From positions 1 to 49,458 of the forward strand of contig CALRHR010000005.1 of NCBI GenBank assembly GCA_943359485.1: a stretch of DNA of 49,458 nt, in the 5' to 3' direction. Below, in pieces: positions 1-49,458 of the stretch. The number at the start of each line of letters is the position of its first letter. Position 1 is the stretch's first letter. The translations under genes and the position numbers were made by a program. The DNA comes from Candidatus Nomurabacteria bacterium. Lineage in GTDB: Bacteria; Patescibacteriota; Minisyncoccia; Phycocordibacterales; UBA9973. The notes below the pieces were generated by a model that ran no database searches, was not told the DNA's origin, and was given only the letters and a program-made list of their open reading frames with translations.

Positions 1-387
1 TTCAATCAAATAAACATAATCAAAGTGATCTCTATCTTCTCTGATTTTAAATTTAGTCGAGTCTAGACCTTTCAGTGAATCTTCCGGAACAAGTTTCAGT
101 TCCAATTCAGCCCCCTCCTGCTTGGAAAGTTTTAGTAATTTCTCTGCTGTTTCATTTACTTTATTATTTCCTAAAAAAGAATAAAACAATTTGCCCGTCA
201 GGTAGTCAGTAAAATGAACAACCAGATTATCATTTAAAACAGAAAGACGCATTTCATCCGTTATATTCCAAGACCATAAAGATACAAAATTAAAGTCTGA
301 ATAAGGTGGGAACCTTGATGTAAATTTTTCTACTTCTTCTCTATCTGAAAGCTCTAATCTTTTAAATTGTGGAAATTCAGGAATCAT
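1..387 (-). CDS. DUF2156-like protein, N-terminal part (runs off window)
   Basis: The reverse strand is open from an ATG at 387 to the window edge, 129 codons, so the C-terminus lies outside. The protein begins MIPEFPQFKRLELSDREEVE and continues with FPPYSDFNFVSLWSWN. That FPPYSDFNF..LW pattern is typical of DUF2156 proteins, related to the C-terminal domain of phosphatidylglycerol lysyltransferases, which have a GNAT-like fold. The family often acts as aminoacyl or acyl transferases, but the substrate cannot be deduced here. The family call rests on the N-terminal motif only. It is read towards the window edge, away from everything else here. Confidence 0.6.
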   Translation of the reverse strand, partial: MIPEFPQFKRLELSDREEVEKFTSRFPPYSDFNFVSLWSWNITDEMRLSVLNDNLVVHFTDYLTGKLFYSFLGNNKVNETAEKLLKLSKQEGAELELKLVPEDSLKGLDSTKFKIREDRDHFDYVYLIE

Positions 388-521
388 ACAATGTATTATT
401 ACATATTATTACATCGTAATTTTTTTTACAACTGTTTAGGTTGAATTTATGGTCAGTCGTCATTAGGATAAGCGGGTCAGGTATTCTTACTGCGAATAAA
501 TGCCAAATTTTAGCATGTTCT

Positions 522-1436
522 CTAGATAAACAATATAATACTTCCTAAAGTAATGATAGCGATAGCGATTATTTTTGGTAGTAGAACTTTCTTCCGCACA
601 TCTTCTTTTACAATATTTGGGGAAAATTTGGTAGCGAAGAGGGTGAGAAAGAGCACAATGGCTGGCTGAAAACTGCCGACGAGATAGACCATAGTAACGG
701 GGGCGAGCAGGATAGCGTAATTGGTGACCAGATTGCCGATAATAGTGAGAATTTCACTCATAGAATTTAAGGCAAAAATCTTTTTGCCACCACGCCTATT
801 CATCAGCATAAATTCGGCGCGATATTTTGGCACGAAAAGATAAATCAGAATACCGAAACCGCCCAGCCCGACATATTCCCAAAAAGAAGAAATCCAAAAA
901 TTTCCTCCAATGGTTACGAATTTGAAAATTACTCCAGTGATGGCAACAAGCAGGCAAGCGACGAGCATGTATAGAGCGGGTCGGAACTTTATTTTTTTCT
1001 TTTCTCCGGAAAAATCTATGGAGATTAAAAGCACGCCAAGCAAAGTAACCAGAGAACCGGCCATTTGTTGACCAGTCAGTGTTTCACCCAAGAAGATGTA
1101 TCCGAGAGCGTAGCCGAAAACAGGAATTGTTAAAAACCATGGAACTACTAAGGAAACATCTTCGATCTCTAGAGTAAAAAGATACAGAATAATCCAGGCA
1201 ATAGTAATACAGCCAGTTATAATTAGGAGAATTTTATCTAAAAAAGGAATATTTAAAATGCCTGGCGTAAATATTCCAATCATCATGGCGACAAAAATAC
1301 CTATTAAGCTCGAAAAAAGCACCAACCCACCGGAGTTTCGGGTGCCGGTGGAATATTTAGCGACGAGATATTGATCCGAAATATTCACGAGCGACCACAA
1401 GAATGGCGCGATTAAGGCGATGAAAAACCAATGCAT
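522..1436 (-). CDS. EamA/DMT-superfamily transporter
   Basis: A protein of about 304 residues with around ten hydrophobic segments arranged as two five-helix halves, the usual EamA (drug/metabolite transporter) layout. It opens with MHWFFIALIAPFLWSLVN, the typical first EamA helix, so I start at 1436 rather than at upstream in-frame Met codons, which would add a polar tail before helix 1. LGETLTGQQMAGSLVTLLGV near residue 125 resembles the conserved end of the first EamA repeat. It should be a cytoplasmic-membrane permease; substrate unknown. It is followed on its own strand by the partial DUF2156 gene, 134 nt away. Confidence 0.75.
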   Translation of the reverse strand: MHWFFIALIAPFLWSLVNISDQYLVAKYSTGTRNSGGLVLFSSLIGIFVAMMIGIFTPGILNIPFLDKILLIITGCITIAWIILYLFTLEIEDVSLVVPWFLTIPVFGYALGYIFLGETLTGQQMAGSLVTLLGVLLISIDFSGEKKKIKFRPALYMLVACLLVAITGVIFKFVTIGGNFWISSFWEYVGLGGFGILIYLFVPKYRAEFMLMNRRGGKKIFALNSMSEILTIIGNLVTNYAILLAPVTMVYLVGSFQPAIVLFLTLFATKFSPNIVKEDVRKKVLLPKIIAIAIITLGSIILFI

Positions 1437-1478
1437 GTGATAATTATACCTCATCACCAGCACTTATTGCTATGTTTT

Positions 1479-1497
1479 CGCAAGAACGGTCCTTGCG
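1479..1497. repeat. Small hairpin CGCAAG-N7-CTTGCG
   Basis: A perfect 6-bp inverted repeat with a 7-nt loop lies just upstream of the EamA gene, in the gap to the methyltransferase. There is no T-run, so it is not an intrinsic terminator in either direction. Function unknown. Confidence 0.4.
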
Positions 1498-1637
1498 AGT
1501 TAATAGGGGAAAGGTTTCTGACACCTGACACCGCTGCCTCATTTAAAAGAATGCGAGTTTCGCTTTAATCATAAACATGATACACTCGAATTATTGAAAG
1601 TAATTATTAGCTTTTAGCTAGTCTAGAGCTTAAAATT

Positions 1638-2243
1638 ATGTTTTTAAATCAGAACAAAATAGATAAAAATTATAAAAAAGGTGTTGTTTGGGGTCAAGAT
1701 AAACCAAATAAATATGTTATAAAATTGGCCAGTTTACTTAATAAAGGTTCCAAAATTTTAGATTTGGGTTGTGGGGAGGGAAGAAATACAATATTCTTGG
1801 CCCAAGAAGGGTTTGACTTAACTGCCATTGATATTTCAAAAGTCGCGGTAGATCAAATGAATCATAAGTTAAAACAGTTGGGTTTCAATGTTGAAGGGAG
1901 TGTTTGTAGCATTCAGGATTATGATTTTAATAGTAAATATGATGCCATAATATCAACAACTGTAATTCATTTGTTATCAAAAGAAGATCAAATTAAGTGC
2001 ATAGAAAATATGCAGATTAATACCAAACACAATGGCTTTAATCTTATTACAGTTTTTACAAAAAAAGATCATGGGTTTTTAGAATATCCCGAATTGTCTT
2101 TTTTGAATTTAGATGAATTTGTACCATTTTACTGTAATGGCAATTGGACTATTTTGATTAATGAGGAATATATTAAACACGAAACTCATGGTGTTCCACA
2201 CGATCATAACATAGCCATAATATTGGCCCAAAAAAATAATTAG
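1638..2243 (+). CDS. SAM-dependent methyltransferase, TehB-like
   Basis: A 201-residue class I methyltransferase. Motif I is clear around residues 40-47 (ILDLGCGEGRN), followed by the acidic post-motif II TAIDISKVAVDQM. The GCGEGRN..FLA..G pattern resembles the TehB/tellurite-resistance methyltransferase group, and the length fits TehB without its cupin extension. It should transfer a methyl group from SAM to a small molecule or metalloid; the acceptor is unknown. The gene is more AT-rich than the housekeeping genes and stands alone between reverse-strand genes. Short AAAGGT..ACCT repeats lie on both sides (near 1510 and 2258), so it may be an acquired cassette; that is weak inference. Confidence 0.75.
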   Translation: MFLNQNKIDKNYKKGVVWGQDKPNKYVIKLASLLNKGSKILDLGCGEGRNTIFLAQEGFDLTAIDISKVAVDQMNHKLKQLGFNVEGSVCSIQDYDFNSKYDAIISTTVIHLLSKEDQIKCIENMQINTKHNGFNLITVFTKKDHGFLEYPELSFLNLDEFVPFYCNGNWTILINEEYIKHETHGVPHDHNIAIILAQKNN

Positions 2244-2251
2244 AAAGAAGG

Positions 2252-2279
2252 ATGGAGAAAGGTATCAGGAACCTTTTCC
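2252..2279. repeat. Imperfect hairpin after the methyltransferase
   Basis: GGAGAAAGGT and AACCTTTTCC form an imperfect stem around ATCAGG. It lies between the convergent ends of the methyltransferase and the reverse-strand membrane protein gene and may serve as a weak bidirectional terminator. No strong T-run follows. Confidence 0.35.
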
Positions 2280-2296
2280 TCTTCTGCAGTAAATTC

Positions 2297-2716
2297 CTAG
2301 TTTTTTTTAAGAGATTTATAGAAAATTAAAATGAGGGAAATTATGGAATAAATCATTACCATGAAAATTGACACATGCGCTTTCTGTATATTTAAAAATT
2401 CATCCCCGATATACCAAGGAAAAATAGTTGCAATAAATAAATAGATGCATAAATAAATAAAAGTAAATTTTCTCCACTTCCAGAATAGCTCCTCCTTTGT
2501 TTTTAGGGTTATAATAGAAAAAAATAATAATGCCGGTGAAATTATAAGTATAATTTTAAAAAATTTTAATATTTCTCCACAGGATTCCAAATATAAATTT
2601 GGTTTGCATATATAATTATAAGGTATATTAAAGTAAAATATAGAAAACAAAATAGTAGCAATGAAACTGGAAAGTAGAATTTTATTCTTTGTAAACCAAT
2701 TTACTATACTTTTCAT
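2297..2716 (-). CDS. Small four-helix membrane protein, unknown function
   Basis: 139 residues with four hydrophobic stretches, near residues 13-32, 49-69, 84-101 and 113-133, and a lysine-rich end (KSLKKN), so a small polytopic membrane protein. I do not recognise a family. Two cysteines (CKPNLYLESC) lie in the first loop after helix 1 and could form a disulfide outside the membrane. It lies 27 nt after the end of the large lipase-like gene on the same strand, with its start oriented away from that gene's stop, so the two may be cotranscribed. Confidence 0.55.
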   Translation of the reverse strand: MKSIVNWFTKNKILLSSFIATILFSIFYFNIPYNYICKPNLYLESCGEILKFFKIILIISPALLFFSIITLKTKEELFWKWRKFTFIYLCIYLFIATIFPWYIGDEFLNIQKAHVSIFMVMIYSIISLILIFYKSLKKN

Positions 2717-2743
2717 AAATTTAAATATTAATTAATAAAAGTT

Positions 2744-5700
2744 TCATATTTTCACAAATCTTCTAACTAAAAACACCAGAATTAATATAGTTAATATAAT
2801 AACATACAAAATCCAATTATCACCAAAGGATGAATTTATTACTGTAGCCGACAATTGTGCATCTTCTACTTTTACAACTTCTTCAGGAATCTCAACTTCA
2901 TCGACTTTTTCTTGTTTTTCTGTTGTATTTAAATTTACACTTTCATTTTTAGTTTCCTGTATTTCTTCTGTTTGTGGAATAATTTGGATATTGTTTTCGA
3001 TTTCGTTATTTGGTTGTTCTACAGACAATACAGGCAAAGGTAAATTTCCTCCACCCGAAGAACTAGATGCACTACCGTTTGGAGTGGTGGAGATTTCAAC
3101 ACTTGGAGTTATTGGTTCGACATTCACCATGGGATATGTTTGATCTACATTGCCGTCTCCATTGCTGTCTAACCCAAGTTTTGAATTAGAAACTTCAAAA
3201 GAAGATGTGATATCAATAGTAGCCAAGGTTGAGGTAGAGCTAGGAATACCTTCAAATAAAGTTGAGTCGGTAATTGTATTGCCTATTTGTTTTTCTACAT
3301 CCAAAGAGAAAAACCCTTCAGCATAACCTTGGAGCTTGAGAGTGTAAGTATTGCCGTAAGGCGCGGAAAGAAATTGCACTTCGCCTATTTGCTTGTAAGT
3401 TACATCTGGGATTTCTTCTTTGATTCCCTTGGTTGTGGGATCCATGCCTGTATATTTACCTTCACCATCTACAATGCCGAGAGTGAGAGGTGAATGGAGA
3501 GTGAAGTGAAGACGAGTATCATCAGAAATTAATGTTGAGGTATTGTCTACTATTATATTTTCTGGGTCAATAGGTGAGGTGTTTTTAATTTTAGATTTAA
3601 TAAAGATTAGAAGATTAGATATCTCTAAAATATCTCTATGTTTTGTACTAAAAAATCTTTGGTTGTTGTAACTTTTCAAATCCACCCACCATCTTTCCAC
3701 ATTTGGGTTTGTGGTAGACATCCACAAAGCGCTCGGTACCACGACTGTGCCGTCGCCATCAACCACAAAATGGGGTTTGTAAGAAACCTCTACAGTGTCC
3801 AATGTGCCTCCAGCATAGGATTTGTAGCCCAATCCGGATATCGTTTCTTCTCCCCAGCCGGCTACTTGGATTACTTTAGTATTAGAAGATGGTTGCCAAG
3901 AGTCCAGAATTTCGTGCACATTTTCCGCTTGTGAATATAAAGTAGAATTTCCAATATTTGGATGGATAGTATCATTGAAAGCTGGTTTAGTTCTGCCGTC
4001 TCCACCTAGAATATAATCCTTGAGTTCTTTTTGGTCTGAGATAACAGGTCCGTATTGAGATTTTTGCGGGTTAAAAATTGATGTCTCTTCAAAAGAAATT
4101 AATTTTTCCGGGGCGAAAGGAATTTGAGACATAGTAAAATAGCTATTTGATGGCAAGAGGTTGTAAATAGCGGGCATATTTTCTGCGAGATTTCGTGATC
4201 TTGGTTTTCCCATAATAAAACCAAAACCAAGCTCGGTTCCGTGCAATAAATTCAGAACTGCATCCGGTGTCCCTATCTGTGGAACTGCAATCAAAATAAC
4301 TTTGTCTATTTTGTCGTAAAGTGAATTATTTGTATCTTTTAATTTCTGGATGAGGGCTTTAGCTACCAGTCCGCCATTGGAATGAGCGATGATTGTCACT
4401 TTGCCTGATTTGGAATTGCTTTGCAGAGATTCTAATTTTTTGAGAATAAAGGATTCAGAAAAATCTTGCGCTCTAGTATATGACAAATCATTTTCTGATG
4501 AGACGGCGCCATTGGTGATGATATCATCCAAGGAAAGTCGCCAATCATATGGCACAAAAGCATAGTCGGTAATTATTTTTTCATCTTCTTTCCACTTTTT
4601 TAAGTCTTTTATGAAAGATTGATAAATATTCACGCTGTATACATCGTCGACGACCCCTCCTTCGTCCAATTCTCCATTGTTTTGGGTATCATTTTTGGTA
4701 TGAATGGTATTGTGAATACTTTTACCTTGGCTATCTAATAAAAGATCAGCATGAGAAGAATCATCACGGGATACCCACAACTCGTTATCCAGAGAACCAT
4801 CTTGCTCATATAATCTTGACCCCATTAGTCCCGGCAGAAAAAGCACATTTGAGAAACAATCAACAGTGCAAGTATCTGGTGGAGGTGGAGATGATTTGGA
4901 GACACCATATATTTTAAAGTATAGGTCGGAGATAGTTTTGCAGGGGTATCTAGTTGATGGTGAAACGTGTTGGTAGCAACTACCTTCCACGGTATCCTGG
5001 GTACTGCCATAAAAAACCGGAAGAACATTGAAGATATTATTACCTTGTGTTTTGAAAAAATAATACTTTAATGGATTGAAAATAATTGAATTGGGATAAA
5101 AACTTTGAGTACTTATATCTAACTGACTGGTGTTAGTAGATAGGTTTGAATACAAAAGCGTGCAGGGCGAATTGCTTTCAAGAAAATTACCATAAGTATC
5201 ATTGTCACATTCATATAAATGAATCCATGGCCGTGATCCATAATAAATTGCGCTTGCGTTGCTAGATCGAATATCAATTTTAGTCAGAGTGCCAGTTAAA
5301 TTAGTTCCCAAGGTTTGGGTTAAATAATTAAAAGAACTGCTAATTTGTTCAGAGGTGTCATCATTCAAGCTCGAGTAAGTATTATTTTCACAAATTCCGC
5401 CAGCATCAACACTGGTTTCATTTTGATTTTGGATGTCGTCGACACAAGAGGGTGGAGCAGTATAATCACTCCACACACCCCCAGAACGAGTGAACTTTGC
5501 GTAATATTCTGCGTTGGAGTTGGGGCCAACACCAGTAAATGAAAAAATCCCGGTTGTATCCCAATAAAAATAATAATTACCATCCGATGTTTGAGCTTGT
5601 AAAAAAGAAGTGCAAGCATAGCCAGTATCAAGATTGGTCCACCAACCAACACCAGTGCGGTTATCAGAACCGTTACCACCACAGCCAACATGGGTATAAT

Positions 5701-5872
5701 TGCCACTAGAAATAGGGGGGAGGGCATTATCTCCTAACCCAATGACACCATCGCTCGTAATGGGGATATTTAATCTAGTGCTTGCTAGTGCAAAATTTAC
5801 AAAGAAAAAAGAAAGAAAAAAAACGACAAGAAAACTAAAAACTGATTTTCTGAGCATTTTTTTTACTTTCAT
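2744..5872 (-). CDS. Large secreted, membrane-anchored alpha/beta-hydrolase (LCAT/PGAP1-type lipase-like)
   Basis: 1042 residues. An N-terminal signal peptide (hydrophobic residues 10-30, ending near ALAS) and a C-terminal transmembrane helix followed by RRFVKI (about 1018-1042) predict an exported protein held at the membrane. Residues 35-330 are Ser/Thr/Gly-rich with paired cysteines. The catalytic domain starts near residue 342 with FLPGLMGSRLY, as in LCAT/PGAP1-like lipases. The nucleophile elbow is HSNGG near residue 494, and VDGDGTVV and TKHRD (near 742) could supply the acid and His. A short SNGDGNVD segment near 920 resembles a calcium-binding loop. A Pro/Glu-rich stalk precedes the anchor. 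Likely an ester or lipid hydrolase at the cell surface, perhaps acting on host lipids; substrate unproven. Confidence 0.72.
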   Translation of the reverse strand: MKVKKMLRKSVFSFLVVFFLSFFFVNFALASTRLNIPITSDGVIGLGDNALPPISSGNYTHVGCGGNGSDNRTGVGWWTNLDTGYACTSFLQAQTSDGNYYFYWDTTGIFSFTGVGPNSNAEYYAKFTRSGGVWSDYTAPPSCVDDIQNQNETSVDAGGICENNTYSSLNDDTSEQISSSFNYLTQTLGTNLTGTLTKIDIRSSNASAIYYGSRPWIHLYECDNDTYGNFLESNSPCTLLYSNLSTNTSQLDISTQSFYPNSIIFNPLKYYFFKTQGNNIFNVLPVFYGSTQDTVEGSCYQHVSPSTRYPCKTISDLYFKIYGVSKSSPPPPDTCTVDCFSNVLFLPGLMGSRLYEQDGSLDNELWVSRDDSSHADLLLDSQGKSIHNTIHTKNDTQNNGELDEGGVVDDVYSVNIYQSFIKDLKKWKEDEKIITDYAFVPYDWRLSLDDIITNGAVSSENDLSYTRAQDFSESFILKKLESLQSNSKSGKVTIIAHSNGGLVAKALIQKLKDTNNSLYDKIDKVILIAVPQIGTPDAVLNLLHGTELGFGFIMGKPRSRNLAENMPAIYNLLPSNSYFTMSQIPFAPEKLISFEETSIFNPQKSQYGPVISDQKELKDYILGGDGRTKPAFNDTIHPNIGNSTLYSQAENVHEILDSWQPSSNTKVIQVAGWGEETISGLGYKSYAGGTLDTVEVSYKPHFVVDGDGTVVVPSALWMSTTNPNVERWWVDLKSYNNQRFFSTKHRDILEISNLLIFIKSKIKNTSPIDPENIIVDNTSTLISDDTRLHFTLHSPLTLGIVDGEGKYTGMDPTTKGIKEEIPDVTYKQIGEVQFLSAPYGNTYTLKLQGYAEGFFSLDVEKQIGNTITDSTLFEGIPSSTSTLATIDITSSFEVSNSKLGLDSNGDGNVDQTYPMVNVEPITPSVEISTTPNGSASSSSGGGNLPLPVLSVEQPNNEIENNIQIIPQTEEIQETKNESVNLNTTEKQEKVDEVEIPEEVVKVEDAQLSATVINSSFGDNWILYVIILTILILVFLVRRFVKI

Positions 5873-5990
5873 ATTTCAATATAAAAAAGAATAATGCTTA
5901 TATTTTATCAATATTTAAAATTTACAACAAAAAATACTGGGGACAACCCCCCACTTTTTATTTCATCGAAACGAAAGGTGTGGGGGCAAC

Positions 5991-6019
5991 TTCACATATT
6001 TAATTTAAAATGCTAATAT
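5991..6019 (+). promoter_or_regulatory. Promoter for the dksA-like gene
   Basis: TTCACA (5991-5996), a 17-nt spacer ending in TGC, and TAATAT (6014-6019). The TGC makes it an extended -10. The -10 ends 9 nt before the ATG at 6029, so the transcript would have almost no leader. Confidence 0.6.
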
Positions 6020-6028
6020 TGAAGTATT

Positions 6029-6397
6029 ATGTTAGACAAGAAAAAAATTAAAGAAAAATTGGAAAAAGAGCGGGATGTTCTCTTGGAAGAGTTGCGCGAT
6101 ATGGGTAAATTGAATCCGGAAACGGATGAATGGGAAGCGACACCGGAAGAGCAAAATTCCCCGCAGTCAGACCATAATGATATGGCTGATCGGTTTGAGG
6201 ATTTTGAGGCCCGCAGTTCTATGATGAAAACTCTTGAGCCGAGACTTAATAATATTTTGACAGCACTTAAAAGGTTGAATAGGGATTCTTTTGGAAAGTG
6301 TGAAGTATGTAAAAATGACATAGAAATGACTCGCTTGGAAGCCAATCCTGCCGCAACAACTTGCAAGAAACATCTAGAATTAGGTGCTAGGGACTAG
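6029..6397 (+). CDS. DksA/TraR-family zinc-finger protein
   Basis: 122 residues: an N-terminal helical hairpin rich in Lys/Glu (1-80) followed by a compact zinc finger with C91-x2-C94 and C112-x2-H115. The last ligand is His instead of the usual Cys. DksA-family proteins insert their coiled coil into the RNA polymerase secondary channel and modulate initiation, often with ppGpp; whether this one binds polymerase is inferred from family membership. The coiled-coil tip carries HNDMADRFEDFEARS. The last residues (LELGARD) are encoded by the left arm of the heptad hairpin that continues into the spacer before comM. It is the first gene before yifB/comM on the same strand. Confidence 0.8.
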   Translation: MLDKKKIKEKLEKERDVLLEELRDMGKLNPETDEWEATPEEQNSPQSDHNDMADRFEDFEARSSMMKTLEPRLNNILTALKRLNRDSFGKCEVCKNDIEMTRLEANPAATTCKKHLELGARD

Positions 6398-6453
6398 CTT
6401 CTAGGTTCAAGAAAAATTACAATTTTAATGCTACTAGCACCTAGCCACTAGCC
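6380..6453 (+). repeat. Heptad hairpin, CTAG type, before comM
   Basis: The left arm (6380-6408, TTAGGTGCTAGGGACTAGC and on) contains the dksA stop codon; the right arm (about 6430-6453) reads GCTACTAGCACCTAGCC. CTAG or TAGG recurs at about 7-nt steps. Same family as the hairpins before the ribosomal genes. Confidence 0.7.
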
Positions 6454-6478
6454 AGATAGAGCAAAGGTCTCTATCTGG
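6452..6478 (+). repeat. Perfect 10-bp hairpin upstream of comM
   Basis: CCAGATAGAG, a 7-nt loop, then CTCTATCTGG. It directly follows the heptad hairpin and ends 13 nt before the comM ATG, leaving a GGAAG as the only weak SD-like sequence. No T-run, so probably a leader structure rather than a terminator. Confidence 0.55.
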
Positions 6479-6491
6479 AAGAACCATAATT

Positions 6492-8078
6492 ATGTCTTTC
6501 GCCAAAGTATATTCTGCGCAGGTGAACTTACTCCAGGGCGCTATTGTGACCATCGAGGTGGATATTTCGAAGGGGGCACTTTACGCTTTTAGCTTGGTTG
6601 GCTTGCCGGATAAGGCGGTGGATGAATCCAAAGACCGAGTGAGTGGAGCCATAAAAAATTCTGGTTACAAATCCCCTAAAGCACAAAATCAGAAGATAGT
6701 TGTGTCGCTTTCGCCAGCCGATCTAAAGAAGGAAGGACCATTTTTTGATTTAGCCATAGCTATTGCCTACCTAAAAGCGACAGGAGAAATTAAATTTAAT
6801 TCAGAAAAGAAGATTTTTCTCGGTGAGCTCGGTCTCGACGGGACTTTGCGTAGTGTTCGGGGTGCGTTGCCACTAGCGGAAGAAGCAAAGCGTCGGGGTT
6901 ATGAAGAAATTTATTTGCCGAAAGAAAACGCGATAGAAGCGGCCCTGGTCACAGGTGTAAAGGTTTTTGGAGCGGATAGTTTGGCAGAAATCATCGAACA
7001 TATTAATGAAATTAAAAGATCTCTTCAATCCGATAAAAATCGGACATCTTCCTCTTTACAGGGGGCGAAGGGTAAAATTCAAATCCAACCAAAGACAAAG
7101 ATAAATTACAAAAGAATGGTGGAGGGTGGGGATTTCTCCGATATCCGTGGACAGGAAGGCGCTAAGCGTGGGCTTGAAATTGCCGCGGCCGGCGGACACA
7201 ATATCGCTATGTATGGCCCGCCGGGAACCGGCAAGACAATGCTGGCGCGAGTTTTTTCCGGACTTCTTCCGGACTTAGAAACTGATCAAGTTTTGGAAAT
7301 TACTGGGATTCATTCAGTGGCTGGGACAACAAGGGGCGAGTTGGTTTGCTTTCCGCCATTTCGTGCTCCACACCATACCTCTTCTTATGTGTCGCTAATT
7401 GGCGGAGGAACTTATCCGAAACCCGGGGAGGTTACCCTCGCGCACCGCGGAGTTTTATTTTTAGATGAATTTCCGGAATTTGAAAAGAGGGTGATAGAGT
7501 CTTTGCGTCAGCCCCTCGAAGACAATATTGTGTCAATCTCTCGCGCCAAAGGAACGGCCGTTTTTCCATCAAATTTTATTCTCGTGGCGGCGATGAATCC
7601 TTGTCCGTGTGGAAACTCGGGAACTAAAAATAAAGTTTGTATTTGCAAACCTTCCGATCTCGATCGATACAAAAGAAAACTTTCTGGGCCGATCATGGAC
7701 CGTATTGATTTATGGGTTTCCGTCGGGAATGTGGATTACAAAAAACTTGGTGGCGAAGGTATGGGGGAGAAGAGTGAGAAGATAAAAGAAAGAGTTTCCC
7801 GCGCGCGAGAGGTTCAAAAAAATAGATTTAAAAAATTAGGACGAGACATCAGCACCAACAGTGAAATGAATGTCAAAGATTTAAGTAATATCGTGAAATT
7901 AAAAAAAGAAGTCAGGGATTTGCTCGATGGCTCGGCCGAGCGCCTCGGCCTTTCCGCTCGCGCTTACCACCGGGTCATCAAAATCGCGCGGACTATAGCA
8001 GACCTTGAAAACTCTCCCGAAGTCGAAACAAATCATATCCTAGAGGCGATACAGTATAGGCCAAAGGTGAGTGATTGA
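6492..8078 (+). CDS. comM: YifB/ComM-family magnesium-chelatase-like AAA+ ATPase
   Basis: 528 residues, normal for the family. The N-terminal ChlI-type domain (1-170, MSFAKVYSAQVNLLQGAIV) precedes the AAA+ module with Walker A GPPGTGKTMLA near residue 243 and Walker B VLFLDEFPEF near 328; a cysteine cluster (NPCPCGNSG, KVCICK) follows, and the C-terminal Mg-chelatase helical domain ends the protein. ComM is a hexameric helicase that promotes branch migration during natural transformation in Vibrio and Acinetobacter; a role in DNA uptake here is inferred. It follows the DksA-like gene, separated by two hairpins. Confidence 0.9.
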   Translation: MSFAKVYSAQVNLLQGAIVTIEVDISKGALYAFSLVGLPDKAVDESKDRVSGAIKNSGYKSPKAQNQKIVVSLSPADLKKEGPFFDLAIAIAYLKATGEIKFNSEKKIFLGELGLDGTLRSVRGALPLAEEAKRRGYEEIYLPKENAIEAALVTGVKVFGADSLAEIIEHINEIKRSLQSDKNRTSSSLQGAKGKIQIQPKTKINYKRMVEGGDFSDIRGQEGAKRGLEIAAAGGHNIAMYGPPGTGKTMLARVFSGLLPDLETDQVLEITGIHSVAGTTRGELVCFPPFRAPHHTSSYVSLIGGGTYPKPGEVTLAHRGVLFLDEFPEFEKRVIESLRQPLEDNIVSISRAKGTAVFPSNFILVAAMNPCPCGNSGTKNKVCICKPSDLDRYKRKLSGPIMDRIDLWVSVGNVDYKKLGGEGMGEKSEKIKERVSRAREVQKNRFKKLGRDISTNSEMNVKDLSNIVKLKKEVRDLLDGSAERLGLSARAYHRVIKIARTIADLENSPEVETNHILEAIQYRPKVSD

Positions 8079-8126
8079 GGTGTAGAAAAATATTTGTTAC
8101 GATTAATAATCGAGATATTTACTAAT

Positions 8127-9389
8127 ATGGAACATATAAAAAATGTAATAAATCCTTCTTTAGGTGATTATGAACGAAATAAAGAACTATTTAGAATACC
8201 AAAAGGAGTTCGTATGTCTTCTAATACATTTGGCGTTCCAGAGATTTTAAGAGCTTGTGGTTATGATCAATCTTCTGACCCAAATCCTGGGAAGGTTTTT
8301 TCCCTTGAAGATTTATTAACAAGAGTGGACTCAATAAATCTAGGTTCATTTGAAGATATTTTGTCTAGTTTGCGTAAAAATTTAAAAATAAAAATGCAAC
8401 ACCCTGTTCTTGTTGAAATTGTCTTTGAGTTTTTAGTTGAAGCCTTACAGACTGATGGTTTAGGTGATAAAATTAGACCTTATGTTTTTGCAGAACGTGA
8501 TGATAATAATGAATTTACAGTTTCTTGTTTGTTAAGAATATTAGATAAAATTCCAAATGCTATTTTTTTTGAAATGATAATAAATCGTGCTGGTATTCAT
8601 GAAAAAAAAACGAGTGAATTTTTATCACATGAAGGTAAAATGAGGAAAATGTTTTTAAGAAATTTGGGTTTACTTGTGTCAACAGGGGTTTTACAGGTTA
8701 ATTTAGCAGAAGTAAAAAATAGATTATCTAAATTTAGTATTAATTTAAAAGATCCTCTAATAATAGAATTTACACAAAGAAAAGTTGATGGTGATTATAT
8801 TTTTTCTTCTGGACAAACTGATAGTCTCCGTGATTCTATAAACATTTCTTCAATGGTAGGTTTTTCAGAAGAAAAATTAGTCTATACCCACGAAATGTTT
8901 CATGCTATCTCAGGTCGTACATCTGTTTTATTTGGTAGTATACCAGATAATACTAATTTACCTGATTCCTCTGGGATTTTAGTACAAAACAAGGGAGTTG
9001 TTTTACCAGATCGGACGGGTTTTTTTACTAATGACAATAAAATTGGTAGGTTTTTTTGGTTGAACGAAGCTACAACTCAATCTTTAACATTGCTCATGTT
9101 CCCAAAAGATTTAGTAAATAGGTGTTATGTAGAAGAAATCGAATTGTTAGAAACATTACTTTCTGGAGGTGGTTCACTTATTCCAAAAAGATTACTTTTT
9201 GACGCATATTTTGTAGATAATACAGATCGTAATATACAAAATACGCCCGAAGCAATGCAAAGATTTTACAATGTAGTTGACGAGTCTTATGGTGTTAGTG
9301 GTTTTCTTTTAAAATTAGATGATTATGTTTCAAAAAATGGTGTAGAAAAGGCTATTGAAACACTTAAAACCGATCCAAGTTTGATTTAG
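8127..9389 (+). CDS. Putative zinc metalloprotease, HEMFH motif, family not recognised
   Basis: 420 residues from the ATG at 8127; the reading frame is open upstream to a TTG at 8094, but ATG is preferred. No signal peptide is visible, so it is probably cytoplasmic. The key feature is YTHEMFHAISGR, an HExxH zinc motif at residues 255-259, followed by WLNEATTQS with Glu 314, a plausible third zinc ligand as in gluzincins. The N-terminal 240 residues are helical and unfamiliar. The gene is much more AT-rich than comM just before it. It ends shortly before the LexA promoter, so it is unlikely to belong to that operon. The protease assignment rests on the motif alone. Confidence 0.5.
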   Translation: MEHIKNVINPSLGDYERNKELFRIPKGVRMSSNTFGVPEILRACGYDQSSDPNPGKVFSLEDLLTRVDSINLGSFEDILSSLRKNLKIKMQHPVLVEIVFEFLVEALQTDGLGDKIRPYVFAERDDNNEFTVSCLLRILDKIPNAIFFEMIINRAGIHEKKTSEFLSHEGKMRKMFLRNLGLLVSTGVLQVNLAEVKNRLSKFSINLKDPLIIEFTQRKVDGDYIFSSGQTDSLRDSINISSMVGFSEEKLVYTHEMFHAISGRTSVLFGSIPDNTNLPDSSGILVQNKGVVLPDRTGFFTNDNKIGRFFWLNEATTQSLTLLMFPKDLVNRCYVEEIELLETLLSGGGSLIPKRLLFDAYFVDNTDRNIQNTPEAMQRFYNVVDESYGVSGFLLKLDDYVSKNGVEKAIETLKTDPSLI

Positions 9390-9406
9390 TTATTTCAATT
9401 TTTAAG

Positions 9407-9415
9407 TTATCCACA
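9407..9415 (+). promoter_or_regulatory. DnaA-box-like TTATCCACA
   Basis: A perfect match to the DnaA box consensus, 10 nt before the LexA-operon promoter. A single box without AT-rich repeats or a dnaA gene nearby does not make an origin; it might regulate the operon or be chance. Confidence 0.3.
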
Positions 9416-9424
9416 GTTTGTCTG

Positions 9425-9453
9425 TTGACAGTGAACGAGCGTTCACTTATACT
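9425..9453 (+). promoter_or_regulatory. LexA-operon promoter with embedded LexA-type operator
   Basis: TTGACA (9425-9430), exactly 17 nt, and TATACT (9448-9453) form one of the best promoters in the window. The spacer is almost entirely the palindrome GTGAACG-AG-CGTTCAC (9431-9446), which contains the GAAC-N4-GTTC core of Gram-positive-type LexA boxes. A repressor bound there would block polymerase directly, and lexA is the second gene downstream, so autorepression is the natural reading. Confidence 0.8.
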
Positions 9454-9490
9454 AATTAAGTCGTTGATTAGTAGTTTAATTTAAAAGAGC

Positions 9491-9536
9491 GTCGCGTTTT
9501 AATGGACAATTACGCGACACGATTTTGCAAAATCGC
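9491..9536 (+). promoter_or_regulatory. Two-hairpin leader element, copy 1 (LexA operon)
   Basis: 46 nt ending directly before the ATG at 9537. The first stem pairs GTCGCGT with ACGCGAC across a 14-nt loop; the second is the palindrome CGATTTTGCAAAATCG. Copy 2 before rplW differs at three positions, two of which are partners in stem 1 (T-A here, C-G there). No SD separates it from the start codon. Likely a translational control structure; unproven. Confidence 0.7.
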
Positions 9537-9758
9537 ATGTCACAGTCACAATATTTAAAAATGTTAGAGAAGGAAATACAGAAGATCAATCAAAAGATTG
9601 ATTTTAAGATTTTAAAGGGAGAATCTTATTGTAAAGAATCTAGGGATCATAAACTGCTTCTACAGAAAGTTCGTTTTCACACTAGGAGGGGTTTGATAAG
9701 TAGATTTGTGAATTTCTTTTTTCGGAAGAATATTTTGAGAACAAATTCATATGCGTAA
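9537..9758 (+). CDS. Small basic protein cotranscribed with LexA
   Basis: 73 residues from the ATG at 9537, chosen because the two-hairpin leader ends exactly there; a TTG four codons earlier lies inside the hairpin. It starts MSQSQYLKMLEKEIQKINQK, a helical segment, and then becomes strongly basic (KVRFHTRRGLISRFVNFFFRK), which could bind nucleic acid or a membrane surface. No family recognised. Its 3' end overlaps lexA by 8 nt (ATGCGTAATGA), so the two are translationally coupled and both under the LexA-type operator. A DNA-damage-related role is inferred from position only. Confidence 0.6.
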   Translation: MSQSQYLKMLEKEIQKINQKIDFKILKGESYCKESRDHKLLLQKVRFHTRRGLISRFVNFFFRKNILRTNSYA

Positions 9759-10329
9759 TGAACATCAAAATAAGATAGAATCTTTTTATTCAAGCAACAA
9801 AAGAATGCCCACATATTCAGAGATGATGAAGCTCTTTGGTTTCAAATCTAAGAATGCTGTTTTTAAAGTGGTGGAGAAATTGATGGAGGCAGGACTCGTG
9901 GCGAAAGACCACCTCGGCAGATTGATTCCAACTGGAATTTTTACAGAAAGTCTCACCAGTGTGCCTATGCTTGGTTTTGTAACTGCTGGATTCCCAGCGA
10001 CGGTGGAAGAAGAGTTGGCAGATATGGTGAATTTGGATGATCTACTTATAAAAAATAAACCACTGACTTACATGCTCGAAGTAGATGGAGATTCGATGAT
10101 AGATGCACACATCGAGCGTGGAGATATGGTGTTAGTTGAAAAAACAAATCAAGCTAAAGATATGGACATAGTCATAGCTGAAGTTGACGGAGAGTTTACT
10201 ATGAAATATTTTCGCAAAGATGGTGTTAAAATTTGGCTCGAACCAGCCAACAAAAACTATTCTCCGATATACCCTGAGCACAGTCTGAATGTAATAGCAG
10301 TTTTGAAGGCGGTGATTAGGAAATACTAG
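9751..10329 (+). CDS. lexA: LexA-family repressor, S24 self-cleaving peptidase
   Basis: 192 residues, usual LexA length. An N-terminal winged-helix DNA-binding domain (about 18-60, RMPTYSEMMKLFGFKSKNAV) leads to the S24 domain. Cleavage should occur at Ala79-Gly80 (VTAGFP); the catalytic pair is Ser115 (DGDSMID) and Lys152 (FTMKYF), so the autoproteolysis machinery is intact. LexA represses SOS genes and cleaves itself when RecA filaments form. A LexA-type palindrome lies in the promoter of its own operon. The start overlaps the small upstream gene; an intrinsic terminator follows directly. Confidence 0.92.
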   Translation: MRNEHQNKIESFYSSNKRMPTYSEMMKLFGFKSKNAVFKVVEKLMEAGLVAKDHLGRLIPTGIFTESLTSVPMLGFVTAGFPATVEEELADMVNLDDLLIKNKPLTYMLEVDGDSMIDAHIERGDMVLVEKTNQAKDMDIVIAEVDGEFTMKYFRKDGVKIWLEPANKNYSPIYPEHSLNVIAVLKAVIRKY

Positions 10330-10330
10330 A

Positions 10331-10362
10331 ATCAAAAAATCCCCATTCGGGGATTTTTTGAT
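10331..10362 (+). terminator. Intrinsic terminator after lexA
   Basis: A fully symmetrical hairpin: AATCCCC, loop ATTC, GGGGATT, flanked by an A-run before and a T-run after. It can work in both directions and also lies 31 nt past the end of the convergent hup gene. Confidence 0.9.
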
Positions 10363-10393
10363 TTTGCTTATTTTTTCTCGCGAGAAAAAATAT

Positions 10394-10666
10394 TTACGCA
10401 ATTGTGTCCTTCAAACCTTTTGCAGGTCGGAACTTTGGAACTCTTTTAGCGGCTACTTTGACTTGCTCTCCAGTCTTTGGGTTGCGAGCCATGCGTGCTG
10501 CGCGAGCTTTGACAGAAAAGATTCCGAAACCAGCTATTGAAACTTCACCTCCCTTTTTTAAAGTGCTGATGATAGCATCAAACAATCCGTCAACGACCTC
10601 TTCCGCTTGTACCTTTGTGCCACCGAGTTTTCCATGTACCCAGTCAGCTAATGCTTGTTTATTCAT
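10394..10666 (-). CDS. hup: HU-family DNA-binding protein
   Basis: 90 residues, exactly HU length. It starts MNKQALADWVHGKLGG and contains GFGIFSVKARAARMARNPKT, the HU/IHF signature with the beta-arm segment ARNPKTGEQVKV that inserts into the DNA minor groove. HU bends and compacts chromosomal DNA as a dimer. The gene is convergent with lexA and has its own promoter at 10822-10849 with a leader of about 150 nt carrying a heptad hairpin. Confidence 0.95.
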   Translation of the reverse strand: MNKQALADWVHGKLGGTKVQAEEVVDGLFDAIISTLKKGGEVSIAGFGIFSVKARAARMARNPKTGEQVKVAAKRVPKFRPAKGLKDTIA

Positions 10667-10674
10667 TTGAATTC

Positions 10675-10738
10675 AGGTGCTAGGCTTTAGGGTTTTAGGC
10701 TTTAGCGTTCTTGCTAGGGCCTAGAGCCTAATGCCTAA
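10675..10738 (-). repeat. Heptad hairpin, TAGGC type, before hup
   Basis: Read on the reverse strand, the left arm is TTAGGCATTAGGCTCTAGGC and on (10738-10713) and the right arm is GCTAAAGCCTAAAACCC and on (10706-10675), ending 8 nt before the ATG. Orientation relative to its gene matches the copies on the forward strand. Confidence 0.8.
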
Positions 10739-10763
10739 CATACTATTAATAATATTTCGACCT

Positions 10764-10791
10764 CGCCCGCCGAAGTTTTAACGAAGGCGGG
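10764..10791 (-). repeat. GC-rich hairpin in the hup leader
   Basis: CCCGCC and GGCGGG arms enclose GAAGTTTTAACGAA, which can itself pair partly. A similar CCCG..CGAAGGCGGG hairpin occurs near 31879-31908 before pyrE. Function unknown; may be a dispersed repeat. Confidence 0.45.
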
Positions 10792-10821
10792 ACTTTTTAC
10801 CCTTATATTTACTACCCATCT

Positions 10822-10849
10822 ATTATATATTAAGGGTTTTTTAAGGCAA
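10822..10849 (-). promoter_or_regulatory. hup promoter
   Basis: On the reverse strand TTGCCT (10849-10844), 16 nt, TATAAT (10827-10822). Transcription would begin near 10815 and include the GC-rich hairpin and the heptad hairpin. Confidence 0.6.
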
Positions 10850-10854
10850 GGGGG

Positions 10855-11730
10855 CTACCAAATCACTTCTCGAGAGGGGAAAACTGTGCGGAGCATGGAA
10901 AGAAATACAGGAAATTGGATCGGCCACAGCAAAATAGCGATGATCGGCAAGTTGAGTAAGCGGAGATGGTCGAATGGCCAGTTGGCAAAAGTCCAAACTT
11001 GGAAAGGTGCGTTAGCAAACTCTATTACAATAATAGCTACCACATTTGCTACGAGAATAAAAATTATAGGCCACCAGTTTCCCGATAAAAGGTCGTGCGT
11101 GAGAGTCTTTTTATTTTGTTTGAATCCTATATATTCGAAAATGCAGAAAGTAGATACAAAAAATAGGGTAAGTATGTAGAATCGCACGGACGGAGAACTA
11201 TAAATTTTAGAAATTAACAATATATTTAAAATATATCCTGCTACTCCCAACACGAGTTCACTTTTCATCAATGATGCGTACATGCCATTTGTCACCACTC
11301 CCCATTTTTGGACTTTTTTGTTGTGCATTATCAGATCTCTCACAAATTCATATAAAAGGTAAAGTAAAATTGAATATGCGACGTAAGCAAATGGCGCGAT
11401 TGATAAATATACTTTCAGTGACCAAAAAGGGTAGTACCATAGTCGAGTGATAAACACTCCAAAGCCGTCCAACAGAACGCAAAATAAAAGGGAAATTACG
11501 GTGATCAGGAACAATTTTCTCTTTCGCGCATGCGTGTCGGGGATGATGCTATGTCGGAAGTACTTTCTTTCAAAGAAATCAAATAAACATATAAGGCCAA
11601 GCCAGCTGATGCCGAGTGGTAGTACGACAAACCAGTTATAGCTACCAAGAAAGAAAACCATCCACAGAATAGAGAAAATGAAAATAAGAGTTCCTAAATA
11701 GAATTCATGATGCCGGACAAATTTCCACAT
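10855..11730 (-). CDS. Polytopic membrane protein, about eight helices, unknown
   Basis: 291 residues with roughly eight hydrophobic helices and aromatic-rich loops (TRLWYYPFWSL, WTFANWPFDHLRLLNLPI). The WYYPFW and NWPF patterns faintly recall lycopene-cyclase-type or carotenoid-related membrane proteins, but the match is too weak for a call. A basic cytoplasmic loop (HARKRK) lies near residue 68. The gene lies 20 nt downstream of rny on the same strand and could be cotranscribed with it. Confidence 0.55.
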   Translation of the reverse strand: MWKFVRHHEFYLGTLIFIFSILWMVFFLGSYNWFVVLPLGISWLGLICLFDFFERKYFRHSIIPDTHARKRKLFLITVISLLFCVLLDGFGVFITRLWYYPFWSLKVYLSIAPFAYVAYSILLYLLYEFVRDLIMHNKKVQKWGVVTNGMYASLMKSELVLGVAGYILNILLISKIYSSPSVRFYILTLFFVSTFCIFEYIGFKQNKKTLTHDLLSGNWWPIIFILVANVVAIIVIEFANAPFQVWTFANWPFDHLRLLNLPIIAILLWPIQFPVFLSMLRTVFPSREVIW

Positions 11731-11750
11731 GTGTTCAATTGTACCATTTT

Positions 11751-13283
11751 CTATCTTGCGTATTCAATAATTCTCGTCTCTCGAATCATTGTGACTTTGA
11801 TTTCTCCTGGGTATTTGAGTTCTTGTTCTATTTTTAGAGCGATGTCGCGTGCCATGAGCTTGGCTTCGGCATCAGAGATTTTTTCTGGAGTAACGAAGAT
11901 GCGTATTTCACGGCCAGCTTGTAGGGCGTAGGATTTTTCGACTGCTGGGAAGGCATTTACTAGGGCCTCTAGTTCTTGCAATCTTTTTAGATAATTTTCC
12001 ACTGAATCACGGCGAGCCCCAGGTCGACCGCCAGAGATGGCGTCAGCAGTTTGGACGATTATAGCTTCAATCGTTTCATAAGGATAATCTTCATGGTGGC
12101 TCTTCATCGCAGTGATGACCCGTTCATCCGCACCGAACTTTTGCAAAATTCTGATACCGATTTCAATGTGCGTACCCTGTACTTCATGGTCGAGCGCCTT
12201 ACCGATGTCGTGTACTAAAGCTCCGGCTTTGGCTATGGCCACATCTGCCCCGAGCTCTTCGGCTAGCATGCCAGCAATATGTGTCATCTCGATAGAGTGT
12301 TGTAAAACATTTTGTCCGTAACTGGTGCGGAAATATAGCCGGCCGATGATGGCAATGATGCGTGGATCGAAATTGAAGATTCCACATTCGTAAACTGCCT
12401 GTTCGCCTTTTTCTTTAATTATTTTATTTATTTCTTCTTTGGCTTTTTCTACCAACTCCTCGATTTTGGCTGGTTGAATGCGTCCATCTAAAATTAAGTT
12501 CTCCAGTGCCAAGCGTGCTACTTGTCTTCGAATCGGATCGAAAGAAGAAATGACGATAGAGCCGGGAGTGTCGTCCACAATCAGCTCTACGCCGGAAGCG
12601 CGCTCAAAGGCTCGGATATTTCTGCCTTCTTTTCCAATTATTTTACCCTTGATTTCGTTATTTGGAATTGCCACTACTGTGGTCATGAGCTCTGAAGCTG
12701 TAGAGGAGGCTAAGCGTTGAATACTTGTAGCCAAGATGTCTTTGGCTCTACGGTCGAGTTTTTCTTCATTGCTGTTTTCTAATTTTTGGATTCTAACCAA
12801 GATGTCTTCTTCGTATTTTTTTTCAATATCTCGTAAAAGCTCTTCTTTGGCTTCTCCCTCAGAAAGCTTGGAGACTCTTTCTAGTTCGGTTCTTTTTTCT
12901 TCCTCTATTTTTAAGACTTTTTCCTGAATCTTTTTTATTTCCTCTACTTTTGTTTTTATGTTTTCAACTTCTTTATCTATTTCTACCTGTCGAGTGTCCA
13001 GAAATTCGTCTTTTTTTATAAGTCTTAAATCTTTCTCTCTAAACTCCTGCTCTTTCTTCTTTTCTTCCTCTTTTAATTCAGTTAGCTTTGTCTCGGAGGT
13101 CTTTTTTGCTTCATCGGTTATTCTCTGGGCTTCTTCTTTGGCGCCGACTATCATCTGCTTGATGTCTATTTCGATAGACCTTCTCTTTCCGAGTGCGATT
13201 ATCACCCGTAAATAGTACCCGACAATAACACCCAAAATAAGCGCCCCAGCACTTAGTAAAATTATTATCAATGTTATACTCAT
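11751..13283 (-). CDS. rny: Ribonuclease Y
   Basis: 510 residues, the usual length. Domain order is diagnostic: an N-terminal transmembrane helix (about 5-27), a long Lys/Glu-rich coiled coil (30-190), a KH RNA-binding domain around IIGKEGRNIRAFERASGVEL, and an HD phosphohydrolase domain with HDIGKALDHEVQG (near 356). RNase Y is a membrane-bound endoribonuclease that starts mRNA decay and processes operon mRNAs in many bacteria lacking RNase E. It could plausibly act on the many structured leaders in this window; that is inference. A TATAAT-like -10 lies about 30-40 nt upstream of the start. Confidence 0.95.
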   Translation of the reverse strand: MSITLIIILLSAGALILGVIVGYYLRVIIALGKRRSIEIDIKQMIVGAKEEAQRITDEAKKTSETKLTELKEEEKKKEQEFREKDLRLIKKDEFLDTRQVEIDKEVENIKTKVEEIKKIQEKVLKIEEEKRTELERVSKLSEGEAKEELLRDIEKKYEEDILVRIQKLENSNEEKLDRRAKDILATSIQRLASSTASELMTTVVAIPNNEIKGKIIGKEGRNIRAFERASGVELIVDDTPGSIVISSFDPIRRQVARLALENLILDGRIQPAKIEELVEKAKEEINKIIKEKGEQAVYECGIFNFDPRIIAIIGRLYFRTSYGQNVLQHSIEMTHIAGMLAEELGADVAIAKAGALVHDIGKALDHEVQGTHIEIGIRILQKFGADERVITAMKSHHEDYPYETIEAIIVQTADAISGGRPGARRDSVENYLKRLQELEALVNAFPAVEKSYALQAGREIRIFVTPEKISDAEAKLMARDIALKIEQELKYPGEIKVTMIRETRIIEYAR

Positions 13284-13417
13284 AAGTTTTGTAAGAGCTT
13301 ATGAAAAATACGCCATTATATTTGCGGTTTTATCTCCCAAAGACTAAAGATTTGAAAATTTCGCTTTATACACTTCATAATATATGGAATATTCTTCTAA
13401 GCCGATAAAATAAAAGT

Positions 13418-13437
13418 TTCTAAATTCAACAAATTTA
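13418..13437. repeat. Small hairpin in the rny/Clp divergent spacer
   Basis: CTAAATT, loop CAACA, AATTTAG: a perfect 7-bp stem about 50 nt before the Clp ATPase gene. AT-rich; it could be an operator or chance. The rest of the 200-nt spacer shows only promoter-like sequences. Confidence 0.3.
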
Positions 13438-13468
13438 GTATAACAGATGAGAGATTTTTTGTCCATTA

Positions 13469-13477
13469 TGCTAGAAT
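13469..13477 (+). promoter_or_regulatory. Extended -10 for the Clp ATPase gene
   Basis: TGC-TAGAAT ends 6 nt before the ATG at 13484, placing +1 on the start codon itself. No good -35 is visible, which an extended -10 can tolerate. Confidence 0.5.
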
Positions 13478-13483
13478 AATACC

Positions 13484-15376
13484 ATGCACCCTGGGATACA
13501 ATCATGGAAGCATTTTGTTATATATGCTTATAGTGCTTTCTCCACACCACTACTTTTAAAAACCCTATTTTTACCTTTTGGGATGGATGAGATAGAGAAA
13601 GGTAGCCAGCTGACTTTTTTTGAGAAGGCTGTGTTTTTTGTTCTGTCTAGAATTATGGGTTTTACGGCGCGGATAGTTCTCATCGTTATTGGTCTTTTGT
13701 TTACCATCCTCATTATTTTAACTTTCCCAATATTTTTTCTTTTACCGATTAAGATCAGTCGTGAATCATTACAAAACCTTGGAAGCTTCGGAGCTTCACT
13801 ATCATATGGTAGTACTTATGTCTTAAATAAACATGGGCGTGATGTTGTCGGCATGTCTAGACAGAAAATTTATGGTAAAGAAAAAGCGCTACGGATGATC
13901 GAGCGTGGGCTTTCCAAAGAAACTAATCACAATGTACTTTTGGTGGGTGATGCGGGGGTGGGTAAGTCTACATTGATTTCACATTTAGGGAGGATGGGGC
14001 AGTCCGGACTTTTTTTTCAAGGTATCAATCATCATCGAGTTGTGGAATTAAACATTGAAGGAATAAATTTATCCGATTTTGATAAATGTTTACAGGAGGG
14101 CGCGCATGCGGGTAATGTTATTCTAGTTATAAAAAATATTCATGCCCACGAAGCTTTATATGAAAGATTGATGCTTTATCTACAGACTGCTCATTTGGGA
14201 ATTATTGCCACGACTGATTTCTTCAATTATGATCGAGTATTGAAAAATCATCCGGAATTTCTTTCAAAATTCGAGAAGATAGATATAACCGAACCTAATC
14301 CAGATGAAGTTGTGGCTATCTTAACAAACAATGCACACTTGCGCGGTATTTCGATAGAACTCGACGCTTTGCTTGAGATAGTGCGACTAGCAGACCGACT
14401 TATAAACAATCAATCAGAACCGGCTAGATCTCTTTTAATCCTTGAAGAACTAGAGACGCTTGGCAGAGCTATTACCATAGCTGATGTGCGACAGATTGTG
14501 TCTGATAAAACGAACATGCCGGTGGGAGACCTCGGCCTAGATGAAAGAAAAGTTTTGGCAGAGCTTGAAGTTTCCATGAAAAAGAAAGTTGTTGGACAAG
14601 ATGAAGCGGTTGGGGATGTGTCAGAAGCATTGCGTCGTTTGCGTACTGGTATTGCCGACCACAGCAAGCCGGCGGGGAGTTTTCTTTTTTTGGGCCCAAC
14701 TGGAGTCGGAAAAACACATACAGCAAAAATTTTGGCGGAAAGTTATTTTGGACGAAAAGATGCAATGATTCGGTTTGATATGAGTGAATTTTCGCTACCA
14801 GAATCCGTCATGCCTTTTACCGAAAGGCTGACCAGTGCGATAGAAGAAATGCCACTTTCGTTGGTCTTCTTTGATGAGTTGGAAAAGTCTAACTCATTGA
14901 TTCGTAATCTTTTATTGCAAGTGCTCGACGAAGGGCGTTTGACCCGTGTCTCGGGTAGGGAAATGAGCTTTAAGGATGCCATCATCATTGCCACATCCAA
15001 TGCTGGGAGCGCGGAAATTGTAGCCAATCCAAATATTGAAAAGAAAATGTTGATCAATATTTTAATTCAAAAAAACATTTTCTCTCCGGAATTTCTAAAT
15101 AGATTTAATAGTATTATTTTATTTAAACCGCTTGATCAGGGGCAGGCTAGGAAAATAACTTCTTTATTGCTTACCGAATTTGCGCAGCGGCTATTTGAAG
15201 ATAAAAAAATTACATTAGAAATCACTGATGCACTTATAGACAAGGTCGCTTCGGCTGGGTTTGATAGAGAGTTTGGCGCTCGTCCCATCAAGCGGGCGAT
15301 GGAAGAGATAGTTGAAAACAAAGTTGCGGAATATATTATCGCTGGGCATACCGGTGGGAGTTTGAAAATAGTTTAA
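13484..15376 (+). CDS. Membrane-anchored double-AAA+ Clp ATPase (ClpB/ClpC-like)
   Basis: 630 residues. Residues 45-90 hold two hydrophobic helices, which replace the Clp N-terminal domain and should tether the ring to the membrane. AAA-1 has Walker A GDAGVGKST near residue 155; its Walker B is VILVIKNIHAH, without the usual Asp-Glu, so its hydrolysis may be weak. AAA-2 has GPTGVGKTHTAK near 403, Walker B LVFFDELEKS near 460, and a ClpB-type C-terminal domain (FDREFGARPIKRAMEE). I see no clear IGF/LGF loop, so ClpP pairing is not proven, but clpP is the convergent neighbour 16 nt away. Likely unfolds proteins at the membrane. Confidence 0.85.
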   Translation: MHPGIQSWKHFVIYAYSAFSTPLLLKTLFLPFGMDEIEKGSQLTFFEKAVFFVLSRIMGFTARIVLIVIGLLFTILIILTFPIFFLLPIKISRESLQNLGSFGASLSYGSTYVLNKHGRDVVGMSRQKIYGKEKALRMIERGLSKETNHNVLLVGDAGVGKSTLISHLGRMGQSGLFFQGINHHRVVELNIEGINLSDFDKCLQEGAHAGNVILVIKNIHAHEALYERLMLYLQTAHLGIIATTDFFNYDRVLKNHPEFLSKFEKIDITEPNPDEVVAILTNNAHLRGISIELDALLEIVRLADRLINNQSEPARSLLILEELETLGRAITIADVRQIVSDKTNMPVGDLGLDERKVLAELEVSMKKKVVGQDEAVGDVSEALRRLRTGIADHSKPAGSFLFLGPTGVGKTHTAKILAESYFGRKDAMIRFDMSEFSLPESVMPFTERLTSAIEEMPLSLVFFDELEKSNSLIRNLLLQVLDEGRLTRVSGREMSFKDAIIIATSNAGSAEIVANPNIEKKMLINILIQKNIFSPEFLNRFNSIILFKPLDQGQARKITSLLLTEFAQRLFEDKKITLEITDALIDKVASAGFDREFGARPIKRAMEEIVENKVAEYIIAGHTGGSLKIV

Positions 15377-15391
15377 AGAAATCTTTTTGAG

Positions 15392-16003
15392 CTAGTCCTT
15401 TTTGTTGGAATTTGAAACTGGAGCTTTGGACTTGGTGACTATTTCATCTATAATTCCATACTTCTTGGCTTCCTCGGCATCCATAAAGAAATCTCTTTCT
15501 ACATCTTTTTCTATTTGCTGGATAGATTTTCCACTATTTTTTGCCAAAAGTTTATTCAAATTGTCTCGAGTTTTCAGAATGTGCTTAGCAGTAATAGCAA
15601 TGTCTGTGGCTTGACCTTCTACACCACCGAGTGGCTGATGAATCATTACTTCGGCGTTTGGTAAAATATATCGCTTGCCCTTTTTCCCAGCGGAGAGAAT
15701 GATTGCTCCACCAGAAGCAGCCAGTCCAACGCAAAAAGTGGAAATATCCGGGCGTACATGGTTCATCGTATCGACTATTGCCATAGTGGAAGTAACTGAG
15801 CCACCTGGGGAATTTATGTAAAGATAAATATCTTTCTTGGAATCTTCAGATTCTAAAAACAGTAATTGGGCGATAACGATATTCGCTGTATGGTCGTCAA
15901 TCGGTCCACCTAGAAAAATGATTCTTTCACGAAGTAAGCGCGAATATATATCGTAAGCGCGTTCACCAAACTGACTTTTTTCGATAACGGTTGGGATTAA
16001 CAT
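15392..16003 (-). CDS. clpP: ATP-dependent Clp protease proteolytic subunit
   Basis: I start at the ATG at 16003, giving 203 residues beginning [20 protein letters not shown], the standard ClpP N-terminus; a longer frame to 16078 would add 25 untypical residues. The catalytic Ser sits in [11 protein letters not shown] (near residue 96; the usual Met after Ser is Gly here), His in MIHQPLGG, and Asp in ERDFFMDA. ClpP forms the 14-subunit degradation chamber opened by Clp ATPases. The promoter -10 ends 6 nt before this ATG, which supports a leaderless start. Convergent with the membrane Clp ATPase. Confidence 0.93.
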
Positions 16004-16009
16004 ACTTGT

Positions 16010-16038
16010 ATAATATATCTTTTTGGAAACTTTTTCAA
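16010..16038 (-). promoter_or_regulatory. clpP promoter (leaderless configuration)
   Basis: On the reverse strand TTGAAA (16038-16033), 17 nt, TATTAT (16015-16010). The ATG begins at 16003, exactly 7 nt after the -10, so the mRNA should start with the AUG. Confidence 0.65.
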
Positions 16039-16078
16039 GTGATTTAACAAAATCATGCTGGGCATATTTATCCCTCAC

Positions 16079-16332
16079 TTGGGCTCGGGATCCTCAAATT
16101 TTATAGTCGCCATTTAGGGCTCCTTAAAATTGGGGAGTTATCCACTTGCCCTGGTGTGGTGGGGCTTGCTTGCAATTTGAAACATGGTACTATCTTAAAC
16201 AATGTTTGATGCGAAAAAAAAGTTGCACACGAGCGGAAACCAACTATTTTTATGTTTTCTAAAAAAGTTTTTATTACCAAAGCCCCTATCGGGGTTATTT
16301 TTTTAATTAGTTAATTAAAATAACAAAAATTT
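16079..16332. other. Noncoding spacer between clpP and argH
   Basis: No convincing gene. It holds a possible argH promoter, TTGCAC (16223-16228), 16 nt, TATTTT (16245-16250), and the hairpin at 16280-16304. A TTATCCAC motif lies at 16138-16145. The rest shows nothing I can interpret. Confidence 0.5.
16280..16304 (+). terminator. Terminator-like hairpin just before argH
   Basis: AGCCCC, loop TATC, GGGGTT, followed by a run of Ts, ending about 28 nt before the argH ATG. Because no forward gene lies upstream to be terminated, it may be a leader stem-loop or attenuator of argH. Confidence 0.55.
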
Positions 16333-17523
16333 ATGAAAAAATTGTGGGATAGGGCAGGGGGCACCAATACAAATCAAATCATAGAAGACTATACTGTGGG
16401 CGTGGATTACTTGCTTGACTTAGAACTTCTACCTTACGACATCAAAGGCACTATGGCTCATGCCAAAATGCTCCACAAAATAAAAATACTAAATGCGAAA
16501 GAACTTGCTACTCTAATCACAGGACTGAATAAAATTTCATCACTTTGGACAATCGGGAAATTTAAAATTGAAAAATCCCAAGAAGATGGTCATACAGCTA
16601 TTGAGACTTATCTAACAGAAAACTACGGGGATGTGGGTAAAAAAGTTCATACGGGTAGGTCTAGAAATGATCAAGCTTTGGTGATGTCCCGTCTTTTTAG
16701 TAAGGAAAAACTTTTGGAAATTAAAAAAGAAATAGAAAATTTAGTTAAAATATTTAAAGAGCAAATAAAAAAAACTGGGAAAATAAATATGCCTGGTTAC
16801 ACACACATGCAAAGAGCAATGCCTTCTTCTCTTGGTATGTGGCTCGGGTCTTACCATGATAGTTTGCAAGATGATTTAATTTTATTAAATGCGACACTAC
16901 AGGTGATAGATCAAAATCCTCTCGGTTCGGCTGCTGGTTATGGAGAAAATACTTTAGGATTAGATAGAAAGTTTACTACCAAAGAATTAAATTTTAAAAG
17001 AGTTCAAAACAACCCGATGTATTGTGCTATGTCACGAGGTAAATTTGAAAATATTATTTTACAAGCCATTTCTAGCGTGATGTTTGACCTCGGTAAGATT
17101 GCGAGTGATTTACTGTTATTTACTACTAAAGAATTTAACTTTTTTACTTTGCCAGATTCATTTAAAACAGGTTCAAGCATTATGCCCCAGAAAAAGAATT
17201 ATGATGTACTAGAACTTGTCCGAGGGAATATCGCGATATTCAATGGCTATCAAAGTCAGATAAATAATGTCGTTAAGAATTTACCCGCTGGATATAATAG
17301 AGATTTTCAATTGACCAAAGAGCCTTATATGAAAGGTATGAAGCTTGCTTTGGATACAGCGCGAGTGATGAGTTTAGTTGTAAAAAATCTCGAAGCTAAA
17401 AAGAAGAATTTGGAAGATGCCTGTACGGCAGAACTTTATGCCACAGATGAAGCATTAAAATTAGTGAAGGGTGGAATGAATTTTCGTGAAGCTTACCAGC
17501 AAGTGAAAGAAAAATATTATTAG
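16333..17523 (+). CDS. argH: Argininosuccinate lyase
   Basis: 396 residues, about 60 shorter than typical ArgH, missing mainly the C-terminal part. The fumarase/aspartase superfamily motifs are intact: HTGRSRNDQ near residue 107 and the signature loop GSSIMPQKKN near 281 carrying the catalytic Ser; GYTHMQRAMPSS near 155 supplies substrate-binding residues. It should split argininosuccinate into arginine and fumarate. No other arginine-pathway gene is in the window, so it may serve recycling or another substrate. The amidohydrolase follows after 27 nt, probably in one operon. Confidence 0.88.
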   Translation: MKKLWDRAGGTNTNQIIEDYTVGVDYLLDLELLPYDIKGTMAHAKMLHKIKILNAKELATLITGLNKISSLWTIGKFKIEKSQEDGHTAIETYLTENYGDVGKKVHTGRSRNDQALVMSRLFSKEKLLEIKKEIENLVKIFKEQIKKTGKINMPGYTHMQRAMPSSLGMWLGSYHDSLQDDLILLNATLQVIDQNPLGSAAGYGENTLGLDRKFTTKELNFKRVQNNPMYCAMSRGKFENIILQAISSVMFDLGKIASDLLLFTTKEFNFFTLPDSFKTGSSIMPQKKNYDVLELVRGNIAIFNGYQSQINNVVKNLPAGYNRDFQLTKEPYMKGMKLALDTARVMSLVVKNLEAKKKNLEDACTAELYATDEALKLVKGGMNFREAYQQVKEKYY

Positions 17524-17550
17524 AATTAATTTATATTTTTAGAAAATAAA

Positions 17551-18525
17551 ATGTCTAAACTTTGGGACTTAAAAACACAAATGTTGGAAGCTATCAAACA
17601 AAATGGTGGTTTTGTAAATTGTCATGCGCACTTTGATAAAGCTTATTACATTACCAAAGAGGGGTTAAACCAGACAATGGTTGATATGGAGATGAAGTGG
17701 CGAATGAGTGATGATATCAAAAAAGCGTCTACTCAAAAGCAAATTGAAGATAGAATTCGTACTGCGCTCGATGCTTTGGTTGTGCAGGGTTGCAAAACAA
17801 CTTGTACTTTTATTGATGCATATGATGCGGTAGGACATAAAGCAATTGATGCAGCGAATGTCGTAAAAGAAGAATATAAAGAAAAAATAAAAGTAGTAAC
17901 CATTACACAACCACTCGGAGGGTTGGTGGATGATGAGGCAAGAAAATTGTACGAAGAAATTACTGCCAAGGCAGACATTGCCGGGGGGTTACCATCTAAA
18001 GATCGACCAAATGATGAGAAACACTTGGATTACCTTTTTGAAATTGCCAAAAAGTTAAATAAGCCTGTGCATGTGCACATTGATCAGGAAAATAACCCCA
18101 ACGAACGCGACACGGAGAAATTGATTGCAGCTGTTAGGCGTCATGGGTACGAAGGTAGAACTGTTGCTGTTCATGCTATTTCTGTCTCAGCCCAACCAAA
18201 AGAGTATCGTACAAAGATTTACAAAGAGTTGGCAGAACTCCAGATCCCTGTTGTAGTGTGTCCTTCCGCTGTTCTTTCAATGCGGCAACTCGATCAGTTT
18301 AGCTCACCAGTACATAATTCGATTGCAAATGTTCCCGAAATGCTTGAAGCGGGAGTATTAGTTGCTCTCGGAGTAGATAATGTTTGCGATTTTTATGTTC
18401 CTTTTTGTGATGCCGATATGTGGGTAGAGCTAAGAATGCTACAAGAAGCTTGTAGATACTACAACTTTGACGATTTAGTAAAAATTGCTTCTTCTAATGG
18501 AGAAAAAATTCTAGCGTACAAATAA
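17551..18525 (+). CDS. Cytosine-deaminase-like amidohydrolase
   Basis: 324 residues. Metal-binding motifs follow the CodA-type order: HAHFD (HxH) near residue 25, HVHIDQENN near 176, a later His in AVHAIS near 210, and GVDNVCDFY near 275 with the metal Asp. In E. coli cytosine deaminase the second motif is HCDE with a catalytic Glu; here that position is Gln (HIDQ), so the reaction may differ from classical deamination. Soluble cytoplasmic enzyme. Substrate unknown; its place behind argH suggests guanidino or ureido compounds, which is only inference. Confidence 0.72.
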   Translation: MSKLWDLKTQMLEAIKQNGGFVNCHAHFDKAYYITKEGLNQTMVDMEMKWRMSDDIKKASTQKQIEDRIRTALDALVVQGCKTTCTFIDAYDAVGHKAIDAANVVKEEYKEKIKVVTITQPLGGLVDDEARKLYEEITAKADIAGGLPSKDRPNDEKHLDYLFEIAKKLNKPVHVHIDQENNPNERDTEKLIAAVRRHGYEGRTVAVHAISVSAQPKEYRTKIYKELAELQIPVVVCPSAVLSMRQLDQFSSPVHNSIANVPEMLEAGVLVALGVDNVCDFYVPFCDADMWVELRMLQEACRYYNFDDLVKIASSNGEKILAYK

Positions 18526-18528
18526 TTT

Positions 18529-19623
18529 TTACTGGTTTTCTAAAAACTGGAAGATTTTTTCGTTAGTTAAGACCTGCTCTGCATGCATTTGTGCGCGCTC
18601 GGGGTCGGCGTCTTTATAGTGCTCTAATATAGCCACCACTTCTTTGGCGACAAGTTCTGAGTCTGCAGTTATTTTTTCTATTTTAGCGATTTCACTTAGG
18701 GCGAGAGCAAGCTTGGCTTTCTTTTCTGCATCATTTCTAAATTCTTTTCTTAAATCTTCGCGTGTTTTATTCAGATGTTTCAAATAATCTTCAAACTTGA
18801 GTCCCATAGCCGTGATGTCCGACTCCATGCGGTATAAAATCTTATCTAGCTCGATTGCAATCAAAATTTCTGGCACTTCCATATTACTTTCTTCAATTAT
18901 TTTCTCGATAATCTTTAATCTAGTTTTTTCTTTAATTTGATTTTCTTTTTCTAATTGTATATTTTCTTTTAGTTTAGCTTTGAAGTCTTCCACGCTAGTG
19001 AATGGGCCAAGTCCTTTCACAAATTCGTCGTTGAGTTCAGGCATCTCAGTGTCAAGATTGTCTGTTTTTGACTCCTGACTATCTGGTACAGGCGCCGCAG
19101 GCCCAGCGTCCACATCGGCACCGGGACGGTTAGCCATGTGAACTTTCGGTGCGCGGGATTTACGAATATCAGTGATAGTGTTTTCTAGGTCTTCATCGGT
19201 CACCGTCGCGTCTTTTTCTCTGTCTGTAACTTTTGAGATGATTTCTTTCGCGAGTTTTTTATAATCTGGAAGTTTTATTTCTGGCAGGACGGCAGTCTTT
19301 ATTTTAAATCCTAGTGGATTTTTGCGCGCCAACTTTGTGATGGAAATTTCTGGTCGACCAATAGCGTCGAGTTTTTCTTCTACAATTATTTTTGGGTAAT
19401 GTTCAGAAAGAGCTAGCTCAGCCATTTCTTCCAAAATACGAATTTCCGGAATTTTTGAAGCAAGGATACTTTCTGGGATTTTGCCTTTCCTGAATCCATC
19501 TAACTCCAGACCCTCACCTATTTTTTTTAGTGCTGTAGTAAAATAGGCCTCAAGAGTCTCCGCCGAAAGCTCACCTTCAATTTCTACCATACTATTTGGC
19601 ATTTTGTTAACTTTTATTTTCAT
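18529..19623 (-). CDS. tig: Trigger factor without PPIase domain
   Basis: 364 residues from the ATG at 19623 (MKIKVNKMPNSMVEIEGELS); the frame extends 12 codons further but the family starts here. The ribosome-binding N-domain carries the signature GFRKGKIP near residue 45. Canonical trigger factor (about 430 residues) then has an FKBP-type PPIase domain; here it is replaced by a short Pro/Asp-rich linker (ANRPGADVDAGPAAPVPDSQ), and MPELNDEFVKGLG resumes the C-terminal chaperone domain. It should bind nascent chains at the ribosome exit but not isomerise prolines. Convergent with the amidohydrolase, 3 nt apart. Confidence 0.85.
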   Translation of the reverse strand: MKIKVNKMPNSMVEIEGELSAETLEAYFTTALKKIGEGLELDGFRKGKIPESILASKIPEIRILEEMAELALSEHYPKIIVEEKLDAIGRPEISITKLARKNPLGFKIKTAVLPEIKLPDYKKLAKEIISKVTDREKDATVTDEDLENTITDIRKSRAPKVHMANRPGADVDAGPAAPVPDSQESKTDNLDTEMPELNDEFVKGLGPFTSVEDFKAKLKENIQLEKENQIKEKTRLKIIEKIIEESNMEVPEILIAIELDKILYRMESDITAMGLKFEDYLKHLNKTREDLRKEFRNDAEKKAKLALALSEIAKIEKITADSELVAKEVVAILEHYKDADPERAQMHAEQVLTNEKIFQFLENQ

Positions 19624-19660
19624 GGTTTCCAGTCTATATTTATTGAGATGTTTTGTCAAA

Positions 19661-19692
19661 AAAATACTCCGACTAATTGTCGGAGTATTTTA
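19661..19692 (-). terminator. Intrinsic terminator of the 19703-19933 gene
   Basis: AAAATACTCCGAC, loop TAATT, GTCGGAGTATTTT. Read on the reverse strand the 13-bp stem is followed by a 7-T run. It separates the small membrane-protein gene from tig. Confidence 0.88.
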
Positions 19693-19702
19693 GGAGTTTA
19701 CT

Positions 19703-19933
19703 TTAGTTGACTGTATTTACATCAACTCCGGTATTTGTATCGGTCGCTTCTAGATCTGCATCCAGCGTATTTAATTCGGCGGAATCTTGGGTGGTAACAG
19801 TTTCAGGTTCTGTGCTTAAATTTTCTACGGTGTCTTTATCTAGTTTCCACATATACAATCCACCCAAAATTAGAATAATGATTATTATTACCAGCCCCAC
19901 CATCGCTCCGTTTGATTTTTTTTCTGGTTCCAT
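19703..19933 (-). CDS. Small single-pass membrane protein with acidic tail
   Basis: 76 residues: a short polar start (MEPEKKSNG), one transmembrane helix (about 11-29, rich in Ile), then an acidic Thr/Asp/Asn-rich tail. No family recognised. The tail (DTNTGVDVNTVN) resembles in style the end of the coiled-coil protein encoded just upstream on the same strand, 23 nt away. The two probably form one operon ending at the terminator at 19661-19692. Confidence 0.6.
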   Translation of the reverse strand: MEPEKKSNGAMVGLVIIIIILILGGLYMWKLDKDTVENLSTEPETVTTQDSAELNTLDADLEATDTNTGVDVNTVN

Positions 19934-19956
19934 AGTTTTAATTTTTAATTAATAAT

Positions 19957-20817
19957 TTATTGATTAACTTCTGTATTTGTAGAAGTGTTAACACTGGCTT
20001 CTGTCGAAGTTTCTGTTTTTACTCTCACTGCTTCTTTTAGAGATTTAACTGCGTCATTTAGTGCCTTATGGGCTTCTCTTAAGAGAGTTTGTATTTCCTT
20101 TGCAAGAGTTGCTAATTTTGTTTTGTCATCTCTTGAAAGTTCATCTATTGAAATAGATAGCAGGGCGTTGGCTTCTAGGATTTTTGTCTTGGCATCACTT
20201 AATTTTGTTTCAGCTGTCGCCACATTATCTTCTGCTTTTGTTACATCTACTCCTCTCGATTCTAGTTTATCAAGCTGTGCGTTAACTCTGTCTTTTAGAT
20301 TGGTTATTTTTTCAACTGCAGTATCAAATCTTTTTAGTGCATTTTCTCGAACCGTAAGTCGCATTTCTTTTATTTTTGCCTTTACAGAGTCTTTTTCTTC
20401 TTTAAGTTGGTCTCTTAGGGCTTTCATGTTCTGCTTCATTTCTTCTCGCCTGGTTTCAATTTCCTTTTTTATCTCCTCTCTTTTTGCCTTGATCTCTGCT
20501 TTTAGTTCTGTTCTTTTTTCTTGTATCTCAGTTTTAATCTTTGTCCTTTTATCTTTCATTTGGCTTCGCATTTCCTCTCTCTTTGCTTTTATTTCAGCTT
20601 CTGTCGTTTCGCGCTTTATCTTAAGATCTGATTGAGCTTTTAGTCTGGCTTCCATATTAATGCGTTTCTGCTCTGGAGTCAGGAGAGCACCAGCCCTTAC
20701 CCTGGTTCCTGTTTTTACTTCAGCATTCAAAGATGCAGAATCCTCTGCATTTCCAGTTTGTGCTGCAACTAAAAACGCCATAACTAAAACAAATAATAAA
20801 CTTAAATATTTTTTCAT
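19957..20817 (-). CDS. Secreted Lys/Glu-rich coiled-coil protein
   Basis: 286 residues: a signal peptide (MKKYLSLLFVLVMAFLVAA, cleavage near AAQTG), then an extremely charged segment (about 50-155) of repeating KxKREE(I/M)K-type units forming one continuous helix or coiled coil, a second helical region, and a Thr/Asn/Val-rich tail (TSTEASVNTSTNTEVNQ). No enzyme motif. Such proteins are frequent in CPR genomes without known function; an exported structural or surface fibre is possible. It is followed by the small membrane protein on the same strand. Confidence 0.65.
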   Translation of the reverse strand: MKKYLSLLFVLVMAFLVAAQTGNAEDSASLNAEVKTGTRVRAGALLTPEQKRINMEARLKAQSDLKIKRETTEAEIKAKREEMRSQMKDKRTKIKTEIQEKRTELKAEIKAKREEIKKEIETRREEMKQNMKALRDQLKEEKDSVKAKIKEMRLTVRENALKRFDTAVEKITNLKDRVNAQLDKLESRGVDVTKAEDNVATAETKLSDAKTKILEANALLSISIDELSRDDKTKLATLAKEIQTLLREAHKALNDAVKSLKEAVRVKTETSTEASVNTSTNTEVNQ

Positions 20818-20932
20818 CCCGTTTAGAAGTTATACTAATAATACTTTTTAAAATAGTACTAGATAACTTTAATTAATTCTAATAATCTATCCCGAAAGTT
20901 AACTTCTAACGGGATCTATAACATTATACACC

Positions 20933-21517
20933 TTATTCAAACTTCGGTAAATAGATGTCTTTATATCTTTTTTCGCATTCTTTGATTACTTCTTTTGCCT
21001 CATTTTTATCAAAAAATCCCTTAGTTACGCCAGTACCGGGTTTCTTTAAGTATTTGATATGTTCCCAAAAATAAATCGTCTCCTTTTTGAATTGTTCGCC
21101 TAAATCCTCTATGGATTGGATATGATCACTTCTTCGGTCATCAGAAAGTACGGCGATGATTTTATCATCAACTTCTCCACCATCTTCAAATTTCATCACG
21201 CCGATTATTCGCGCTTCGACGAGACATCCCGGCACAAGTGGTTCTATGACATTTACAATCTCTACATCCAGTGGATCGCCATCATAGTCCCAGGTTCGCG
21301 GAATGGCGCCGTAAGCGAAGGGGTAGGCAAGGGAAGAGTAACCGACCCGGTCGAGCTTGAGTTGTCCGCTCTCGGTTATTAGCTCGTATTTATTTATACT
21401 ACCAGAATTTATTTCTACAATAGTATTGACCACATCATCTTTTCCGTCTACCAAAGAGGGAAGGACGTGCAGTAAATTCAGCATATACTTCGAAGGTTTA
21501 TGATTTATGTTTGCCAT
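20933..21517 (-). CDS. ppa: Inorganic pyrophosphatase (family I)
   Basis: 194 residues from the ATG at 21517 (MANINHKPSKYMLNLLHVLP); the frame continues upstream into the nusA stop region, but the longer start gives an untypical Lys-rich tail. The family I signature DGDPLDVEI is present, with downstream Asp residues (DGGEVDDKIIAV) and KKETIYFWEHIKYLKKPG near the C-terminus. It hydrolyses pyrophosphate from nucleotide polymerisation and tRNA charging. It lies 16 nt after nusA on the same strand, so the two are probably cotranscribed. Confidence 0.92.
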   Translation of the reverse strand: MANINHKPSKYMLNLLHVLPSLVDGKDDVVNTIVEINSGSINKYELITESGQLKLDRVGYSSLAYPFAYGAIPRTWDYDGDPLDVEIVNVIEPLVPGCLVEARIIGVMKFEDGGEVDDKIIAVLSDDRRSDHIQSIEDLGEQFKKETIYFWEHIKYLKKPGTGVTKGFFDKNEAKEVIKECEKRYKDIYLPKFE

Positions 21518-21533
21518 GTTTCTTATTATAAAA

Positions 21534-22748
21534 CTATTCTTCTTTTTTTTCAATTCCAGCGTCTCCGTTTTCGGTCTCTTCAAGCGATCCCTTTTCTTCT
21601 TCTGCTTCAGGGGTGATTGCTCCGTCGCCTTTGATATCTATTCTCCATCCTGTAAGCTTGGCGGCTAAGCGAACATTTTGTCCGCCTTTGCCAATCGCAA
21701 GCGAGAGTTGGTCGTTAGCTACTTCGACTAACGCTTTATGATTGTTTTCATCTATTTCGATTGAAAGAACTTTGGCAGGAGAAAGGGCATTTGACACAAA
21801 AACTTTGGCATCGGCAGACCAGGGGATTATGTCAATTTTTTCGCCGGATAATTCTTGGGTAATGGTGTTGACTCGTGTGCCTTTTTGCCCTACACATGAA
21901 CCAACTGCATCAATGTGTTCATCGTTTGAGAATACTGCAATCTTAGAACGAGCGCCTGCTTCTCTGGCCGTGGATTTTATTTCCACGACGCCGTTCTGAA
22001 TTTCTGGTGCTTCTATGGCAAAAAGCTTTTCGATAAATTTGGGATGCGTACGAGAAAGACGCAGGTTGATACCCCGGGGTGTGTCTTCCACGGAGTACAA
22101 ATATGCACGGATACGCTGTCCTCTTTGGAAAAATTCTCCCGGGATCTGTTCTTCGGCCGGCAATATTCCTGTGGCGCGGTTGAAATCAATGTAAACATTT
22201 CCTCGTTCCACTTTTTGGACGACGCCGGAAATTATTTCTCCTTCCTTGGTGCCGTATTCATCAATTATTGAGGTACGCTCAGCTTCGCGAATTTTTTGAA
22301 TGATGACCTGCTTGGCGGTCTGAGCGGCGATTCGGCCGTAGTCGTCTTTGGCTTCCAGAGGAAAAATAATTTCATCGTTTAACTCTACTCCCTTTTTTAT
22401 CTTTCTAGCGTCTTCCAGTATTATGTGATGTTCTGGATTAAAATGTACCCGTTCATCCGCCTCCGCAAATGCTACGGCGGACGAATCCTCTTTTTTATGG
22501 CCACTTTCCCTCTGATCATTGTCCATTATAGCGATGCTTTCGTCCACCACAATTTTTACTTGGTAGAAATCTGTCTTACCAGTCTCAAGGTCAAACTTGG
22601 CACGAATGATTTGCCCTTTCTTGCCGTAATCTTTTTTGTAAGCGGCCGCCATAGCTTGCTCGATGGCGTCTAAAATTTTTTCTTTCGGAATTTTCCTTTC
22701 TTCTTCTAATTGTTCCAATGCTGATTTAAATGTTTTGAGGTCTAACAT
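21534..22748 (-). CDS. nusA: Transcription elongation/termination factor NusA
   Basis: 404 residues. The N-terminal polymerase-binding domain (1-125, MAAAYKKDYGKKG) is followed by an S1 domain (GEIISGVVQKVERGNVYIDF) and two KH domains (SCVGQKGTRVNTITQELSGE and VANDQLSLAIGKGGQNVRLA), then a short acidic tail (EEEKGSLEETENGDAG). NusA modulates pausing, intrinsic termination and antitermination. Upstream on the reverse strand lie its promoter, a terminator-like hairpin and a heptad hairpin abutting the start, an arrangement that would suit autogenous control. Confidence 0.95.
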   Translation of the reverse strand: MLDLKTFKSALEQLEEERKIPKEKILDAIEQAMAAAYKKDYGKKGQIIRAKFDLETGKTDFYQVKIVVDESIAIMDNDQRESGHKKEDSSAVAFAEADERVHFNPEHHIILEDARKIKKGVELNDEIIFPLEAKDDYGRIAAQTAKQVIIQKIREAERTSIIDEYGTKEGEIISGVVQKVERGNVYIDFNRATGILPAEEQIPGEFFQRGQRIRAYLYSVEDTPRGINLRLSRTHPKFIEKLFAIEAPEIQNGVVEIKSTAREAGARSKIAVFSNDEHIDAVGSCVGQKGTRVNTITQELSGEKIDIIPWSADAKVFVSNALSPAKVLSIEIDENNHKALVEVANDQLSLAIGKGGQNVRLAAKLTGWRIDIKGDGAITPEAEEEKGSLEETENGDAGIEKKEE

Positions 22749-22751
22749 AAA

Positions 22752-22819
22752 TAGGCTTTAGGCATTTAGGCTTTAGCTTTTTATTTTTGAATTGCTAATA
22801 CCTAGCGCCTAGTGGCCTG
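22752..22819 (-). repeat. Heptad hairpin, TAGGC type, before nusA
   Basis: On the reverse strand the left arm (22819-22794) reads CAGGCCACTAGGCGCTAGG and on; the right arm (22777-22752) reads GCTAAAGCCTAAATGCC and on. It ends 3 nt before the ATG. Confidence 0.8.
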
Positions 22820-22833
22820 TATTATTTAATTAA

Positions 22834-22854
22834 AAAAGCCCTGTTGCGACAGGA
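22834..22854 (-). terminator. Terminator-like hairpin in the nusA leader
   Basis: On the reverse strand CCTGT-CGCA-ACAGG followed by GCTTTTTT. It lies about 10 nt after the predicted nusA transcription start, so it may be an attenuator or 5' stem-loop rather than the end of a gene. Confidence 0.55.
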
Positions 22855-22897
22855 CTAATACTCAGTGTATAATATCATAAGTTTAATTTTAATGCAA
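22844..22897. promoter_or_regulatory. Overlapping divergent promoters (nusA and the surface-protein gene)
   Basis: Reverse: TTGCAT (22897-22892), 17 nt, TATTAT (22874-22869) for nusA. Forward: TTGCGA (22844-22849), 18 nt, TATAAT (22868-22873). The two -10 boxes share five bases, so the polymerases should exclude each other. A second forward -10 candidate, TACAAT, lies at 22908-22913, close to the start at 22922. Confidence 0.6.
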
Positions 22898-22921
22898 ATT
22901 TATATGGTACAATACACAAAC

Positions 22922-25516
22922 ATGCAAAAGAAAATGGTAAAAATTATCTTGTTTTCGTTTTTATTTTTGACTTTTTCTTTCGGCGCTTCCAATATAGCTA
23001 GCGCGGTGAATAGTTGTCCAACTATCAATGGGTCTCAACTCTTCCAATGCACAGGTAGTGGCAATTGCGTGACTAGTCTGGATCTATGTCCTAGGGTGCC
23101 TTCTGCTTCTGGGGGATCGACCAGTTCATCTACTACTGGTGCTAGGTGCAGTGGAGCACTCCTAACTACTCCAAGAGGTACTACTTCGACAGCCGCCGCA
23201 GATTGTGCTAATTTGGCGGAAGAGCAAGGCAGGGCGCAAGGTTATGATGTAGATTGTCGTGTAGAAGAATATCAGCAAGTACAAGTAGTTCCTTATAGTG
23301 CAAGTACACAATCTACTCTTGAAGCAGCTGGTTACACAGGCATCACGGTAAATTCATCAACTACCCCTCCCACACTTAGTGTTCCTACTTTAGATAGGCA
23401 ACCCAGGTGTACTATAAACGGTCTTGATGTATTTGATGCTAGGTCATTGGTTGGGTATAGTGATCCAAATTCGAGTGGTTATGTTGTCCCCGATGCTTTC
23501 TTTGGACTGACTCGCACATACGGAAGCGGGTATACTTTAAATCCTGGCTGGAATAGTGTCGCATGCGCGTTAGCAGATTCGGCGGCAGGACGATCTGGTA
23601 GTACAAGTGGATTGCCGAATTGTGGGGCAGGATCTAGAACTACTACTAGACCTGGGGTAACTCCTCCTCGAACAACAACAACTACTCCTCCAATTCCTTC
23701 GTGTAGATACACCGCTACTTGCGGAACAACAGGTGGTGCTACAAGTAGCACAGGAGGTACCGCAACCACTAGTGGAACTGGAATTATTAGGCCGTCTGTC
23801 TCTTCTCGAGATGCTTGGTATTATAGAGACCCATATGTTTCTGATATAAACGGAAGTGGGGTGGTAGGTCCAATAGATTCTTCTGGTTGTACTGGTTATG
23901 AAAGTAACCCGGATTGCCATCCGGAATGGGATAGACCTGGGAGTCTTTGTGGTGCCAGTAGTATGTCTGGAGCGTGCGACCCAAAAAGAGTAAATCCATA
24001 TGCGGCAGCTTCTGTTGCTCAAGCTGCGGAGACCACAGTCAGGCAAAGGGGATACACAACATCCTGCTCGGCCAGGTATACTTCCTACAGACCGAACATC
24101 GATTCGAATACTGGGTTGAATTATTATTACACTACCCAGTGTACTCTAGGTGGTGCAGTGATAATGAGTACTGATGCCATATCAAGTGCAACGAGTGCCA
24201 CATGGTCACAAGTAGATGCACAGATCAGAGCGACAGAAATTCTTTCTCGTACTGGAGGAGCGGAACCATTCCCGACATATCTAGGAGGGCTAGATGTTGG
24301 GGTAGATAATACAAATTGCCCCCCAACCTGTTATCAATACGATCCAATACCTACTCCACCTGCTTGTAGGTTGACAGCTACTTGTGGTACTACCACACCT
24401 CCTAGTAATACTCCTGCCTTGTTTGATAGAATAAATGGTTTGCCTGTAACAAATACTACCGTCAGACCGGGAGTAGACCCTGCCAATATGAGTTTTAGAT
24501 TTATTAAAATAGAAACTACTGAAAAAGGGTGGGTTTCTTGGAGAGAAATTGAAGTCTATGATAAAAATGGTGTTAAATTAAATTTAACTACAAACAAGGT
24601 TTACGCCCCGACATTTTTTGTTTCTGGTGGGCAACCAAGCTCTGCATCAAAAGCATTTGATGGGAATATCGAGACAGATTGGAGCGCTGGCGAGTCTAAT
24701 GAATCTTGCAGGGTTCCAGGTGTAGGCTGTGTAGGGAAAGAGAGAAAAGCAGTGTTTATCGTAGATTTGGGAGATTTAAAAAATATTCAAAGAATTAAAC
24801 TTATAGAAAATGGAGATATCTTGGAAGAAACGACAATAGTGTTAGTCAGTAATAACAACAAAGAATATGTGAAGCTTGCACAATTTGACGGACCGATGAA
24901 TGACCGAGAAGAATTAAATTTACCAGTTCGTTCACCCTATGCTGTGGGACCAAGTATCGGAGCAACAATTGTCGAAAAGAAATTGCCGGGTACATTGACA
25001 CAAGCAGAAGAGAGGGTCTTTAGGGGTGAGTATTGGGCGCAGGTTAATAGCTTGAGTGGGGTAACAGATGGATCTTATGAAATAACTATGACCCCAAAAA
25101 CAAGCTTTGATGTTTTCAGATATCTCTGGAAAATTGAAAATGCGGACTATATTAAAATTACAAAGACGATAGAGAGGGATGCTAGTTTGGGTGTGGTGGC
25201 TAGTGATGCATCAGAAAGTGGTGGATGCGCCACTAACCAAAAATATTATGATGGAGCCATGTTCCCCAATTATTATGGAGAGACGGCTGGAAGCGTGTCA
25301 GAATTGAAAACAAATATTTTCTTGAAACCGGACTTTATAATGCCCAAGAAGCTCGAGGGGTCGCTATACCCGGGCAACTCTGGTATTTTCGAACCGCTCG
25401 GTGGTTCGGTAAATGACTGCAATGTCGGCAAAATCTATAAAACAACAATTACTTCTTATCAAAATGCAACAGGAAAAACTAGCAAGTTTGACCTCACAAT
25501 TAAAGTAAAAAAGTAA
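22922..25516 (+). CDS. Secreted cysteine-rich surface protein with discoidin-like domain
   Basis: 864 residues from the ATG at 22922, chosen because MQKKMVKIILFSFLFLTFSF is a normal signal peptide; earlier in-frame Met codons would put a hydrophobic extension before it. Residues 30-510 (mature region) are Ser/Thr/Gly/Pro-rich with many spaced cysteines and two similar motifs, CRYTATCGTTGG and CRLTATCGTTTP, suggesting an internal repeat. Residues 545-680 look like an F5/8 type C (discoidin, CBM32-like) domain: FRFIKIETTEKGWVSWREIE, KAFDGNIETDWSAG, VDLGDLKNIQRIKL. Such domains bind sugars or lipids. A probable surface adhesin; no anchor is visible. Confidence 0.7.
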   Translation: MQKKMVKIILFSFLFLTFSFGASNIASAVNSCPTINGSQLFQCTGSGNCVTSLDLCPRVPSASGGSTSSSTTGARCSGALLTTPRGTTSTAAADCANLAEEQGRAQGYDVDCRVEEYQQVQVVPYSASTQSTLEAAGYTGITVNSSTTPPTLSVPTLDRQPRCTINGLDVFDARSLVGYSDPNSSGYVVPDAFFGLTRTYGSGYTLNPGWNSVACALADSAAGRSGSTSGLPNCGAGSRTTTRPGVTPPRTTTTTPPIPSCRYTATCGTTGGATSSTGGTATTSGTGIIRPSVSSRDAWYYRDPYVSDINGSGVVGPIDSSGCTGYESNPDCHPEWDRPGSLCGASSMSGACDPKRVNPYAAASVAQAAETTVRQRGYTTSCSARYTSYRPNIDSNTGLNYYYTTQCTLGGAVIMSTDAISSATSATWSQVDAQIRATEILSRTGGAEPFPTYLGGLDVGVDNTNCPPTCYQYDPIPTPPACRLTATCGTTTPPSNTPALFDRINGLPVTNTTVRPGVDPANMSFRFIKIETTEKGWVSWREIEVYDKNGVKLNLTTNKVYAPTFFVSGGQPSSASKAFDGNIETDWSAGESNESCRVPGVGCVGKERKAVFIVDLGDLKNIQRIKLIENGDILEETTIVLVSNNNKEYVKLAQFDGPMNDREELNLPVRSPYAVGPSIGATIVEKKLPGTLTQAEERVFRGEYWAQVNSLSGVTDGSYEITMTPKTSFDVFRYLWKIENADYIKITKTIERDASLGVVASDASESGGCATNQKYYDGAMFPNYYGETAGSVSELKTNIFLKPDFIMPKKLEGSLYPGNSGIFEPLGGSVNDCNVGKIYKTTITSYQNATGKTSKFDLTIKVKK

Positions 25517-25587
25517 AATTGGGTTGGTCAATTACATTTTTATCCGTAGCTACAGTTGCTATTTGATTGTTTTGTTCCATAATATAC

Positions 25588-25618
25588 AATGGAAAGGTGG
25601 AAAAATCGCCTTTCCATT
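25588..25618. terminator. Hairpin between the convergent surface-protein and rpmB genes
   Basis: AATGGAAAGG and CCTTTCCATT form a perfect 10-bp stem with an 11-nt loop. It sits between two converging genes, which suits a bidirectional terminator, but no long T-run follows. Confidence 0.5.
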
Positions 25619-25660
25619 AGACAAAATAATATATGACTACTGACAACTTTCTTGCTAAAC

Positions 25661-25909
25661 TTATTTAGCTTGTATTAACCCAGCCTTTAGGAGTGTGGCA
25701 TAAGTGCCCCGTTTCTTCATAGTACGAAAGCCCTGGACCGAAGCTTCAACTGTGATGGATTTATTTAGTTCTGGGATAAAAACCTTCTTCTTTTGAAGAT
25801 TTAAATATTTTCGGACTTTACCGGTAGGGTTGAACTTGGTGGCTCGGGTTCTGTTTGAATATCCGCCCCCGACAATTGAACCCTTTTTTGTTATTGCGCA
25901 TATTTTCAT
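25661..25909 (-). CDS. rpmB: Ribosomal protein bL28
   Basis: 82 residues from the ATG at 25909 (MKICAITKKGSIVGGGYSNR), matching the bL28 pattern of a CxxTKK start, a basic middle segment (NRTRATKFNPTGKVRKYLNL) and VEASVQGFRTMKKRGTYATL. A longer frame reaching 25945 adds an untypical leader. Slightly longer than many bL28 proteins at the C-terminus. It binds 23S rRNA near the E site. The gene stands alone, back to back with the site-2 protease gene. Confidence 0.88.
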   Translation of the reverse strand: MKICAITKKGSIVGGGYSNRTRATKFNPTGKVRKYLNLQKKKVFIPELNKSITVEASVQGFRTMKKRGTYATLLKAGLIQAK

Positions 25910-25953
25910 AAATTTTATGTTATCATGAAAGAGTAAGTTTATCAAGCAACAGA

Positions 25954-26565
25954 ATGGATACTATTTTTTATGTAGCTGTATTAATCATGTCAGTTGTTGT
26001 CCACGAAGTGGCACATGGATTTGTGGCGGAATATTTTGGTGACCAAACGGCCCGTTATGCCGGTCGGCTAACTTTAAACCCTATCAAACACTTGGACTTT
26101 TTTGGCTCGATTCTTCTGCCGGCGCTTTTAGTAATTTCTCATTCTCCATTTTTGTTTGGTTGGGCGAAACCAGTACCTTATAATCCAGAGAATTTGAGTA
26201 ATAAAAAGTGGGGGACGGTATGGGTATCGGCAGCCGGGGTCCTGGTCAATTTTTTTATTGCCTTAATTTTTGGAATTTTTATTCGTTTTTCTGAAAACCT
26301 AGACTTGCCCGCTTCGTTTTATATGATAACTTCTATTATTGTGATGGTGAATCTTGGTTTGGGTATATTTAATCTCGTTCCAATTCCACCTCTCGACGGG
26401 TCCAAGATACTTCTTTCTCTTTTACCCAATTCTTTTTTTGGTTTTAGTGAATTCTTGGAGCGTTACTCTTTGGTTTTACTTATTGTTTTTATTGTTTTTT
26501 TCGCTAATTACTTATCTCCGATTTTAGTCTTTCTTTTTTATCTTTTTACAGGGCTTGCACTTTAA
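25954..26565 (+). CDS. Site-2 protease family (M50) membrane metalloprotease
   Basis: 203 residues, almost entirely transmembrane. HEVAH at 17-21 inside the first helix is the zinc motif, and NLVPIPPLDG near 138-147 is the conserved NPxPxxDG-type segment with the third zinc ligand Asp. This short form lacks PDZ domains and belongs to the group common in bacteria and archaea with unknown substrates. It should cut transmembrane segments of other proteins. The promoter of rpsL overlaps its 3' end. Confidence 0.88.
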   Translation: MDTIFYVAVLIMSVVVHEVAHGFVAEYFGDQTARYAGRLTLNPIKHLDFFGSILLPALLVISHSPFLFGWAKPVPYNPENLSNKKWGTVWVSAAGVLVNFFIALIFGIFIRFSENLDLPASFYMITSIIVMVNLGLGIFNLVPIPPLDGSKILLSLLPNSFFGFSEFLERYSLVLLIVFIVFFANYLSPILVFLFYLFTGLAL

Positions 26566-26583
26566 CTATTTTAATAGTATATT
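26555..26583 (+). promoter_or_regulatory. Promoter of rpsL-rpsG-fusA
   Basis: TTGCAC (26555-26560, inside the end of the protease gene), 17 nt, TATATT (26578-26583). Predicted +1 is near 26590, exactly where the next stem-loop begins. Confidence 0.65.
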
Positions 26584-26590
26584 ATTACTT

Positions 26591-26609
26591 GAGTCTTCGG
26601 ACTCTTTTA
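26591..26609 (+). promoter_or_regulatory. 5' stem-loop of the rpsL transcript
   Basis: GAGTC, UUCG-type tetraloop, GACTC, then TTTTATTTT. It looks like a terminator but begins at the predicted first transcribed base. It could end protease-gene transcription, stabilise the rpsL mRNA 5' end, or both. Confidence 0.55.
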
Positions 26610-26621
26610 TTTTGTGCTTTT

Positions 26622-26655
26622 CCCTAGAAACTAAAACCTAGAAGCTAGCACCTAA
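26622..26655 (+). repeat. Heptad element, CTAG type, right arm only, before rpsL
   Basis: CCCTAGAAACTAAAACCTAG and on, ending 6 nt before the ATG. The left arm is not recognisable, so this copy would not form the hairpin; it may be a decayed or partial copy. Confidence 0.55.
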
Positions 26656-26661
26656 TTTTTA

Positions 26662-27087
26662 ATGCCAACAATCAATCAATTAATAAAGAAAAATAGAGTG
26701 AAGGTTCATTCTAAACACAAAACTGTTGCCTTGGCAAAGGGTTTTAATGTTTTAAAAAATCGACCTGTATTTTTTCCGGCGCCTTTCAAACGAGGTGTTT
26801 GCACCAAAGTTTCTACTACTACTCCTAAAAAGCCAAACTCAGCGCTCCGAAAGATTGCTCGCGTAAGATTGACTAACGGCATGGAAGTCACCGCTTATAT
26901 TCCCGGCGAGGGTCACAATTTGCAGGAACACTCAGTGGTCATGCTTCGCGGTGGTCGTGTGAAAGACTTGATCGGAGTTAGGTATCACATAGTTCGTGGG
27001 GTACTTGATACTCAGGGAGTGGAAAAGCGTCGACAAGGCAGGTCACTTTATGGAAATAAAAAACCAAAATTAGATAAAAAGAAATAA
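26662..27087 (+). CDS. rpsL: Ribosomal protein uS12
   Basis: 141 residues including a Lys-rich tail. The decoding-centre segment [20 protein letters not shown] is intact, as are [12 protein letters not shown] and [16 protein letters not shown] around the Asp that is methylthiolated in many bacteria. It lines the 30S decoding site; Lys positions in TPKKPNSA are the classical streptomycin-resistance sites. First gene of the str group, followed by rpsG after 13 nt with no SD sequence. Confidence 0.97.
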
Positions 27088-27100
27088 TTGTTAAATTTTT

Positions 27101-27571
27101 ATGCGCAGAAAAGTAAAAAATAGAAATATAGTAGGGCCGGATTTCGTATATAATTCTCAAAAATTAGAGAAATTTATTAATTACATCATGTGGTCTGGTA
27201 AAAAAGAAACTGCCAGAAAAGTGATGTATTCTGCTTTTGATATAATTAAAGAAAAAACTGGCAACCCAAACCCGCTGGAAGTTTTTGACTTGGCTCTTAG
27301 GAATGCTGGACCTTCGACCGAAGTGCGTTCTAAAAGAATCGGTGGAGCGAATTATCAAGTGCCGATTGAAGTTCGTGCCGAGCGCAAGCTTGCCCTCGCG
27401 ATGCGCTGGATTCGTGATGCAGCTCGTAGTGGGAAAGGTAAACCAATGCACATAAAACTTGCAGATGAATTAATTACTGCTTCAAAAAACGAAGGAAGTG
27501 CTATCAAAAAGAAAGAAGACACGCACAAAATGGCTGAAGCCAACAAAGCTTTTGCGCATTTTGCCTGGTAA
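27101..27571 (+). CDS. rpsG: Ribosomal protein uS7
   Basis: 156 residues, standard length. It begins MRRKVKNRNIVGPDFVYNSQ and contains GGANYQVPIEVRAERKLALA, the uS7 signature that contacts 16S rRNA in the 30S head near the E site. It starts 13 nt after rpsL and ends 6 nt before fusA. In E. coli uS7 represses the str operon; no such binding site can be identified here. Confidence 0.97.
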   Translation: MRRKVKNRNIVGPDFVYNSQKLEKFINYIMWSGKKETARKVMYSAFDIIKEKTGNPNPLEVFDLALRNAGPSTEVRSKRIGGANYQVPIEVRAERKLALAMRWIRDAARSGKGKPMHIKLADELITASKNEGSAIKKKEDTHKMAEANKAFAHFAW

Positions 27572-27577
27572 AAATTT

Positions 27578-29725
27578 ATGGCACGAGATTATCCTTTAGA
27601 AAAAGTTAGAAATATTGGAATTATCGCGCACATTGATGCGGGCAAGACGACGACGACTGAGCGGGTGCTTTTTTATACTGGTGTCTCGCATAAAATTGGT
27701 GAAGTGCATGACGGAGAGACGACCACTGACTGGATGGAACAAGAAAGAGAACGAGGTATCACTATTACTTCTGCTGCGGTTACATGTTTCTGGACTCCGA
27801 CATATGCATTGACTGATAAAACTAAAAAACACAGATTTAACATAATAGATACCCCTGGACACATTGACTTCACAGTAGAGGTTAAGCGTTCACTTCGCGT
27901 ACTTGATGGCGCAGTGGTAGTGTTTGACGGTGTGGCTGGAGTAGAGCCCCAGAGTGAAACGAACTGGCGTTATGCGGATGAAGCTAAAGTTCCTCGTATT
28001 TGTTTTATTAATAAATTAGATAGAACTGGGGCTTCTTTTGAACATTCATTTGCAACTATTCTTGATCGACTTAGTAAAAAAGCTGTGCGAGTGCAGATTC
28101 CTATTGGCCTCGAAGAGAATTTTATAGGAGTTATTGATTTGCTTCGCATGAAAGCTTTCTATTTTGAAGGTGAAATGGGAAATAAAGTTATCGAAAAAGA
28201 TATTCCTGAAAATCTATTAGCTGATACAAAAAAGTATCACAGCGAACTAGTAGAAAAGATAGTCGAGACAGACGAAGCCATGATGACAGAATATCTTGAA
28301 GGTATTATTCCTGATCTAGATGTTTTGAAAAAGACTTTACGTAAAGCTGTTATTGCCAATGAAATTTTCCCAGTTTTTGCTGGTTCTGCTTTGAAAAACA
28401 AAGGTGTCCAACTCGTTCTTGACGCAGTGGTAGACTACTTGCCATCCCCAACTGATATTCCTGCCATCACAGGTATTGATGAAACTACTGAAGAGCCGAT
28501 GGTTAGACATGCGTCTGATGCAGAGCCTTTTTCCGCATTAGCTTTCAAGGTGGCGACTGATCCATTTGTTGGGCAGATTATTTTCTTCCGCGTTTATTCT
28601 GGAACTTTAACAGCTGGAAGTTATGTTTATAATCCACGCACACGAAACAAAGAACGCATCGGTAGAATATTGCGTATGCATGCAAATGATAGAGAAGAAG
28701 TAAAAGAGGTTTTTGCTGGAGAGATAGCGGCAGCGGTGGGGCTCAAAGATACGATCACTTCCGATACTATTTGTGATGAAGATAAACCAATTATTTTGGA
28801 CAGAATTGTTTTTCCTGAACCGGTTATCTCGCTTCGCATTGAACCAAAAACAAAAGCCGACCAAGAGAAAATGGGTATGGCCTTAAATCGCTTAGCTCAA
28901 GAAGACCCGACTTTTAAAGTGACTACCGATCAAGAAACGGGTGAGACCATCATCGCTGGTATGGGAGAATTACATTTGGAAATTATTGTTGACCGGATGA
29001 AGCGGGAGTTCACAGTCGAGGCGAATGTAGGCAAACCACAAGTAGCATATCGTGAGACAATCAATGGCAATGCTGAAGCTGAAGGAAAATATATCAAGCA
29101 ATCCGGCGGACGCGGAAACTACGGACATGTTAAAATAAAAGTGAAGCCAATGGAAATGCTAACCAAAGAAGAACTCGAAGATTTGCCAAAAAATACCAAG
29201 AGATCACCTGGTTTTGAGTTTATAAATACTATTAAAGGTGGAGTTATTCCACAAGAATATATTGCCCCTTGTGAAAAAGGATTTAAAGAAGGTCTAGATC
29301 GTGGAATTCTCGCAGGATTTAAAATGGTAAATGTTTCTGTTGAGCTCTGGGACGGAAGTTATCACGAAGTTGACTCAAACGAGATGGCTTTCAAGATTGC
29401 TTCAAGTATGGCAGTGCAAGACGCATGTCGTAGAGCTAATCCGGTGATACTGGAGCCTATGATGAAAGTAGAAGTGGTCACTCCGGATAAATTTATGGGA
29501 GATGTGACGGGTAACCTTTCTTCAAAACGCGCACTTATCGAAGGTATGGAAGACAGAGGAATGAATAAAGTTATTAAAGCAATCGTGCCTTTGTCTGAAA
29601 TGTTTGGCTATATGACAGGGTTACGGTCCATGACCGAAGGTCGTGCATCTTTCACTATGGAATTTTTCCGTTATGATATTGTGCCGAATAATGTGGCAGA
29701 GACTATTATATCTGCGAGGAAATAA
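27578..29725 (+). CDS. fusA: Elongation factor G
   Basis: 715 residues. GTPase motifs: P-loop [12 protein letters not shown] near residue 17, switch [11 protein letters not shown] near 93, and NKLDRTGA near 147. Domains II-V follow, with the domain IV tip around [15 protein letters not shown] and the end [17 protein letters not shown]. It drives ribosome translocation and, with RRF, recycling. It is the last str gene here; tuf, which normally follows, has been pushed 3.6 kb downstream by an insert. No SD is seen: only AT-rich sequence precedes the ATG. Confidence 0.98.
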
Positions 29726-29757
29726 CTTCTCGTATTAAAACTTTCTTCACTTGGTAT

Positions 29758-30117
29758 TTAATACAGCTGTAAATAAAATCCAAGTATAAAGAAAAATACA
29801 ATTACCATCATAACAACCGAAAGAGCGCGAAGGAATTTAGTGTTTGCCCAGTCAACTCTCATTACTTTCAAGCCCCATATCGTAAGCAATAACCCAATAA
29901 CCCAAATAATAACCATAACAATTGAAATTTCTTGGTGGGTGAGATTATTTAAAACCTTACTTTTAATTAGTGCAAAGATAGAAAGACCAAAAAGAATTGA
30001 ACAAATATACACGGCCTTTTCTTCTCTTGTCATAAGCGGCCACTTTGACCAAATGAAATCTTTAGAAGACGGCCAAAACTTATTTTTGTCCTCATTTTTT
30101 GTTATGTTTTCATTCAT
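29758..30117 (-). CDS. Small membrane protein, about three helices
   Basis: 119 residues from the ATG at 30117 (MNENITKNEDKNKFWPSSKD), preferred over the upstream Met because the extra residues add nothing typical. A charged N-terminal tail of about 40 residues precedes three hydrophobic segments (about 43-59, 68-86 and 97-118). No family recognised. It is on the opposite strand within the insert between fusA and tuf, divergent from the toxin-antitoxin pair. Confidence 0.55.
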   Translation of the reverse strand: MNENITKNEDKNKFWPSSKDFIWSKWPLMTREEKAVYICSILFGLSIFALIKSKVLNNLTHQEISIVMVIIWVIGLLLTIWGLKVMRVDWANTKFLRALSVVMMVIVFFFILGFYLQLY

Positions 30118-30183
30118 AGAGTTATTATACCACACTTACTTAACTGGATGGCGATGCTGTGCATAACTTTGGGCATAATTTTA

Positions 30184-30211
30184 TTGACTTTGTACTCACA
30201 ATGTATATACT
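30184..30211 (+). promoter_or_regulatory. Promoter of the toxin-antitoxin pair
   Basis: TTGACT (30184-30189), 16 nt, TATACT (30206-30211); the ATG follows after 6 nt, so +1 should fall on the start codon. Confidence 0.65.
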
Positions 30212-30217
30212 GTAACT

Positions 30218-30505
30218 ATGACTACATTAAACATACGAATTGACGAAAGAATAAAAAAAGATGCTAGCAAAATGTTTGCGCGCATGGGTCTTGATATGTC
30301 TAGCGCCGTTAAGCTTTTTCTATATCAAAGCGTGGAGGAGCAGAGGATTCCTTTTGAACTGCGAACGGTTAATGGATATACTAAAGAATATGAATCTGAA
30401 ATTCTAAAAGAAAGGGACTATATCAAGAGTAGTTTAAAAAATAAAACAATTAAACCTTACAAAACTATACGAGAATTACACACTGCTATTCTAAACAACA
30501 AATAA
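30218..30505 (+). CDS. RelB/DinJ-family antitoxin
   Basis: 95 residues. MTTLNIRIDERIKKDASKMF followed by MGLDMSSAVKLFLYQSVEEQ is the ribbon-helix-helix start of RelB/DinJ antitoxins, which bind DNA as dimers; the C-terminal half wraps the toxin. The RIPFEL segment after the RHH is also typical of DinJ. It directly precedes a YafQ-like toxin, with stop and start codons adjacent. Autorepression of the promoter just upstream is expected from the family. Confidence 0.88.
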   Translation: MTTLNIRIDERIKKDASKMFARMGLDMSSAVKLFLYQSVEEQRIPFELRTVNGYTKEYESEILKERDYIKSSLKNKTIKPYKTIRELHTAILNNK

Positions 30506-30787
30506 ATGCTTTCTGTAATTGAGTCAAGAAAATACAAAAAATCTTTAAAACTTTATCTTCGGCACAAAAGTTTTTCTATTGCTAAATTGGAGAAAATAAT
30601 AGGCCTGTTGCAGAGACAAGTTGTACTTGATCCTGTGTACAGAGATCACAAATTAAAAGGTTCTCTAGAAGGAATGCGTGAATGTCATATATATCCAAAC
30701 ACAATATTAATGTACGAAATTTTAGAAAGAGAATCCATACTTTCTCTTATGGATATTGGTTCGCATTCCAAGTTAAAATTAGTATAA
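30506..30787 (+). CDS. YafQ/RelE-family mRNA interferase toxin
   Basis: 93 residues. LDPVYRDHKLKGSLEGMREC, then HIYPNTILMYEIL and ending GSHSKLKL, follows the YafQ pattern (RDHxLxG..RECHI.P..LL.Y...TGSH). YafQ cleaves ribosome-bound mRNA at in-frame sites; the His residues of RDH, ECHI and GSHS are the usual catalytic or substrate-binding positions and are all present, so the toxin looks intact. Translationally linked to its antitoxin. Its location inside the disrupted str region may help maintain that insert. Confidence 0.88.
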   Translation: MLSVIESRKYKKSLKLYLRHKSFSIAKLEKIIGLLQRQVVLDPVYRDHKLKGSLEGMRECHIYPNTILMYEILERESILSLMDIGSHSKLKLV

Positions 30788-30811
30788 CAACATATCTGAA
30801 CTATCATCGCT

Positions 30812-30837
30812 GTATTGAGCGAGGGGAGCCCTCGCTC
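30812..30837. repeat. GC-rich hairpin after the toxin gene
   Basis: TGAGCGAGGG and CCCTCGCTCA arms around GAG. It separates the converging toxin and pyrD genes. There is no T-run on either side; possibly a Rho-type or processing structure. Confidence 0.45.
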
Positions 30838-30844
30838 AGGGTCT

Positions 30845-31831
30845 TCACTTAGTAAATAATTTCTCAGCCCGTTTTATTATTCCTGGAATGGCAAATGGAT
30901 TTAAAAAGGCGACTGAACCAATGGCGATGCTGTCTGCTCCGGCCTCTATTATCTTATCGACATCTTTTTTATAGAGAATTCCTCCTCCTCCGTTGATGTG
31001 TTTTTTGAAACCAGCGAGACGCAATTTTTTTATTTGTTCCACAACTAGGGGCAGAAGCGGTGCGCCAGAGAGTCCACCGGGTTTCGGTATATTTAAATTT
31101 CTTTTTATAAGCGGAGAACCATTAGGAAATAATTTTCTCCAATTTATTTTCTCTGGCATACTTCCAAAGTTAACGGTATTTGAAGTACAAATACCATGGC
31201 AATTTGGGTGTTCTCCGAAGATGAGAACATTAGGAATAGGCATTTCAACGCTTATTTTCAAGATAATGGGAATTCCCGCTTCAACCAAAGGGTCGCACAT
31301 ATCAAGCATTTTTAAGATTTCTTTAATTTTAGGATTGTCGTGTTCGGTATTCGGGCAAGTGATGTTGAGTTGCAAGCCTATCTTGGCGCGGTAATTAGGA
31401 TATTCGCGCAGAAGTATTTTTATAAATCCATCGAGCTCTTTTAGTCTCTCATTCTCTCTGTCAGCTACTGACATAAAAGAAAGTTGAAAAGGTTTTGTTT
31501 TTTTGTGCAATTTCTCTCCAGAAAGAATCTCTTGCGCCCCTGGACCGCTTAGACTAACTGCATTCAAAGCATGTTTATTCCAGAAATTCTGGTAGACACT
31601 TTTAGGCAAGAGCTCAACTGGCATCAGATTTTTTTTAAGTGGCATATTGCCCACGCGTGGTAATAGAGTGACCGTCTTTGATACAAGAGTAACTGACTTT
31701 AAATTAATACCAAAAATTTTGAGTATTTTATGATATGGCCATCCATCGCCGTAAAAATTAAGAAATCCCGACATTGCCCAAACTGGTCCGAAATCTATGC
31801 CATTGATAAGTTTTTTCATTCCGGTATTCAT
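30845..31831 (-). CDS. pyrD: Dihydroorotate dehydrogenase
   Basis: 328 residues from the ATG at 31831, which has a TATATT box 6 nt upstream. FMN-binding and substrate motifs are recognisable: AVSLSGPG near residue 90, LQLNITCPNTEH near 150 with the conserved Asn residues, ILKISVE, GICTSNTV, GGLSGAPLLPLV and, near the end, GGGGILYKKDVDKIIEAGAD with SIAIGSVAFLNP. It oxidises dihydroorotate to orotate. The subclass (quinone- or NAD-linked) cannot be fixed from this sequence. Divergent from pyrE-pyrF, which encode the next two steps. Confidence 0.85.
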   Translation of the reverse strand: MNTGMKKLINGIDFGPVWAMSGFLNFYGDGWPYHKILKIFGINLKSVTLVSKTVTLLPRVGNMPLKKNLMPVELLPKSVYQNFWNKHALNAVSLSGPGAQEILSGEKLHKKTKPFQLSFMSVADRENERLKELDGFIKILLREYPNYRAKIGLQLNITCPNTEHDNPKIKEILKMLDMCDPLVEAGIPIILKISVEMPIPNVLIFGEHPNCHGICTSNTVNFGSMPEKINWRKLFPNGSPLIKRNLNIPKPGGLSGAPLLPLVVEQIKKLRLAGFKKHINGGGGILYKKDVDKIIEAGADSIAIGSVAFLNPFAIPGIIKRAEKLFTK

Positions 31832-31878
31832 TTTGTAAATATAACACACCTTGCCAGACAGATAAAAGAAAGGCTTGC

Positions 31879-31908
31879 CCGTCCGTAGCTTTTTAAGCGA
31901 AGGCGGGT
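31879..31908. repeat. GC-rich hairpin before pyrE
   Basis: CCCGTCCGTAGCTTTTTAAG followed by CGAAGGCGGG: outer CCCG(C/T)C..GGCGGG arms with an internal AGCTT/AAGC pairing. Related to the hairpin in the hup leader. Confidence 0.4.
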
Positions 31909-31922
31909 TAAGATAAAAATAT

Positions 31923-32564
31923 ATGTACAGATCAAATCAGGAAGTTATTGATATATTAAAGGATACAGGTGCAATAGTCAGTGATAGTCATTTTGTTTAT
32001 GTCTCTGGCAAGCATGCACCACTTTATGTGAACAAAGATTATATTTTTCCTCACATTAAATATATTTCTAGGATTGCGGAAATAATCGCACAAAAATACA
32101 AAGATAGTGAAGTTGATGTCGTGGCTGGTCCATCTATGGGTGGTATTATTCTTTCTCAGTGGACCGCATATCATCTCGGTCTTTTAAAAGGCAAAGAAAT
32201 TTTAAGTGTTTATACGGAAAAGCAATTGGATAAAAACCAAATTTTTACACGAGGTTATGGACAATTTGTTAAAGGAAAAAATGTCTTAGTGGTTGAAGAT
32301 GTAGTGACGACAGGTGGCTCGGTAAAAAAAGTCATCAAGAGTGTGGAAAACGAAGGTGGCAAGGTTGTCTCTGCTTGCTCTATAGTAAATAAAGACCCGG
32401 TAAACATCAATCCAAGTTTCATCGGTGTGCCTTTTGATTATTTGACTATTGTTGATGTGGATGTGTATGAAGAAAAAGATTGCCCTCTATGCAAAGCTGG
32501 CGTGCCAATCAATACGGAGCTTGGGCATGGAAAAAAATATTTAGAAGAACAAAAAAATAAATGA
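31923..32564 (+). CDS. pyrE: Orotate phosphoribosyltransferase
   Basis: 213 residues. The PRPP-binding signature is VLVVEDVVTTGGSVKKVI near residue 123, and the N-terminal part has SGKHAPLYVNKDYIFPH. A C-terminal CPLCKAGVPINTELGHGKKY, with a CxxC pair, is shared with the longer bacterial OPRT group. It joins orotate and PRPP to give OMP. Its stop overlaps the pyrF start by 4 nt (ATGA), so the two are translationally coupled. Confidence 0.93.
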   Translation: MYRSNQEVIDILKDTGAIVSDSHFVYVSGKHAPLYVNKDYIFPHIKYISRIAEIIAQKYKDSEVDVVAGPSMGGIILSQWTAYHLGLLKGKEILSVYTEKQLDKNQIFTRGYGQFVKGKNVLVVEDVVTTGGSVKKVIKSVENEGGKVVSACSIVNKDPVNINPSFIGVPFDYLTIVDVDVYEEKDCPLCKAGVPINTELGHGKKYLEEQKNK

Positions 32565-33223
32565 AAAAAATTATTCTTGCCCTGGATGAGATACAAAATT
32601 TGGATGATATAGTTAAACTTGTTAAAAAGGTTGGGTCTTTGGTATACGCAGTAAAGATTCATAATTTATATGACAAGTTTGGTCCTGACATAGTTCGTGT
32701 TTTAAAAGAAGCTGGCGCAGAAAAAGTGTGGGTAGATTTTAAGCTTTATGATATTCCGAATACTGGTAAGCTTCGTGCAGAAAATATTGTTGCTGATATT
32801 ATTTCTGTTCATGCTTCTGGTGGGGTTAAGATGATGAAAGAGGTGGTTGCTTCAGGTAAGGAAATTTTTGCCGTTACTATGCTTACTTCTTTTTCTACTT
32901 CCGAAGTTAAGCAGATTTATAATAGAGAATTAAATGATGCAGTCTTAGTTTTGGCGAAAATGGCTCAAGAGGCTGGAGTTTTGGGTATTGTTTGTTCACC
33001 ACAAGAAGTAAAGATGCTTAAAGATTCTCAAGAATTTGATGGTTTGAAAATAATTGTACCGGGTGTTCGTTCTGCTGGTGTTGATATTAATGATCAAAAT
33101 AGGATCAGCACTCCAGGTGAAGCTATAAAAAATGGTGCTGATTATTTAGTTATTGGCAGAGAAATAACTGAAGCCAAAGATATGATTTTAGCTCTATCTA
33201 ACATACAAAAAGAATTGGTTTGA
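32561..33223 (+). CDS. pyrF: Orotidine 5'-phosphate decarboxylase
   Basis: 220 residues of TIM-barrel type. The catalytic motif is DFKLYDIPNT near residue 59 (family DxKxxDIPNT) with Lys and both Asp present; IISVHASGG and IVPGVRSAG follow in the expected order. It decarboxylates OMP to UMP, completing the pathway with pyrD and pyrE. The following tuf promoter overlaps its last codons. Confidence 0.93.
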   Translation: MKKIILALDEIQNLDDIVKLVKKVGSLVYAVKIHNLYDKFGPDIVRVLKEAGAEKVWVDFKLYDIPNTGKLRAENIVADIISVHASGGVKMMKEVVASGKEIFAVTMLTSFSTSEVKQIYNRELNDAVLVLAKMAQEAGVLGIVCSPQEVKMLKDSQEFDGLKIIVPGVRSAGVDINDQNRISTPGEAIKNGADYLVIGREITEAKDMILALSNIQKELV

Positions 33224-33247
33224 CAATTCTTTCTAGTCTGCTAATAT
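33220..33247 (+). promoter_or_regulatory. tuf/S10 promoter
   Basis: TTGACA (33220-33225), 16 nt ending in TGC, TAATAT (33242-33247); an overlapping TATAAT lies 3 nt further. The extended -10 matches the dksA one. The predicted start is at the base of the next stem-loop. Confidence 0.7.
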
Positions 33248-33253
33248 AATAAT

Positions 33254-33275
33254 AACTGCACTTTTGGCAGTTTTT
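33254..33275 (+). promoter_or_regulatory. 5' stem-loop of the tuf transcript
   Basis: AACTGC, 7-nt loop, GCAGTT, then T-rich. It begins at the predicted +1, about 115 nt before the tuf ATG. It could also serve as the pyrF terminator. Confidence 0.5.
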
Positions 33276-33368
33276 GTTTGCTTATTTATTAATAATATTG
33301 TTAATAATCAGGCCTCAGTGACTGGTTCTTGTACACTGAGTTTTGATTGGTAACTAAAATAAAATTAT

Positions 33369-34562
33369 ATGGCAGAAGAATTTAAAAGAGATCGACCGCA
33401 CATAAATGTCGGCACCATTGGCCATGTTGACCATGGAAAGACGACTTTGACTGCGGCTATTTTGCATGTTCTTAATATGGCTGGAAAGCAAGTGAGGCTT
33501 CGAGGTGTTGACCAGATTGACAATGCTCCGGAAGAAAAAGCTCGAGGTATTACAATTAATATTTCTCACAACGAGTATTCTACCGATTCTCGCCACTACG
33601 CGCACATAGATGCTCCGGGACACGCGGATTACATCAAAAACATGATTACAGGTGCCGCTCAAATGGACGGTGCAGTTCTTGTGGTTGCAGCGACAGACGG
33701 CGCGATGCCACAGACTCGTGAACATGTTCTTTTGGCAAAACAAGTTGGTGTGCCAAAGATGATTGTTTTCCTAAACAAGTGCGATATGGTTGATGACAAA
33801 GACATGATTGATTTGGTTGAAGAAGAAATCCGTGAACTTTTGACCAAGCAAGGATTTGATGGTGCTGGCGCTCCGGTAATTCGTGGGTCTGCGCTTAAAG
33901 CTCTCGAATCAAAATCGGTTGATGATGAATGGGCTAAGAAAGTGCTCGAACTTGTTAATGCATTAGATACCTACATTCCCATCCCAGTTCGTGATGTTGC
34001 CAAGCCGTTTCTTATGCCAGTTGAAGACATTTTTTCTATCGAAGGCCGTGGTACAGTTGTGACCGGAAAGATCGAAAGAGGAGTAGTCAAAGTTGGTGAA
34101 GATGTCGAAATTGTGGGCATAAAGCCTACTGCTAAGTCTACAGTGACCGGCATTGAAATGTTCAACAAGAACCTTCAAGAAGGTATGGCTGGTGATAATG
34201 CTGGGATTCTTTTGCGAGGTTTAAAGAAAGAAGACATTACTCGCGGACAAGTTCTCTGTAAGCCAGGAACAACTACCCCTCATGATAACTTTACCGCAGA
34301 AATATATGTTTTGAAAAAAGAAGAAGGTGGACGACATACCCCATTCTTTAAAGGTTACAAGCCTCAATTCTATATTCGGACTACGGATGTAACTGGAGAT
34401 GTTACCTTAGCCGAAGGTACGGAGATGGTTATGCCAGGAGACACAGTTAAAATAACAGTTAAATTAGTTACTCCAGTGGCGCTCGAAGAATCACAGAGGT
34501 TTGCAGTTCGTGAAGGAGGCAAGACCGTCGGTGCAGGAGTGGTTACGAAAATCCTGGGCTAA
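33369..34562 (+). CDS. tuf: Elongation factor Tu
   Basis: 397 residues, standard length. G1 [10 protein letters not shown] near residue 18, switch [13 protein letters not shown], switch [15 protein letters not shown]4 NKCDMVDD near 135, followed by domains II and III ([25 protein letters not shown]). It delivers aminoacyl-tRNA to the ribosome. Normally tuf follows fusA; here it heads the S10 group with its own promoter and a leader of about 115 nt. Confidence 0.98.
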
Positions 34563-34601
34563 AAGAATTTCTACAGTTTTATTGTTCATCAAAAATCAAT
34601 C

Positions 34602-35048
34602 ATGGCAACTAAAGAAGTAAAAATCAAAAAAATCCCGACCAAGGTCAGGATCCCCACAAAGAAAGTCGGGGCTGATGTTGTAGCAGATCCGAAAGTTTCC
34701 AAGACTTCTTCTAAAAAAGATAAGTCTGAAAATGGAGATGCTAAAGTAGTGCTTCGTATTCGAGTTCGTGCTTATGAGAGTAAAGTCTTGGATACTTCAG
34801 TCAAACAGATTATGGATACAGCTATGCGCCATGATGCCATTATTGTCGGGCCTGTACCACTTCCAACGGAAATAAAAAAATATACAGTAAACCGTTCCCC
34901 TTTTATTTACAAGAATACAAGGGAGCAGTTTGAAGTTCGAGTGCACAAAAGATTGATTGATATTATAAATCCCAACGCAAAGACTATTGAGGCTTTGACT
35001 AATTTGTCTTTGCCTTCTGGGGTAGATATAGATGTGAAAATGTTATAA
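34602..35048 (+). CDS. rpsJ: Ribosomal protein uS10 with N-terminal extension
   Basis: 148 residues against about 102 in most bacteria. The uS10 core begins near residue 48 (VVLRIRVRAYESKVLDTSVK) and runs to the end with GPVPLPTEIKKYTVNRSPF and REQFEVRVHKRLIDI. The first 47 residues are Lys/Ser/Val-rich and probably disordered; internal Met codons at plausible core starts are absent, so the extension appears real. uS10 sits in the 30S head and, as NusE, joins antitermination complexes. rplC follows after 4 nt. Confidence 0.94.
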   Translation: MATKEVKIKKIPTKVRIPTKKVGADVVADPKVSKTSSKKDKSENGDAKVVLRIRVRAYESKVLDTSVKQIMDTAMRHDAIIVGPVPLPTEIKKYTVNRSPFIYKNTREQFEVRVHKRLIDIINPNAKTIEALTNLSLPSGVDIDVKML

Positions 35049-35052
35049 AAAA

Positions 35053-35622
35053 ATGAAATTTATTCTGGCCACAAAAGAAAACATGACGGAGTATTTTTCC
35101 GAAGACGGAAAGGTTTTTCCTGTGACGGTCCTCTCTGCGGGGCCAGTAACTGTAACAAGAATCTTTGGAAAAGAAAAAGACGGTTATAACTCTGTGCAGG
35201 TAAATTTTGGTATAAATAAAAAAAGACAGAAGATAAAAGAATTTAGATTAAAACCTACGGATACTACGGAGGTAAAAGTTGGCGACAGTATTGATGTTTC
35301 CGTTTTTGCTCCCGGTGATATTATTCAAGTCTCGAGCATCTCCAAAGGTAAAGGTTTTCAGGGTGTGGTCAAGCGTCACGGATTTTCTGGTGGACCGAGA
35401 ACTCATGGTCAAAAACATTCCGAGCGAGAGCCGGGGTCTATTGGTGGAGGGCTTCGTACGCATGTACCAAAAGGTATGCGCATGGCTGGAAGAATGGGTT
35501 CTCTTCGAATTACCCAGAAGAATTTGAAAGTCGTGGCTGTGGATTCAGAAAACAATGTCATGCTGGTTGGGGGTGCGATAGCTGGCAAGAGAGGGACAGT
35601 GGTTGAGGTAGTAGGCAGATAG
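35053..35622 (+). CDS. rplC: Ribosomal protein uL3
   Basis: 189 residues. It starts MKFILATKENMTEYFSEDGK and carries the long internal loop VKRHGFSGGPRTHGQKHSER that reaches towards the peptidyl-transferase centre; its Gln is the residue methylated in E. coli. GMRMAGRMGSLRITQKNLKV follows. It is an early assembly protein of the 50S subunit. It starts 4 nt after rpsJ with an A-rich leader and no SD. Confidence 0.96.
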   Translation: MKFILATKENMTEYFSEDGKVFPVTVLSAGPVTVTRIFGKEKDGYNSVQVNFGINKKRQKIKEFRLKPTDTTEVKVGDSIDVSVFAPGDIIQVSSISKGKGFQGVVKRHGFSGGPRTHGQKHSEREPGSIGGGLRTHVPKGMRMAGRMGSLRITQKNLKVVAVDSENNVMLVGGAIAGKRGTVVEVVGR

Positions 35623-35652
35623 AGAATGCTTTAATTTAGGAAAAACAAATTT

Positions 35653-36309
35653 ATGAATGCAACGATATACAATCAAAAAGGAGTCGAAACTGAAAAGATA
35701 GATCTTCCAGCGAAGGTCTTTGCCGCTAAATGGCGCACTGACTTGGTACATCAGGTAGTAGAAGGCATGCGTAGTAACAAGCGTGCTGGCACAGCCGATA
35801 CCAAGGGCCGTGGTGAGGTGCGTGGTGGTGGTAGAAAGCCTTGGAAACAAAAGGGTACTGGCCGTGCGCGACATGGTTCATCTCGCAGTCCGATCTGGGT
35901 TGGCGGAGGTGTAACTCATGGTCCATTAGCAGAGAAAAATTACAAGAGAAAAATTACAAAGTCTATGCGTGCTCAGGCATTGTTCTCGGTTTTGTCTAAG
36001 AAATTAAAAGATGGTGAAATACTTTTTGTAGAAACACTTGCAGTGCCAAAAATAAATACAAAAGTAGCGGTGGGGATATTAAAAAATTTAACAAAAGCAG
36101 GAAATTTAAAAAATGTTCAGACACGAAAACCTAAAATTTTAGTGGCTTTACATGGAAGGAATGAAAACGCAGAAAAGAGTTTTAGAAATATTGCGATTCT
36201 CGATACAGTTTTTTTGAAAAACATCAATCCATTAGTTGTTTTGAATTATAAATATTTGATAATAGAAAATCCGGTCGAAAGTGTAAAGTTTTTGGAAAGT
36301 AGGGGGTAA
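35653..36309 (+). CDS. rplD: Ribosomal protein uL4
   Basis: 218 residues. GRGEVRGGGRKPWKQKGTGR and RSPIWVGGGVTHGP form the exit-tunnel loop of uL4, and KKLKDGEILFVETL begins the globular rear. In E. coli uL4 represses the S10 operon through its leader and by nuclease inhibition; whether it recognises any of the structured leaders here is open. The two-hairpin element follows before rplW. Confidence 0.96.
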   Translation: MNATIYNQKGVETEKIDLPAKVFAAKWRTDLVHQVVEGMRSNKRAGTADTKGRGEVRGGGRKPWKQKGTGRARHGSSRSPIWVGGGVTHGPLAEKNYKRKITKSMRAQALFSVLSKKLKDGEILFVETLAVPKINTKVAVGILKNLTKAGNLKNVQTRKPKILVALHGRNENAEKSFRNIAILDTVFLKNINPLVVLNYKYLIIENPVESVKFLESRG

Positions 36310-36319
36310 AACAAATAGA

Positions 36320-36365
36320 GTCGCGCTTCAATGGACAATTGCGCGACACGATTTTGCAAAATCGC
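36320..36365 (+). promoter_or_regulatory. Two-hairpin leader element, copy 2 (rplW)
   Basis: 46 nt ending directly before the rplW ATG. Stem 1 pairs GTCGCGC with GCGCGAC; stem 2 is the same palindrome CGATTTTGCAAAATCG as copy 1. Of three differences to copy 1, two keep the terminal stem pair (C-G instead of T-A) and one lies in the loop. Confidence 0.7.
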
Positions 36366-36635
36366 ATGACCACAATAATCAAAAATCCAAGAATTACCGA
36401 AAAAGCATCCAATGCCGTAGAGCAGAATGTTTATTCCTTTGATGTTTCGGCGGGAGCTAACAAAACGGAAATAAGAAAGGCAATTTTTTCCCTTTATAAA
36501 GTTAAACCAATAAAGGTAAATGTCTTGTCGGTGCCGAAGAAAAATATTATGTTCAAAGGGAAAAAGAGTGTAAGAGGCGGAGGTAGAAAAGCTTTAGTAT
36601 ATTTAAAAGAAGGAGACAAGATAGAATTTATTTAA
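36366..36635 (+). CDS. rplW: Ribosomal protein uL23
   Basis: 89 residues from the ATG at 36366 (MTTIIKNPRITEKASNAVEQ); an ATG nine codons earlier lies inside the leader hairpin and would give an untypical start. The core ANKTEIRKAIFSLYKVKPIK and KKSVRGGGRKALVYLKEGDK match uL23. It borders the exit tunnel and is the docking site for trigger factor and SRP; the tig gene of this genome retains the GFRKGKIP binding loop. The missing SD and the abutting hairpins suggest regulated initiation. Confidence 0.95.
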   Translation: MTTIIKNPRITEKASNAVEQNVYSFDVSAGANKTEIRKAIFSLYKVKPIKVNVLSVPKKNIMFKGKKSVRGGGRKALVYLKEGDKIEFI

Positions 36636-36642
36636 TAGTAAA

Positions 36643-36719
36643 TTAGGCATTAGGCCCTAGGCGCTAGCGAATTCAAAAAGCTAAAGCCTAAAGCCTAAAG
36701 CCTAGAGCCTAGAGCCTAA
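36643..36719 (+). repeat. Heptad hairpin, TAGGC type, before rplB
   Basis: The left arm (36643-36668) begins TTAGGCATTAGGCCCTAGGC; the right arm (36680-36719) has five GCCTA units spaced 7 nt apart. It ends 3 nt before the ATG. The longest right arm in the window. Confidence 0.85.
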
Positions 36720-36722
36720 ACA

Positions 36723-37562
36723 ATGAAATCATACAAACCTACAAGTAAATCACGCAGAGCCATGACCCATGTATCGTATCGTGGCGTTTTGACGAATTCA
36801 GCGCCGACAAAATCCCTGACTTATGGTTTTAAGCGCGCGGTGGGCAGGAATAGCCAAGGACGGATAACCATGCGCCACAAGGGTTCCGGACACAAGCGTC
36901 TTTTCCGGGCAGTAGATTTTCTATATAACAAACATGACATTCCGGCAAAAATACAATCCGTAGAGTATGACCCAAATCGCAGTGCCTTTATCGGACTGGC
37001 AGTTTATAAAGACGGCGAAAAGAGGTATGTGATTTTGCCAAAGTCTGTCAAAGCTGGCACTACATTTTTAGTATCAGAAAAAGCTCCACTCGAAGCTGGT
37101 AACAGACTGCCCCTCAAAAATATTCCAGTCGGAACATTTGTTTATAATATTGAAATTAAACCAAATGGCGGGGCTAAGATTGGGCGCTCGGCGGGGATCT
37201 TTGCGCAGGTGGTGGCGAACGCTGACGGATACACCAATATAAAAATGCCTTCGACAGAGATTCGGAAAATAAATGAAAACTGCTTCGCATCTATCGGCAC
37301 AGTCGGCAACGAGGAACACCACCTAGAAAATTATGGTAAAGCTGGCCGAAGTCGCTGGAAAGGCATCAGGCCGACAGTCCGTGGTACGGCTATGAACCCG
37401 GTAGACCATCCGTATGGTGGAGGTGAGGGTAGGCAAGGACGCGGAACTAAGAGACCAAAAACTATGTGGGGTAAGGTTACCGGCGGCCGCAAAACTCGTG
37501 GACCAAAGAAGTACTCGAATGTGTTTATCGTCTCAAGGCGAAAGACGGGGAAGAATAAATAA
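36723..37562 (+). CDS. rplB: Ribosomal protein uL2
   Basis: 279 residues, standard. It contains GRNSQGRITMRHKGSGHKRL near the start and the conserved peptidyl-transferase region PVDHPYGGGEGRQGRGTKRP near residue 225, with the essential His. It bridges 23S rRNA domains and 16S rRNA. Unusually it ends a transcription unit: an inverted repeat and a strong terminator follow, and rpsS restarts from its own promoter 0.8 kb on. Confidence 0.97.
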   Translation: MKSYKPTSKSRRAMTHVSYRGVLTNSAPTKSLTYGFKRAVGRNSQGRITMRHKGSGHKRLFRAVDFLYNKHDIPAKIQSVEYDPNRSAFIGLAVYKDGEKRYVILPKSVKAGTTFLVSEKAPLEAGNRLPLKNIPVGTFVYNIEIKPNGGAKIGRSAGIFAQVVANADGYTNIKMPSTEIRKINENCFASIGTVGNEEHHLENYGKAGRSRWKGIRPTVRGTAMNPVDHPYGGGEGRQGRGTKRPKTMWGKVTGGRKTRGPKKYSNVFIVSRRKTGKNK

Positions 37563-37563
37563 A

Positions 37564-37698
37564 CCCGCACACTTATTTTTTTGTTATTCTGATTTTTCAA
37601 TACAAAAATAGCCACACTTATAATGTTAAGTAATAAATAAAAGTAATAATATACATTTATTAGCAGAATAAAAATCTACGATAAAATAAGTGTGCGGG
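37564..37698. mobile_element. 135-bp element bounded by 16-bp inverted repeats (MITE-like)
   Basis: CCCGCACACTTATTTT (37564-37579) and its exact reverse complement (37683-37698) bound an AT-rich, noncoding interior. Both ends are flanked by TAAA, which could be a 4-bp target duplication or part of the rplB stop context. It could be a miniature transposon remnant or simply a large hairpin at the operon end. Confidence 0.4.
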
Positions 37699-37709
37699 TA
37701 AAAAATACT

Positions 37710-37745
37710 AAAAAGGAGCCTCGACATTAGTCGAGGCTCCTTTTG
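37710..37745 (+). terminator. Strong intrinsic terminator after rplB
   Basis: GGAGCCTCGAC, loop ATTA, GTCGAGGCTCC: an 11-bp GC-rich stem with an A-run before and TTTTTG after. It splits the S10 group between rplB and rpsS. Confidence 0.92.
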
Positions 37746-37761
37746 TTATCCACTTTTCTGC

Positions 37762-37789
37762 TTGCGTTATTTTTGGATAGTGGTATATT
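37762..37789 (+). promoter_or_regulatory. Promoter of the 36-codon SD-led ORF
   Basis: TTGCGT (37762-37767), 16 nt, TATATT (37784-37789). Predicted +1 is near 37796, just at the SD, giving a very short leader. Confidence 0.55.
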
Positions 37790-37795
37790 GTAAGT

Positions 37796-37802
37796 GGAGG
37801 TG
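37796..37802 (+). promoter_or_regulatory. Shine-Dalgarno GGAGGTG of the small ORF
   Basis: GGAGG ends 8 nt before the ATG at 37809, ideal spacing. It is the only strong SD I found before a gene in this window, so it largely decides that this short ORF is translated. Confidence 0.65.
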
Positions 37803-37808
37803 CACACC

Positions 37809-37919
37809 ATGCACAGGATCAACTTGAAAGCCCGCAAGGCGCGGGCGGCCCACATACAGAGGATGATTGACAGAGGGAAACCACTGTCCCATCCGCGTAG
37901 GCGGGCGAAAAATCTCTAG
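37809..37919 (+). CDS. 36-residue basic peptide, SD-led, unknown
   Basis: The product starts MHRINLKARKARAAHIQRMI and ends HPRRRAKNL; about a third of residues are Arg, Lys or His, with no hydrophobic segment. The codons are clearly more GC-rich than in the neighbouring ribosomal genes. It has its own promoter and the only strong SD in the window. Length and charge resemble tiny ribosomal proteins (bL34, bL36) but their motifs are absent. It might bind rRNA or another RNA, or be a leader peptide; I do not recognise it. It lies between the rplB terminator and two hairpin-rich transcription units. Confidence 0.5.
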   Translation: MHRINLKARKARAAHIQRMIDRGKPLSHPRRRAKNL

Positions 37920-37939
37920 CTGAAAGCTGAAGCTAGGAT

Positions 37940-37970
37940 TCGGGGGTTTGGCGCGCTGTCGTCGGACCCC
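37940..37970 (+). terminator. Possible terminator of the small ORF
   Basis: GGGGGT and ACCCCC arms about 20 nt after the stop codon with an 18-nt loop; no clear T-run. Weak candidate. Confidence 0.3.
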
Positions 37971-38026
37971 CATTGCTATGTCTTTCCACTTTCAATTTTT
38001 AATTCAACATTTTATTTTCTAAATAT

Positions 38027-38034
38027 GCTACACT
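38027..38034 (+). promoter_or_regulatory. Extended -10 of hairpin RNA unit A
   Basis: TGC-TACACT ending at 38034, followed 7 nt later by the base of a stem-loop. No clear -35. Confidence 0.4.
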
Positions 38035-38040
38035 ACTTAC

Positions 38041-38200
38041 GGATGGTTCTTTCGTGTAAGAACCATCGGCAAGGGTTCTCCTTGAACTCTTGTCCACCTC
38101 CGCGGGGGCGTCGATCATGGCGCCCCTGTAACTATTTTCACTCAATATTACTTGAACAGATCCGTTTGGCGTTTTAATGTCAAAGCCCGCCTTTGACAGG
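38041..38200 (+). ncRNA. Candidate structured RNA, unit A
   Basis: Four successive hairpins: GATGGTTCT/AGAACCATC (38042-38067), AAGGGTTC/GAACTCTT with one G-U pair (38071-38091), GGGGCG/CGCCCC (38105-38126) and TGTCAAAG/CTTTGACA (38178-38198, then T-rich). No convincing ORF. The stretch between hairpins 2 and 3 (CCACCTCCG, 38094-38102) should be single-stranded and is anti-SD-like; CACCTCCGC (38095-38103) can pair over 9 nt, one of them G-U, with GTGGAGGTG at 37794-37802 before the small ORF. Extent and function are inferred. Confidence 0.4.
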
Positions 38201-38203
38201 CTG

Positions 38204-38231
38204 TTGTTTTATTTTATGAATATGGTATATT
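38204..38231 (+). promoter_or_regulatory. Promoter of small RNA unit B
   Basis: TTGTTT (38204-38209), 16 nt, TATATT (38226-38231). Predicted +1 is near 38238, within the base of a perfect stem-loop. Confidence 0.5.
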
Positions 38232-38235
38232 TGTA

Positions 38236-38308
38236 GTAGAAGGTTCTTCCTTCTACTTGTGAAATCTCTAGGTGGCTCGGATCGTTCTGCGCCACCTGAT
38301 TTTTTTTA
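38236..38308 (+). ncRNA. Candidate small RNA of about 70 nt, unit B
   Basis: It has a promoter, a perfect 5' hairpin AGTAGAAGG/CCTTCTACT (38235-38257), a short linker (GTGAAATCTCT) and an intrinsic terminator, so it looks like a complete noncoding transcription unit. Its hairpin shares GGTTCTTCCTT with the GGTTCTCCTT of unit A. No family recognised; 6S-like or other housekeeping RNAs are longer. Function unknown. Confidence 0.5.
38270..38308 (+). terminator. Terminator of small RNA unit B
   Basis: AGGTGGC, 14-nt loop, GCCACCT, GA, then eight Ts. Confidence 0.85.
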
Positions 38309-38336
38309 TTGACTTTAAATTTAGATTTGCTAGTAT
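38309..38336 (+). promoter_or_regulatory. rpsS promoter
   Basis: TTGACT (38309-38314), 16 nt ending in TGC, TAGTAT (38331-38336). Restarts transcription of the S10 group after the rplB terminator. Predicted +1 is near 38343. Confidence 0.7.
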
Positions 38337-38343
38337 AAAACCA

Positions 38344-38365
38344 AGCTCGTTTCGAGCTATTTTTT
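38344..38365 (+). promoter_or_regulatory. 5' stem-loop of the rpsS transcript
   Basis: AGCTCG, loop TTT, CGAGCT, then ATTTTTT running directly into the ATG. It begins at the predicted +1 and fills the whole leader. Confidence 0.55.
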
Positions 38366-38719
38366 ATGACACGCTCAATCAAGAAAGGAATATATGTGGA
38401 TGAAAGGCTTCTAAAAAAGATTGCTGGTAAAAATCCCCTTCAGACTCCAACTATCAAGACATGGAATCGGGCTTGTGTCATTTCTCCAGAGATGCTTGGG
38501 TTTTCGTTCGGTGTTTATAATGGCAAGAAGCATATCGATGTCCTTGTCACCGAAGACATGGTGGGGCATAGATTGGGAGAATTTTCTGAAACCAAAACTT
38601 TTAGGAAACACGGCGGAAAAATGCAGAAGGAGCTTGAAATGAAAAAGAAAGAAGCCGAAATCACAGCAGCTAAAGGCGCAACTGCCGCCATCGCTGATAC
38701 AAAAGGGGCTAAGAAATAA
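38366..38719 (+). CDS. rpsS: Ribosomal protein uS19 with Lys/Ala-rich tail
   Basis: 117 residues against about 92 usually. The core MTRSIKKGIYVDERLLKKIA to HRLGEFSETKTFRKHGGK matches uS19, including WNRACVISPEMLGFSFGVYN. The extra 25 residues (KKKEAEITAAKGATAAIADT and on) form a Lys/Ala-rich tail, probably disordered. uS19 sits in the 30S head near the decoding site. The gene has its own promoter and a leader made only of a stem-loop and a T-run. Confidence 0.95.
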   Translation: MTRSIKKGIYVDERLLKKIAGKNPLQTPTIKTWNRACVISPEMLGFSFGVYNGKKHIDVLVTEDMVGHRLGEFSETKTFRKHGGKMQKELEMKKKEAEITAAKGATAAIADTKGAKK

Positions 38720-38726
38720 AATTACA

Positions 38727-38750
38727 ATGAAAGCATTTTTAAAAAATTAG
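38727..38750 (+). other. Decoy mini-ORF duplicating the start of rplV
   Basis: ATG to TAG encodes MKAFLKN and stops. The first 23 nt are identical to the first 23 nt of rplV 76 nt downstream; only the next base differs (TAG here, TAC in rplV). It follows the rpsS stop by 7 nt. It may be a tandem-duplication scar or a short upstream ORF that controls rplV. Confidence 0.75.
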
Positions 38751-38802
38751 TTATAGGCTCATTAAAGAAAAAAAATTATTAAGTTGAGTTAAATAATATT
38801 AA

Positions 38803-39159
38803 ATGAAAGCATTTTTAAAAAATTACAGACAAGCTCCGAGGAAAGTTCGCTTAGTTGCCGGACTAGTACGAGGGAAGAATGTAAATGAAGCTATCGCCGA
38901 GCTGGATTTTTTGGCCAAGCGCGCAGGGTTGCCAATCAAGAAACTTTTACTTTCGGCTGTAGCTAATGCCAAAGTTATGGGTATCGAAAAAGAAAATTTA
39001 TTTATCAAAGAGTTGCGGGTAGACAAAGGCATAACCATGAAACGCATGATGCCCGCGGCTATGGGTAGTGGACATAGAATAAACAAACGCACCAGCCACC
39101 TGAACTTATTATTAGCAGAGAGAGTAATACCTGTGAAAAAAACAAAGATTAAAAAGTAA
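38803..39159 (+). CDS. rplV: Ribosomal protein uL22
   Basis: 118 residues. MKAFLKNYRQAPRKVRLVAG is the normal uL22 start, KLLLSAVANAKVMGIEKENL continues the core, and the exit-tunnel loop is MMPAAMGSGHRINKRTSHLN. The start at 38803 is certain because only this copy continues past codon 7; a shorter copy of the start lies upstream. No SD. The heptad hairpin of rpsC follows its stop. Confidence 0.96.
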   Translation: MKAFLKNYRQAPRKVRLVAGLVRGKNVNEAIAELDFLAKRAGLPIKKLLLSAVANAKVMGIEKENLFIKELRVDKGITMKRMMPAAMGSGHRINKRTSHLNLLLAERVIPVKKTKIKK

Positions 39160-39160
39160 A

Positions 39161-39228
39161 TTAGGCCCTAGGCGCTAGGCTCTAGCAAAACAAATGCTAA
39201 AGCCTAAAGCCTAAAGCCTAAAGCCTAA
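39161..39228 (+). repeat. Heptad hairpin, TAGGC type, before rpsC
   Basis: The left arm (39161-39186) begins TTAGGCCCTAGGCGCTAGGC; the right arm (39195-39228) has four regular GCCTAAA heptads. It starts 1 nt after the rplV stop codon and ends 4 nt before the rpsC ATG. Confidence 0.85.
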
Positions 39229-39232
39229 ACCA

Positions 39233-39910
39233 ATGTCAAAAATAGTTCACCCATATGCGCATAGATTGATAATACTTAGAGACTGGAAGTCTCGCTGGTT
39301 TGCCGATCCGAAAAAGTATGTTGCCTATTTAAAGGGGGATGTTTTAATCCGTCAATATTTAGAAAAGAAATTGCGCGGGATGTATCTTTCAACGATTGAA
39401 ATTGAGCGAAGTAGAAAAGCGACGAGATTTATTATAAGGACTTCTCGCCCAGGTCTTATTATTGGCCGAAATGGTGAAGGCGCGACAAAGCTCAAGGAAG
39501 ATATTTTGAAAAAGATGGATAAGCTAAAATTACCAAGGCCAGAAGATTTTAAGCTCGAAATTGTCGAAGTAGCAAATCCTGAAGCTGATGCCGCCATCGT
39601 GGCCTACATGATTGCCGAGGGATTGGAGAAGAAAATGCCTTACCGCCGAGTTATCAAGACGATTATAGAAAAGGTCATGCAGGCTCGTGGGGTAGAGGGG
39701 GCGAGAATAGTGTTAGCCGGAAGACTAGGAGGAGCAGATATCGCACGCTCAGAAGAGCTCAAGCGAGGATCGATACCTCTACAAACTTTTCGTGCAGACA
39801 TTGACTTTAAAAGAGAACGAGCTCAGGTGCCTTATTGTATCGGTATCAAGGTTTGGATTTATCGTGGGAAAATCTTTAGCGCAGAGAGGAAGAAAGAAGT
39901 TGGAAATTAA
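39233..39910 (+). CDS. rpsC: Ribosomal protein uS3
   Basis: 225 residues. The KH domain is visible as FIIRTSRPGLIIGRNGEGAT near residue 78, and the C-terminal domain has GARIVLAGRLGGADIARSEE and YCIGIKVWIYRGK. uS3 lines the mRNA entry channel and has helicase-related residues there. The N-terminus (MSKIVHPYAHRLIILRDWKS) is a CPR-style variant of the usual GQKxxPxGxR start. rplP follows after 9 nt. Confidence 0.96.
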   Translation: MSKIVHPYAHRLIILRDWKSRWFADPKKYVAYLKGDVLIRQYLEKKLRGMYLSTIEIERSRKATRFIIRTSRPGLIIGRNGEGATKLKEDILKKMDKLKLPRPEDFKLEIVEVANPEADAAIVAYMIAEGLEKKMPYRRVIKTIIEKVMQARGVEGARIVLAGRLGGADIARSEELKRGSIPLQTFRADIDFKRERAQVPYCIGIKVWIYRGKIFSAERKKEVGN

Positions 39911-39919
39911 TTTATTACC

Positions 39920-40348
39920 ATGCTTATACCCAAAAAAGTAAAATTTAGAAAATGGCAAACTGGACGCAGTAACCCCAAAGCAGTATCTCCAGATACTCGA
40001 GGTGTCAAGCTGTCTTTCGGTTCTTTCGGTTTAAAGTCTGAAACTCAGGCCCGCGTTAAATCCACTCAAATCGAAGCTGCTCGAAAAGTTATCGCTCGTA
40101 CTCTGACCAAGGCCGGTAAATACTGGATTCGGATTTTCCCAGACCGTCCTTTTACCGCCAAAGCGGCCGAGGTGGGCATGGGAAAAGGCAAGGGCGATCC
40201 GCAGGGGTATTGTTTTGATGTTTTTCCTGGACGAATTATTTTTGAAGTGGATGGTGTGGATGAAAAAACTGCCCATGAGGCCCTCCGCAAGGCCGGGAGT
40301 AAATTGCCAGTTAAGGTCAGAATTATTTCCAGAGTACATAATGTATAG
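39920..40348 (+). CDS. rplP: Ribosomal protein uL16
   Basis: 142 residues. MLIPKKVKFRKWQTGRSNPK is the N-terminus; IRIFPDRPFTAKAAEVGMGK, then GKGDPQGYCFDVFPGRIIFE and ALRKAGSKLPVKVRII match uL16, which positions tRNAs in the A and P sites. Notably the conserved Arg-containing KGKGxP stretch is intact. Next gene rpmC follows after a 43-nt AT-rich spacer that lacks a clear heptad element. Confidence 0.96.
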   Translation: MLIPKKVKFRKWQTGRSNPKAVSPDTRGVKLSFGSFGLKSETQARVKSTQIEAARKVIARTLTKAGKYWIRIFPDRPFTAKAAEVGMGKGKGDPQGYCFDVFPGRIIFEVDGVDEKTAHEALRKAGSKLPVKVRIISRVHNV

Positions 40349-40391
40349 ATTAGTTTCTATGGCCATTTCTAAGTTCTAGAAAAAAGATAAT

Positions 40392-40595
40392 ATGAAAAAA
40401 GATAAAGAAAAAATAAAAGGTATGGGGAAAGATGAGCTTTTGAAAAAGCTTGCTCTTTTGCAGGAAAATGTAAGAATGATAAAGTTCAAGATGGAAGGGT
40501 CTAGGTCAAAGAATGTTAAGGAATTGATGGTTTTGAAAAAAGAAATTGCCCGGATTTTGACACAAGTGAACTCTGTTAAAGGCAGACAGGCATAA
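40392..40595 (+). CDS. rpmC: Ribosomal protein uL29
   Basis: 67 residues forming the typical two-helix hairpin: [20 protein letters not shown], then [20 protein letters not shown]. The most conserved uL29 signature (KNxxxlrxlRrdIARikT) is recognisable. It lies at the tunnel exit beside uL23. rpsQ follows after 8 nt. Confidence 0.92.
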
Positions 40596-40603
40596 ATAAA
40601 AAT

Positions 40604-40837
40604 ATGAAAAAAGAAATAAAGAAAATTTTAAAGGGTGTGGTGGTTTCGGACAAAATGGACAAGACCATAGTAGTCAGTGTGTCCCGATTTGTGAAGCACC
40701 CGCTTTACGGCAAATTTTATAAAATTAGCAAGAAATACAAGGCGCATGATGAGGGGAATAAATACAAAGTTGGGGATAAGGTAGAAATAGTTGAAACCCG
40801 ACCAATTTCCAAAGATAAAAGATTTAAAGTAATATAA
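40604..40837 (+). CDS. rpsQ: Ribosomal protein uS17
   Basis: 77 residues. [20 protein letters not shown] and [20 protein letters not shown], then [20 protein letters not shown], are the conserved uS17 segments of an OB-fold protein that is a primary 16S binder. It is followed by the heptad hairpin leading into rplN. Confidence 0.96.
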
Positions 40838-40843
40838 TAGCAA

Positions 40844-40913
40844 TTAGGCATTAGGTTTTAGGTATTAGCAAAATAAAAGCTAAAAGCCTAAAAGCCTAAA
40901 GCCTAGAGCCTAA
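40844..40913 (+). repeat. Heptad hairpin, TAGGC type, before rplN
   Basis: Left arm 40844-40869 (TTAGGCATTAGGTTTTAGG and on), right arm 40879-40913 (GCTAAAAGCCTAAAAGCC and on). It ends 4 nt before the ATG. Some right-arm units are 8 nt, showing unit-length drift. Confidence 0.85.
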
Positions 40914-40917
40914 AAAA

Positions 40918-41289
40918 ATGATACAAAATGAAACATTAGTAAAAATAACAGACAATGCCGGAGGCACCGTAGGGAAAGTCTTCAAGATTTTAGGATCTTC
41001 CAAAAAAAGATACGCGACTCTTGGCGAGTTGGTGATAATTTCCGTAAAAGTAGCAACTCCTCGAAAGGCGGTAAAGAAGAAAGATGTGCATCAAGCCGTG
41101 GTTGTGCGTACTCGAAGTGCTTACAGAAGGAAGGACGGTTCATATATTCGTTTTGATGACAATGCTGTGGTCTTGCTAGAGAAAGGGAAGTTTGATCCAA
41201 AGGCGGGGCGTGTGTTTGGACCTATCCCACGAGAGCTAGCCGAGAAAGGGTTCCAGAAAATAATTTCTTTGGCTCAGGAAGTGATTTAA
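40918..41289 (+). CDS. rplN: Ribosomal protein uL14
   Basis: 123 residues, standard. MIQNETLVKITDNAGGTVGK at the start, VVVRTRSAYRRKDGSYIRFD in the middle and GRVFGPIPRELAEKGFQKII at the end are the conserved uL14 blocks. It contacts 16S helix 14 at an intersubunit bridge and is the docking site of ribosome-silencing factor RsfS. A heptad hairpin follows its stop and precedes rplX. Confidence 0.97.
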   Translation: MIQNETLVKITDNAGGTVGKVFKILGSSKKRYATLGELVIISVKVATPRKAVKKKDVHQAVVVRTRSAYRRKDGSYIRFDDNAVVLLEKGKFDPKAGRVFGPIPRELAEKGFQKIISLAQEVI

Positions 41290-41298
41290 AATTTAACA

Positions 41299-41368
41299 CA
41301 GGCTCTAGGCGTTAGGCGTTAGCAAATTAAAAAAAGCTAGAGCCTAGTGCCTAAAGCCTAAAGCCTTA
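41299..41368 (+). repeat. Heptad hairpin, TAGGC type, before rplX
   Basis: The left arm 41299-41323 (CAGGCTCTAGGCGTTAGGCG and on) lacks the first TTAGGC unit; right arm 41336-41368. It ends 3 nt before the ATG. Confidence 0.82.
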
Positions 41369-41371
41369 AAC

Positions 41372-41593
41372 ATGAAAATAAAAAAAGGAGACAATGTAGT
41401 TATAATAGCAGGCAAGGACAAAGGAAAGTCTGGTAAAATTACTCGTGCTTTTCCCAAAGAGAACAAATTAATCATTGAGGGGATAAATATGATGAAGAAA
41501 CACCAAAGACCCAGAAAGTCTGGTGAGAAAGGCACGATGGTAAGCATAGCGATGCCTGTTCATGTTTCCAATGTTAAATTAATAGCTAATTAG
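41372..41593 (+). CDS. rplX: Ribosomal protein uL24
   Basis: 73 residues, shorter than the usual 100 or so; the KOW domain (MKIKKGDNVVIIAGKDKGKS) and LIIEGINMMKKHQRPRKSGE are present, but most of the C-terminal part is missing. uL24 starts 50S assembly. Its TAG stop codon is the beginning of the left arm of the next heptad hairpin (TTAGGC), so the repeat may have set the present C-terminus; that is inference. Confidence 0.92.
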   Translation: MKIKKGDNVVIIAGKDKGKSGKITRAFPKENKLIIEGINMMKKHQRPRKSGEKGTMVSIAMPVHVSNVKLIAN

Positions 41594-41659
41594 GCATTAG
41601 GCCCTAGGCACTAGCGAATTAAAAGCTAAAGCCTAACTGCCTGGAGCCTAGAGCCTGAA
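41590..41659 (+). repeat. Heptad hairpin, TAGGC type, before rplE
   Basis: The left arm (41590-41615) begins TTAGGCATTAGGCCCTAGGC and contains the rplX stop codon; right arm 41625-41659. It ends 2 nt before the ATG. This left arm is identical over 26 nt to those before rpsH and rplO. Confidence 0.87.
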
Positions 41660-41661
41660 TT

Positions 41662-42222
41662 ATGAAAACTGTAAAAGAAAAAGAAAAAGAGGTATTTGAA
41701 AAAATGAAAAGTATTTTTAATTATAAAAATGCTATGTCGGCGCCAAAATTAAAAAAGGTTGTCATCAGTATCGGTACCGGTACTGCCATGAAAAAAGACA
41801 ATAAAAAGAATGACGCTATCTTGGGGCGCTTGGCAAAAATTACTGGTCAGAAAGGGGCTTTTAGGGGTGCCAAACAATCTGTCGCATCTTTTAAGATTCG
41901 TCAAGATGATCCGATTGGAATTATTGTGACCCTTCGTGGTGCTCGCATGTATGCGTTTTTAGAAAAGCTTATTAATGTGGCATTGCCTCGTACCAAGGAC
42001 TTTCGTGGAATCTCGAGGGGGGCGGTGGACAATATCGGCAACCTGACTATTGGCATCAAAGAACACACTATTTTTCCAGAAACAGCCGATGAGGATATCC
42101 GAGATGTTTTTGGTATGGCTATCACTATCGTTTGTACTGCAAAAAGTAAACCTGAAGGCACAGCCTTTTTTGAACTATTAGGTATTCCGTTTAAGACAGA
42201 AGAAAATACTAAAAAGAAATAA
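41662..42222 (+). CDS. rplE: Ribosomal protein uL5
   Basis: 186 residues. The conserved blocks KLKKVVISIGTGTAMKKDNK, GAFRGAKQSVASFKIRQDDP, IGIIVTLRGARMYAFLEKLI and FRGISRGAVDNIGNLTIGIK are in order, with EHTIFPE before the end. uL5 binds 5S rRNA and the P-site tRNA. In the usual spc order rpsN follows; here 3.1 kb of unrelated genes intervene. Confidence 0.97.
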   Translation: MKTVKEKEKEVFEKMKSIFNYKNAMSAPKLKKVVISIGTGTAMKKDNKKNDAILGRLAKITGQKGAFRGAKQSVASFKIRQDDPIGIIVTLRGARMYAFLEKLINVALPRTKDFRGISRGAVDNIGNLTIGIKEHTIFPETADEDIRDVFGMAITIVCTAKSKPEGTAFFELLGIPFKTEENTKKK

Positions 42223-42230
42223 ACAACTCC

Positions 42231-42260
42231 TTGTGTTGTATTTTGTTTTTAGTGTATAAT
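42231..42260 (+). promoter_or_regulatory. Promoter of the 42268 gene and first pilin
   Basis: TTGTGT (42231-42236), 18 nt, TATAAT (42255-42260), 7 nt before the ATG at 42268: leaderless layout. Confidence 0.6.
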
Positions 42261-42267
42261 ATATACT

Positions 42268-42594
42268 ATGAACGAAGATGAAGAAATAAAAATAGCGGGT
42301 AAGATCGACATCAACCAAGCCTTGAAAGATTTTGAGGTAAAGCTTGGAGAGCAAACACAAAATATACCCCAAGCTCCAAAAGCCCCCGATGTTCCCAGAA
42401 TGGTTTTGTTGGTTATGAAGTATCTTGGTTTAAAAGAAATCAGACAAGCGGAATATGTGCTTTTGGGGTTTGTGGTGGTGATGATTGGTGCCTCCCTGTT
42501 TTTATTTTTTGGCGGAGGGCAGAAGACAACCCAAGGTCCTCCACCTGGGGCTTTTGAAATGATGGGACAAATACCACAAACACCTTCAAATTAA
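42268..42594 (+). CDS. Small single-pass membrane protein next to pilin gene
   Basis: 108 residues: an acidic start (MNEDEEIKIAGKIDINQALK), a Pro/Gln-rich linker, a conserved-looking helix (MVLLVMKYLGLKEIRQAEYV), one transmembrane segment (about 66-83), and a Gly/Pro-rich outer tail (GPPPGAFEMMGQIPQTP). No known family. It is 13 nt before the first pilin gene and shares its promoter, and a decayed copy of its start also precedes the second pilin, so a pilus-related role is likely by association. Confidence 0.6.
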   Translation: MNEDEEIKIAGKIDINQALKDFEVKLGEQTQNIPQAPKAPDVPRMVLLVMKYLGLKEIRQAEYVLLGFVVVMIGASLFLFFGGGQKTTQGPPPGAFEMMGQIPQTPSN

Positions 42595-42607
42595 CTGGAT
42601 ATATTCT

Positions 42608-43198
42608 ATGAAGTTTTTTAAAAATATAAAAAATAATAAAGGTCGGCAGACCTCTTTGAGCCTGAGGGCTCCTCAGAGCCTGAATGGCCTGAGTATGTCG
42701 AAGGGCTTTACTCTCATAGAGCTTTTAGTGGTTGTGGCTATCATTGGTATTTTGTCTTCTGTTGTTCTGGCGAGTTTGAATAGCGCAAGAGCAAAAGCCA
42801 AAGATGCGGCCATAAAAGCCGCGATGACTCAGGTTGCGAGTGTGATGGCGTTAAATTATAACGAGTATGGATCTTATTGCCAAATCCAACCAGCTGTGTG
42901 GGTAACCGCGAGCGGATATACTTGCGATAGCGCTTTTTCGAGTGGACTTTTCTCTGGAACATATGGCGAGAAGGCTAGAGATCTTTGCAAAAATATTTAT
43001 AATAATGCTGCGGATCCTGGGTGGAGTCCTGCTGGAGGGTATAAGATGTTAATTTATAATGAACCATATGACTGTGCTAATAAATATTCCTGGACAGCTT
43101 TTTTGAATAATGGTAATGGGTATTGTTCTGGCAGTAGTGGGGCGAAAAGTGAATCTGGAAATTTGGGGAGTAGCCCTGGATGTTATCAAAATCCTTAA
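42608..43198 (+). CDS. Type IV pseudopilin 1
   Basis: 196 residues. SKGFTLIELLVVVAIIGILS is the class III (prepilin peptidase) signal: cleavage after Gly33, Phe+1, Glu+5, followed by the N-terminal assembly helix ending in NSARAKAKDAA. The leader is unusually long because residues 12-30 (GRQTSLSLRAPQSLNGLSM) are encoded by a repeat-like GC-rich stretch. The globular part is Gly/Ser/Tyr-rich with cysteines. It would be a subunit of a type IV pilus or pseudopilus; the assembly genes are not here. Confidence 0.85.
   Translation: MKFFKNIKNNKGRQTSLSLRAPQSLNGLSMSKGFTLIELLVVVAIIGILSSVVLASLNSARAKAKDAAIKAAMTQVASVMALNYNEYGSYCQIQPAVWVTASGYTCDSAFSSGLFSGTYGEKARDLCKNIYNNAADPGWSPAGGYKMLIYNEPYDCANKYSWTAFLNNGNGYCSGSSGAKSESGNLGSSPGCYQNP
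42650..42708 (+). repeat. REP-like repeat inside the pilin 1 leader
   Basis: CCTGAG-GGCTC-CTCAG hairpin and CCTGAGTATGTCGAAGG, the reverse complement of CCTTCGACATACTCAGG, a variant of the widespread CCTTCGACA..CTCAGG repeat type. It is read in frame as part of the signal peptide. Confidence 0.5.
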
Positions 43199-43267
43199 AA
43201 TTTTCATTTGACTCTTTTCTTTAAATCTGTGAGTATGCTTGAATATTGTATCTGCGTAGAGCAATAC

Positions 43268-43296
43268 TTGACCATATTTTGTATATATGCTAGACT
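43268..43296 (+). promoter_or_regulatory. Promoter of the DUF4143 ATPase gene
   Basis: TTGACC (43268-43273), 17 nt ending in TGC, TAGACT (43291-43296), 6 nt before the ATG: one of the clearest leaderless layouts here. Confidence 0.7.
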
Positions 43297-43302
43297 ATAA
43301 AG

Positions 43303-44439
43303 ATGTATATAAATAGATTTCCAAAAATTGAAGATAAAATTGAGGCTGGTAAAGTTCTAGTGATTTATGGGGCTCGGCAAGTAGGCAAATCATCTTTGGT
43401 AAAAAAATATTTAGAAAAAATTACTGTAGAGAATCCGACTATAAAGCAACTATTTTTTAATGGTGAAGATGTGAATGTCCAAGCCGTTTTTTCATCAATG
43501 AGCCTCAAAATACTAAATGAAGCGGTTGGAGACGCGAAACTTGTTATAATAGATGAGGCGCAAGTTATACCCAATGTCGGAACTTCTTTAAAGCTTTTAG
43601 TGGATACCACGCCAGATTTGAAAATTATTGTTACTGGTTCTTCTTCATTTGAACTTTCTGGACAAATAGGAGAGCCGCTTGTGGGCAGAATGAATGTAAT
43701 AAATCTCTTACCTCTCTGGGAAAGAGAAATAAATGATGCCAATCTTTCGGATTATATTGCTGGACTTGATTCTTCATTGCGTTTTGGTCGTTATCCTGCA
43801 GTTTTTAAAGAATTAATTATTGGAAAGAAAAAAGAAATTCTCACTAATATTGTAAATAGCTATCTTTTGAAAGATATTCTAGCATTTGAGCAAGTTAAAA
43901 ATTCAAAATTGATTTTAGATTTATTGAAACTTTTAGCATATCAAATAGGAAATGAAGTTTCGGTCAATGAACTTACCGTTAAGCTTGCCATTAATAGAAA
44001 TACAGTCAATCGGTATCTGGATCTATTTGAAAAGAATTTTATTATTTTTCCTTTACATTCGTTTGTTAAAAATTTAAGGAATGAGATTCGTAAAAAAGAG
44101 AAATATTATTTTTATGATCTTGGTATTCGAAATGCTTTGATTGAAAACTTTGATCCAATTGAGACCAGGGGCGATATCGGTAGCTTGTGGGAGAATTTTT
44201 TAGTTTTGGAAAGAATAAAGCGTAATACTTACACTGATCCCTATAAATCAGTTTATTTTTGGCGTAAATTATCTGGAGCGGAGGTGGATTTTGTCGAGGT
44301 TTACGGTGAGCATATAGATGCTTATGAATTTTCATTACAGATGAAGAATGATAATAAGTCAAAAAAAGCTTGGATGGAAAGCTATCCACAAGCTACTTGG
44401 AAAAATATTTTTAAAGAAAATTATAAAGATTTTATATAG
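43303..44439 (+). CDS. AAA_14/DUF4143 ATPase
   Basis: 378 residues. Walker A YGARQVGKSS at 22-31 and Walker B LVIIDEAQVIPN near 85, then sensor 1 IVTGSSSFEL near 115, give the AAA_14 domain. A winged-helix-like segment (NEVSVNELTVKLAINRNTVN) and the DUF4143 C-terminal domain (KYYFYDLGIRNALI, SLWENFLVLERIKRN, and FWRKLSGAEVDFVE) follow, the last resembling a restriction-endonuclease-like core. These ATPases are common, often horizontally transferred, and functionally poorly defined. It splits the two pilin genes and has its own promoter. Confidence 0.88.
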   Translation: MYINRFPKIEDKIEAGKVLVIYGARQVGKSSLVKKYLEKITVENPTIKQLFFNGEDVNVQAVFSSMSLKILNEAVGDAKLVIIDEAQVIPNVGTSLKLLVDTTPDLKIIVTGSSSFELSGQIGEPLVGRMNVINLLPLWEREINDANLSDYIAGLDSSLRFGRYPAVFKELIIGKKKEILTNIVNSYLLKDILAFEQVKNSKLILDLLKLLAYQIGNEVSVNELTVKLAINRNTVNRYLDLFEKNFIIFPLHSFVKNLRNEIRKKEKYYFYDLGIRNALIENFDPIETRGDIGSLWENFLVLERIKRNTYTDPYKSVYFWRKLSGAEVDFVEVYGEHIDAYEFSLQMKNDNKSKKAWMESYPQATWKNIFKENYKDFI

Positions 44440-44447
44440 ATAAAATG

Positions 44448-44476
44448 TTTACTTATTTTTCTACTAATAGTATAAT
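44448..44476 (+). promoter_or_regulatory. Promoter of the second pilin
   Basis: TTTACT (44448-44453), 17 nt, TATAAT (44471-44476). The -10 region and following TATAC resemble the promoter region of the 42268 gene. Confidence 0.6.
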
Positions 44477-44486
44477 AGTTTTATAC

Positions 44487-44526
44487 ATGAAGAAGAAATA
44501 GAAGATATACATCAATCAAGCTTTAA
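44487..44526 (+). pseudogene. Decayed start of a 42268-type gene
   Basis: ATGAAGAAGAAATAG (stops after four codons) is followed by GATATACATCAATCAAGCTT, which matches GACATCAACCAAGCCTTGAA near 42307 in the 42268 gene. The rest of the gene is gone; the second pilin starts directly after. Confidence 0.5.
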
Positions 44527-45102
44527 ATGAAAATTAATTTGAAAAATAAAAAAGGTTTAGTCCTCGGGTTGTCGAAGGGTTTTACACTTATAGAACTCTT
44601 AGTAGTTGTGGCTATCATTGGTATTTTGTCTAGTGTTGTTCTGGCGAGTTTAAATAGCGCAAGAGCAAAAGCAAGAGATGTAAGACGAAAAGCAGATTTG
44701 GTTCAAATAAGGACAGCTCTTGAGTTGTACTATCACACTAACGGAAGTTATCCTTTACCATCTCCTGGCTGGTGGGGTGGAGCCACCACAGGTCCTTGTG
44801 GTCCTGGAAATTCAACTACTTATATTGCTGGGTTAGTACCTACATATATACCAACACTTCCAGTTGACCCAAATGCAACAGCAGATTGCACAGGATATTT
44901 ATATGCTTCTGATGGGAATAATTACAAATTATTAATTCACGCAAGTTATGAAGGTACATATCCTACAGTTGGCCAACCATTCTTTGATCGCTGTAGGCCA
45001 ACTTGGGCACTCATGCTTTGTAGCGGAGAGCCTGCTTGTGGTAATTCTTCTCCAGTTTTACAGTGTGTTGCAAATGGCGGTCCTGGACTTACTGGCTGGT
45101 AA
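44527..45102 (+). CDS. Type IV pseudopilin 2
   Basis: 191 residues. The leader of 18 residues (MKINLKNKKGLVLGLSKG) is followed by FTLIELLVVVAIIGILSSVV and LASLNSARAKARDVRRKADL, then QIRTALELYYHTNGSYPLP, the standard major-pilin-like helix and first loop. The globular domain carries several cysteines (GPCGPGNS, DCTGYL). Its first 40 codons after the cleavage site are nearly identical to pilin 1 at the nucleotide level, indicating recent duplication or conversion; the C-terminal domains have diverged. Confidence 0.88.
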   Translation: MKINLKNKKGLVLGLSKGFTLIELLVVVAIIGILSSVVLASLNSARAKARDVRRKADLVQIRTALELYYHTNGSYPLPSPGWWGGATTGPCGPGNSTTYIAGLVPTYIPTLPVDPNATADCTGYLYASDGNNYKLLIHASYEGTYPTVGQPFFDRCRPTWALMLCSGEPACGNSSPVLQCVANGGPGLTGW

Positions 45103-45119
45103 CATTTTCCTTTTTTTAT

Positions 45120-45148
45120 TTGACTAATAATTCATAATTTGCTAGACT
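45120..45148 (+). promoter_or_regulatory. rpsN promoter, restarting the spc group
   Basis: TTGACT (45120-45125), 17 nt ending in TTGC, TAGACT (45143-45148). The leader is about 195 nt and contains two hairpins. Confidence 0.7.
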
Positions 45149-45198
45149 AAAAAAGTCTAAGAGATGGGTTTGATCTGTGTTTCTCCTTAAAATCTTCA

Positions 45199-45218
45199 CC
45201 TCCCCTGCGAAGGGGAGG
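45199..45218 (+). repeat. Hairpin CCTCCCC-N6-GGGGAGG in the rpsN leader
   Basis: Perfect 7-bp GC-rich stem followed by GAAGGGAGGGGTC. The style resembles dispersed CCCCTCC..GGAGG repeats seen in many bacteria. Confidence 0.5.
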
Positions 45219-45265
45219 AAGGGAGGGGTCAAGGTTTTAGGAAAAAATACAAGATATCACCTACA

Positions 45266-45343
45266 TTAGGTTCTAGTAACTAGGTTCTAGGGAACTAGTT
45301 ATAGAACTTTTAACTAGACAAGCAACTAGACCCTAGAAACTAA
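45266..45343 (+). repeat. Heptad hairpin, CTAG type, before rpsN
   Basis: The left arm reads TTAGGTTCTAGTAACTAGG and on, the right arm ends ACTAGACCCTAGAAACTAA, 7 nt before the ATG. CTAG recurs at 7-nt steps. Confidence 0.78.
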
Positions 45344-45350
45344 TTTTCAA

Positions 45351-45536
45351 ATGGCAAAAACATCAGTTATAGCAAGGTCGCTCAAGAAACCAAAATTCTC
45401 TACCCGGCAAAAAAACCGATGTTTTCGTTGTGGACGAGGGAATGCTTTTATGAGGGATTTCGGTATTTGTCGGATTTGTTTTAGAGAGTTGGCTAATGAA
45501 GGAATGCTTCCAGGTGTTCGTAAGTCTTCTTGGTAG
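45351..45536 (+). CDS. rpsZ: Ribosomal protein uS14, zinc-binding short type
   Basis: 61 residues, the length of the zinc-containing S14. The ligands are C24-x2-C27 (RCFRCGR) and C40-x2-C43 (GICRICF), and the end [18 protein letters not shown] is typical. It belongs to the 30S head. The gene restarts the spc group after the pilin insert, with its own promoter. Confidence 0.96.
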
Positions 45537-45546
45537 GGATAGTTAA

Positions 45547-45619
45547 TTAGGCATTAGGCCCTAGGCACTAGCAGAATTCAAAAAGCTAAAGCCTAAACTG
45601 CCTAAAGCCTAGAGCCTAA
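45547..45619 (+). repeat. Heptad hairpin, TAGGC type, before rpsH
   Basis: The left arm begins TTAGGCATTAGGCCCTAGGC (identical to the rplE and rplO copies over 26 nt). The right arm has four GCCTA units. It ends 4 nt before the ATG. Confidence 0.87.
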
Positions 45620-45623
45620 AAAT

Positions 45624-46010
45624 ATGGATCAAATTTCAAACATGTTAATAATATTGAAGAATGGAGGTAAAGCAGGCAAAGAGTCTGTGTTTTTACCATA
45701 TTCAAAAATGAAACTTGCTATTTTGGAATGTTTAAAGAAAGAAGGATATATCAATGATGTTTCAAAAAAAGTCAGAAAAGATGAACCTGTACTGGAAGTA
45801 ACATTAATTTATACAGACAAAAAACCAAAAATCGCCGAAGTGGAAAGGGTTTCCAAACAATCCCGTCGAGTGTATTTCGGAATGAAAGATATTCATTCAG
45901 TCAGAAACGGTTCCGGGCTTCTGGTGCTCTCCACTCCAAAGGGAATTTTTGGGGGTCGTGAGGCACGCAAGGAGCAGGTCGGGGGAGAAGCTTTATTTAG
46001 AGTCTGGTGA
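45624..46010 (+). CDS. rpsH: Ribosomal protein uS8
   Basis: 128 residues. MDQISNMLIILKNGGKAGKE opens the N-domain and the C-terminal block RNGSGLLVLSTPKGIFGGRE ARKEQVGGEALFRVW matches the uS8 rRNA-binding end, with the STPKG variant of the usual STSxGxM. uS8 is a primary 16S binder; in E. coli it also represses the spc operon by binding at the L5 start region. The heptad hairpins were checked by eye and do not resemble that site. Confidence 0.95.
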   Translation: MDQISNMLIILKNGGKAGKESVFLPYSKMKLAILECLKKEGYINDVSKKVRKDEPVLEVTLIYTDKKPKIAEVERVSKQSRRVYFGMKDIHSVRNGSGLLVLSTPKGIFGGREARKEQVGGEALFRVW

Positions 46011-46015
46011 ATTAA

Positions 46016-46068
46016 TTAGGTTCTAGTTTCTAGGTTCTAGCACCTAGTCACTAGCAACTAGCAACTAA
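46016..46068 (+). repeat. Heptad hairpin, CTAG type, before rplF
   Basis: Left arm TTAGGTTCTAGTTTCTAGG and on; right arm CACTAGCAACTAGCAACTAA; 4 nt before the ATG. The shortest complete copy. Confidence 0.78.
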
Positions 46069-46072
46069 TCAA

Positions 46073-46606
46073 ATGAGTAGAATAGGCAAACAAGAAATAT
46101 TAATACCAACAGGAATCAAAGTCATGCACAGTGACGGTATTTTTACAGTTGTTGGCCCAAAGGGCACTTTATCAAAATCTTTTCGAGATGATATTAGTGT
46201 TACTATTTCCGATAAGGCCATCAATTTAAATATAAAAAGAAACGATAAATTTTCTAAATCTCTCTGGGGTACTTATGCTTCGCATATCAAGAACATGATT
46301 GCTGGCGTACAGGTTCCATACCAAAAGAAACTAATCCTTGAGGGCGTGGGGTTTAAGTCCGAAGTTAAAGGAAATGTTTTTCATTTTGCTCTTGGGTTTT
46401 CTCATCCAGTCATTGTGCCGATTCCAGAGGGAATTACTGCAACTGCAGAAAAAAATGTTATTATGATTTCTGGAATTGACAAGGAATTGGTTGGAAGTTT
46501 CACCGCAGCTATTCGTGCTCTAAAGAAACCGGAACCTTACAAGGGCAAGGGTATGCGTTACGAAGGTGAAGTTATCAGACGCAAGCAGGGCAAGAAGACA
46601 GTATAG
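46073..46606 (+). CDS. rplF: Ribosomal protein uL6
   Basis: 177 residues, standard. MSRIGKQEILIPTGIKVMHS at the start, VGPKGTLSKSFRDDISVTIS, LILEGVGFKSEVKGNVFHFA and the C-terminal PEPYKGKGMRYEGEVIRRKQ GKK match uL6, which supports the factor-binding region near the sarcin-ricin loop. The spacer to rplR is filled by a different hairpin from the heptad family. Confidence 0.97.
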   Translation: MSRIGKQEILIPTGIKVMHSDGIFTVVGPKGTLSKSFRDDISVTISDKAINLNIKRNDKFSKSLWGTYASHIKNMIAGVQVPYQKKLILEGVGFKSEVKGNVFHFALGFSHPVIVPIPEGITATAEKNVIMISGIDKELVGSFTAAIRALKKPEPYKGKGMRYEGEVIRRKQGKKTV

Positions 46607-46665
46607 CACCTCACCCCAGCCCTCTCCTTGTAAAGGAGAGGGGGAAATCAAAAAAACAAAACAAC
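46607..46665 (+). repeat. GC-rich hairpin between rplF and rplR
   Basis: CCCTCTCCTT (46620-46629), loop GTA, AAGGAGAGGG (46633-46642), preceded by CACCTCACCCCAG. This matches the widespread CACCCCAGCCCTCTCC-type intergenic repeat. No T-run follows, so it should not stop transcription into rplR. Confidence 0.6.
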
Positions 46666-47007
46666 ATGCAAAACAAACAAGACAAAAGAATAAGATTAAA
46701 GAAAAAAATCAGAGCAAAAATTCAAGGCACACAGGAGTGTCCTAGGCTTTCTGTTTTTCGTTCCAACAAATTCATCTACGCGCAAGTTATAAACGACACT
46801 ATAGGCAAAACATTAGTGCAAGCGAGTGATCTTAAGATAACTAAAGGTACAAAAAGCGCAAGAGCCAAAGAAGTCGGCCAAAAGGTAGCGGAAGCTTGCA
46901 AGGAGGCAAAGATCAGTGAAGTCGTTTTTGACCGAAATGGATTTAAATATACTGGCAGAATAAAATTAGTAGCAGATGAAGCAAGAGCCGGAGGTCTGAA
47001 GTTTTAA
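46666..47007 (+). CDS. rplR: Ribosomal protein uL18
   Basis: 113 residues. RIRLKKKIRAKIQGTQECPR, LSVFRSNKFIYAQVINDTIG and the C-terminal VVFDRNGFKYTGRIKLVADE ARAGGLKF are the conserved uL18 blocks. It binds 5S rRNA together with uL5. The basic N-terminal extension is short, as usual in bacteria. The heptad hairpin before rpsE follows. Confidence 0.96.
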   Translation: MQNKQDKRIRLKKKIRAKIQGTQECPRLSVFRSNKFIYAQVINDTIGKTLVQASDLKITKGTKSARAKEVGQKVAEACKEAKISEVVFDRNGFKYTGRIKLVADEARAGGLKF

Positions 47008-47013
47008 TAATAA

Positions 47014-47079
47014 TTAGGTTCTAGGTACTAGGTTCTAGGAAAATCACTAGAAACTAGCCACTAGAAACTAGAAACTAAT
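47014..47079 (+). repeat. Heptad hairpin, CTAG type, before rpsE
   Basis: Left arm TTAGGTTCTAGGTACTAGG and on; right arm CACTAGAAACTAGCCACTAG and on, ending 3 nt before the ATG. Regular CTAG spacing of 7 nt. Confidence 0.8.
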
Positions 47080-47082
47080 TCA

Positions 47083-47676
47083 ATGGAAAAAGCAAACGAA
47101 AACATCAGAGACAAAAAGAATAATCGCAGAGGAGGCGGGTCTTTTGGCCGACCCAAACCAGAATTTGATCAAAAGATTCTAAACATTCGTCGCGTAACTC
47201 GAGTGGTCGCTGGTGGGCGTCGATTTTCTTTTTCCGTGGCGTTGGTCGCTGGAGATAAAAAGGGCTCTATCGGACTTGGTCTAGGAAAAGCGGGGGACAC
47301 AGCACTTGCCATAAATAAAGGGTTGCGTAATGCCAAGAAAAACATGATTAAGCTTAAGCTTACCGCGACCATGTCTATACCCCATGATCTTTCTGCAAAA
47401 TTCTCTAGCTCACAAATAATTTTGCGTCCAAATAAAGGTCGCGGACTTGTAGCTGGTTCAGTTATCCGCGATATCGTGAAGCTTTCGGGAATAAAAAACA
47501 TTACCGGCAAGATTATTTCTAATAGTAAAAATAAATTAAACAATGCAAAAGCAGTTATGCTAGCGCTCTCTACGATCTCTTCAAAATACACTAAGCCAGT
47601 AGCTGAAGTTCCGCCAGGGGCTCCAGTAGAAATTCCGATTCCGGCTGATTTACTAAAAATTGCCAAAGAAAAATAA
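47083..47676 (+). CDS. rpsE: Ribosomal protein uS5
   Basis: 197 residues. A Lys/Arg/Asn-rich N-terminal extension of about 30 residues precedes the dsRBD-like core VTRVVAGGRRFSFSVALVAG DKKGSIGLGLGKAGDTALAI; AGSVIRDIVKLSGIKNITGK is in the C-domain. uS5 maintains decoding accuracy and lines the mRNA entrance. The tail VAEVPPGAPVEIPIPADLLK is Pro-rich and longer than usual. rpmD, which normally follows, is absent; rplO comes next. Confidence 0.96.
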   Translation: MEKANENIRDKKNNRRGGGSFGRPKPEFDQKILNIRRVTRVVAGGRRFSFSVALVAGDKKGSIGLGLGKAGDTALAINKGLRNAKKNMIKLKLTATMSIPHDLSAKFSSSQIILRPNKGRGLVAGSVIRDIVKLSGIKNITGKIISNSKNKLNNAKAVMLALSTISSKYTKPVAEVPPGAPVEIPIPADLLKIAKEK

Positions 47677-47689
47677 GTTTAATAGTTAA

Positions 47690-47759
47690 TTAGGCATTAG
47701 GCCCTAGGCACTAGCAAATCAAAAGCTAAAGCCTAAAGTCCTAAAGCCTAGAGCCTAAA
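47690..47759 (+). repeat. Heptad hairpin, TAGGC type, before rplO
   Basis: The left arm (47690-47715) is identical to those before rplE and rpsH. The right arm ends AAAGCCTAGAGCCTAA, 2 nt before the ATG. It occupies the place where rpmD would be. Confidence 0.87.
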
Positions 47760-47761
47760 CA

Positions 47762-48064
47762 ATGCAAATACATAATTTAAAAAGAGCTCATAAGAATAAA
47801 AAAGACCGGATTGTTGGCCGAGGAGGCAAACATGCCAAGACCAGCGGTCGTGGAGGCAAGGGGCAGACTGCTCGTGCTGGTAACAAGCGCCGTCCGGAAC
47901 TTCGTGATATCATAAAGAAGCTACCAAAACTTCGTGGATATCGTTTCAAATCCGTGCGCAAAATAGTTGTTTTAGCAAAAGACAAAATGGCTTCAGATGT
48001 AGAAAAATTTTCTGAAATCCGCAAACGACTGCAAATTAAAGGTAGAAAGATTATTATTAGATAG
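47762..48064 (+). CDS. rplO: Ribosomal protein uL15, C-terminally short
   Basis: 100 residues against about 145 normally. The rRNA-threading N-terminal arm is normal (RIVGRGGKHAKTSGRGGKGQ TARAGNKRRPELRD) and KLPKLRGYRFKS leads into the globular domain, but after FSEIRKRLQIKGRKIIIR the protein stops, so about 45 residues of the globular domain are missing. The remaining bases up to the next hairpin do not continue it in another frame that I can recognise. uL15 assembles late in the 50S subunit. Confidence 0.92.
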   Translation: MQIHNLKRAHKNKKDRIVGRGGKHAKTSGRGGKGQTARAGNKRRPELRDIIKKLPKLRGYRFKSVRKIVVLAKDKMASDVEKFSEIRKRLQIKGRKIIIR

Positions 48065-48067
48065 CAA

Positions 48068-48130
48068 CTAGGCATTAGGCGCTAGCAATTAAAAAAGCTA
48101 AAGCCTAAAGTCCTAAAGCCTAGAGCCTAA
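48068..48130 (+). repeat. Heptad hairpin, TAGGC type, before secY
   Basis: Left arm 48068-48086 (CTAGGCATTAGGCGCTAGC), one heptad shorter than the others; right arm about 48097-48130. It ends 3 nt before the ATG. Confidence 0.83.
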
Positions 48131-48133
48131 AAA

Positions 48134-49420
48134 ATGAATACATTTTTATCTAAAATTAAATTGATTTGGACAGACAAAAGTCTACGCAAAAAAGTTTTGT
48201 TTGTGCTTTTTTCGCTTATAGTATTTAGATTGCTTTCGGCTATTCCCATTCCAGGCATTGATACAGTGGCGCTCAATAGATTTTTGACCAATAACCAATT
48301 TTTTGGCATCTTGAATATATTTTCTGGAGGCGGACTAACGAATCTGTCTGTCATCATGCTTGGTGTTGGTCCTTATATCACCAGTTCGATTATTATGCAG
48401 CTTCTGACCATTATGGTGCCGGCGCTCAAAAAGATTTATAGTGAAGAAGGCGAGGCGGGCAGAAAGAGATTTACCCAGTATTCGAGGTTGTTGACTGTTC
48501 CACTCGCTACTATTCAGGGGTTTGCACTTCTAGCTATTTTAGAAAGCCAGAGTATTTTGGTAAATTTGACGGCTTTTGACAGAGTCACAAATCTAATTAT
48601 TGTCATCGCTGGTTCAGTATTACTGATGTGGATCGGCGAACTCGTATCGGAATTTGGCATAGGGAATGGCGTATCTTTAATTATTTTCGCCGGTATTGTT
48701 TCTAGTCTCCCAGGAGTAGTGGGGAATTTTATTTTTACATATATTTACCCAGTATTTGATTCTAGTATCTTGCCGACCTTGATTGGGTTTCTAGTCTTTG
48801 GATTGATTGTTATTGCGGGTATTGTGCTGGTGACCGAGGCCGAACGGCCTATCCCTGTGACTTATGCCAAGCGGGTGCGGGGCATGAAGGTCTATGGCGG
48901 GGGTTCGACCTATTTACCGCTTCGCGTCAATCAAGCTGGAGTGATCCCAATAATTTTTGCGCTCTCAATATTGCTTTTCCCTCAAATGATTGGTAATTTC
49001 CTTTCTAGATTTGGTCATCCAATCATTGTGAAAATATCACAAGTTTTGTCTTCTTTCTCACAAACATCTTTGCTCTACGCGGTTCTTTATTTCATTCTGG
49101 TATTTCTTTTTACTTATTTTTACACAGCTGTCACTTTCGATCCTGAGGCGCTTTCCACCAATCTGCAAAAAAACGGGGCTTTTATCCCAGGTATTCGTCC
49201 GGGGGCTTCTACTTCCGAGTATATATCTAAAGTTCTAACCCGTATCACTCTACTCGGTGCCGTGTTCCTTGGCTTTATTGCCGTTTTGCCCCTTATCATG
49301 CAATATCTAACGGGTATCACAGCTCTGGCCCTCGGAGGGACCTCAATCCTCATCGTTGTCTCTGTCGTCCTTGACCTCATGAAAAAAATCGACGCGCAAG
49401 TGTCGATGCGAGAGTATTAA
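48134..49420 (+). CDS. secY: Protein translocase subunit SecY
   Basis: 428 residues with ten transmembrane helices. SecY signatures are present: VFRLLSAIPIPGIDTVALNR at helix 1, GVGPYITSSIIMQLLTIMVP in helix 2, the cytoplasmic loop AERPIPVTYAKRVRGMKVYG with the conserved Arg residues that contact SecA and the ribosome, and LRVNQAGVIPIIFALSILLF after it. It forms the protein-conducting channel. As usual it closes the spc group; the next gene lies beyond the window edge. Confidence 0.97.
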   Translation: MNTFLSKIKLIWTDKSLRKKVLFVLFSLIVFRLLSAIPIPGIDTVALNRFLTNNQFFGILNIFSGGGLTNLSVIMLGVGPYITSSIIMQLLTIMVPALKKIYSEEGEAGRKRFTQYSRLLTVPLATIQGFALLAILESQSILVNLTAFDRVTNLIIVIAGSVLLMWIGELVSEFGIGNGVSLIIFAGIVSSLPGVVGNFIFTYIYPVFDSSILPTLIGFLVFGLIVIAGIVLVTEAERPIPVTYAKRVRGMKVYGGGSTYLPLRVNQAGVIPIIFALSILLFPQMIGNFLSRFGHPIIVKISQVLSSFSQTSLLYAVLYFILVFLFTYFYTAVTFDPEALSTNLQKNGAFIPGIRPGASTSEYISKVLTRITLLGAVFLGFIAVLPLIMQYLTGITALALGGTSILIVVSVVLDLMKKIDAQVSMREY

Positions 49421-49458
49421 TTTTCTATCCATTTTTTATACTCTCTCATGATGATTTC

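Follow-up and report, generated by a model that had tools for sequence, protein, structure and literature searches.

The window analysed here, a 49,458-nt stretch that forms part of a 713-kb Patescibacteria genome, holds two copies of a 46-nt element, one in front of the lexA operon and the other between rplD and rplW, both ending on the base before an ATG (Table 1). The first gene of the lexA operon, which encodes 73 amino acids and overlaps lexA, has no Pfam match. The initial annotation had described the pair correctly: the copies show three differences, at element positions 7, 10 and 22, of which 7 and 22 are stem 1 partners that change together (T-A versus C-G), and the second part of each is a perfect 16-nt palindrome, CGATTTTGCAAAATCG, with 2 occurrences in the window. 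A 23-nt core of the element has exactly 2 sites in the genome and no third with up to 3 mismatches, and no curated family in Rfam matched the window at gathering thresholds. It was also true, as had been remarked, that neither gene has a Shine-Dalgarno sequence, but this is uninformative because such signals are rare here in general, with an SD-like motif within 25 nt before the start in only 3/45 window genes.

Table 1. Element copies, adjoining genes and other features, in window coordinates except for the Y1 matches, which are given by contig.
Feature	Position	Strand	Description
lexA-operon promoter	9425-9453	+	sigma-70-type, TTGACA-17-TATACT; TTGACA 9425-9430, TATACT 9448-9453
LexA-type box	9431-9446	+	GTGAACGAGCGTTCAC, also written GTGAACGNNCGTTCAC; in promoter spacer
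Element copy 1	9491-9536	+	GTCGCGTTTTAATGGACAATTACGCGACACGATTTTGCAAAATCGC, then ATG at 9537
Copy 1, stem 1	9491-9497 and 9512-9518 (arms), 9498-9511 (loop)		GGAC inside loop
Copy 1, linker, stem 2 (palindrome), spacer	9519, 9520-9535, 9536		linker A, spacer C
73-aa gene	9537-9758	+	first of lexA operon, overlaps lexA; ATG adjoins copy 1
lexA	9751-10329	+	second gene of operon; Peptidase_S24 domain
rplD-rplW spacer	36310-36319	+	ten bases, AACAAATAGA; left of copy 2
Element copy 2	36320-36365	+	GTCGCGCTTCAATGGACAATTGCGCGACACGATTTTGCAAAATCGC, then ATG at 36366
Copy 2, stem 1	36320-36326 and 36341-36347 (arms), 36327-36340 (loop)		
Copy 2, linker, stem 2 (palindrome), spacer	36348, 36349-36364, 36365		linker A, spacer C
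rplW	36366-36635	+	Ribosomal_L23; ATG adjoins copy 2
AAAGCCTA(A/G)AGCCTA repeat	36683-36718, 39199-39227, 40891-40912, 45604-45618, 47743-47757, 48115-48129	+	
AAAGCCTA(A/G)AGCCTA repeat	10681-10695, 22752-22766	-	
Y1 (RAYT-like) matches, this genome	G000:C1:98336, C9:6496, C7:33044, C4:29666		C4 below family cut-off

The window pair belongs to a larger family of 45-48 nt elements with two hairpins, a 7-bp stem 1 whose loop contains GAC and a stem 2 formed by a short near-palindrome. A covariance model, built from 19 aligned copies that a core search had found in relatives, identified 11 clear copies in this genome at E<=2e-5, namely the window pair and 9 more diverged ones. In the 19 seed copies 98.8% of pairs are standard, a proportion that was far lower in controls slid out of register, and double changes occur in 6/13 pairs compared with 2.1 in shuffles. 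The structured two-hairpin element proposed at the outset is borne out by covariation in both stems, of which the compensatory change at positions 7/22 is a genuine part: 117 copies that adjoin an ATG (the ATG class) contain 129 double-changed cells against 26 in shuffles, and copies outside this class contain 103 against 30. The loop GAC is conserved in 115/122 ATG-class copies; a loop Shine-Dalgarno or CsrA-type ANGGA motif was considered and dropped, because GAC alone is nearly constant and about 40/122 loops lack GGAC.

The family is distributed patchily, even among members of one genus, with matches in 56/397 genomes at the level of the order and in 6/380 across the phylum. Three relatives examined closely have 15-33 matches each, at E up to 0.1 and with some weak matches among them. 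An exact 23-mer scan of genome contigs returned one match, a copy in a Nomurabacteria msrA gene, and the same scan of viral contigs returned none.

We read 200 distinct copies, 188 of them full length, and found an ATG 0-6 nt past stem 2 in 126/188, about one third having none in this range; these are the best-scoring copies, and diverged copies may therefore be placed differently. At exactly +1 nt an ATG is present in 100/188 copies where 3.0 are expected (binomial 3e-125, a nominal value that overstates the case because the copies are related). The constant distance to the ATG, which had been put forward as a check in relatives, holds across many genomes, and start-adjacency extends to distant families, where it is seen in every one of the three G811 copies read and in about one third of G532 copies. 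Nearly all of these ATGs open real ORFs and are not random intergenic triplets. The element is preceded at a distance of 3-6 nt by the end of a -10-like box in 24/122 copies, and at 0-14 nt by the stop codon of the gene ahead of it in about 33/112, such that the element often makes up the whole leader. Promoter function of the element itself was rejected, the -10 box often being upstream of it and many copies being intercistronic.

The genes that follow the element share no common function. Examples from this genome are rplW, the lexA operon, and genes for an RNase H, a SecF-like protein, a T4SS pilin, a HerA-like ATPase and a methyltransferase, among others, and the 117 proteins encoded after ATG-class copies represent 101 Pfam families, with no functional enrichment evident among them. 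A few chaperone, RNase and ribosomal-protein genes do recur, and the rate at which one gene reappears in separate families seems near to what a rough estimate gives for genes picked at random. These recurring genes, together with the strong covariation, the fixed spacing to the AUG and the conserved loop GAC, would suit a classical cis-regulatory RNA or operator, by means of which lexA and rplW would belong to one regulon under a single trans-acting factor, be it a protein, an RNA or a ligand. We regard this reading as highly improbable, given the unrelated downstream genes, the absence of the element from orthologs within the genus, and the occurrence of copies within coding sequences and within each other. 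The common regulator that the initial annotation had inferred from the shared leader is not supported, on the same grounds, and the lexA operon moreover has a LexA-type box of its own. That box sits in the promoter, apart from the element, and both promoter and box are conserved without the element in most lexA-operon loci read in the genus, which led us to discard the element as a LexA/SOS site.

Comparison of orthologous loci revealed empty sites. We read 30 loci each for rplW and the lexA operon within the genus, and in either set the element occurs once (1/30), both times in this genome, which also rules against a lexA-rplW leader shared by descent. In the nearest rplW ortholog (L102) the arrangement is TAG-CAAAACATC-ATG, compared with TAA-AACAAATAGA-(46 nt)-ATG here, and the other 29 lexA-operon loci reach their ATG without the element, most of them behind the same promoter. 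A third case is rplB, where the element is present in one relative (G009; L012/L074) and absent from all 30 other loci read in the genus. All three cases retain their original ATG, with the former spacer lying 5' of the element. Within one related family, three dnaJ orthologs carry TATAATAAG-element-ATG, which is to say a TATAAT-type box, AAG or AGG, the element and the ATG, while in dnaJ orthologs without the element a TATAAT-type -10 box lies 6-9 nt before the ATG, a near-leaderless arrangement (G119, G385, G364, G405; L291-L299). Losses were seen as well, with some ATG-class genes lacking the element in close relatives of genomes that have it.

Copies also reside within other copies and within genes. 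Nesting occurs in the stem 1 loop, twice in this genome (L055, L060). Ten insertions of 45 nt, which share a single phase, lie in frame within coding sequences, as does a copy of 46 nt in a second msrA gene; the hosts include recA, pgk, uvrB, ruvC, recJ, ksgA and msrA. Of these, recA, pgk, msrA and uvrB were named from the matches described below, and ruvC, recJ and ksgA by reading the protein sequence. The encoded peptides are typically (S/G)RA-MDGARHDSAES-like. In comparisons with solved MsrA and PGK structures the insert falls in a 13-residue gap, the RecA match to most solved chains ends abruptly at the insert, and at that point the UvrB match shows a local disturbance. The recJ copy of this genome (G000:C12:13707-13751; L054 288-332) is in frame and recurs at the same site in G009 (L219), an insertion either retained by descent or made twice. 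The initial annotation had held that many copies inside genes or at random positions would speak against its leader, and this came true in part, for copies do occur within genes and within other copies.

The element is thus dispersed and patchy, with empty orthologous sites, nested copies and in-frame intragenic copies, and it is biased towards start codons. Empty sites, nesting and in-frame intragenic copies are hallmark features of the palindromic elements of Rickettsia (Rickettsia palindromic elements, RPEs) and of miniature elements related to them (PMC10969869, PMC2229807, PMC3733652), and we consider it very probable that the two window leaders are recent copies of a non-autonomous, RPE/REP-like miniature mobile element for which residence at start codons is favoured, giving a structured leader. 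No lexA-rplW regulon is needed on this account and, since the element would be mobile DNA in front of unrelated genes, no lexA-rplW control circuit follows from the shared leader. The element is a new family in Patescibacteria of a generally known kind, unusual in that it prefers to end on the last base ahead of a start codon; the literature searched contained no description of anything similar from Patescibacteria.

Among known systems, RPEs are short palindromic non-autonomous repeats of about 100-150 bp with terminal inverted repeats, which occur both between and within genes and insert peptides in frame into conserved genes (PMC10969869, PMC2229807), and the uvrB gene of R. conorii hosts one (PMC3733652). 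Our element resembles them as a dispersed palindromic or hairpin repeat found in frame within coding genes, uvrB included, but is set apart by size and host description, being 45-48 nt long with two separate hairpins and residing in Patescibacteria; most of its copies abut start codons, a placement that we did not find in accounts of RPEs. REPs of the GTAG and CGTC families are palindromic, dispersed, tens of bases long and sometimes intragenic, including in DNA-repair genes (PMC3733652), and the element shares these features as well as patchiness with REPs and REPINs, whereas REPs lie mainly downstream of genes and the element immediately upstream of the ATG. MITEs such as ERIC, RUP and Correia/NEMIS are likewise non-autonomous and miniature, and some are transcribed into hairpins that affect the mRNA. 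The element is a third to half their length, and unlike them has no inverted repeat spanning its length and no detected target-site duplication. With structured translational leaders, including ribosomal-protein leaders and RNA thermometers, it has in common covarying hairpins directly before the AUG, but it is mobile, is not tied to one gene or regulon, and has no Rfam match in the window.

Mobilisation as a REP element by a RAYT/TnpA-REP (Y1 HUH) transposase would fit the hairpin architecture and the presence of Y1_Tnp genes in 22/32 genomes tested, with four matches in this genome. It nevertheless appears unlikely. The GTAG tag is absent (0/188) and CGTC is found at the 5' end of only 38/188 copies; Y1 (RAYT-type) transposases occur in genomes with and without the element, three element-rich genomes having no Y1 match and element-free genomes having several; and no copy flanks the Y1 gene in 10 neighbourhoods from four element-bearing genomes, where the nearest copies are about 1.7-1.8 kb away (in G009 and G019).

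How the miniature element comes to reside at start codons may be explained by insertion aimed at start sites or by selection for the leader arrangement. Insertion directed to start codons by an integrase, by an RNA guide or through coupling to transcription or translation, with the element functionally neutral once there, is a possibility that we hold with some doubt. It would explain the +1 spacing in 100/188 copies, the real ORFs behind nearly all such ATGs, and the retention of the original ATG with the old spacer on the 5' side at rplW, the lexA operon and rplB. Against it, about one third of copies have no ATG, intragenic insertions have no fixed right-hand flank, copies overall have no fixed left flank, and we detected no target-site duplication, flank identity being at the shuffled level for k=3-6. 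Plain targeting of the ATG triplet is weakened by the lack of a shared right flank among intragenic copies and by the fact that almost every start-adjacent ATG is a true start, and plain neutrality by the recurrence of the exact +1 spacing at dozens of unrelated genes.

Alternatively, insertion may be loosely specific and selection may keep start-adjacent copies as a portable translation-initiation leader, a tentative though plausible form of exaptation. An element before an ATG would become the mRNA leader, either as the entire 5' leader behind a -10 box or as the intercistronic spacer behind a stop codon, and its hairpins might absorb upstream RNA and leave the AUG relatively open. Genomes that make no use of Shine-Dalgarno signals could tolerate such a structured leader and might even benefit from it. 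The frequency with which the element is the entire leader is consistent with this, as is the covariation that holds the stems while their sequence drifts, for example at dnaJ in G246, G316 and G196. Predicted folding gives a pairing of about 0.88 for stem 1, and the AUG is predicted to be somewhat more open with the element (unpaired 0.58) than with the element removed (0.45), removal being the sole comparison. Weighing against a leader role, stem 2 is predicted to be only partly formed (0.44) and only moderately stable, some ATG-class genes have the element in one genome but not in a close relative, and hairpins this near to an AUG usually inhibit initiation. We infer from these models that the start-adjacent element may have a translational role. 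The broader proposition, that the element either inserts specifically at start codons or spreads through Patescibacteria as a portable SD-independent initiation leader that rewrites unrelated leaders and turns leaderless into structured-leader mRNAs, is one that we put forward with reservation.

Start-adjacent copies might instead be N-terminal coding insertions in the manner of RPEs, with translation starting upstream, for instance at an ATG that lies in frame 18 nt earlier. Most ATG-class copies have an in-frame ATG where stem 2 begins, and the intragenic copies keep the reading frame of the genes around them. However, a stop closes the frame across the element in 42/126 ATG-class copies, both window copies have ACG in place of the upstream ATG, and rplW, the lexA operon and rplB have their ancestral start at the ATG past the element, which together render this reading very unlikely. 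A uORF or N-terminal extension was also rejected, since ATC or ATT frequently stands in place of the loop ATG and one third of copies have a closed frame. In ATG-class copies with a T-A outer pair in stem 2, the upstream stretch reads ATG ATT TCG CAA AAT CAT ATG, and gene callers may be led to a false N-terminus (MISQNHM...); mis-annotated N-termini of this kind and false domain insertions may both be caused by the element.

In Patescibacteria genomes are very small, Shine-Dalgarno signals and genetic tools are both scarce, and little is known of how the ribosomes select a start codon. With a repeat family that lands time and again one base before the AUG, dozens of natural with/without pairs at orthologous genes become available, which allow one to ask what the leader does in these bacteria. 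In-frame palindromic insertions, which are rare, extend with this element from Rickettsia and kin to another phylum, where the hosts include the DNA-repair genes recA, uvrB, recJ and ruvC.

A second, unrelated repeat, composed of AAAGCCTA(A/G)AGCCTA units, occurs immediately before numerous start codons, chiefly those of the ribosomal-protein operon, with 15 matches against 0 expected. Leaders in the genus seem to collect repeat families: still other repeats are found in the lexA-operon leaders of relatives (L264, L266, L268, L272, L280, L283) and in one rplW leader (L108), an example being TACCCCTACCC..CCTCCCCCTA..TAGGGGGAGGAG..AGGAGGGGGTA.
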